In this document: one piece after another, positions 1 through 34,738 of the stretch
Numbering within the stretch: position 1 is the stretch's first letter
Layout: each line of letters opens with the position of its first letter
From: Methylococcales bacterium
GTDB taxonomy: Bacteria; Pseudomonadota; Gammaproteobacteria; Methylococcales; Methylomonadaceae
DNA: 34,738 bases
Assembly: GCA_028707085.1 (NCBI GenBank)
Contig: JAQTUW010000029.1
Coordinates: 1-34,738, forward strand
Direction of reading: 5' to 3'
Position numbers and translations under genes: made by a program
The notes under the pieces: generated by a model
The model's input: the letters and a program-made list of their open reading frames with translations, nothing else
The model's database searches: none
Told to the model about the DNA's origin: nothing

Positions 1-419
1 ACGGCATAGCCTATCAGCGACAGAAAAGTCAGAAATGCGGTCAGCACATTGACTTTGACAATCAGCAGCAGCATGGCGATTACGCCTATAATCCCCGCGA
101 AAACCAGGGCATTCCGCGAGCTAATCTCCCCCATCGGCAAGGGCCGGTATTTGGTGCGGGTCATTTCGGCATCCGCTTTCTGGTCGATAAAATGATTGAT
201 GGCCGCCGCCGAAGAAGCCGCCAACCCAATGCCTGTCACCCCGTAGATAAAATTGTCCAGCGGCGGCATGCCCGGCGTCGACAGCAGCATGCCGACGATT
301 ACGGTAAAGACGATCAAGGCAACCACTCTGGGTTTGCAGACGGCCAGATAATTTTTCCAGGGAAATACAGCAAGTTTATTTATCATTCGCTTCCGAATAG
401 TTTCAACATCATTAAACAT
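1..419 (-). CDS. cyoE: Protoheme IX farnesyltransferase (haem O synthase), 5' part only
   Basis: This is an integral membrane prenyltransferase that adds a farnesyl group to haem B to make haem O for terminal oxidases. The gene runs off the left edge, leaving about the first 139 codons. The translated minus strand gives the UbiA-family signature NHFIDQKADAEMTRTKYRP, which holds the Asp-rich prenyl-diphosphate site (D-x-x-x-D followed by M-x-R-T). Hydrophobic segments lie before and after it, and CKPRV near residue 35 is typical of the CyoE/CtaB N-terminus. The start at 419 gives the longest reading frame. An ATG at 386 has a better ribosome site (GGAAG, 5 bases upstream) and may be the true start. 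The gene is divergent from the M16 peptidase gene, with a short shared intergenic region. Cytochrome oxidase genes may lie beyond the edge. Confidence 0.93.
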   Translation of the reverse strand, partial: MFNDVETIRKRMINKLAVFPWKNYLAVCKPRVVALIVFTVIVGMLLSTPGMPPLDNFIYGVTGIGLAASSAAAINHFIDQKADAEMTRTKYRPLPMGEISSRNALVFAGIIGVIAMLLLIVKVNVLTAFLTFLSLIGYA

Positions 420-490
420 ATAGAATAGCAGTGAACCTTTGATAATTGAAATCATCACACCCCCACAATTTTTTCATCAGCGGGAGATTT

Positions 491-1861
491 ATGAAACATC
501 GACTTACGGCATTGATGCTGTTTGCCCCTTTTCTGACAGCTCAGGCCGGGATAGACAAGGTACATGAACATGTTTTCGCCAATGGCTTGAAAGTTCTGAT
601 CAAAGAGGATCACCGCGCACCGGTGGTGGTCTCCCAGGTCTGGTACAAGGTGGGCTCCAGCTACGAACACGGCGGCATTACCGGCATATCCCACATGCTG
701 GAGCACATGATGTTCAAGGGCACCAAACTCTATCCGGCAGGCGAATTTTCGCGCATTATCGCCGAAAATGGCGGTAGCGAAAACGCCTTTACCGGCAGTG
801 ATTACACCGCCTATTTTCAAACCATGGAAAAATCCAGACTGGAAATCAGCTTTAAACTGGAAGCGGATCGCATGCGCAATCTCGACCTGAAAGCCGAAGA
901 ACTCAAAAAAGAACTGCAGGTTGTGACCGAAGAGCGACGGATGCGCACCGATGACCAGCCGCGAGCCAAAACCCAGGAACAGTTCAACGCGACGGCTTTC
1001 GCCAACAACCCGTACCGGAATCCGGTGATCGGCTGGCCTAGCGATATAGCGAATTACAAAATTGAAGACCTGCAGGAATGGTATCAGCAATGGTACGCTC
1101 CCAATAACGCCACGCTGGTGGTGGTGGGGGATGTCGATGCGGAACAGGTGGTCAAACTGGCGGAACAGTATTTTGCCGGCTTGCAACCCAGCGATATCGT
1201 AGCGTTGAAACCCCAGGATGAAATCGAGCAGATAGGCGTCAAGCGCATTACCGTCAAAGCGCCGGCCAAACTGCCTTACATCATGATGGGTTACAAGACG
1301 CCGGTGCTAAAAACCGCCAGCCCGGAATGGGAAGCCTATGCGCTGGAAGTGCTGGCCGGCGTGCTGGATGGCGGCAATAGCGCCAGACTGCCTGCGCGAT
1401 TGATCCGCGGCAAGGAAATAGCGGTATCGGCCGGCGCCGGTTACGATCTCACCGCCAGAATGCCCGAGCTGTTCACGCTGGAAGCAACCCCGGCGGAAGG
1501 GCACTCGGTTTTTGAATTGGAATATGCCCTGCAGGCTGAAATTCTGCAACTGAAAACCGATCTGATCAGCCAGGAGGAATTGCAGCGCATCAAAGCGCAG
1601 GTGCTGGCGAAGGATGTCTATCAGAAGGATTCGAATTTCTATCAGGCCATGGAGCTTGGGCTACTGGAAACAGTCGGCCTGGGCTGGCGCAAAGCCGACG
1701 AATATGTCGAGAAAATCAATCTGGTCACGGCGGAGCAGGTGCAGGAAGTGGCGCGCAAATATCTGATCGAGGATCACCTCACCATCGCCTATCTTGACCC
1801 TCAACCCATTACCGGATCACCCCGTCCCGCCAGCCTGACAGGAGTTCACCATGCGTTTTAA
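491..1861 (+). CDS. M16 family zinc metallopeptidase, catalytic partner (secreted)
   Basis: This is a pitrilysin/insulinase-type (M16) peptidase, probably acting in the periplasm. The start at 491 is chosen because GGGAG lies 5 bases upstream and because it begins directly with a signal peptide (MKHRLTALMLFAPFLTAQAG); an in-frame ATG at 446 would put 15 polar residues in front. The protein is 456 residues. The inverted zinc motif HMLEH is at residues 68-72, and TEERRMRTD about 75 residues later supplies the third ligand region. The second half has the usual M16 C-terminal domain. The downstream gene is a second M16 homologue overlapping by 11 bases, so the two products are likely to form a heterodimer, as in other bacterial M16 pairs. 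The substrate is not evident. Confidence 0.9.
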   Translation: MKHRLTALMLFAPFLTAQAGIDKVHEHVFANGLKVLIKEDHRAPVVVSQVWYKVGSSYEHGGITGISHMLEHMMFKGTKLYPAGEFSRIIAENGGSENAFTGSDYTAYFQTMEKSRLEISFKLEADRMRNLDLKAEELKKELQVVTEERRMRTDDQPRAKTQEQFNATAFANNPYRNPVIGWPSDIANYKIEDLQEWYQQWYAPNNATLVVVGDVDAEQVVKLAEQYFAGLQPSDIVALKPQDEIEQIGVKRITVKAPAKLPYIMMGYKTPVLKTASPEWEAYALEVLAGVLDGGNSARLPARLIRGKEIAVSAGAGYDLTARMPELFTLEATPAEGHSVFELEYALQAEILQLKTDLISQEELQRIKAQVLAKDVYQKDSNFYQAMELGLLETVGLGWRKADEYVEKINLVTAEQVQEVARKYLIEDHLTIAYLDPQPITGSPRPASLTGVHHAF

Positions 1862-3149
1862 TCTGATTGGATTGCTGCTGCTTGTCAGCCAGACCATCTC
1901 GGCCGGCGTCAACATCGAACACTGGCAAACTGCGCAAGGCGCGCGAATCTATTATGTCCAGACTCCGACATTGCCGATGGCGGATATCCGGGTGACCTTC
2001 GACGCCGGCAGCGCCCGCGACGGCAGCCAGTTTGGCGTCGCCGCCCTGACCTCCTCATTGCTGGGCTCAAGTTCCGGCGCATGGAGCGCCGATGAAGTCG
2101 CCAACCGCTTCGAATCGGTAGGCGCGGTATTTTCCAGCGGCGTTTCGGAGGATATGGCCTGGCTGTCGATGCGAACCCTGACCGACAAAGCGCTGTTCGA
2201 CAAGGCGCTGGCCAGCTTCCGGGTGGTTTTGAGCCAGCCGGCGTTTAATGAAACCGACTTTCAGCGTGAAAAAAACCTGACGCTGGCCGCCCTGAAACAT
2301 CGTGAAGAATCGCCGGGGGCCATTGCCAGCATCGCCTTTCACAAAGCTTTGTACCACGACCATCCCTATGCCCATCCCGAGGAAGGTTCGATGGAAACGG
2401 TCGGCGAACTTCAGGCCGGCGATCTCAAAGCCTTCTTTCAAAAATATTACGTGGCGGCGAATGCCGTAGTGGTTATCGTTGGCGATTTGAGCCGCCAGCA
2501 GGCCGAAACCGTCGCTCAATCGCTGCTGGATGGCCTGCCGGTCGGCGAGAAACCTGCGGAAATACCGCCGGTCAGCATGCCTGTCGAGCCCAGCACCCTG
2601 CATATCAATTTTCCGTCCTCGCAGACCCACGTTCTGTCCGGAACGCCGGGAACCTATCGCAAAGATCCCGATTATTTTTCCCTCTATGTAGGTAATTATA
2701 TTTTGGGCGGCGGCAGCCTGGTGTCGAGGCTATTCGATGAAATCCGCGAAAAGCGCGGGCTGGCCTACAGCGCAGCCAGCCAGTTCGTGCCGCTCTACCG
2801 GCAGGGGCCGTTTGTGATGAGCCTGCAGACCCGAAACGACCAGACCGCCAATGCGGTCGAGGTGATGGACAATACGCTCAGGGACTTTATTTACCAGGGC
2901 CCTACCGAGGCCGAGCTCAATGCCGCCAGACAGAACATCACCGGCGGATTCGCCATGCGCATCGATACCAATAGCAAACTCACCGACTATATCACCATGA
3001 TAGGTTTTTACCAGCAGCCCATCGATTATCTGGATGTATTTCCGAGCAAGGTGGAGGCGGTTACCGCCGCGGATATCAAGGACGCCTTTCAGCGCCGAAT
3101 CAACCCTGAATTATTGCAGACGGTTACCGTAGGCGGTAAACCGAATTGA
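1851..3149 (+). CDS. M16 family peptidase-like protein lacking the zinc site (secreted partner)
   Basis: This 432-residue protein has a signal peptide (MRFNLIGLLLLVSQTISAG) and the M16 fold pattern. Where the catalytic subunit has HxxEH, this protein reads LTSSLLGSSSG, so it cannot bind zinc in the usual way. The C-terminal half keeps the R/Y-type motif of M16 enzymes (EIREKRGLAYSAASQF), which helps bind substrate in the active partner's chamber. This is the known division of labour in two-subunit M16 proteases, with one zinc subunit and one R/Y subunit. The start overlaps the end of the catalytic gene by 11 bases and has a good CAGGAG ribosome site inside that gene, so coupled translation is likely. 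rsmD follows after 42 bases. Confidence 0.88.
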   Translation: MRFNLIGLLLLVSQTISAGVNIEHWQTAQGARIYYVQTPTLPMADIRVTFDAGSARDGSQFGVAALTSSLLGSSSGAWSADEVANRFESVGAVFSSGVSEDMAWLSMRTLTDKALFDKALASFRVVLSQPAFNETDFQREKNLTLAALKHREESPGAIASIAFHKALYHDHPYAHPEEGSMETVGELQAGDLKAFFQKYYVAANAVVVIVGDLSRQQAETVAQSLLDGLPVGEKPAEIPPVSMPVEPSTLHINFPSSQTHVLSGTPGTYRKDPDYFSLYVGNYILGGGSLVSRLFDEIREKRGLAYSAASQFVPLYRQGPFVMSLQTRNDQTANAVEVMDNTLRDFIYQGPTEAELNAARQNITGGFAMRIDTNSKLTDYITMIGFYQQPIDYLDVFPSKVEAVTAADIKDAFQRRINPELLQTVTVGGKPN

Positions 3150-3191
3150 TATTCCGGATGGAAACGGCAGACGGCATGCGAGTGTACGGAT

Positions 3192-3746
3192 ATGACGGTG
3201 AGTAACAGGCTGCGCATCATCGGCGGCGAATGGCGCAGCCGGCAAATCGTTTTCGCCGATGCCCCGGGGCTTCGGCCCACGCCGGCCCGAGTCAGGGAAA
3301 CCCTGTTCAACTGGCTGCGGTTCGATGTCGCAAATAGCCGCTGCCTGGATTTATTTGCCGGCAGCGGCGCCTTGGGTTTTGAAGCCGCATCCCGTGGCGC
3401 GAAACGCGTGGTGCAGGTGGAAAACAACCCCAAGGTCAGCCAAAAACTGCGGGAAAACATCGCTCTGCTGGCTGCCGGTCAGATGACGGTGGCGACCCAG
3501 GACGCCAGCCAGTATTTACAAGGCGTTGCGGAATGCTTCGACCTGGTGTTCATGGATCCGCCCTTCGCTCAAAGCCTGGTGCAACCCAGTTGCCATCTGC
3601 TGGAACAAAACGGCTGGCTGGCAGACAACGCCAAAATTTATATCGAAGCAGAACGGCAATTCGATCCGGTCGGCATGCCGGCCGGCTGGCGTCTGCACAA
3701 ACATAAAACAGCCGGTGAAGTCGGGTTTTACCTGTTTCAACGTTAA
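3192..3746 (+). CDS. rsmD: 16S rRNA (guanine(966)-N(2))-methyltransferase
   Basis: This enzyme uses S-adenosylmethionine to methylate the exocyclic N2 of G966 of 16S rRNA in the small subunit. The 184-residue length is normal for the family. The N-terminus (LRIIGGEWRSRQIVF, then RPTPARVRETLFNWL) is characteristic of RsmD. The SAM-binding loop DLFAGSGALG is at residues 53-62, and the catalytic DPPF motif is at 122-125 in FDLVFMDPPF. The start ATG has only a weak ribosome site. It follows the M16 pair by 42 bases in the same direction and may be cotranscribed with them. In many gammaproteobacteria rsmD sits near ftsYEX, which are not here; an M16 pair before rsmD is also a common arrangement. 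Confidence 0.93.
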   Translation: MTVSNRLRIIGGEWRSRQIVFADAPGLRPTPARVRETLFNWLRFDVANSRCLDLFAGSGALGFEAASRGAKRVVQVENNPKVSQKLRENIALLAAGQMTVATQDASQYLQGVAECFDLVFMDPPFAQSLVQPSCHLLEQNGWLADNAKIYIEAERQFDPVGMPAGWRLHKHKTAGEVGFYLFQR

Positions 3747-3804
3747 TGCTGCAATTCACGGCGCTTGAAAATCCCGGCCCGCCAACTGCCGAAAAAGGGT
3801 ACGG

Positions 3805-3832
3805 AGCGAATAGCGAATAGCGAATAGCGAAT
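3805..3832. repeat. Four tandem copies of a 7-bp unit (AGCGAAT)
   Basis: AGCGAAT is repeated four times without a mismatch, directly downstream of rsmD. Such heptamer runs change copy number easily by slippage. No function is evident; the distance to the promoter at 4007-4035 argues against a role in promoter spacing. Confidence 0.95.
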
Positions 3833-4006
3833 ATATTATTTTGGCGAATTTCCGATATATGGGCATGCAGTATGCGGGAGATACTCCATCAGCCGCAATA
3901 CAACGGATGCATCGCCCGCCAAGCTATTAGTTTTGCATGAAAAAAGCTTACCGAATCATGACAGAATTAAGACCATGCCCTTACCGGTATTGCTCGCCGA
4001 TTGGCG

Positions 4007-4035
4007 TTGACAGGAAAAAAACACGGGTGTATTGT
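4007..4035 (+). promoter_or_regulatory. Probable sigma70-type promoter of the histidine-rich protein gene
   Basis: TTGACA (4007-4012) is a perfect -35 element, separated by 17 bases from TATTGT (4030-4035). Transcription would start near 4042, giving a leader of about 70 bases before the ATG at 4115. Confidence 0.6.
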
Positions 4036-4114
4036 GGCTCCGCTGAATGGAAAACTATCCATGCAGTAATTTTATAATTTAAAATTAATAACAAAAGATC
4101 AGGAGATTATCGCA

Positions 4115-4471
4115 ATGAATACCAAACAAGTAAGTCGATTTGCCGTTATGTTGCCTTTGATCCTTACATTAGGTCTGAGCGCCAATGTCGCGCTGGCGGA
4201 CGTTACCCCTGCACCGGAGCATCCCGGTCAGCATAATGTTGTCGCAAAAACCCCTGAAGAACATGCCGCGGCGGCAGAGCATCATAAAAAGACCGCTGAA
4301 TACCATAAAGGCATGGCGACACACCATGCTTCCATGTCAAAAGAACATAAAAGCCTCGGCCACCATAAACTGGCCAAGCACCATGCTGCGCTTGCCAAAC
4401 ACCATACCGCACTTGCCAAGGAACATGCGGCCACAGCCAAAACCCATGAAACACATGCGGCAGGCAAATAA
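4115..4471 (+). CDS. Small secreted histidine-rich helical protein, function unknown
   Basis: I do not recognise this 118-residue protein. It has a clear signal peptide (about residues 1-29, ending NVALA-D), so it is probably periplasmic. The mature part holds 18 histidines in about 89 residues and is otherwise Ala, Lys and Glu, strongly helix-forming with no cysteine. Histidines at 50, 57, 64, 71 and 78 are exactly seven apart, and after a two-residue slip the pattern resumes at 90, 97, 104 and 111, several as HH pairs. That places a histidine stripe along a helix or coiled coil, which suggests metal (Ni, Cu, Zn) or proton buffering; this is inference only. AGGAG lies 9 bases before the ATG. 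It has its own promoter (4007-4035) and terminator (4567-4600), so it is a single-gene unit. Confidence 0.85.
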   Translation: MNTKQVSRFAVMLPLILTLGLSANVALADVTPAPEHPGQHNVVAKTPEEHAAAAEHHKKTAEYHKGMATHHASMSKEHKSLGHHKLAKHHAALAKHHTALAKEHAATAKTHETHAAGK

Positions 4472-4566
4472 TTTCTAAATTTTAAATGGCGCATTTGCCG
4501 ATTTGCTTTTGGGGAGTCGGCAATTTATAAGATATACCCGCCACATGACCAAACACCAAGCTGGCA

Positions 4567-4600
4567 AAAGCCGACGGCCATCGTGGTTGTCGGCTTTTTT
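4567..4600 (+). terminator. Rho-independent terminator after the histidine-rich gene
   Basis: A perfect 9-bp stem (AAAGCCGAC with GTCGGCTTT) and a 13-base loop run into a T tract ending at 4600. It lies about 95 bases after the stop codon and just before the MFS gene, so it isolates the two units. Confidence 0.85.
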
Positions 4601-4620
4601 GCGTCGAGAGTTACCTATAC

Positions 4621-5838
4621 ATGAAAGACAACAGTCGCCATAGCCCGATTCCGCCTGTCTGGCGGCGAATTCCCTCCGGCGTATGGGCGCTGGGTTTTGT
4701 CAGCCTGCTAATGGATGTTTCTTCGGAGATGATTCACAGTCTGCTGCCGCTGTTCATGGCCACCACGCTGGGCGCCAGCACCCTCAGCATCGGTCTGATA
4801 GAAGGCTTGGCGGAAGCCACCGCTCTGATCGTCAAGGTGTTTTCCGGGGTCATCAGCGACTACCTGGGCAAGCGCAAAGGCCTGGCCCTATTCGGCTATG
4901 GGCTGAGCACCCTGACCAAACCACTGTTCGCCATGGCGACAGGCATAGACATGGTATTGGCGGCCAGAGTCATGGATCGCGGCGGCAAAGGCATCCGTGG
5001 CGCGCCTCGGGACGCACTGGTGGCCGACATTACGCCGCCGGAAATCCGCGGGGCGGCATTTGGCCTGCGCCAGTCCCTGGATACGGTCGGCGCCTTTCTT
5101 GGGCCGTTACTGGCGGTGGGCCTGATGCTGCTCTGGCACGATAATTTCCGCGCCGTGTTCTGGGTCGCGGTCATCCCCGGCCTGCTGGCTGTTCTAGTGC
5201 TATTTTTCGGTGTCAGGGAGCCGCCTGCGGCGCAGCATGCCAGCCGGCGCGATTTTCCGATTCGCAGGCGCAATCTGCAACGCCTGCATGGCGGTTACTG
5301 GCGGGTGGTCGGCATCGGCGCACTGTTTACCCTGGCCCGCTTCAGCGAGGCTTTTCTGGTGCTGCGTTCGCAGCAAAGCGGCATCGCCATCGCCCTGGTG
5401 CCATTGGTCATGGTGGCGATGAATATCGTCTATTCCGCTACAGCCTACCCTTTTGGCCACCTGTCGGACAGAATCAGCCACGCCAGACTGATGAACTGGG
5501 CGCTACTGGTCTTAATCGCCGCCGATCTGGTGCTGGCAAGCAGCAAGGACTGGGGCGTCACGCTGGCCGGCGTCATGCTGTGGGGCGTGCATATGGGCAT
5601 GTCCCAAGGCTTGCTGGCAAAGATGGTGGCCGATACCTCCCCGGCGGATTTACGCGGCACGGCATACGGCTTCTTCAATCTGGTCAGCGGCGTTGCCATG
5701 CTGATTGCCAGTGCGCTGGCAGGTTTTGTATGGGAATATTTCGGAGCGGCGTATACCTTTTACGCCGGAGCCGGCTTCTGCTGCGTCACTTTGCTGCTGC
5801 TTTTATTTTCGCCGCCCGCCGCCCGGACGCCTACCTGA
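4621..5838 (+). CDS. Major facilitator superfamily transporter
   Basis: This 405-residue inner-membrane protein has the length and hydrophobic pattern of a 12-helix MFS carrier. The cytoplasmic loop between helices 2 and 3 carries the family motif as SDYLGKRKGLALFGY (residues 79-93). A second conserved stretch, DRGGKGIRGAPRDAL (119-133), marks a distinct bacterial MFS subfamily whose substrate I cannot name. The second half repeats the pattern with YPFGHLSDRISHARL and DLRGTAYGFFN. It starts 20 bases after a terminator with only a weak ribosome site (GAGAG about 9 bases before ATG). It stands alone between two units, so context gives no clue to its substrate. Confidence 0.85.
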   Translation: MKDNSRHSPIPPVWRRIPSGVWALGFVSLLMDVSSEMIHSLLPLFMATTLGASTLSIGLIEGLAEATALIVKVFSGVISDYLGKRKGLALFGYGLSTLTKPLFAMATGIDMVLAARVMDRGGKGIRGAPRDALVADITPPEIRGAAFGLRQSLDTVGAFLGPLLAVGLMLLWHDNFRAVFWVAVIPGLLAVLVLFFGVREPPAAQHASRRDFPIRRRNLQRLHGGYWRVVGIGALFTLARFSEAFLVLRSQQSGIAIALVPLVMVAMNIVYSATAYPFGHLSDRISHARLMNWALLVLIAADLVLASSKDWGVTLAGVMLWGVHMGMSQGLLAKMVADTSPADLRGTAYGFFNLVSGVAMLIASALAGFVWEYFGAAYTFYAGAGFCCVTLLLLLFSPPAARTPT

Positions 5839-5951
5839 CGGGCGGCTAAAGGCCGCCGCGCCGGGAAATGGCTTCCTGTCGCTACCTGACCGCTTTGTAG
5901 GTTACAATCATACCCGATTGGTTGACAAAACAGACGACAGCAGAGACGAGC

Positions 5952-7439
5952 ATGACACCCGCGCAATTCGAATATTATACCCAGCAAGGCTACAACCGCA
6001 TCCCGGTCAGCCGGGAAGTGCTGGCCGATCTTGACACGCCGCTCAGCGCTTACTTGAAGCTGGCTGACGCGCCTTATTCCTATCTATTCGAATCGGTTCA
6101 TGGCGGCGAACAATGGGGCCGTTATTCCATCATTGGTTTGCCCTGTAAAACCGTCATCAAGATTTACGGCTACCGCATCCATGTCGAAACAGCCGACGAA
6201 GACAGTCAATGTTTTGAGCACCAGCGGCCGCTGGAATGGATAGAGGAATTCCGCCTGCAATACAAAGTGCCGGACATAGCGGGCCTGCCGCGTTTCAACG
6301 GCGGACTGGTCGGCTATTTCGGCTATGAAACCATAGCCTACATCGAACCCCGCCTTAAATCGGCCGCCAAGCCCGATCCTATCGGCACCCCGGATATTTT
6401 GCTGATGGTCTCGGAAGACCTACTGGTTTTCGATAATCTGTCGGGTAAAATGCTGCTGCTGACCCATGCCGACCCGGCGGAAGCCGACGCTTATCAAAAA
6501 GCGCAGGTCAGGCTTGAAGAGCTGGTGGCAAAGCTGCGGGAATCCAAAGCAAATTTTCAGTCTCCTTCCGCCGGCAAACAAGTCGCCGAAACCGATTTCA
6601 TTTCCGGATTTACCCGCCAAGGCTACGAATCGGCGGTTTTAAAGGCCAAGGAGTATATCGGCGACGGCGACATCATGCAGGTGGTGCTCTCGCAGCGCAT
6701 GTCCATCCCTTTTACCGCCTCGCCGCTGGATTTGTATCGCGCCCTGCGCTGCCTGAACCCTTCACCGTATATGTATTACCTCAATCTGGACGACTTCCAT
6801 ATCGTCGGCTCCTCGCCGGAAATTCTGGTGCGTCTGGAAGACGGCGAAATAACCGTGCGGCCCATTGCCGGCACCCGTCCGCGCGGCGCCAGCCATGAAC
6901 AGGATCAGGCATTGGAGCAGGAACTGCTTGCCGACCCCAAGGAGCTTGCCGAACATCTGATGCTGATCGATCTCGGCCGCAACGATACCGGCCGGGTCGC
7001 CAAAATCGGCAGCGTCAGACTCACCGACAAAATGATCATCGAGCGTTATTCGCATGTCATGCACATTGTGTCCAATGTGACCGGCGAACTGCAAAGCGAT
7101 AAAAACGCCTTTGACGTGCTGGCGGCAACCTTTCCGGCAGGCACCGTCAGCGGCGCGCCAAAAATTCGCGCTATGGAAATTATCGATGAACTGGAGCCTG
7201 TAAAACGCGGCGTATATTCCGGGGCAGTCGGTTATATTTCCTGGTCCGGCAATCTGGATACCGCCATCGCCATCCGCACGGCGGTCATCAAGGATCAAAT
7301 TCTGCATATTCAGGCCGGGGCCGGCATCGTTTACGACTCTGTGCCGAGCAACGAATGGGAGGAAACCCTGAACAAAGGCCGGGCGGTGTTCCGCGCCGTC
7401 AGTCTGGCCGAAGCCGGCCTGGAAGGAGAAAAGGCATGA
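5952..7439 (+). CDS. trpE: Anthranilate synthase component I
   Basis: TrpE converts chorismate to anthranilate, using ammonia delivered by the glutaminase subunit TrpG; it is the first step of tryptophan synthesis. The 495-residue length fits. The N-terminal feedback site is visible as [18 protein letters not shown] (about 45-62), with the L-x-E-S element that binds tryptophan. The chorismate-binding half has [38 protein letters not shown] and [17 protein letters not shown]. The ATG at 5952 is chosen because GACGAG stands just upstream and the protein then begins [10 protein letters not shown]; an in-frame TTG at 5922 would add ten residues. It overlaps trpG in an ATGA junction. No leader peptide rich in tryptophan codons was seen upstream, so attenuation is not evident. 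Confidence 0.96.
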
Positions 7440-8041
7440 GCGCCATCAAAGTAGTCATGATCGATAACTACGATTCGTTTACCTATAATCTGGTGCAATA
7501 TTTCGGCGAACTGGGCGCGGAAGTGACGGTGGTGCGTAATGACGAAATCAGCGTGGAGCAGATCGCCAGCCTCAAGCCGGACAAAATCGTCATTTCCCCC
7601 GGCCCCTGCACACCCAAGGAAGCCGGCGTATCCGTGGAAACCATACTCCATTATGCCGGCAAAACCCCCATCCTCGGCGTCTGCCTGGGGCATCAAAGCA
7701 TAGGCTACGCATTTGGCGGCAATATCGTTCACGCCAAAAGCATCATGCACGGCAAGACTTCCCAGGTCTACCACCGCAATGTCGGAGTTTTCCAGGGCAT
7801 GAACAACCCTTTTACCGCCACCCGCTACCATTCGCTGGTCATCGAGCAGGCCAGCCTGCCGGATTGCCTGGAAATCACCGCCTGGACTCAGGACGCGGCC
7901 GGTCAGATTGACGAAATCATGGGCGTGCGCCATAAAACCCTGGACATTGAAGGCGTGCAGTTTCACCCGGAATCCATCCTCACCGAGCATGGTCACGACC
8001 TGTTGCGGAATTTTCTGACAGGTTGTTGCAATATGCGCTAA
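7436..8041 (+). CDS. trpG: Anthranilate/aminodeoxychorismate synthase glutaminase, component II
   Basis: This class I glutamine amidotransferase (201 residues) releases ammonia from glutamine for TrpE. The triad is in place: nucleophile C83 in GVCLGHQ, and H177 and E179 in QFHPES. The oxyanion region [11 protein letters not shown] is at about 54-64, and the N-terminus [20 protein letters not shown] is standard. The start is fixed by the ATGA overlap with trpE and a GGAGAA ribosome site. In many proteobacteria one such protein serves both tryptophan and folate synthesis (TrpG/PabA); trpD and trpC do not follow here, so a shared role is possible. The next gene begins directly after its stop codon. 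Confidence 0.95.
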
Positions 8042-9301
8042 ATGAAGTGCAGCGCTTCTTGCCCCCCCCATTCCACTACCCGGCAAGTCGCCATTATCGG
8101 CGGTGGCCCCGCCGGGTTAATGGCCGCCGAAACGCTTGGCCGCGCGGGCATGCAAGTGGATGTATACGACGCCATGCCCTCTATGGGCCGCAAACTTTTG
8201 CAGGCAGGCGTCGGCGGATTAAATATCACCCATAGCGAACCCTACGACAGCTTCTGCTCTCGTTATGGCGATCGACAACCTCAACTACAAGCATGCCTGG
8301 ATCGACTACCGCCAAACGCCTTGCGCGCCTGGGTACACGAACTGGGCGTCGATACTTTTGTGGGTAGTTCCGGCCGGGTATTTCCAATCCAGATGAAAGC
8401 CGCGCCTTTGTTACGAGCCTGGCTACATCGCCTGCGCAGTATAGGCGTCAGGCTACATGTGAGGCATCGCTGGCTGGGTTGGGATGCCAAGGGGGCCTTA
8501 CGGTTGGTCAATCCAGGCAGCGAAATTTTGATCAAGCCTGACGCTACGGTACTGGCGCCCGGCGGCGCAAGTTGGCCTCAACTGGGGTCGGACGGCGCAT
8601 GGGCGCCCTTGTTACAGGCAAGAGAGATAGAAATCGCACCCTTGCAAAGCGCAAATTGCGGTTTTGAAGTCGCATGGAGCCCACATTTACGCGAAAAATT
8701 TGCGGGCGCCCCGCTCAAATCGGTGGCGCTGACATTTACCGATGCCCACGGCCACACTGAAACCCGTAAAGGCGAATTGGTGCTTAGTGCGCATGGCGTG
8801 GAAGGTAGCTTGATTTACGCGTTTTCGAAGCGGCTACGCGAACAATTGAATGCCTACGGCAGCGCCACCTTCACGCTCGATCTGGCGCCAGGCCGCGAGG
8901 CAAAGCGTATACTAACCGAAATCAGTCATCCGCGCGGCTCGCGCTCCTTATCCAGTCATTTGCAAAGCCGGGTCGGCATGACTGGCGTCAAAACGGCGTT
9001 GCTGCATGAAGTTCTGAGCCAGGAACAATTTGCCGATCCTGCCACGCTGACGGCAACCATCAAGGCTTTGCCCGTCACGGTACACGCAACCCGACCGATT
9101 GCGGAAGCAATCAGTACCGCTGGGGGTGTCCGCTTCAGCAATCTCGATCAAAATCTCATGCTCACCACTTTACCAGGCGTCTTTGTGGCCGGCGAATGTA
9201 TTGACTGGGAAGCGCCCACCGGCGGATATCTTCTCAACGCCTGCTTCGCCACCGGCCTGTGCGCAGGATTGGGCGTACTCGACTGGTTAAATCGCCGGTA
9301 G
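8042..9301 (+). CDS. FAD-dependent oxidoreductase of the HI0933/YhiN family
   Basis: This 419-residue flavoprotein has the dinucleotide-binding GGGPAG motif at residues 20-25 and the family signature GRKLLQAGVGGLNITHSE at about 49-66. The C-terminal FAD contact is GVFVAGECIDWEAPTGGYLL. The form resembles the subgroup whose members are annotated TIGR03862-like flavoproteins; the substrate is unknown for most relatives. Its ATG at 8042 touches the trpG stop codon (TAA then ATG), which implies cotranscription and probably translational coupling. Coupling to tryptophan or folate synthesis is not an established partnership and may be chance. Composition is similar to its neighbours. Confidence 0.88.
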   Translation: MKCSASCPPHSTTRQVAIIGGGPAGLMAAETLGRAGMQVDVYDAMPSMGRKLLQAGVGGLNITHSEPYDSFCSRYGDRQPQLQACLDRLPPNALRAWVHELGVDTFVGSSGRVFPIQMKAAPLLRAWLHRLRSIGVRLHVRHRWLGWDAKGALRLVNPGSEILIKPDATVLAPGGASWPQLGSDGAWAPLLQAREIEIAPLQSANCGFEVAWSPHLREKFAGAPLKSVALTFTDAHGHTETRKGELVLSAHGVEGSLIYAFSKRLREQLNAYGSATFTLDLAPGREAKRILTEISHPRGSRSLSSHLQSRVGMTGVKTALLHEVLSQEQFADPATLTATIKALPVTVHATRPIAEAISTAGGVRFSNLDQNLMLTTLPGVFVAGECIDWEAPTGGYLLNACFATGLCAGLGVLDWLNRR

Positions 9302-9635
9302 GGCGGATTAGATATGCGCGGAAAAACCTCGATTATTAATGCGCTACGACACTATTCCAGCTCTTTTTGAATCTTTTCACAACTCGATATAGCGACCTAC
9401 CATGTAATTTTTGCAGACCAACTTTTCGGGGTCGGAAGAATTGGTATGGTTTATTTGTGAGTGCTACCATTTAACATATTAATAATAAAAAGCCATAATT
9501 TATGGCCTGATTCGTGTATGTAGGTTTTTCAGGTGATGTCTACTCCACAGATCCTGAGACCGACTTTCACAGGGAAGTCACCTTCAAGCTCTCCGGCTCA
9601 CTGCCCCATTAAGCCGCTAGAAGGAATGAAAGACC
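9302..9635. other. Intergenic region before the broken surface-protein gene
   Basis: No complete gene is seen. A 32-codon open stretch (9514-9612) reads VYVGFSGDVYSTDPETDFH onward on the plus strand and ends in TAA; it has no credible start and may be the remnant of a lost gene's 3' end. At 9492-9506 GCCATAA and TTATGGC form a short palindrome, followed on the minus strand by a T-rich run like a terminator, although no minus-strand gene precedes it. The region is AT-richer than the coding flanks. Confidence 0.5.
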
Positions 9636-10755
9636 ATGAGCATCACCGATCCCGCCCTGACTTCGGTCTCCCAAAACATTGGTAGCGGTGGTAATTTTAT
9701 TACCGGCAATGCCCAAAGTTTAACCCTGTCAGGTACTATCAGCGCTGACGCGACCGGCGGCAAGCTGGGAATCTGGTTGTCGGGTGGGCCATTAACCACT
9801 TCTGTGTTAATCGGCTCCGTGACGATAGCCAAAAACGCTAGCAGATGGAGTCTGCAGCACGACCCCAACCGGATTGTCGGAAATCGTCAACGGCCCCGGC
9901 AACGGCAACGGCAATGACGTGGCGACCCGCGGGGAACAACTGATGCTGACCGTGGCCTTTAATGAAGCGGTCATCATTAAATCCGGCGCGCCGCAACTGA
10001 TACTCAATGATAGCGGTACGGCAAGAGCTATGTCAGTGGTTCCGGGAGCAGGCAACTGGTGTTTCAATACACGGTGGCCGCCAGTCAAAACACCGCGGCC
10101 TTGCAAATCAGCAGCATTAATACCAATGGCGCAAAAATTCTGGACAGCAAAGGCAATACCGTATTTTCCAGCGATGCCGTCAGCTCCACAGACACTCTGA
10201 GCGTAAAAACCGTGATTGTCGCACCGTTGGTGGTCTTCAGTGCCGATGTCGGCAGCATGGCTAACGTCATCGGCAATAACAGTCAGGTCATGGTGACATT
10301 GGCCGCCAGCGCCGAAAATGTCAATGGCGACAATATTAGCAGCGTGGCGATATACGCCAACGGCAGTTTTATCGCTAACCCCATTGCCAATGGTGACGGC
10401 GTCTGGACGTATACCGGCAATGCTTTGCCCGGACAGCAATCCGCATGCCGGCGATATTATCACCATAGCCGATGCATTGAGCGTTGCCGGTACGCCAGTT
10501 AGCAGCGCCAATGTCATTGCCGCCGGCGCCGATACCTCTACGCTGGCGGGGTGGGTGGCGGGAGCCTTGAGCAGCGCCGGGGCTGATCTTGCCCAGCATC
10601 AGATAGCCTGGTTCAACTACGCAGGCAACACCTATCTACTGGAACAGGCCAATGCTCAGAGCGCAGCCTTTGGCAGTGACGACACGCTGGTGGAGCGAGT
10701 GGGCAACCTCAACGAAAACAGTGCCGGGCTAATGGGGCATGAGTTGATTCTTTAG
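9636..10755 (+). pseudogene. Surface/secreted Ig-like repeat protein gene, broken by three small insertions
   Basis: Read across three frames, this is one continuous protein. The start ATG has AAGGA upstream. The frame shifts near 9855 (one extra C), at 10024-10027 (a doubled AG) and near 10428-10430 (one extra C in CCC). Removing these four bases gives exactly 372 codons. The repaired product contains a bacterial Ig-like unit (GEQLMLTVAFNEAVIIKSG, then APQLILNDSGTASYVSGSGS), a second repeat, and a C-terminus (WFNYAGNTYLLEQ, SDDTLVERVGNL) like type I secretion targets of large surface proteins. There is no signal peptide, in line with type I export. It is short for such a protein, so it could be the 3' remnant of a larger adhesin. 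Sequencing error cannot be excluded. Confidence 0.75.
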
Positions 10756-10958
10756 TTGATAAATTCTGTCCTTGCAAAAATTGCTTGCCAGATTTTTTGG
10801 TCGCATCCCGACAGAAATTACCACGGCGGGATTTTCCACCGCTAGAATTTGCGACATTGTCCAGCCGCAACCAAGACCGAACCCCTATTTTTTGCCTTTG
10901 CGTTTTATTTCTATCTTCAGATGATCAAAGTCTGTCACCGCCTGTTTCGGAAACAACA

Positions 10959-11531
10959 TCAGTCGGCATTGCGCAATCGGCTTTCTATCAGCACTTGGGC
11001 GGCCTGCCGAGCCTGCTGCGCGGCGCCTGAATGGCGCTTCATCTGTTCGGAAACGATAGCTCCCTCGACCAGCAGGCTTAGTTGCAGAGCCAGGCTTTCC
11101 GGGGCGGTGATGCCGCACTGACTGGCCAAATCACTAATGAACACCCGAAAATGATCGTAAAACTCTGCCGACACCTGATGTACCGGATTACCTTCGACCG
11201 GGAATTCCGCCGCCGCGTTAATGAAGGCGCAGCCCCGGAATTCCGGGATATTCAGCCATTCGCCGATGATGTCGAAAATTGCCAGCAGTTTTTCTTTGGG
11301 TTGACTTGCCTTGCTGTTGAGTCTGTCTGCGAACCAGACGCGGAAATCTTTATCCCGTTTGCGCAGAAAGGCTATCACCAAATCATGCTTGGAGGGGAAG
11401 TGCTTATACAGAGTCATCTTGTTGGATCCAGCCTGCGCGGCAATGGCATCCACCCCTGTGGCCTTGATGCCATTGGCGTAAAAAAGTTCTGAGGCGGCCT
11501 GCAGGATACGGTCTCTTGGCTTGGTTTCCAT
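10959..11531 (-). CDS. TetR/AcrR family transcriptional regulator
   Basis: This 190-residue protein has the TetR N-terminal helix-turn-helix: RDRILQAASELFYANGIKAT, followed by GVDAIAAQAGSNKMTLYKHF (residues 6-45). The C-terminal ligand and dimer domain has the GEWLNIPEFRGCAFINAAAE pattern common in this subgroup, including one cysteine. It is divergent from a small membrane protein gene at 11657. Both promoters and a perfect palindrome lie in the 125 bases between them, so it most likely represses itself and that gene. The ligand is unknown. Start: ATG at 11531, first Met of a typical TetR N-terminus. Confidence 0.93.
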   Translation of the reverse strand: METKPRDRILQAASELFYANGIKATGVDAIAAQAGSNKMTLYKHFPSKHDLVIAFLRKRDKDFRVWFADRLNSKASQPKEKLLAIFDIIGEWLNIPEFRGCAFINAAAEFPVEGNPVHQVSAEFYDHFRVFISDLASQCGITAPESLALQLSLLVEGAIVSEQMKRHSGAAQQARQAAQVLIESRLRNAD

Positions 11532-11556
11532 CTTTAGTGCTGATTCAAAACACGCG

Positions 11557-11590
11557 TTGACACTATACTGATCGGTAAGTAAAATTTCAA
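11557..11590. promoter_or_regulatory. Overlapping divergent promoters of the TetR gene and the membrane protein gene
   Basis: On the plus strand TTGACA (11557-11562) is 17 bases from TAAAAT (11580-11585), facing the membrane protein gene. On the minus strand TTGAAA (11585-11590) is 17 bases from TATAGT (11562-11567), facing the TetR gene. The two promoters occupy the same 34 bases. Confidence 0.65.
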
Positions 11591-11608
11591 CTTACTGAGC
11601 AGTAAGTT
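11589..11608. promoter_or_regulatory. Palindromic operator, probably bound by the adjacent TetR protein
   Basis: AACTTACTGAGCAGTAAGTT is a perfect inverted repeat with 9-bp arms and a 2-bp centre. It covers the expected start point of the plus-strand promoter and touches the -35 of the TetR promoter. A partial half site (GGTAAGT, 11574-11580) lies 9 bases to the left. Size and position are typical of TetR-family operators. Confidence 0.75.
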
Positions 11609-11656
11609 TTATGACTGGCTGATTGCTTTTACTCAACGTTTTAAGGTGTTAGTGTT

Positions 11657-12043
11657 ATGGGCGTTTTATTAATCGGTGCGGCGGCCTGTATGACCGCGTT
11701 AATCCTGTCGGCGTGGCTGATGACGTTTGCCCGGTGGTTTCCGATTGCCGGAATCGATGGCAAATTTCTGGTTGACTACAAAACCATGATAAGGGCTCAT
11801 GTCGATTATGCACTGATGGCTCTGTTCAACCTGGGTTTTTACGGCTTAGGCATCGAATTGCCGGAACTGGCTTGTTGGTGCGTGGCCATAGGCGGATTTG
11901 CAAACCCCAGTATTTTTACCATTGCGGCTTTTGATCCGGATTTCTGGAGCAAGACCCGATGGCGGATTTTTTCAGCCGCGAGTTTTATGATTACCACTGT
12001 CGGGTTTATCTGGCTGTCGGTCGTTTTGGTGAGGCATGCCTGA
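11657..12043 (+). CDS. Small integral membrane protein with about four helices, function unknown
   Basis: The 128-residue product has four hydrophobic stretches (about 3-24, 50-69, 73-92 and 104-126) and no signal for export beyond the first helix. Polar conserved-looking residues cluster between helices 1 and 2 (DYKTMIRAHVDYALMALFN). I do not recognise the family with certainty; small four-helix proteins such as the hydroxylaminobenzene mutase type look broadly similar. AAGGTG lies 8 bases upstream of the ATG. It is the only plus-strand gene after the palindromic operator, so it is the likely target of the TetR regulator, which hints at a stress or xenobiotic role. That is inference from context only. 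Confidence 0.75.
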   Translation: MGVLLIGAAACMTALILSAWLMTFARWFPIAGIDGKFLVDYKTMIRAHVDYALMALFNLGFYGLGIELPELACWCVAIGGFANPSIFTIAAFDPDFWSKTRWRIFSAASFMITTVGFIWLSVVLVRHA

Positions 12044-12304
12044 TGATAGTGGATGGCCTGCCATTTCTACCCGCTGGCCATGGAAGAGCGGTAAACCCAT
12101 TTGCCGCTCCAGTTTACTCCCTGCCGAAAATCCTGCTTGATGCGATGCATGGCATTTTGCATCAAACAGGATCGACCGAACGAGACAGCCTGTTTTATGA
12201 GGCGAAAAGAACCTGGGATAAACCGGCTTGACTGACCGGGAAATAGCCTAACAGCCATCCCCGCAATCGGGAATATGACCATCCGCTACGGGTTTACAAC
12301 GGCA

Positions 12305-13231
12305 TTAACCTGCCGCCGGAATGGGAGTCTGCGCGGAGCGCATGTAGGAAATCGGCGCTTCCTCTACATTATCGAAGGAAACCATTTCCCAGGCGTCCTT
12401 ATTGTTCAGCAAGGTCAGCAGCAACTTGTTATTGAGCGCGTGGCCGGATTTGAACCCCTGGTATTCGCCAATCAGACTGTAACCCAGCAAATACAGGTCG
12501 CCAATCGCATCCAGAATCTTGTGCTTCACAAATTCGTCGGCGTAACGCAGGCCGTCTTCATTCAATATCCGGTTTTCATCGACCACGATAGCGTTGTCCA
12601 GACTACCGCCCAGCGCGAGATTGTTTTCGCGCAGGAATTCAATATCCTTCATAAACCCGAAAGTACGGGCGCGGCTGACTTCCTTGACGAAGGTGGTGGA
12701 AGAAAAATCCATCACCGCCGTTTTCAGATGCTCGGAAAACGCCGGATGCTCAAAATCGATGGTAAATGTCACTTTAAAGCCGTCGAAAGGCTCGAAGGCC
12801 GCCCATTTATCGCCATCTTCGACTTTGATGGCCTGTTTGATGCGGATGTATTGCTTGGGTTCGTTCTGCTCGACCACGCCCGCCGACTGCAACAGGAATA
12901 CAAACGGCCCGGCGCTGCCATCCATGATGGGCACCTCGGCGGCGCTGACATCCACGATTGCGTTATCGATACCCAGACCAGCCAGTGCGGACAGCAAATG
13001 TTCCACGGTGGAGACTTTCACGCCATCCCGCACCAGGGTGGTAGACAATTTGGTCTCTCCAACATTTTCAGGCCGGGCTTCTATCATGACGGGGACTTCA
13101 AGATCGACACGGCGGAAACGGATGCCGGTATTCGGTTCGGACGGGTGCAGCGTCAAGTAGACCTTGTCGCCGGTATGCAGGCCAACGCCAGTGGCGCGGA
13201 TGGTGTTTTTTAAGGTGCGCTGTTTAATCAT
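12305..13231 (-). CDS. lpxC: UDP-3-O-acyl-N-acetylglucosamine deacetylase
   Basis: LpxC is the zinc enzyme for the committed step of lipid A synthesis, removing acetate from UDP-3-O-acyl-GlcNAc in the cytoplasm. The 308-residue length matches the family. Zinc ligands are seen at H78 (in TVEHLLSA), H237 and D241 (in [12 protein letters not shown]), with the catalytic H264 in SGHALNNKL. The N-terminus [17 protein letters not shown] is diagnostic. It is the last gene of the dcw cluster, separated from ftsZ by about 490 bases counted from the ftsZ start side and 332 bases of non-coding DNA. In E. coli the protein level is set by FtsH proteolysis acting on the C-terminus; the tail here differs in sequence, so that cannot be read off. 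Confidence 0.98.
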
Positions 13232-13563
13232 GAAATACCGGAAAATTCGAAAATTAAGGCCGGGGAGTCTATCACAGATTGACTGTTATCGACTTGACCA
13301 AGTTGTAAATTGAGCAGTTTCCCAAAATTTAGCGTTTTGCCGCCGATTTCAGGGCGCAAATCGCCAGCAGCCCTAGCGGCTATTTTCAGAAACCGGCCAG
13401 ATCAGGCCTGTCCGGGCGTCCTCTGCCGGAAACGCCGGGCGCAAACCCGGGCTATTGGACAAAAGCCCCCTCGCAAACATCTGTGCAATTTACCGGCTAT
13501 TCATGCCGAAAAATGGTCTTTCCAGCCATTTTTCGGCAGTTTAGTCCAGCCGCCGGACACCCC
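13232..13563. other. Non-coding region between ftsZ and lpxC
   Basis: About 330 bases without a gene, in the place where lpxC often has its own promoter. The most obvious content is a perfect 13-bp hairpin (13504-13538) close to the ftsZ stop codon. GC-rich short inverted stretches lie around 13400-13455. I saw no promoter for lpxC good enough to list. Confidence 0.6.
13504..13538 (-). other. Long perfect hairpin 25 bases after the ftsZ stop codon
   Basis: TGCCGAAAAATGG (13504-13516) and CCATTTTTCGGCA (13526-13538) pair without mismatch around a 9-base loop. There is no T tract on either side, so it is not a standard Rho-independent terminator; it could be a 3' end stabiliser, a processing site or a weak attenuator between ftsZ and lpxC. 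It works equally on both strands. Confidence 0.7.
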
Positions 13564-14721
13564 TCAGTCGGCCTGACGCCTCAGAAACGCCGGCACATCC
13601 AGATAATCGAGATCCGTGTCGTTTCTGGGTTGTGCGCCGAAACGGGTCTCGCGACCGGTATCCGGTCTTTGCTGACGCAATACGGTCGGCTTTTCCAGTT
13701 GATCATAGTTAACTTCGCCGGCCGCCACTTTTTGCACCAGTTTGATAGGGGTGTTGGCTTTTTGTTTTTCACCCATGCCGGTTGCCACCACGGTCACTTT
13801 AATTTCGTTGCCTATTGCCGGATTAACCGCCATGCCGATCTTGATGTCCGCGTCTTCGGAAGCGAATTTGTGCATGATGCTGCCTATTTCATCAAACTCG
13901 TTCAGGCCAAGATCGCCATTTGAGGTGACGTTAACCAGAATGCCGCGCGCGCCCTGCAGATTGATGTCTTCCAGCAACGGGCAGGCGATGGCTTTTTCGG
14001 CTGCCAGCCGGGCGCGATTTTCACCCGTCGCGACACCAGACCCCATTATGGCGCTACCCATGTTGGACATCACGGTTCTGACGTCCGCAAAATCGACGTT
14101 CATCAGCCCGGGATGGGTAATCAGTTCGGTAATCCCTTGCACGGCATCCAGCAATACATCGTTCGCTACCTGAAACGACTCCACCAGCGAACGATTATTG
14201 CCTAGGGTAGGCAAGAGTTTCTGATTAGGGATAATGATCAGCGAATCCACCAATTTTTCCAGCTCGCGCAAACCGTGCTCAGCCACCGCCCGCTTCTTGG
14301 CGCCTTCGAAATCAAACGGTTTCGAGACGACGGCAACCGTCAATATCCCCAGTTGCCTAGCGACATCAGCAAAAACACCGATTGCACCGGTTCCGGTGCC
14401 GCCACCCATGCCTGCCGTTAAAAACACCATGTCAGCGCCTTCCATGACTTCACGAATCCGGTCGCGATTTTCTTCGGCAGCCGCTTTGCCCACTTCCGGC
14501 CGGGTGCCCGCGCCCAGTCCCTTGGTCAATTCAACGCCCAGTTGCACGATGGTTTCCACGCTCATCTGCCGCAGGGCCTGAGCGTCGGTGTTGGCGCAGA
14601 TAAACTGTACGCCATCGATACCGCCATTCACCATATGGTTGACAGCATTGCCGCCGCCGCCGCCCACGCCAATTACTTTAATAACAGCATTACCGCTATT
14701 GTCCATCAGTTCATATTTCAT
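13564..14721 (-). CDS. ftsZ: Cell division protein FtsZ
   Basis: FtsZ is the tubulin-like GTPase that forms the division ring at midcell. The start at 14721 is chosen because GAGGGTG lies 8 bases upstream and the product begins MKYELMDNSGNAVIKVIGVG; an in-frame codon at 14742 would add seven residues without a ribosome site. The protein is 385 residues. The tubulin signature GGGTGTG is at 106-112 and the catalytic T7 loop NVDFAD is at 208-213. A short linker leads to the conserved C-terminal peptide DLDYLDVPAFLRRQAD, which binds FtsA and ZipA. The linker is short, about 45 residues. ftsA ends 26 bases upstream. Confidence 0.99.
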   Translation of the reverse strand: MKYELMDNSGNAVIKVIGVGGGGGNAVNHMVNGGIDGVQFICANTDAQALRQMSVETIVQLGVELTKGLGAGTRPEVGKAAAEENRDRIREVMEGADMVFLTAGMGGGTGTGAIGVFADVARQLGILTVAVVSKPFDFEGAKKRAVAEHGLRELEKLVDSLIIIPNQKLLPTLGNNRSLVESFQVANDVLLDAVQGITELITHPGLMNVDFADVRTVMSNMGSAIMGSGVATGENRARLAAEKAIACPLLEDINLQGARGILVNVTSNGDLGLNEFDEIGSIMHKFASEDADIKIGMAVNPAIGNEIKVTVVATGMGEKQKANTPIKLVQKVAAGEVNYDQLEKPTVLRQQRPDTGRETRFGAQPRNDTDLDYLDVPAFLRRQAD

Positions 14722-14747
14722 TTTCACACCCTCAGTAAGCACACGAA

Positions 14748-15974
14748 TTAAAAATTACCTTGAAACCAGTTCTTGATTTTTGACAACAGACCTGCACCAG
14801 CGTCATTGATACCTAAAGCCCGACCGTTATGATCCTTGCCGTACAGCAACAACCCTACAGCAGTCGAGTAAATCGGGTTTTGCGCGACATCCGTCAATCC
14901 AGACACATATAACGGCACACCCATGCGAACCGGCATATGGAAAATTTCCTCCGCCAGTTCGATCAACCCCCTCACTTGCGAACTGCCGCCGGTAATGACC
15001 ATGCCGGCGGCAATCAAATCTTCATAACCGCTACGCCTTAACTCGGCCTGTACCAGCAGCATCAGCTCCTCGTAACGCGGCTCGATGATTTCGGCCAAAT
15101 TCTGCACCGATATCTTGCGCGGCTCACGGTCGCCGATACTGGGTACATCGATCATTTGCTGGGTATCCGCCAGTTGCGTCAACGCACAGGCATACTTACG
15201 CTTGATGTCCTCGGCATTTTTGGTAGGCGTCCGCAGCGCAACGGCGATGTCGTTGGTCACTTGGTCGCCGGCGATAGGAATCACGGCGGTATGCTTGATG
15301 GCTCCCTCGGAAAAAATGGCCAAATCGGTGGTGCCGCCGCCGATATCGATCAGGCACACTCCCAAATCCTTTTCGTCGTCCGTCAGCACCGCCGAGCAGG
15401 ACGCCAGTTGCTCCAGTACAATATCGTCCACGTCCAGGCCGCATTTGCGGATGCACTTGACGATATTCTGCTCGGCGCTAACACTGCTGGTGACCATATG
15501 CACTTTGGCTTCCAGGCGAATGCCGGACATGCCGATCGGCTCCTTGATGCCTTCCTGCTGGTCGATCACAAATTCCTGCGGCAGAATGTGCAGGATTTTC
15601 TGATCGGCCGGTATGGCCACCGCCCGCGCCGAATCGATCACCCTGTCAATATCATGCTGCGTGACTTCCTTTTCCCGGATCGCCACAATGCCGTGTGAAT
15701 TCAGACTTTTGATATGGCTGCCCGCGATACCGGCAAACACCGATTTAATCTGGCAGCCCGCCATCAGTTCCGCCTCCTCAATCGCCCTCTGAATCGAATG
15801 CACCGTCGATTCCAGATTGACGACAATGCCTTTTTTCAGGCCCTTGGAAGGCGCAGTGCCTATGCCGATGACTTCGATTTCGTCTCCACCTCTGTATTCA
15901 CCGACGATGGCGGCAACCTTGGTCGTTCCGATATCCAGTCCCACTACTATATTTCGATCTGTTTTTTTGGCCAT
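14748..15974 (-). CDS. ftsA: Cell division protein FtsA
   Basis: FtsA is the actin-like ATPase that anchors FtsZ to the membrane and recruits later division proteins. The 408-residue sequence has the phosphate-1 loop GLDIGTTKV (13-21), the phosphate-2 loop LIDIGGGTTDLAIF near 208-221 and the adenosine motif GMVITGGSSQVRG. The C-terminal amphipathic helix GLLSKIKNWFQGNF (395-408) is the membrane-targeting tail. It starts 25 bases after ftsQ with a short GAG ribosome site, and precedes ftsZ by 26 bases, the standard ftsQ-ftsA-ftsZ order. Confidence 0.98.
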   Translation of the reverse strand: MAKKTDRNIVVGLDIGTTKVAAIVGEYRGGDEIEVIGIGTAPSKGLKKGIVVNLESTVHSIQRAIEEAELMAGCQIKSVFAGIAGSHIKSLNSHGIVAIREKEVTQHDIDRVIDSARAVAIPADQKILHILPQEFVIDQQEGIKEPIGMSGIRLEAKVHMVTSSVSAEQNIVKCIRKCGLDVDDIVLEQLASCSAVLTDDEKDLGVCLIDIGGGTTDLAIFSEGAIKHTAVIPIAGDQVTNDIAVALRTPTKNAEDIKRKYACALTQLADTQQMIDVPSIGDREPRKISVQNLAEIIEPRYEELMLLVQAELRRSGYEDLIAAGMVITGGSSQVRGLIELAEEIFHMPVRMGVPLYVSGLTDVAQNPIYSTAVGLLLYGKDHNGRALGINDAGAGLLSKIKNWFQGNF

Positions 15975-15999
15975 TGTTATGCTCGATAAGCGTTAAAAA

Positions 16000-16737
16000 T
16001 CAGGTTTTCGTTCTTTCGGCGATGGCTTTCCAGTCTATTGCCGTCACTTCTGGTTTCCAGGTGATGGCATAGCCGTTCGGATAACGCGTGTCGACGCTGG
16101 CGATCTGCGCCAATTGCTCTTCGCCCAGCAGATCCATGGTTTTTAAAAATCGCTGCATGTTTTCCAGTGGCGCTTTCCTTCCCAGTTCCATTTCCAGACC
16201 ACTTGCCAGCTTTATCCGCCACGCCCGTCTTTCGTTAACGTGAAATTCCGCCAGTTGCAGGGACTTATCCTGCAAAACGATATAAACGCCTTTCATAATC
16301 TCCAGCAGCTTTTTCTCCTGGCCTTCCGGCCCGGTGATCAGCGGCAGATTTTTAAAATCGTCTATATTGTCCGGAATCATCAACTCGCCCTGCTTATTCA
16401 GCAGGCCATTGCTACCCCAGCGCACTATCGGTTTCTGCTCCGTTATTCTGATATACACACCATCCGGCCAGACCCGCTTCACATCCACTTTGTCCACCAG
16501 CGGCAAAACTTTAATGGCCTGATGGATGGCGTTCATATCGGCGCGGTAATAACCCGGCCTGAGGTGCGGGGCCAACACCTGCTTCAACCTATCCTTGCTG
16601 ATATACTGAAATGCACCTTCAATTTTTACCGAACGAATCGGCTTGCCGTTGACGCTTTGGGCCTGTATTTGCCGCCCGCCCCACCACGCCGCCAGCAAAA
16701 GCAGTAAAAAAATGCCGATCAGCCTAAATCGCTTCAC
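16000..16737 (-). CDS. ftsQ: Cell division protein FtsQ
   Basis: FtsQ is a single-pass inner-membrane protein that links early and late division proteins. The start is set at a GTG (16737) one base after the ddlB stop codon, giving 245 residues with a very short cytoplasmic tail (MKRFR), one membrane helix (about 6-20) and a periplasmic POTRA domain (from about residue 34, IRSVKIEGAFQYISKDRL). The rest is the beta domain (WPDGVYIRITEQKPIVRWG). A TTG at 16785 would lengthen the protein by 16 residues, overlapping ddlB by 47 bases; neither start has a strong ribosome site. The E. coli cytoplasmic tail is longer, so this is either a real difference or an error in start choice. Confidence 0.92.
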   Translation of the reverse strand: MKRFRLIGIFLLLLLAAWWGGRQIQAQSVNGKPIRSVKIEGAFQYISKDRLKQVLAPHLRPGYYRADMNAIHQAIKVLPLVDKVDVKRVWPDGVYIRITEQKPIVRWGSNGLLNKQGELMIPDNIDDFKNLPLITGPEGQEKKLLEIMKGVYIVLQDKSLQLAEFHVNERRAWRIKLASGLEMELGRKAPLENMQRFLKTMDLLGEEQLAQIASVDTRYPNGYAITWKPEVTAIDWKAIAERTKT

Positions 16738-16738
16738 C

Positions 16739-17674
16739 TTAAACCGCCACGCTGGTTTCCAGTATTCGCCACACCAGCTCCGCAAAATCCATCCCCGCCG
16801 CTTTCGCGGCCATGGGCACCAGACTATGATCGGTCATACCCGGAACGGTATTGACCTCGATCAGTTGCGCGCTATCTTTATCGTCGATAAAGACATCGAC
16901 CCTTGCCCAGCCCTTAACCCCCAAACCGCGGCATGCCCGAACCGCCAGTTCCTGCAGACTTTGTTCGCGTGCGGGTTCAAGACCGCAAGGGCAATGATAA
17001 CGGGTGGTGTCGGCACGATATTTGGCGTCAAAATCGTAGAAATTATTCGGCGTTTCCAGACGAATTACCGGCAGAGCCTCGCCATCCAGAACTGCGATGG
17101 TGTACTCCCGCCCCTGCACCCATTGCTCGGCAAACACCTCGCAGGCAAACTGCGCGGCCACCTGCATTGCCTCTGACAGTTCATCCCGGCTGCCGGCTTT
17201 GCTCATGCCAATGCTGGAACCTTCCATGGCGGGCTTGACTATCACCGGAAAACCCAGCCGGTTGATACAGTCGTCGATATCCTCGACGGTTTTCAGTACG
17301 AACCAGCGCGGCGTCGGCAATCCCATGCCCTGCCAGCACAGCTTGGTGCGCAATTTATCCATGCTCAACGCCGAAGCCAGCACACCCGACCCAGTATAGG
17401 GCAGACGCAATGTTTCCAGCACGGCCTGCAAGACGCCGTCTTCACCGCCGCGGCCATGAATGACGTTGAACACCCGGTCTGCGCCGATATTGCCCAGGGC
17501 GGTCAGTAAATCCGTGGTCACATCGACCGGAATCGCATCGATACCTTGCTGTTTCAACGCCTGATAAACCGCTGCGCCACTTAATAACGAAATGTCCCTT
17601 TCTGCCGCCGTGCCGCCCATCAGCACAGCAACCCTGCCAAAATCTGCGGCCTGTTTAACGCGTAATGGTTTCAT
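16739..17674 (-). CDS. ddlB: D-alanine--D-alanine ligase
   Basis: This ATP-grasp enzyme joins two D-alanines for the pentapeptide stem. Length is 311 residues. The N-terminal domain shows VAVLMGGTAAERDISLLSG (15-33) with the glutamate that binds the first D-Ala. The ATP-grasp core has SALSMDKLRTK, VKPAMEGSSIGM (147-158, with the omega-loop serine) and the metal-binding RVDVFIDD...LIEVNTVPGMTDHSL. It lies between murB and ftsQ as in E. coli. Its start overlaps the murB stop in an ATGA junction. Confidence 0.97.
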   Translation of the reverse strand: MKPLRVKQAADFGRVAVLMGGTAAERDISLLSGAAVYQALKQQGIDAIPVDVTTDLLTALGNIGADRVFNVIHGRGGEDGVLQAVLETLRLPYTGSGVLASALSMDKLRTKLCWQGMGLPTPRWFVLKTVEDIDDCINRLGFPVIVKPAMEGSSIGMSKAGSRDELSEAMQVAAQFACEVFAEQWVQGREYTIAVLDGEALPVIRLETPNNFYDFDAKYRADTTRYHCPCGLEPAREQSLQELAVRACRGLGVKGWARVDVFIDDKDSAQLIEVNTVPGMTDHSLVPMAAKAAGMDFAELVWRILETSVAV

Positions 17675-18561
17675 AGCTGTTCACCTACCCGACATACTTC
17701 TGTTTGTAATTTGACGCCAAATTGCGCCTCCACCTGGGCCTGAATCCTGTCTATCAACATTTCGATATCGATAGCTGTAGCATTTCCGGTATTTACAATG
17801 AAATTGGCATGCTTCTCCGAAACCACCGCGCCGCCAATCCGGTAACCTTTCAGACCGCAGGCTTCGATCAAACGCGCGGCGTAATCGCCCGGCGGATTTT
17901 TGAATACCGATCCGCAAGTGGGTTTATTGGTCGGCTGAGTGGCATTGCGTTTTTCCAGCAGCGCCTTGATTTGCTGCATACTGGCTTCGCTATCGCCCTT
18001 GCTCAGTTTGAGTTCCGCCGACAGAAACCACTCGTCATCCGCGCCTTTTACCGCCCGGTAGGAGACTTCGAACGCCTGCCTGCCGCGTCGCGTGACCACT
18101 CCGCGAGCGTTGACCATTTCCACCTGATCGACGATGGCCCAGGTTTCACCGCCGAAAGCGCCGGCATTCATTTTCAGCGCTCCGCCCATGGTGCCGGGAA
18201 TACCGGCCAGAAATTCCGCGCCGGTCAGTTCCAGATCGCTACAAAACCTCGCCACATGCGCACAGGGCACACCGGCCTCCACATAGACTCGTCCGGAATC
18301 TATCAGCCGCATATCCTTGAGACGGTTTCGAGTATTGATGACCGTGCCGCTGATGCCGCCATCGCGTATCAGCAAATTACTGCCCAGCCCTATCCAGAAC
18401 AGTTGCTCGCCTGCCGGCAAGCCGGCGATGAAATCCACCAGATCGCCCTTGTCTTCCGGTATGTACATCCATTTGGCCGGGCCGCCCACTCGCCAACTGG
18501 TGTATTTGGCCAGCGGCTCGTTTTCCAGCAAGACGCCTCTAAACGGCTGCGGCTTATTCAT
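17671..18561 (-). CDS. murB: UDP-N-acetylenolpyruvoylglucosamine reductase
   Basis: MurB is the FAD enzyme that reduces enolpyruvyl-UDP-GlcNAc to UDP-MurNAc with NADPH. At 296 residues it is of the short (type II) kind, unlike the longer E. coli enzyme. FAD-binding segments are [13 protein letters not shown] (20-32) and [14 protein letters not shown] (56-69). The proton-donating serine is S218 in TCGSVFKNP, and the conserved C-terminal glutamate is E288. Its presence between murC and ddlB is normal in many gammaproteobacteria, although E. coli keeps murB elsewhere. The start overlaps the murC end by 8 bases. Confidence 0.97.
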
Positions 18562-19993
18562 GTCTCAAAGCCTTTGCCAGTTTTTCCGGCAATTCGGCCG
18601 CTATCTGGCCGACATTGCCGGCGCCCATCGTTAAAATCACATCGTCTTTTTCGACGATGCCGGCCAGAATCATCGGCAAATCTTCCCGGTTCTGCACAAA
18701 TACCGGATCGACCTGTCCGCGTATTCGGATCGAACGACTCAGCGCTTTGGCGTCTGCGCCAGTGATAGGCGTTTCGCCGGCGGAATAGACATCCAGCAAT
18801 ATCAGCAAATCGACACCGGACAGCACCTCGACAAAATCCTCGAACAAGTCGCGGGTTCGGGTATAGCGGTGCGGCTGAAATACCACTACTTTCCGCCGTG
18901 TCGGCCAAGCCTGCCGCAAGGCTTCCAGCGTGGCGGCCAGTTCGCGCGGATGGTGCCCGTAATCATCGACCAGCGTCAGTACGCCGCCGTCCAGTTCGAC
19001 ATTGCCGTTGATCTGAAACCGCCTGCCCACGCCCTTGAATTCCGCCAGGCTTTTGATGATAGCTGCGTCGTCCACGCCCAGGGCGGTGGCGACGGTGATC
19101 GCCGCCAGAGCGTTTAGCATGTTGTGCCAGCCGGGCAGATTGAGCGTGACGGTCAGCGGCGGATTATTTCCCCAGCGCAAGGCGGTAAAGTGGGTGCGCA
19201 AGCCGTCCTGCCGAATATCGATGGCCCGCACATCGGCATCCGGATTGACGCCGTAGGTTTTTACCGGCTTGGAAATTTCCGGCAGAATATCCAATACCCC
19301 GGTATCGTCGATGCAGAGCACAGCCATACCATAAAACGGCAACTGATGCAGAAACTTGATAAAGGTATCCTTCAGGCGGTTATAGCTGCCGCCATAGGTT
19401 TCCATATGATCCTGATCGATGTTGGTCACCACCGCCATCATCGGCTGCAAATACAGAAACGAGGCGTCGCTTTCGTCGGCTTCCGCGACCAGATATTTTC
19501 CCAGCCCCAGTTTGGCGTTACTGCCGGCGCTATTCAGGCGGCCGCCTATCACAAAAGTGGGATCCAGTCCGCCTTCGGCCAGCATCATGGTGGTCAGACT
19601 GGTGGTGGTGGTTTTGCCGTGGGTACCCGCCACGGCGACGCCAAACCGGAAGCGCATGAGTTCGGCCAGCATTTCCGCGCGCGGAATCACCGGAATCCGG
19701 TTTTCGTAAGCAGTGCTGATTTCCGGGTTGGCGCGATCTACTGCGCTGGAAGTGACCACGACATCGACATCCGCAACGTTGTCGGCATGATGGTCAAAAT
19801 AAACCTTGACGCCCATATCTAGTAACCGGGTCGTCGTCGCCGATTCCTTTATATCGGAACCGGACACGGTATAGCCCAGATTCGACAGCACTTCGGCTAT
19901 ACCGCTCATGCCGGTGCCGCCGATACCTACAAAATGAATCTTGTCTATGCCGCCTAGGCTCTGCACTCCTGTCTGTAAATCCGGTCTGTTCAT
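18554..19993 (-). CDS. murC: UDP-N-acetylmuramate--L-alanine ligase
   Basis: MurC adds L-alanine to UDP-MurNAc, the first of the four Mur ligases. The start at 19993 is fixed by GGAGG at 20001-20005 and by the ATGA overlap with murG; the longer reading frame from 20014 adds seven unlikely residues. The protein is 479 residues. The Rossmann-like UDP site reads [18 protein letters not shown] (19-36). The ATP P-loop is [11 protein letters not shown] (123-133). Ligase centre motifs include [12 protein letters not shown] and DDYGHHPRE. The C-terminal domain has [16 protein letters not shown]. Confidence 0.98.
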
Positions 19994-21054
19994 CGTGTCG
20001 CCTCCGCGGAACATATGTCGGCAACAACCTGTGTTGCATCAAGCCTTGCCTTGCCTTTTGCGGCCTTGCCCATGGTTTCCAGCCCGGTCATGGCCTGCTG
20101 AAACACCCTGCGCAAGCTGTCGGCGTTCAACTCCGGCTGCGGCAGCAGCAGCCCCGCGCCAGAATCGCTCAAATAACGGGCATTGGCGGTCTGGTGATCG
20201 TCGATGGCATATAACAAGGGTACAAAAATCGCCGGCAGGCCGCTGGCGGCCACTTCACTGACCGTCATCGCCCCCGCCCTGCCAATCAGCATATCTGCCC
20301 ATTGATAAGCGGCGACCATATCCTCGATAAACGCCGTGACTTCCGCCTGCACGCCTAGCGTCCGGTAACGCTCGGCCACTTTGGCCTGCATCGCCGCGCC
20401 GGTCTGATGTTTGATCTCCAGGCTTCCCAGGCCCGACAAAGCCTCGGGCACATTATCGTTCAGCACTTTTGCGCCCTGGCTACCGCCCAGCACCAAAACT
20501 CTCAAAGGCCGTCCCGCCTGCCCGCGCCAGAACGATTTTTCCAAAAGGCCCGTGAATTCCCGGCGTAATGGATTGCCGGTGCAGACTGCATGACAGGATT
20601 CTGGAAAACTGCCCGGAAACGCCTCCAACACTTTTTGGGCGGCAAATTTTGCCAGCATGCGGTTTGTGGTGCCGGGCACCCGGTTCTGTTCGTGGATTAC
20701 CACCGGGATGCCCAGCAATCTGGCCATCACCGCGCCAGGCCCGGACACAAATCCTCCCATGCCCAGCACCACGCAGGGCTTGCGGCGTCGCAGAATCCGT
20801 AGCGCCTGCAGACATGCCTGCATCAGGCTGAAAACTGCCTTAAATTTCGATAGCAAGCCTTTTCCCCTGATGCCCTCAACATTCAGCCAATCGATCTCGA
20901 TGCCATCGGCCGGCACGACCCGGCTTTCCAGGCCTTTTTGGGTGCCCAGCCAGTTGATTCGCCAGCCGCGCTCCCGCAGTTCCCGAGCTACGGCCAGTGC
21001 CGGAAAGACATGCCCGCCTGTTCCGCCAGCCATGATCACGATGCATTTATTCAT
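19990..21054 (-). CDS. murG: UDP-GlcNAc:lipid I N-acetylglucosaminyltransferase
   Basis: MurG is a peripheral GT28 glycosyltransferase on the inner face of the membrane; it adds GlcNAc to lipid I to make lipid II. Length is 354 residues. Visible motifs are the N-terminal G loop [16 protein letters not shown] (8-23), the second G loop [14 protein letters not shown] near 98-111, HEQNRVPG, and the C-terminal [13 protein letters not shown] and [21 protein letters not shown] donor-sugar site. The start overlaps the ftsW stop in an ATGA junction. Confidence 0.98.
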
Positions 21055-22220
21055 GACCGCTTGTCCTTGACATTGTTTTTACCGTGCTCGGTGACTTCGT
21101 AATAAATCCTGAACAGCACGGCCATGGCGCTACACATCACGATCATGCTGCCGCCGCCATAACTCATCAGCGGCAGAGTCAGCCCCTTGGTGGGCAACAT
21201 GCCCATATTGACTCCCATGTTGACAAAGGATTGAAATCCAAACCAGATCGCCAGCCCATAGGCGACCAATGCGGAAAACCGATGTCCGCTTTTTTCAGCC
21301 ATTTCACCTATCGCAAAAGCCCGCAGCACCAGCATGGCGAACAGACCGATGATGACCACCACCCCGATCAGGCCCAGTTCTTCTCCCAGCACCGAAAATA
21401 AAAAGTCGGTATGCGCTTCCGGCAGATAAAACAGCTTCTGGATGCCATTTCCCAGTCCCACCCCGGAAAACCCGCCGCGTCCGAATGAAATCAGCGCCTG
21501 AGTCAATTGAAATCCGGTATTTTTGGCGTCCGCCCAGGGATCGGTAAAGCTAAGCACTCGCGCCATGCGGTAGGGCGATATATACACCAGCATCACGGCC
21601 AGCGCGGCAACCAGGGACAGCAACACCACAAACTGGGACAGGCGGGCGCCGCCCAGAAACATCATGCCCATGGCGATAATCAAAATCACCACTGCCGAGC
21701 CGAAATCCGGCTCCATCAACAACAGCACGCAGGCCACGGAAAACAGCATCAGCGGTTTGAGCAAGCCATAGGCGGAACGTCTTACATGTTCGCCATGCCT
21801 AGTGGCGTAACCGGCTATGTAGATGACCGAGATAAATTTGACTACTTCGGAAACCTGAATCCGGAATCCGAAAATGGACAGCCAGCGTATGCTGCCGTTA
21901 ACCTTGACGCCAAATCCCGGAATCAGCACGATCAGCAACAGCGCCAGGCCGATGATGAACAGTTTCTGACCTTTTTCTTCCCAGCTTTTCATGGGAATCT
22001 GGGTGACGCAGGCGGCAAACAGCAACCCGATGATGATGTGCGCCAATTGCTTGAACGGATAATGAGAAACGTCATTCGCCATCTTCACGCCGAGATGCAG
22101 GGAAGCGGAAGTGACCATGATGAAACCAATGCCCAGCAAGCTGAAACAGACCAACAGCAAGGTCTGGTCTACATACAGCTTTTTTTGTTGCCGTTGTTGG
22201 GCCGGCCGCGGTTTCAGCAT
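21051..22220 (-). CDS. ftsW: SEDS peptidoglycan glycosyltransferase FtsW
   Basis: FtsW is the multi-spanning SEDS protein that polymerises lipid II at the septum together with FtsI. The 389-residue sequence has about ten hydrophobic helices. Conserved SEDS segments are GSIRWLSIFGFRIQVSEVVK, LMEPDFGSAVVI with the catalytic-region aspartate, and near the end LPTKGLTLPLMSYGGGSMI. The N-terminal tail is short and basic (MLKPRPAQQRQQKK). It overlaps murD by 7 bases and murG by 4. Confidence 0.98.
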   Translation of the reverse strand: MLKPRPAQQRQQKKLYVDQTLLLVCFSLLGIGFIMVTSASLHLGVKMANDVSHYPFKQLAHIIIGLLFAACVTQIPMKSWEEKGQKLFIIGLALLLIVLIPGFGVKVNGSIRWLSIFGFRIQVSEVVKFISVIYIAGYATRHGEHVRRSAYGLLKPLMLFSVACVLLLMEPDFGSAVVILIIAMGMMFLGGARLSQFVVLLSLVAALAVMLVYISPYRMARVLSFTDPWADAKNTGFQLTQALISFGRGGFSGVGLGNGIQKLFYLPEAHTDFLFSVLGEELGLIGVVVIIGLFAMLVLRAFAIGEMAEKSGHRFSALVAYGLAIWFGFQSFVNMGVNMGMLPTKGLTLPLMSYGGGSMIVMCSAMAVLFRIYYEVTEHGKNNVKDKRS

Positions 22221-23584
22221 GCGCTTTGCTCCAGGACGGCTTCGACAAATTTATTACCTCTGTCAGCATAACTTTTGTACTGATCCAGACTGGCGCAAGC
22301 GGGAGACAGCAAAACAATATCGCCGGCCTCGCTTTGCTGTCTGGCTATCCTGACCGCCTCTTTCATATTGGCGGCGGAATGCACCGGCACGCAGCCCGCC
22401 AGAGCCCGTTCGATCAAAGCCGCATCCTTGCCCATTAAAATCACGCATTTGGTTTTGGCCTTTACCGCCGGAGCCAACTCACACATATCGGCACCTTTGG
22501 CGTCGCCCCCGGCAATCAGAATCACCTTGCGATCATAGCCTTCCAACGCGGCGATACAGGCGCCGATATTGGTAGCCTTGGAATCGTTGACCCAGCTCAC
22601 ATTTTGCGACTCGGCAACTTTTTGCATGCGATGAGCCAAGCCCTTGAATTTTTTCAGCGCCTGGCACATAGCCTCAATATCCAGTCCCACTGCATACCCC
22701 AAAGCTAAGGCCGCCAGAGCGTTAGCGATATTATGCGTACCCTCCAGGCGCAATTCGTCGGCGCGCATTAACATCCGTTCGCCGAACATCAAATAATTGA
22801 TTGTTCCGCGCTGCAGATAGAAATCGGCCTCATGCAGAACCGAAAAAGTCAGGCAGCTTCGACCTTTACCCGCCATGGCCATCACCAGTGGATCATCGGC
22901 GTTAAGGATAATGGCGCCATCGCCCCGAAAAATTCTTTGTTTTTCTCGGGCGTAATCTGCCATATCGTCATGCCTGTCCAGATGATCGGGACTGATGTTA
23001 AGCACAGCCGCCGCCTTGGCGTTAAGCGCAGAGGTTCTTTCCAGTTGAAAACTTGAAAGCTCCAGAACATACAAGTTGCCGTTCTGGGCCAGCAGATCCA
23101 GAGCCGGCGTACCCAGATTACCACCGATGGCCGTCTTGACGCCTGCGGCATTCCCCATGTCGCCCAGCATGGTGGTGACTGTGCTTTTACCGTTGGAACC
23201 GGTAATGGCGATAATCGGTTTGTCCGTCGCACAGGCGAACAGATCGATGTCGCTCATCACTGTTACGCCAGCCTGCATCGCCTTGTGTATGGCCTTTTCG
23301 TTAAGGGAAACCCCCGGACTGACTAGTAAATGCGTGGCGACTTCCAGAGCGGCCTGGTCAAAGCCGCCGGAGAATACCGGCACGTCCGGCATCTGTTCGC
23401 GTAATGAATTGATGAGCGGTGGATTGCGGCGGCTATCGATCACCCCAAACTTGATCGGGGTTTGTTGTAAAAACTGCGCGGCGGAATAGCCGGTGGCGCC
23501 CAGGCCGACGATCAGCAGCCGTGCACTTGCCGGATTCAGATTGAATTTTTCCTCCAATGCGCTCAGCAGCATAGCATTATTCAT
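22214..23584 (-). CDS. murD: UDP-N-acetylmuramoylalanine--D-glutamate ligase
   Basis: MurD adds D-glutamate to UDP-MurNAc-L-Ala. Length is 456 residues. The N-terminal UDP domain reads RLLIVGLGATGYSAAQFL (22-39), and the ATP loop is AITGSNGKSTVTTML (126-140). The central region has LELSSFQLE and SPDHLDRH. The C-terminal domain has VSWVNDSKATNIGACIAALEG, the usual DSKATN signature of MurD. It sits 2 bases after mraY and overlaps ftsW by 7. Confidence 0.98.
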   Translation of the reverse strand: MNNAMLLSALEEKFNLNPASARLLIVGLGATGYSAAQFLQQTPIKFGVIDSRRNPPLINSLREQMPDVPVFSGGFDQAALEVATHLLVSPGVSLNEKAIHKAMQAGVTVMSDIDLFACATDKPIIAITGSNGKSTVTTMLGDMGNAAGVKTAIGGNLGTPALDLLAQNGNLYVLELSSFQLERTSALNAKAAAVLNISPDHLDRHDDMADYAREKQRIFRGDGAIILNADDPLVMAMAGKGRSCLTFSVLHEADFYLQRGTINYLMFGERMLMRADELRLEGTHNIANALAALALGYAVGLDIEAMCQALKKFKGLAHRMQKVAESQNVSWVNDSKATNIGACIAALEGYDRKVILIAGGDAKGADMCELAPAVKAKTKCVILMGKDAALIERALAGCVPVHSAANMKEAVRIARQQSEAGDIVLLSPACASLDQYKSYADRGNKFVEAVLEQSAC

Positions 23585-23586
23585 CT

Positions 23587-24669
23587 TTATCTCAGTTTTA
23601 GCGTAGCCAGGCCGACCAGCACCAGCACCACGGTGATGATCCAGAAACGGACAATGATGCGCGGCTCCGGCCAGCCTTTCAGTTCGTAATGATGGTGGAT
23701 GGGAGCCATTAAAAACACTCGCTTTTTACGTATTTTGTACGATGCAACCTGAATAATCACCGATATGGTTTCCATGACAAAGACCCCGCCCATGATGACC
23801 AGCACCACTTCCTGCCGAACCAGCACGGCAACGACGCCAAGCGCCGCGCCTAACGCCAGGGCGCCGACATCGCCCATGAAAACCATGGCTGGATAGGCGT
23901 TAAACCATAAAAAGCCCAGCCCCGATCCCACTAGCGCCGCCAGGAACACCACCAGCTCGCCGGATTTCGGAATATGCGGTATCGCCAGATACTGCGCAAA
24001 GCTGCTATGTCCCGACAAGTAGGCAAAGATTGCCAGCGCCGCCGCTATCATCACCGTCGGCATGATGGCCAGACCATCCAGCCCGTCAGTTAAATTCACC
24101 GCATTGCTGGAGCCTACGATCACCAGATAGGTCAGCACGATGTAACCCCAGCCCATATTCAGCGTCACATTCTTGAAAAACGGCACAATAAACTGGGTTT
24201 CCGCCGGTATCTGGGCCGTGCTGAACAAATAGCCGGCCGCTATCAGCGCCACGACCGATTGCCAAAAAAATTTGGCTTTTGCCGATAAGCCGGCGCTATT
24301 GCGAAGCAGCACCTTTTTATAATCGTCGATAAATCCGATAACCCCATAGGCCATTGTCACCAGCAGAACCACCCATATATAGCGGTTGCTCAGATCGGCG
24401 CACAGCAGGGTGCTAATGACCAAGGCGAACAGAATCATGGCCCCGCCCATGGTCGGGGTGCCGGATTTGGAAAAATGGCTTTCCGGCCCATCTTCCCGCA
24501 CACTTTGCCCGATTTTGTTGCGAGTCAGCTTCTTGATCACCATCGGCCCGATCAGCAATGAAATGGCCAATGCGCTTAAAATCCCCAGAATGGCCCGAAA
24601 AGTCAGGTAATGTAAAACCCGGAAACCGCTATCCAGACTGGTTAAAAAATCTGCTAATAAAAGTAACAT
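23587..24669 (-). CDS. mraY: Phospho-N-acetylmuramoyl-pentapeptide transferase
   Basis: MraY transfers phospho-MurNAc-pentapeptide to undecaprenyl phosphate, making lipid I in the inner membrane. The 360 residues match E. coli exactly in length, and about ten membrane helices are visible. Catalytic features: the aspartate pair D115-D116 (GFIDDYKK), NLTDGLDGL (192-200), D267 in [11 protein letters not shown], and the HHH motif at 325-327 in [11 protein letters not shown]. The start shares one base with the murF stop (TAATG), so reinitiation is likely. Confidence 0.99.
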
Positions 24670-26030
24670 TATGCTGCTCTAAAATTATCGACCAGGGCGG
24701 CTACCACGTTTTCCATTTTTTGCGCCCTGGATCCCTTAACTAATAGTGTTTCCTTACCCGTTATTGCCTGACTCAGGGCGCTCGTCAATTGCGCCTGATT
24801 TTCGAAAAACTGCCCGCCGCTGCCAAACGATTCAACCGTCTGCCTGGCAAGCTCACCTGTCGCGAACAGCCGGCGCACCGGCATGGACTTGATCAACGCG
24901 CCCATTTCCCGATGTATGGCAGGACTATCTTCGCCCAGTTCGCCGAAAGCGCCCAGAATCAGCCAGTTGTCGGCGTCATGGTCTAACACCGCTAGCGCCG
25001 CCTTTAATGACGCCGGATTGGCGTTATAGGTGTCGTCTATGATGAGGTTGCCCTTGCGGCCCACTAGCGGCTGCATTCTGCCTGTCACCGGTCTGACCAT
25101 CTCCAACCCCTGTTTGATGTCCTGCAGGCTCAGCCCCGCTTGCAAGGCGGCGGCGGCGGCGGCCAGCGCGTTCCTGACATTGTGTTCGCCCGCCAGGGCA
25201 AGCCTGACCAGCACAGTTCCTGCAGCCGACCGCAGATCAAAGCCGGTCTCGAAACCCCGGCTATCCAGACGGCTGCATAGATTCTCGGCTGAAACATCGG
25301 CGCTGTGGTGAAAACCGAAACTGCTGGTTTTCCGCTGTCCGGCCAATGCCAGCCACAACGGATAATAGTCATCGTCCCGGTTGAGCACGGCCACGCCGTC
25401 GTTGCCTAGACTTTCCACGATTTCTCCTTTGCTGCGGGCGACGCCTTGAATATCGCCAAAACCCTCGATATGCGCCGAACCGATGTTGGTAATCACGCTC
25501 ACATCCGGTCTGGCGAACTGGCTGCTATAGGCAATTTCACCCGCATGATTCGCACCCATTTCTATGACTGCGTAGCGATGGCCGCCATCCAGCCTCAGCA
25601 AGGTCAGCGGGACGCCAATATCATTATTCAGGTTACCCTGGGTAAACAGAGTATTGCCTTGCCGGCTGAAAATGGCGGCCAGCATTTCCTTGACCGTGGT
25701 TTTGCCATTACTGCCCGTGACGCCGACGACTTTCACATCCAAACGGCCGCGCCAGAATCCAGCCAGTTCCGCCAGCGCCCGGCGACTATCCCGGACAATG
25801 ATTTGCGGCAATGGCGTTTCGCATTCATGCTCGACCATGACAGCCGCGGCGCCTGCCAGTAATGCCGTGCTGATAAAACTGTGTCCGTCAAAATTCCTGC
25901 CCTTTAGCGCGACATAGATCTGGCCTGCGGACAATGTCCGGGTGTCTATGCTCAGGCCGTCAATGCAGGCATCCTGCCCAACCAGCCTCCCTCGGACAGC
26001 CTGCGCTATTTCCACCAAATGCAATTTCAT
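24669..26030 (-). CDS. murF: UDP-N-acetylmuramoyl-tripeptide--D-alanyl-D-alanine ligase
   Basis: MurF joins D-Ala-D-Ala, the product of DdlB, to the tripeptide nucleotide, completing UDP-MurNAc-pentapeptide. Length is 453 residues. The N-terminal domain shows [20 protein letters not shown] (25-44); the ATP loop is [15 protein letters not shown] (103-117). [14 protein letters not shown] and the C-terminal [17 protein letters not shown] and [11 protein letters not shown] are typical of MurF. Its start lies in an ATGA overlap with murE. Confidence 0.98.
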
Positions 26031-27487
26031 GCCGGTTCGCCCCAGGTTGTTAGAGACTGTTTGACAAAATGCTGGTCGCTGAACGGCTGCCTGACACCAT
26101 TCACTTCCTGATAATTCTCGTGCCCTTTACCGGCAATCACCACGCAATCCTGCCGGGCGGCCTGTCGAATAGCGGCCTTTATTGCGGCTGCCCTATCGAC
26201 AATGACCTTTGTTTTCGGCCTGTTACACCCCGCCAGAATATCGTCTATAATTTGTGCCGATGGCTCGGTTCGCGGGTTGTCCTCGGTAACAATCACTTCA
26301 TCGGCCAGCATGCCGGCAATCCGCCCCATTTCCGCCCGCTTGCCTTTATCCCGGTCTCCGCCGCATCCGAACACCACCCACAGCCGACCCTTGCCGCGCG
26401 AGACTTTCAACGCTTTTTCCAGGGCATCCGGGCTATGCGCGTAATCCACAAACACCGTCGGCTTGTCCTGACCGCCAAACTTTTCCATCCGGCCGGTTAC
26501 GGCTTTCAGGCGCGCCAATTGTGCGACCGCCACACTGAACGGCGTGTCCATCGCCAACAGCACAGCCAGCACCGCCAGCACATTTTCCAGATTGAAGCCT
26601 CCAGCCAGCGGGGTATAAGCGTTCATTTTCAAATCTCCCCGAATCACATCGAAGAAAATGCCCTCGTCGCCATGGCGGATATTTTCCGCCAGCAGGCATT
26701 CCGCGCCTGCGCATTGCCGACCCTGGCTACTGAATGTCCAGGCTTGTACGCCCCCGGCCAGTGTATCCAGCACAGTTTGCCCGGAGGGATCATCCAGATT
26801 GATCACTGCAAATTGCAGAGCCGGGCTGGTAAACAGGGCCAGCTTGGCTTGCAAATAGGCGTTCATGTCGGCGTGATAATCCAGATGATCACGGCTCAAA
26901 TTGGTAAAAACCGCGCCTTTGAACTGCACGGCGTTAACTCTGCCCTGTTGCAGGCCATGCGATGAAACCTCCATCGCCACGGCTTGCTTTCCCTGATCGG
27001 CAAACAGCCTCAGCATATTCTGAACGGCAAGGGCATCCGGCGTAGTATTCAAGGTTGCGGATAGCTCATCCGAGCCGCCCCAGCCCAAAGTGCCTATCAC
27101 GCCGCAAGCCGGTAAAATCTGGGCGATCAACTGGGTACAGGTGGTTTTGCCGTTAGTGCCGGTTACCCCAATCACGGCCAGACCCGACGAAGGATCGTCA
27201 TAAAACCGCGCAGCGATTACGCCCAGATGCCGCCGCAAATCCGGCACGGCTACAGACACTATCCCTTCCGGCAATTCGGGATAACCCCACCCGGCCGGAT
27301 CGTAAATCACTGCCACAACGCCACCCGCCACAGCCTGCCGCACATAGCCCAGGCCATGTTGAACGGCGCCGGGCAGAGCAAAAAATGCGTCGCCGACACA
27401 GACCTTGCGGCTATCCAGCGTCAGGCCCGTCACGTCCGTATCCGGCATGGTCTGGGCAATATCCCTGAGCAGGTCGTTTATGTTCAT
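26027..27487 (-). CDS. murE: UDP-MurNAc-L-Ala-D-Glu:meso-diaminopimelate ligase
   Basis: MurE adds the third residue of the stem peptide. The DNPR motif at 403-406 (EDNPRTEPS) is the known signature for meso-diaminopimelate rather than lysine, so the cell wall is of the usual Gram-negative type. Length is 486 residues. The substrate-binding segment GLTLDSRKVCVGDAFFALPG is at 21-40 and the ATP loop VTGTNGKTTCTQL at 108-120. Other landmarks are the conserved EVSSHGLQQGR and VVFGCGGDRDKGKR. The start overlaps ftsI in an ATGA junction. Confidence 0.98.
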   Translation of the reverse strand: MNINDLLRDIAQTMPDTDVTGLTLDSRKVCVGDAFFALPGAVQHGLGYVRQAVAGGVVAVIYDPAGWGYPELPEGIVSVAVPDLRRHLGVIAARFYDDPSSGLAVIGVTGTNGKTTCTQLIAQILPACGVIGTLGWGGSDELSATLNTTPDALAVQNMLRLFADQGKQAVAMEVSSHGLQQGRVNAVQFKGAVFTNLSRDHLDYHADMNAYLQAKLALFTSPALQFAVINLDDPSGQTVLDTLAGGVQAWTFSSQGRQCAGAECLLAENIRHGDEGIFFDVIRGDLKMNAYTPLAGGFNLENVLAVLAVLLAMDTPFSVAVAQLARLKAVTGRMEKFGGQDKPTVFVDYAHSPDALEKALKVSRGKGRLWVVFGCGGDRDKGKRAEMGRIAGMLADEVIVTEDNPRTEPSAQIIDDILAGCNRPKTKVIVDRAAAIKAAIRQAARQDCVVIAGKGHENYQEVNGVRQPFSDQHFVKQSLTTWGEPA

Positions 27488-29205
27488 CGCCTGCTCAAAA
27501 GTAAGTGCATGTTATCCATCCCGTCGGGCTCTACACCGTATACCCGCAAAGCACCCGCCATCACCTTGGAAAACGCCGGCGCGGCAACCAGTCCACCGTA
27601 ATATTGGCCGCCAGTCGGTTCGTCGACCACTATGGCGATGATGAACCTGGGATTGCTGGCTGGGGCCATGCCGACGAACACCGAAAAATACTTATCGTCC
27701 GCATAACCGCCGGCCGTGGCCTTTTTGACCGTTCCGGTTTTACCGGCGACCCGGTAACCCTCGACCCGAGCCTGATACGCCGTGCCTTCCTTGCTGATCA
27801 CATGCTCCAGCATTTCCCTGACTTTTCTAGCCGTTTCAGGCTTGAATATCCGCTTGGCGTCCGGGTCTTCGTCCCGTTTCAGCAAGGTAACCGAGTGAAT
27901 CACGCCATCGTCGGCCAGTGCGGTATACGCTCTGGCCAGTTGCAATATCGATGTCGAAACACCATAGCCAAACGACAGGGCGGCCTGATCAAATTCGTGC
28001 CAGCCCTGATAGTCGAGCAGTGCGCCACTGGCTTCGCCCGGGAAACCGACGCCTGCCGAGGAACCGAAACCCAGTTGGCTATAAACATTCCAGAAATATT
28101 CCGGCGGCATGGTCATGGCGATCTTTGCAATCGCAATATTGCTGGATTTTTGCAATACATGCGTCAAATCCAGAGTGCCGTAGTTATGCACATCCTTGAT
28201 CGGATAACGGCCCATATAATAGACGCCGTGGGTTTCTATCATTAAATCGGGATGCACGTATCCACCGTTCAGCGCCGCGGCCAGCACAAACGGCTTGACA
28301 GTCGAGCCCGGCTCGAAACTGTCCATCATCGCCCGATTACGGTAACGGTTACTGCTTAACTCCTTTCTATTGTTCGGATTGAAGGCCGGCTGGCTGACAC
28401 AAGCCAGCACATCGCCGTTTTTGGCGTCCAGCACCACCAGCGACGCCGAATGCGCCTTGTTCTGCACCATGACATTTTGCAGTTCCCGGTAGGCCAGATA
28501 CTGGATGCGTTCATCTATCGTCAGCACCAGATCGCGTCCGGCTTCTGCCGCCTCTATATTTTCAACGTCCTGAATAATCTGCCCCTTGCCATCCTTGATA
28601 ACGCGTTTTTTGCCGATTTTGCCACGCAAAATCTGCTCGTATCCATGTTCCATGCCTTCCTGACCGACATCGTCAATGTCTGTAAAGCCAAGCAGATGTC
28701 CGGATACCGCACCAGCAGGATAAAAACGTTTAAATTCACGCTCGAAATACACACCGGTGATGTCCAGGGCTTTGACTTTTTCAGCCAGATCGGGGTTGAT
28801 CTGCCGCTTCAGATACACGAAGCGCTTACCCGCTTCCTTCACCAAAAATGCCTGCAGCTCTTTTTCCGGTATCGACAGAATCTGCGCCATTTGCCCCAAT
28901 TTTTCCCGGTCGGCGTCTTTCAACTGCCGAGTGTTGATCCAGATGGATTGAACCGGGGTGCTAATTGCCAGAGGTTCGCCGCTCCTATCCTGAATTTGGC
29001 CTCGGTAAGCCGATACCGACACCACGCCCACATGTTGCAAATCTCCCTTGTCCTGCAGAAAATCCCTGTTCATTATCTGCAGATAGATGGCGCGCCCGAC
29101 CAGAATCAGCATCGCCAGCAGCATGGCGGACAGCAAAAGTTTACGCCTGCCTGAAAAGTCGGCAGTGTGGTAAAGATTTGTATTAGATCCGCTAAAAATT
29201 CGCAT
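27484..29205 (-). CDS. ftsI: Septal peptidoglycan transpeptidase FtsI (PBP3)
   Basis: FtsI is the class B penicillin-binding protein that cross-links septal peptidoglycan with FtsW. Length is 573 residues, with one N-terminal membrane helix (about 22-43) and a periplasmic pedestal domain (RGQIQDRSGEPLAIS). The acyl-transferase site is complete: S301-TVK304 in SFEPGSTVKPF, S354-S-N356, and KTGT at 489-492. The start codon directly follows the ftsL stop codon (TAA then ATG). The ending MDNMHLLLSRR overlaps the murE start. Confidence 0.98.
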   Translation of the reverse strand: MRIFSGSNTNLYHTADFSGRRKLLLSAMLLAMLILVGRAIYLQIMNRDFLQDKGDLQHVGVVSVSAYRGQIQDRSGEPLAISTPVQSIWINTRQLKDADREKLGQMAQILSIPEKELQAFLVKEAGKRFVYLKRQINPDLAEKVKALDITGVYFEREFKRFYPAGAVSGHLLGFTDIDDVGQEGMEHGYEQILRGKIGKKRVIKDGKGQIIQDVENIEAAEAGRDLVLTIDERIQYLAYRELQNVMVQNKAHSASLVVLDAKNGDVLACVSQPAFNPNNRKELSSNRYRNRAMMDSFEPGSTVKPFVLAAALNGGYVHPDLMIETHGVYYMGRYPIKDVHNYGTLDLTHVLQKSSNIAIAKIAMTMPPEYFWNVYSQLGFGSSAGVGFPGEASGALLDYQGWHEFDQAALSFGYGVSTSILQLARAYTALADDGVIHSVTLLKRDEDPDAKRIFKPETARKVREMLEHVISKEGTAYQARVEGYRVAGKTGTVKKATAGGYADDKYFSVFVGMAPASNPRFIIAIVVDEPTGGQYYGGLVAAPAFSKVMAGALRVYGVEPDGMDNMHLLLSRR

Positions 29206-29478
29206 TTACGGTTTGATGTATATTGTTTTGTCCTGTGTCGGCAAGGTCAGCAGCAAACGGTTTCTTGCTTCGATTTCAACCCGGTTCTCTTCGGTCAGCG
29301 TGGTCAGCTCCAACTGCAACCGCCCCCATTCAACTTCATAATCATCCAGTTCCTTTTCCTTTTTCTGGATTTCCATAAATAACTTTCTGGACTGGTATTT
29401 GCTGTAAATTACGGTAATTGCAGACAGCATCAGCACGATAACCAGCAAAGACAGCAACGTATTTTTTGCAGCAGCCAT
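29206..29478 (-). CDS. ftsL: Cell division protein FtsL
   Basis: FtsL is a small bitopic protein that forms the FtsQLB complex with FtsQ and FtsB. The 90 residues comprise a short cytoplasmic end, one membrane helix (about 7-25), and a periplasmic coiled coil (YSKYQSRKLFMEIQKKEKEL and on to about residue 70). Sequence is poorly conserved in this family; position between rsmH and ftsI plus topology make the call. It shares one base with the rsmH stop codon (TAATG). Confidence 0.95.
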   Translation of the reverse strand: MAAAKNTLLSLLVIVLMLSAITVIYSKYQSRKLFMEIQKKEKELDDYEVEWGRLQLELTTLTEENRVEIEARNRLLLTLPTQDKTIYIKP

Positions 29479-30413
29479 TACACCTTCTCCGCGACCCTCA
29501 TCACTGCACTACGCGCCCTCGGGTTCTGTCGCACTTCCTCGGATTCTGCACGTATCGACTTCCCAACCTTTTTCAGCAATCCGTGCTCTATATCCTGTTC
29601 CTTTACCGGCAGCCTACCGGGATCGCTTCTGGGCCCGGATTCGGCCCTGATAAATCTTTTCACAATCCGGTCTTCCAGCGAATGAAACGAAATCACCACC
29701 AGCCTGCCCCCGGACGCCAATACCTGCGCGGCCTGCCTCAATCCGGCTTTTATCTCTTCAAGTTCCTGATTGATTTCGATCCGGATCGCCTGAAAGGTAC
29801 GGGTTGCCGGATGCTTGTACTTGTCCCGGAACGGTACGCTGTTCTCAATCAGTCGGGCCAATTGCAAGGTCGTTTCCAGCGGCTGCTCCCGGCGCTGTTC
29901 GACGATTGCCCGGGCAATACGCCTGGAAAACCGCTCTTCACCGTATTCAAACAGCACTCGGGCCAGTTCCTGTTCATCGACCTGCTGTAGATACTGCGCC
30001 GCCGTCAAACCGCAACCGCCATTCATGCGCATATCCAGCGCCCCATCCCTTAAAAAACTGAATCCTCGCGCCGCATTATCGAGCTGGGGTGACGAAACGC
30101 CCAAATCCATCAATATGCCGTCAACCTTTCCCTGATAGCCCAAGGCGGCGGCGACCTCAGCCATTTCCGAAAAACAGCCGTGATGCAGGCTGAATCGCCT
30201 GTCTTCACGCAACTTTTCGGCTTCCTGACTGTCGATAGCATCGTTATCCCGATCAAAGGCCAGTAATTTTCCATTTTCGCCCAGCAGTTGCAGTATTCCT
30301 TGGCTATGCCCGCCGCGTCCGAAAGTACAATCCAGATAAATTCCGTCCGGTTTTATCTTAAGCTGCTGTAATGCCTGTTCGTACAAAACCGCCTGATGGC
30401 TTGGCATACCCAT
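29478..30413 (-). CDS. rsmH: 16S rRNA (cytosine(1402)-N(4))-methyltransferase
   Basis: RsmH (MraW) methylates N4 of C1402 in the decoding centre of 16S rRNA using SAM. Length is 311 residues. The SAM motif YLDCTFGRGGHSQGIL is at 26-41. Other family blocks are GILMDLGVSSPQLD, RGFSFLRDGALDMRM, TFQAIRIEINQELEEI and VISFHSLEDRIVKRF. It shares one base with the mraZ stop codon (TAATG). As usual it is the second gene of the dcw cluster. Confidence 0.98.
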   Translation of the reverse strand: MGMPSHQAVLYEQALQQLKIKPDGIYLDCTFGRGGHSQGILQLLGENGKLLAFDRDNDAIDSQEAEKLREDRRFSLHHGCFSEMAEVAAALGYQGKVDGILMDLGVSSPQLDNAARGFSFLRDGALDMRMNGGCGLTAAQYLQQVDEQELARVLFEYGEERFSRRIARAIVEQRREQPLETTLQLARLIENSVPFRDKYKHPATRTFQAIRIEINQELEEIKAGLRQAAQVLASGGRLVVISFHSLEDRIVKRFIRAESGPRSDPGRLPVKEQDIEHGLLKKVGKSIRAESEEVRQNPRARSAVMRVAEKV

Positions 30414-30880
30414 TAAAACGACAAGGAGCCCAACTCCTCCAATCCTTCGCTATCGCCGCCGTCCAGCCAGTCCTGCTCTTTGCGCTGCCAAGCGGCTTCA
30501 TTCCAAATTTCAAATTTGTTCAATTGCCCGACCAGCACGATGTGTTTGTCCATACCGGCGAATTCCCGCAACTTTTCCGGTAACAATAGCCGCCCCTGAT
30601 TATCCATCTCGCATTCGGAAGCATTACCAATCACAAAGCGCCTAAGTTTGCCGGCCATTTTGTTCAAGGTCGGCAATTTGCTGATGGTTTGCTCAAGTTT
30701 CTCCCATTCCTGCAAAGGATAAAGCCACAGACAGCCCTGTTCGCCGATGCATTTTTCGTCCACGGCAACGGTCACCACCATTTGCCGGTCGCAGCACTCC
30801 TGCAATTCATCCCGATATCGGGTCGGTATTGCAATACGCCCTTTCGCATCCAGACTGATTGAACTTATGCCACGGAACAA
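30413..30880 (-). CDS. mraZ: Transcriptional regulator MraZ
   Basis: MraZ is an AbrB-like ring-forming DNA-binding protein that represses its own dcw promoter. The 155 residues contain both conserved DxxxR units: SLDAKGRIAIP (D11 to R15) and EMDNQGRLLLP (D93 to R97). The start codon is TTG (30880-30878); it is supported by GAGG at 30887-30890, and the protein begins MFRGISSISLD as in other MraZ proteins. An uncommon start codon could help hold MraZ at a low level. Four AGTGG-like boxes just upstream (30907-30942) are the likely autoregulatory site. Confidence 0.97.
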   Translation of the reverse strand: MFRGISSISLDAKGRIAIPTRYRDELQECCDRQMVVTVAVDEKCIGEQGCLWLYPLQEWEKLEQTISKLPTLNKMAGKLRRFVIGNASECEMDNQGRLLLPEKLREFAGMDKHIVLVGQLNKFEIWNEAAWQRKEQDWLDGGDSEGLEELGSLSF

Positions 30881-30886
30881 AATTGA

Positions 30887-30890
30887 CCTC
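30887..30890 (-). promoter_or_regulatory. Ribosome binding site deciding the TTG start of mraZ
   Basis: GAGG on the minus strand is 6 bases before the TTG start. No ATG in frame lies near it, so the TTG is the best start. Confidence 0.7.
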
Positions 30891-30906
30891 GCCTAAACTA
30901 AAATTT

Positions 30907-30942
30907 CCATTTTTATCCACTTTAACTCACTTATGCACCACT
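30907..30942 (-). promoter_or_regulatory. MraZ operator: four AGTGG-like boxes on a 10-11 bp period
   Basis: On the minus strand, in transcription order, the boxes are AGTGG (30942-30938), AGTGA (30931-30927), AGTGG (30921-30917) and AATGG (30911-30907), with starts 11, 10 and 10 bases apart. MraZ in E. coli and Mycoplasma is known to bind short G-rich direct repeats about one helical turn apart upstream of mraZ. The first box overlaps the -10 element, so binding would block transcription. Confidence 0.75.
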
Positions 30943-30968
30943 ATAGTTTTCAACTCATCGTTAGTCAA
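30940..30968 (-). promoter_or_regulatory. Promoter of the dcw cluster
   Basis: Minus strand TTGACT (30968-30963) and TATAGT (30945-30940) are separated by exactly 17 bases, a near-consensus sigma70 promoter. The expected start point is near 30933, within the MraZ boxes, giving a leader of about 50 bases before the mraZ TTG. Confidence 0.8.
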
Positions 30969-31469
30969 GAGCCGTTTTAAAAAATTTTGCTTTTTCTACA
31001 ATGACTTAGAGGCGATTTTCTTTTTAGAAAAATTGCCAAAAACCCTTGAAAATAAAGACAATACATATCAAATGCTTATTTATCCTTGTTGAGGTAAAGT
31101 ATATTTGCAAGAATTAGGCGTTTCTAATGCTGAATTCCGACCCGGTCAGCCTGTTGACTATCCAACAATTTTTTTTGACGGTTAAGTTGAACTGATTTGC
31201 GAGAGAGATAGACTTGGTTCGCAGTATTTGCGATTTTGGACGGGGTTAGCGCCATAAGGCGTTCTCAAGACATGGACAACCACGCCCGCCTTTTGCTTGT
31301 GTGCTGTTTGTAGGAATAGCCTGGATCCATACCGGGGTGGGGGTGGGGATGGGTCGGTTCTGATTATTTCGAGACGAGCCATGGCCGGCTTTCCGCCAGG
31401 AGCCTGTATAATGGATTGCGTGTGCCGGCGGCTGTTACGAAGCTTGCTTCAAGGAAAAGCAAAAACAGT
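30969..31469. other. Gene-poor region between the dcw promoter and the GST-like gene
   Basis: About 500 bases with no gene I can support. The left third (to about 31110) is AT-rich. The right part is mixed, with a small hairpin at about 31248-31261 (CGCC with GGCG) and a G-run at about 31338-31352. A short minus-strand open frame (31182-31382) shows no family features. A TATAAT at about 31406-31411 on the plus strand has no partner gene. The stretch could be the trace of a dispersed or decayed element. Confidence 0.4.
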
Positions 31470-32117
31470 TTAGACAGTAGAAATCTGGATACCCGGCATA
31501 CCCACATAACCCGGTAAAGCCTGAATTCGGGCAATCCAGGCCTGCACATGCGGCAAACCATCAAGACTCACACCGCCTTCAGGCGCCAGAACCACATAGG
31601 GATAACAGGCTACATCAGCTATAGTCGCTCGACCGACCGCCAGCCAGTCATGCTTTTGCAATTGCTGCTCCAGCACTGTCAGACCGGCTCCGCCCAGTGC
31701 CTGACATTCAGCCAGGTTCCAGGGACGATTGAATAACACCGCGGCGCGGGCGCGCGCCAACCCATACAATAGCTCATTCTCCGCCATTGCCAGCCACTGC
31801 ATGGTTTCAGCCATCGATTCCGCCGCTAGTGGCAGCCATTGTTCATCGGCATATTTTCGGGCCAGATAGACGAGAATGGCCGCAGAATCCCAAATCAGCC
31901 TGCCATTGTCATCAAGCACAGGTATCTGCCCGCGCGGATTGATTTGCAGGAATGCCGGCTGCTTGTGCTCTGCTTTGAACAAATTGACCGGAATTATCTG
32001 GTATTTCAGATTTAACAGCCCGCAAAACAACCGAATTTTGTAACAATTTCCGGATAACTCCATATCATAAAGCCTGATAGGAGAGCCAATGTCCTGATTT
32101 TGCTCAATGGAATCCAT
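31470..32117 (-). CDS. Glutathione S-transferase family protein
   Basis: The 215-residue product has the thioredoxin-like GST N-terminal domain: IRLYDMELSGNCYKIRLFCG (14-33) with S22 as a possible catalytic serine, the cis-proline motif INPRGQIPVLDD (59-70, P66), and WDSAAILVYLARKY (76-89), where D77-S78 contact the glutamyl part of glutathione. The C-terminal helical domain carries the N-capping box region ATIADVACYPYV. The substrate cannot be told. The start at 32117 follows the DUF2782 stop codon by 2 bases; a GTG at 32147 would overlap that gene by 28 bases and is less likely. The two genes form a small operon. Confidence 0.88.
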   Translation of the reverse strand: MDSIEQNQDIGSPIRLYDMELSGNCYKIRLFCGLLNLKYQIIPVNLFKAEHKQPAFLQINPRGQIPVLDDNGRLIWDSAAILVYLARKYADEQWLPLAAESMAETMQWLAMAENELLYGLARARAAVLFNRPWNLAECQALGGAGLTVLEQQLQKHDWLAVGRATIADVACYPYVVLAPEGGVSLDGLPHVQAWIARIQALPGYVGMPGIQISTV

Positions 32118-32119
32118 AT

Positions 32120-32458
32120 TTACCAGTCCCATTCGAACAGATTCCACATATTGATGTTGGTATTCTTGTCCATGCCATTTTTTCTAACGTCCATCTGTCC
32201 GTCGCCATTGGTATCCAGCATGTAGTATGGCGGCCCGACCTGCGGAATGATTTTTATCATATACAACTGACCGTTGCGGCGATACTCCTGGATAGTATCC
32301 TGCCCTTTACGGGTAATGGTAATGTCTGGCTCCATTTCCTCACCCGATTGTACCGGCATCGGCAGATCCGGCGGCTCCGGTACTGCAGCGGGCTCATCTC
32401 CTGCCAAACAGACTACGGGCAATAACAGCAATAGGCTGGCAACAAAGCTATAACGCAT
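32120..32458 (-). CDS. Secreted DUF2782 family protein
   Basis: The 112-residue product has a signal peptide (residues 1-19, cut near CLA-GD), a short proline-rich segment and a compact domain: EPDITITRKGQDTIQEYRRN, then LYMIKIIPQVGPPYYMLDTN. This matches what I know of DUF2782, a small periplasmic family of gammaproteobacteria with no assigned role. The C-terminus (NINMWNLFEWDW) is rich in tryptophan. It precedes the GST-like gene by 2 bases. In pseudomonads DUF2782 genes tend to lie near polA and thrB, which are not here. Confidence 0.82.
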   Translation of the reverse strand: MRYSFVASLLLLLPVVCLAGDEPAAVPEPPDLPMPVQSGEEMEPDITITRKGQDTIQEYRRNGQLYMIKIIPQVGPPYYMLDTNGDGQMDVRKNGMDKNTNINMWNLFEWDW

Positions 32459-32587
32459 ACCGATCTCTAGAAATCAATGGTTGGGCGGCAATGATAATAC
32501 AGTTTTATACACACTGTAATAATTATGCGGCTGTGAGCCGGCGGGCGGCAACAGTAGAAAACCGAAACGATGCGATCACTCCGGTTT

Positions 32588-32637
32588 AAAAAAAAGACTG
32601 ATATAGTCCCGCTTTATGAAAACGGGATATACCAGCC
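32588..32637 (-). terminator. Rho-independent terminator after the 20-residue-repeat protein gene
   Basis: On the minus strand a long imperfect stem (GGCTGGTATATCCCG pairing with CGGGACTATATCAGTC) is followed by eight T residues (32595-32588). It starts about 10 bases after the stop codon at 32647. Confidence 0.88.
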
Positions 32638-32646
32638 TTTGGTTTT

Positions 32647-33996
32647 TTAAGCCTGATTTCGCAAATATTTCTCAACACCTGTTGTTCTGGCAATAACAGC
32701 ATCGCTGTCTTGCAGACTTTGCCGCGCCAGATATTTGACTACGCCTGAAACAGCATTATCCTTGTTCAGGGTGGCCTGTTTATTGAGATACCGGGAGACG
32801 CCAGTGACTTCTGCAACAACCATTTCCTGCGACTCCTGCCTGGCCAGATATTTTGCAACCGAGCTGATTTCAATCGCCGGTTTTTCGGCCAGCAACTTCT
32901 TGATCAGATATTTGCTGACGCCCGTCAGTTCCGGGGACTGTCTGGCCAGAATTGCCTGTTTCGCCAGATAGCGGGCAACGCCGGTCAAGGGCTCTGCCTG
33001 ACTTTGCAACTGAATCTGTCTGGCAATATATTTTGCGACGCCGGTTACCTTAGGCTGCCGGCCTTCCCGAGCCGCAAGTTTTGCCAGATAGATGGCAACG
33101 CCCGAACCTTCAAATTCTTCCTCGCTATTCACTTCGACCATACTCTCTTCGTTCTGAACCGCTTGAGCTTCAAGCCTTGCCTGCTGAATTCGGGCTTCCT
33201 CCTCTACATATCTGGCAACCAAGGCCGCCGCCGCCGCCTTTCTAGCTAGCAAGGACTGCTCGGCAAGGAATTTCTCGACCCCTGTCAAAGGTGTCTGCTC
33301 AAGGAACAGACGCTCCTGCTGCTGCAAATATTTACTGACACCTGTCATGACAGGCGCATCTTTTGCCAATTGTTTTTGGCGGTTGACATATTTGGCGACC
33401 CCGGTGGAGACAGGTGTTTCTTTCGCCAGCAAATCATGCTTCAGTACGTATTTGGCCACGCCTGTTGCAACTGGCGCATCGGCATCCAGCACGTGCTGTC
33501 TGGTCAAATATTTGGCGACACCGGTCACAGTATGTTCTTCCCGGTCATGCCGGGTAACATATCTGGAGACACCGGTTATCGGCGTTTCTCTAGCCAATAT
33601 ATCTTGTCTGAGCATATATTTGGCCACCCTGGTAATCGGATTGGTCTGTTGTTGGGCAAGATACTTCTCAACACCGCTAATCGCCGGCTGCTGTTCGATT
33701 ATTGCCTGTTCCGCAAGGTTTTCGGAAGCGGCCTCTGCCGCCGCCAGCTCCGCATCGATCTCAGCCTGTAACAATGCTCTTTCCTGTTCCTGCCGGGCGA
33801 GATATCTGGCCACTCCGGTTAAATTATCCGCTATTTGCGGTTCAAGCTTTTGCAGGTAACGGGCAACACCCGTCAGTCGGCTGTTTTCCTGACTATCCGG
33901 TTCCTGATTATCGGCAACACGGGTTGCCGATGGGGTGTCGAAGAAAAAGGTCGGCAATATCCCGATTAAGCTATTCATCAAACTGTTTTTCTTCAT
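32647..33996 (-). CDS. Multi-repeat protein with 19 TGVxKYL motifs, function unknown
   Basis: I cannot assign this 449-residue protein to a named family. The start at 33996 is chosen for AGGAG at 34006-34010, 9 bases upstream; the reading frame is open to 34089. After a short N-terminus with a modest hydrophobic stretch (LMNSLIGILPTFFF, 6-19), almost all the protein is made of T-G-V-x-[K/R]-[Y/F]-[L/I/V/M] units. They start at residues 42, 60, 107, 122, 141, 158, 178, 198, 218, 238, 258, 298, 318, 338, 358, 378, 398, 417 and 439. A full unit is about TGVAKYLARQxxLAKExPV: a short amphipathic basic helix closed by proline. An Ala/Glu-rich, repeat-free stretch lies at 71-100. The first 20 residues might act as a signal peptide, so location is open. 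A multivalent scaffold or filament is my inference. It has its own terminator and a small secreted-protein gene upstream. Confidence 0.88.
   Translation of the reverse strand: MKKNSLMNSLIGILPTFFFDTPSATRVADNQEPDSQENSRLTGVARYLQKLEPQIADNLTGVARYLARQEQERALLQAEIDAELAAAEAASENLAEQAIIEQQPAISGVEKYLAQQQTNPITRVAKYMLRQDILARETPITGVSRYVTRHDREEHTVTGVAKYLTRQHVLDADAPVATGVAKYVLKHDLLAKETPVSTGVAKYVNRQKQLAKDAPVMTGVSKYLQQQERLFLEQTPLTGVEKFLAEQSLLARKAAAAALVARYVEEEARIQQARLEAQAVQNEESMVEVNSEEEFEGSGVAIYLAKLAAREGRQPKVTGVAKYIARQIQLQSQAEPLTGVARYLAKQAILARQSPELTGVSKYLIKKLLAEKPAIEISSVAKYLARQESQEMVVAEVTGVSRYLNKQATLNKDNAVSGVVKYLARQSLQDSDAVIARTTGVEKYLRNQA
32650..33873 (-). repeat. 60-bp-period coding repeats encoding the TGVxKYL units
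   Basis: Nineteen related segments, exactly 60 bp apart between residues 158 and 398 apart from one degenerate position at 278. The DNA of the core motif varies in third positions (ACGCCGGT, ACACCTGT, ACCCCGGT and others on the complementary strand are all used in corresponding places), so the amino-acid pattern is far better kept than the DNA. This points to old copies under selection rather than recent slippage. Confidence 0.9.
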
Positions 33997-34110
33997 TTGA
34001 GAATACTCCTGAATGTTTTGATTATATGCATGACGACCATATGGCTGTTTGCATTTATGAATTGGCCAGGGAGTCCGATACAAACTCACCCACCCTATCT
34101 CGATTCCAGC

Positions 34111-34368
34111 CTATCTGGCTGCCTCACTGCTGTAGATCACCTTGGGCTGAAAATTTGCCGCCGGATATCTGCCGTCAACCTCTACCGCCTCCCCCGTCGC
34201 TTTGGGTTCGCATGGCGATGCAGATGCGGCTGCCTGGCTTACGGCAGGTTCGCTACTGTAAATCACTTTGGGCTGGAAGTTTGACGCCGGATAGTCCTCG
34301 GCGTATGCAACGGAGGCTGTCAACAAAGAAGCCATAAGGACTGCCCGAGTCAATTGAGTGTGTTTCAT
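34111..34368 (-). CDS. Small secreted protein with a duplicated YPAxNFQPKVIYSSE motif
   Basis: This 85-residue protein begins with a clear signal peptide (MKHTQLTRAVLMASLLTASV, cut near AYA-ED). The mature part is only about 60 residues and consists of two copies of YPA[S/A]NFQPKVIYSSE (residues 26-40 and 68-82), joined by an Ala/Ser linker with one cysteine. I know no function; short F-x-P-K-V-I-Y motifs of this sort occur in small exported proteins of some gammaproteobacteria, but that is memory, not a database result. AAGGGG lies just upstream of the ATG. The TGVxKYL repeat gene starts 114 bases downstream in the same direction, with no terminator seen between, so the two may share a transcript. 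A small inverted repeat stands in its leader at 34383-34397. Confidence 0.82.
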   Translation of the reverse strand: MKHTQLTRAVLMASLLTASVAYAEDYPASNFQPKVIYSSEPAVSQAAASASPCEPKATGEAVEVDGRYPAANFQPKVIYSSEAAR

Positions 34369-34382
34369 ATTGTTCCCCTTAC

Positions 34383-34397
34383 CTTATCTCTGATAAG
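34383..34397. promoter_or_regulatory. Inverted repeat in the leader of the small secreted-protein gene
   Basis: CTTATC-TCT-GATAAG is a perfect 6-bp inverted repeat with a 3-base centre, 14 bases upstream of the ATG at 34368. It could be an operator or a small leader hairpin near the ribosome site. Evidence is limited to symmetry and position. Confidence 0.4.
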
Positions 34398-34420
34398 CAT
34401 GTTTCAATAAGTTAGCATGT

Positions 34421-34528
34421 ATTTGGAACCGGGGCTTTCCACTGCAAATTTCGGCCGTTGGGATACTGCCGCGACACCTGCATGGATGCATTCACGGCGT
34501 CCTCCAGCGGAAAGCCCCGGTTCCAAAT
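34421..34528. repeat. 108-bp element bounded by perfect 20-bp inverted repeats (MITE-like or palindromic intergenic element)
   Basis: ATTTGGAACCGGGGCTTTCC (34421-34440) is repeated in inverted form, without mismatch, at 34509-34528. The 68 bases between include a smaller palindrome (TGCAT-GG-ATGCA) flanked by GCCG and CGGC, so the whole can fold into a branched hairpin. It contains no gene. Size, terminal inverted repeats and intergenic place fit a non-autonomous mobile or dispersed palindromic element. No clear target duplication was seen at its ends. Confidence 0.7.
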
Positions 34529-34566
34529 CGCCATATATGGAAATTTATCGCCAAGCGTTTAATCCG

Positions 34567-34594
34567 GGTTCTTGCCGCCAATGCAGCAAGAACC
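34567..34594 (-). terminator. Hairpin after the transketolase gene, possible terminator
   Basis: GGTTCTTGC and GCAAGAACC form a perfect 9-bp stem with a 10-base loop, 18 bases after the transketolase stop codon. There is no T tract, so it may stabilise or weakly terminate the message. Confidence 0.45.
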
Positions 34595-34612
34595 TTCGAC
34601 ACTATAACTTAA

Positions 34613-34738
34613 TTAAAGCACCGCTTCGACATTTGCGACCACATTTTCGACCGTAAAGCCAAACTCCTTGAAGAGCTGGCCGGCCGGAGCCGATTCGCCG
34701 AAACGATCCAGACCGACGATTCTGCCCTGGCTGCCCGC
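34613..34738 (-). CDS. tkt: Transketolase, 3' end only
   Basis: Only the last 41 codons lie in the window. The translated end reads [20 protein letters not shown], then [13 protein letters not shown] and stop, which matches the conserved C-terminus of transketolase (FGESAP...LFxEFGFT-V-x-NVV). The enzyme moves two-carbon units between sugar phosphates with thiamine diphosphate in the pentose phosphate and Calvin-type pathways. The reading frame enters from the right edge. Confidence 0.92.

Follow-up and report, generated by a model that had tools for sequence, protein, structure and literature searches.

The window considered here, a stretch of 34,738 nucleotides that constitutes contig C29 of a 3.0 Mb assembly, contains near its end a gene encoding a protein (SOL) built almost wholly of copies of a short motif, TGVxKYL. 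An earlier note based on the letters alone recognized no named family with this repeat. This raises two questions: does the protein belong to a known family, and with what cellular process is it associated? The window genome has a PF02461 gene (pMMO/AMO; pmoA), and therefore it is taken for the genome of a methanotroph. Its genus is taken to be Methylomonas, because the position of the match in another member, G025 (C1:4835421), coincides with that in the record named Methylomonas sp. LW13 (L153, which has the anchor operon). To our knowledge, the way in which ribulose monophosphate (RuMP) methylotrophs hold toxic formaldehyde low while routing much carbon through it is an open question. The features of the locus are listed in Table 1.

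Table 1. Features of the SOL locus and of the second unit gene in the same genome
Feature	Location	Strand	Remarks
SOL, multivalent TGVxKYL repeat protein, 449 aa	32650..33996	-	stop codon 32647-32649
Exact 20-residue register, twelve motifs	32785..33525	-	residues 158-404; slot 278 empty
Hydrophobic N-terminal segment	33940..33984	-	residues 5-19; conserved (SLMNSL.G)
YPA protein, 85 aa, two YPA[SA]NFQPKVIYSSE repeats	34111..34368	-	signal peptide apparent, by eye
Transketolase, C-terminal end	34613..34738	-	cut by contig end; read by eye
Inverted repeat, 24-nt arms	34421-34444 / 34505-34528		96% complementary, 60 nt apart
DUF2782 gene (PF11191)	32120-32458	-
Second unit gene (anchor)	contig C60, window genome		beside transaldolase

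The repeat protein of the window

The frame 33996-32647 of the minus strand is open over 449 residues with no internal stops, and its methionine at position 33996 is matched by methionine in all 33 full or near-full aligned sequences (the window and 32 others). The strict motif TGVx[KR][YF][LIVM] occurs 13 times in these 449 residues. The nineteen motifs reported in the earlier note are recovered only with a relaxed pattern that additionally admits SGV, TRV, SSV, ALV, and one I in place of K/R. In 5,000 shuffles of SOL the strict pattern never occurred more than once and the relaxed one never more than three times. The observed counts are far above these values, and thus the description of the gene as encoding a 449-residue repeat protein is confirmed.

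Motifs at residues 158, 178, 198, 218, 238, 258, 298, 318, 338, 358, 378 and 398 follow the 20-residue periodicity that had been noted, the unit at 278, then called degenerate, being a vacant slot. The spacing is 18, 47, 15, 19 and 17 residues before this region and 19 and 22 after it. Synonymous codons have drifted between the copies, as was claimed: the 13 strict copies use four Thr, four Gly and three Val codons. At the N-terminus, residues S5, L6, M7, N8, S9 and G12 are conserved at 0.97-1.00 (33 sequences). A possible role of the segment formed by residues 5-19 is contact with the membrane or with a partner.

Conservation of the motif

In an alignment of 33 sequences, the window and 32 relatives bearing ten or more motifs, the mean conservation of the seven motif columns is 0.93, 0.91, 0.98, 0.81, 0.82, 1.00 and 0.74, compared to 0.64 elsewhere. 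The picture is unchanged in a smaller alignment of 18 sequences. Four of the 17 possible pairs in the latter were compared, and in all four dN is lower in the motifs (0.09-0.14) than in the linkers (0.27-0.53); dS is only rough, as synonymous sites are near saturation. These data support purifying selection acting on the TGVxKYL motif, in agreement with the suggestion that it is the amino acid pattern that is selected.

Search for known families

No family in NCBIfam (E up to 1) matches the repeat protein or the anchor protein described below, and the search against PDB sequences yielded no significant match (best E 0.49 for SOL and 0.22 for the unit profile). Three Pfam candidates were considered and rejected. 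Zein (PF01559) has helical repeats of 20 residues; its score for SOL, 21.5 bits, is below the cut-off of 24.6. U1snRNP70_N (PF12220) and ATP_synth_reg (PF14960) exceed their cut-offs on the whole protein (32.2 bits vs. 23 and 30.7 bits vs. 25, respectively), but no single stretch passes in either case, and the scores were read as sums of weak repeat matches. The diatom pyrenoid component DPC2 (PF25195) gives 17.7 bits for the L225 relative, with the cut-off at 70. No Rfam family matches positions 31000-34738 of the window at gathering thresholds, and none of 23 pattern matches in viral contigs was confirmed.

No paper with TGVAKYL was found in a literature search. Among the matches listed for RuMP, scaffolds, metabolons, condensates, intracytoplasmic membranes and mxa clusters, where subscription papers are thinly covered, nothing was on point. 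The parts of the M. capsulatus genome paper (PMC517821) and of a later Methylococcus paper (PMC8527097) that describe a duplicated RuMP cluster make no mention of such a gene. As judged by the sequence searches, TGVxKYL repeat proteins are a conserved family without a name in Pfam, NCBIfam or PDB sequences, and the initial impression that no named family explains the repeat holds.

Phylogenetic distribution

The earlier note had named a lack of homologues with the same register in related genomes as grounds for refutation; this test did not refute it, as homologues are numerous. SOL has matches (E 0.01 or better) in 45 of 61 genomes, its own and 60 relatives; within the genus, 32 of the 36 other genomes have a long match (hand count), which is in two pieces in G033 and G015. 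With a unit profile (A1) built from 15 unit stretches, matches were obtained in 253 of the 311 genomes that represent the order, in 43 of its 50 genera. In a sample of the class the profile matches six genomes out of 369, three from the order and three from family f10, and within f10 itself 54 of 57 genomes. We equate f10 with the Methylophaga family, because named Methylophaga loci share the arrangement of genes. In eight of the 54 matching f10 genomes (hand count) the match is solely in a giant ChpA-like frame, considered below.

When 84,980 species were scanned with two narrow patterns, TGVE[RK]Y[IL][RE][NK] and [NKQ][LK]TGV[EA]KY[IL], 130 matches were obtained, of which 103 were confirmed and 80 loci were kept. 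Records with a genus name belong to Methylophaga, Methylomonas, Methylobacter, Methyloprofundus, Methylovulum, Methylomicrobium and Crenothrix; the titles of the others go no further than Methylococcaceae, Piscirickettsiaceae, Gammaproteobacteria, Pseudomonadota or proteobacterium.

Several loci appear to be out of place taxonomically. In loci L034 and L035 (G052:C1 and G038:C285), which come from two genomes that belong to separate families, the encoded repeat proteins and anchors are the same, and the contig shared by G052 and G038 is probably a contaminant. A Methylococcales-type anchor locus was found inside a Methylophaga-family genome (L104, G686:C210), and a PF02461 gene occurs in a genome of the same family (G689:C103); these may be binning errors or cases of transfer.

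Association with genes of the RuMP cycle

The 80 named loci were picked by the units alone. In 68 of them a RuMP gene (HPS, PHI, TKT, TAL or FBA) lies on the same strand within 1.5 kb. The remaining 12 comprise eight loci whose start is within 531 bases of the upstream contig end, three mxa-cluster anchors (L168, L174, L177) and one orphan (L141), so that 71 of the 80 sit in RuMP or mxa clusters. By our estimate, which is not a computed control, such closeness to a RuMP gene would occur by chance for well under 1% of genes. Enzymes were labelled by similarity to reference genes matching NCBIfam models (TIGR03128 for HPS, TIGR03127 for PHI, TIGR00232 for transketolase, TIGR00874 for transaldolase, TIGR01520 for aldolase), and the labels were checked on examples.

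A common gene order in Methylococcales is hps-phi-tkt-anchor-SOL-tal-fba (L219, L220, L229, L230); the same order occurs in further named loci, where PHI is unlabelled. In Methylomonas it is split in two, tkt-YPA-SOL and hps-phi-tkt-anchor-tal-fba. The 29 Methylophaga-type loci have no anchor; 27 of them have the order hps-SOL-tal-hps, and the other two are cut by contig ends. In genus g4 of family f4 the anchor directly precedes hps (L033, L221), being split between frames in L221. Locus L217 consists of two tandem hps-phi-tkt-SOL473 units followed by hps-phi-tkt-anchor-tal-fba.

The RuMP gene nearest to the repeat gene in the 68 linked loci is mostly that of transaldolase (46) or transketolase (21), with HPS in one case. 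CP12 modulates Calvin-cycle enzymes, and the preference for two neighbours would suit a regulator or inhibitor of this kind, in which binding of the repeated helix would alter the activity of one RuMP enzyme. However, up to 19 copies of the motif, an anchor and a second repeat across the membrane arguably exceed the needs of an inhibitor, and we consider this explanation distinctly unlikely. Operon membership could also reflect mere co-expression.

Unit genes with no labelled RuMP neighbour are L141, L223-L225 and L227. Three of the encoded proteins (L141 5339-6160, L223 9782-10552, L225 9442-10269) share a Cys/His-rich C-terminal stretch, CQA.T..G.QC...H, and these repeat proteins have no Pfam match over the cut-off.

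The anchor protein and the methanol dehydrogenase cluster

The second unit gene of the window genome encodes a protein with an apparent signal peptide, two repeats of the type YPAA[DN]FQPKV, a hydrophobic helix with lysines after it and four TGVxKYL units, in this order. The signal peptide, the membrane helix and the topology were judged by eye. From the positive-inside rule we infer that the units of this anchor are in the cytoplasm and the YPA repeats in the periplasm. Repeats like those in the N-terminal half of the anchor are also present in the YPA protein, which is encoded directly upstream of SOL. Pattern and profile searches of the window genome found no third unit locus; two pattern matches were rejected, one (C60:46807) because the frame appeared spurious by eye and the other (C51:41129) because of a stop codon within the motif.

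In some Methylomonas genomes a second anchor is encoded, which has three units and whose periplasmic part is divergent. In all seven loci with both flanks (L212-L216, L174, L177) its gene is located between mxaD and mxaB beside mxaFJG, and in an eighth locus, which is cut (L168), mxaD is upstream. In L174 the assignments of MxaF, MxaJ and MxaG are backed by TIGR03075, TIGR03870 and TIGR03872. The mxaD and mxaR genes of this locus have no NCBIfam match and mxaB matches response regulators; these three names are presumed from the gene order. The window genome seems to have no anchor in an mxa cluster. The linkage to RuMP and methanol dehydrogenase genes, the anchor with the same units and the adjoining YPA protein all go beyond the earlier note.

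Co-occurrence with HPS

In the class sample HPS scores over the curated cut-off in six of 369 genomes, and these are the same six that bear the units. As only two clades are involved, this does not amount to six independent events. In all, 332 of the 369 genomes match HPS at E 0.001; the weaker matches are regarded as different enzymes from the same superfamily. In the order (n=311, HPS at E 1e-30, cross-tabulated by hand), 237 genomes have both HPS and units, 20 have HPS only, 16 have units only, and 38 have neither. Each of the 16 genomes with units only is a draft in at least 40 contigs.

There are also genomes with HPS and no units, and thus the units are not needed for RuMP. Eight of the nine HPS genomes of family f6 are of this kind, and the ninth (G052) has units on the suspected contaminant contig, which encodes the same proteins as a contig of G038. 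No units were found in 60 genomes of family f206, in a search that had no positive control; a member of this family, G1070, has HPS. HPS over the cut-off is also present in two genomes outside the unit search, G878 and G1080. In loci L237-L240, L242 and L243, which belong to f6 and f206, hps is apart from tkt and fba, and transaldolase adjoins hps in L243 only. In G087 (L241) the genes tkt, tal, hps and phi are clustered, yet no unit was detected.

The presence of pmoA in the window genome had at first suggested a scaffold of intracytoplasmic membranes. This idea was demoted, since Methylophaga keeps the gene in a RuMP operon, whereas PF02461 was found in one of 57 genomes of the family. The frequency of units there, 54 of 57, thus points to a link with RuMP and not with pMMO membranes. 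A related possibility is that the units bind each other or the membrane surface and thereby coat intracytoplasmic membranes, determining their shape or spacing, while the operons would provide co-expression only. The anchor and the linker do carry the same units, their N-termini are hydrophobic, and a passage of PMC9445010 states that the biogenesis of methanotroph intracytoplasmic membranes is unknown. However, the linker stays in the Methylophaga RuMP operon although 56 of 57 genomes of the family have no PF02461 match, and such a coat seems unlikely. It is highly probable that TGVxKYL proteins are functionally linked to formaldehyde assimilation.

Predicted structure and the ChpA-like kinase

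The AlphaFold model of SOL, computed with 17 orthologues, has mean pLDDT 57 and pTM 0.21. It has a short helix for most units, no helix at some of them (141, 158), and a long helix at 240-290. In the model computed on 13 Methylophaga sequences (pLDDT 61.6, pTM 0.21), there is an N-terminal helix at 7-18 and one helix per unit. TGVxKYL proteins are predicted, from these models, to be separate helices on a flexible chain. Of the basic amphipathic helix ended by proline that was proposed for each unit, the short helix is retained in most units, but the chain is near neutral (57 K+R vs. 54 D+E), the helical moments span a range of 0.18 to 0.67 among the 19 units, and proline terminates only part of the units.

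The 20-residue regularity does not appear to build a solenoid, because the low-confidence models show separate helices and no tertiary fold. In addition, the Methylophaga proteins and those of several other genera depart from this spacing. Both observations speak against the fibrous assembly that had been one of the initial suggestions; the other, a multivalent scaffold, is the most natural reading of the predicted chain. Low structural confidence could also be expected of functionless low-complexity drift or a chance repeat. This reading is contradicted by the data, namely the spread of units over the genera of the order, purifying selection on the motif and the retained operon position, and it is hardly credible.

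The strict motif is absent from the RuMP enzyme frames of the named loci (77 HPS, 48 PHI, 26 TKT, 65 TAL, 28 FBA). A ChpA-like kinase with Hpt, HATPase, CheW and receiver domains contains six TGVxxYL motifs (L226 1947-7673, plus strand; also L105 and L103). The Methylophaga ChpA-like protein has 1,909 residues with the domain order Hpt-HATPase-CheW-receiver, and several motifs lie between its Hpt domains. Giant unit-matching frames of about 1,800-2,065 residues recur across many genomes of the Methylophaga family. The motifs in the kinase are not explained by binding of RuMP enzymes alone. They would fit a general localisation tag, a helix that binds a polar or membrane hub, with different carriers bringing RuMP enzymes, methanol dehydrogenase and ChpA to it; as the RuMP enzymes have no strict motif, the units would then act as adapters. 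We found no candidate hub, and the concentration of the named loci in RuMP or mxa clusters does not favour this explanation, which we regard as improbable.

A possible mechanism

The explanation that we favour is a membrane-tethered multivalent linker gathering RuMP enzymes, and we put the chances for and against such scaffolding about level. SOL would be the cytoplasmic linker of a two- or three-part system of formaldehyde assimilation, in which many short TGVxKYL helices on a flexible chain would come after a hydrophobic or amphipathic N-terminus, and threonine may serve as the helix cap. The anchor would expose the same helices to the cytoplasm and its YPAxNFQPKV repeats to the periplasm. 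Binding of the helices might involve at least one abundant oligomeric RuMP enzyme whose gene shares the operon (HPS/PHI, transketolase, transaldolase or aldolase). Many sites on the linker, combined with several sites per enzyme, could produce a network, and the anchor would fix it at the inner or intracytoplasmic membrane, the entry point of formaldehyde. In some Methylomonas, the anchor from the mxa cluster would connect this network to the side of methanol dehydrogenase. The benefit would be fast capture of toxic formaldehyde.

A more elaborate variant, which is tentative and on balance doubtful, is an assembly that spans the membrane: the YPAxNFQPKV repeats would hold methanol dehydrogenase or its partners at the periplasmic face or at that of the intracytoplasmic-membrane lumen, and the TGVxKYL helices the RuMP enzymes at the cytoplasmic face, formaldehyde being captured while crossing, and the linker would form a pyrenoid-like layer under the membrane.

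By analogy, SOL would function most like the linkers of pyrenoids or carboxysomes; membership in either was not found. The pyrenoid linker EPYC1 of Chlamydomonas similarly combines a repeated short helix, a flexible chain, a motif shared with membrane proteins and a tie to carbon fixation. The Rubisco-binding motif of EPYC1 contains tryptophan, and membrane-anchored proteins with the motif accompany it. Multiple short helical motifs on an otherwise unfolded chain are seen in the low-confidence prediction for SOL, whereas there is no tryptophan among its 449 residues. The motif is unrelated, the protein is bacterial, and the process is formaldehyde fixation by RuMP instead of Rubisco, the binding to an enzyme being only presumed for SOL. 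The carboxysome scaffold CsoS2 is likewise a multivalent repeat protein gathering an enzyme. The same is true for CcmM (PMC8580825). Unlike these, the system considered here has a membrane anchor, and the Pfam and PDB searches revealed no sequence similarity.

Encapsulation peptides of bacterial microcompartments (PMC12339742) are also short helices on a disordered linker, and the helix at the N-terminus of the Methylophaga protein resembles them in kind; in SOL, however, the helix is present in up to 19 copies within a dedicated protein that has no enzyme domain. Artificial Mdh-Hps-Phi fusions and complexes channel formaldehyde in synthetic methylotrophy, according to part of PMC8879981. They also join the source of formaldehyde with its sink, but are man-made, whereas the present case is a natural candidate that would cross the membrane. 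With an unnamed conserved family in the middle of the RuMP operon and anchors both there and in the mxa cluster of some Methylomonas, the idea of a natural assembly is directly testable, and the TGVxKYL linker is a candidate scaffold for synthetic methylotrophy.

Other features of the window

The transketolase end in the window resembles the C-terminus of the transketolase in L046, and transketolase occupies the same place in L081 and L083. The inverted repeat lies between the transketolase and YPA genes and is possibly a small mobile element or a terminator. The DUF2782 gene comes after SOL both here and in the labelled Methylomonas loci; it is likely a bystander.
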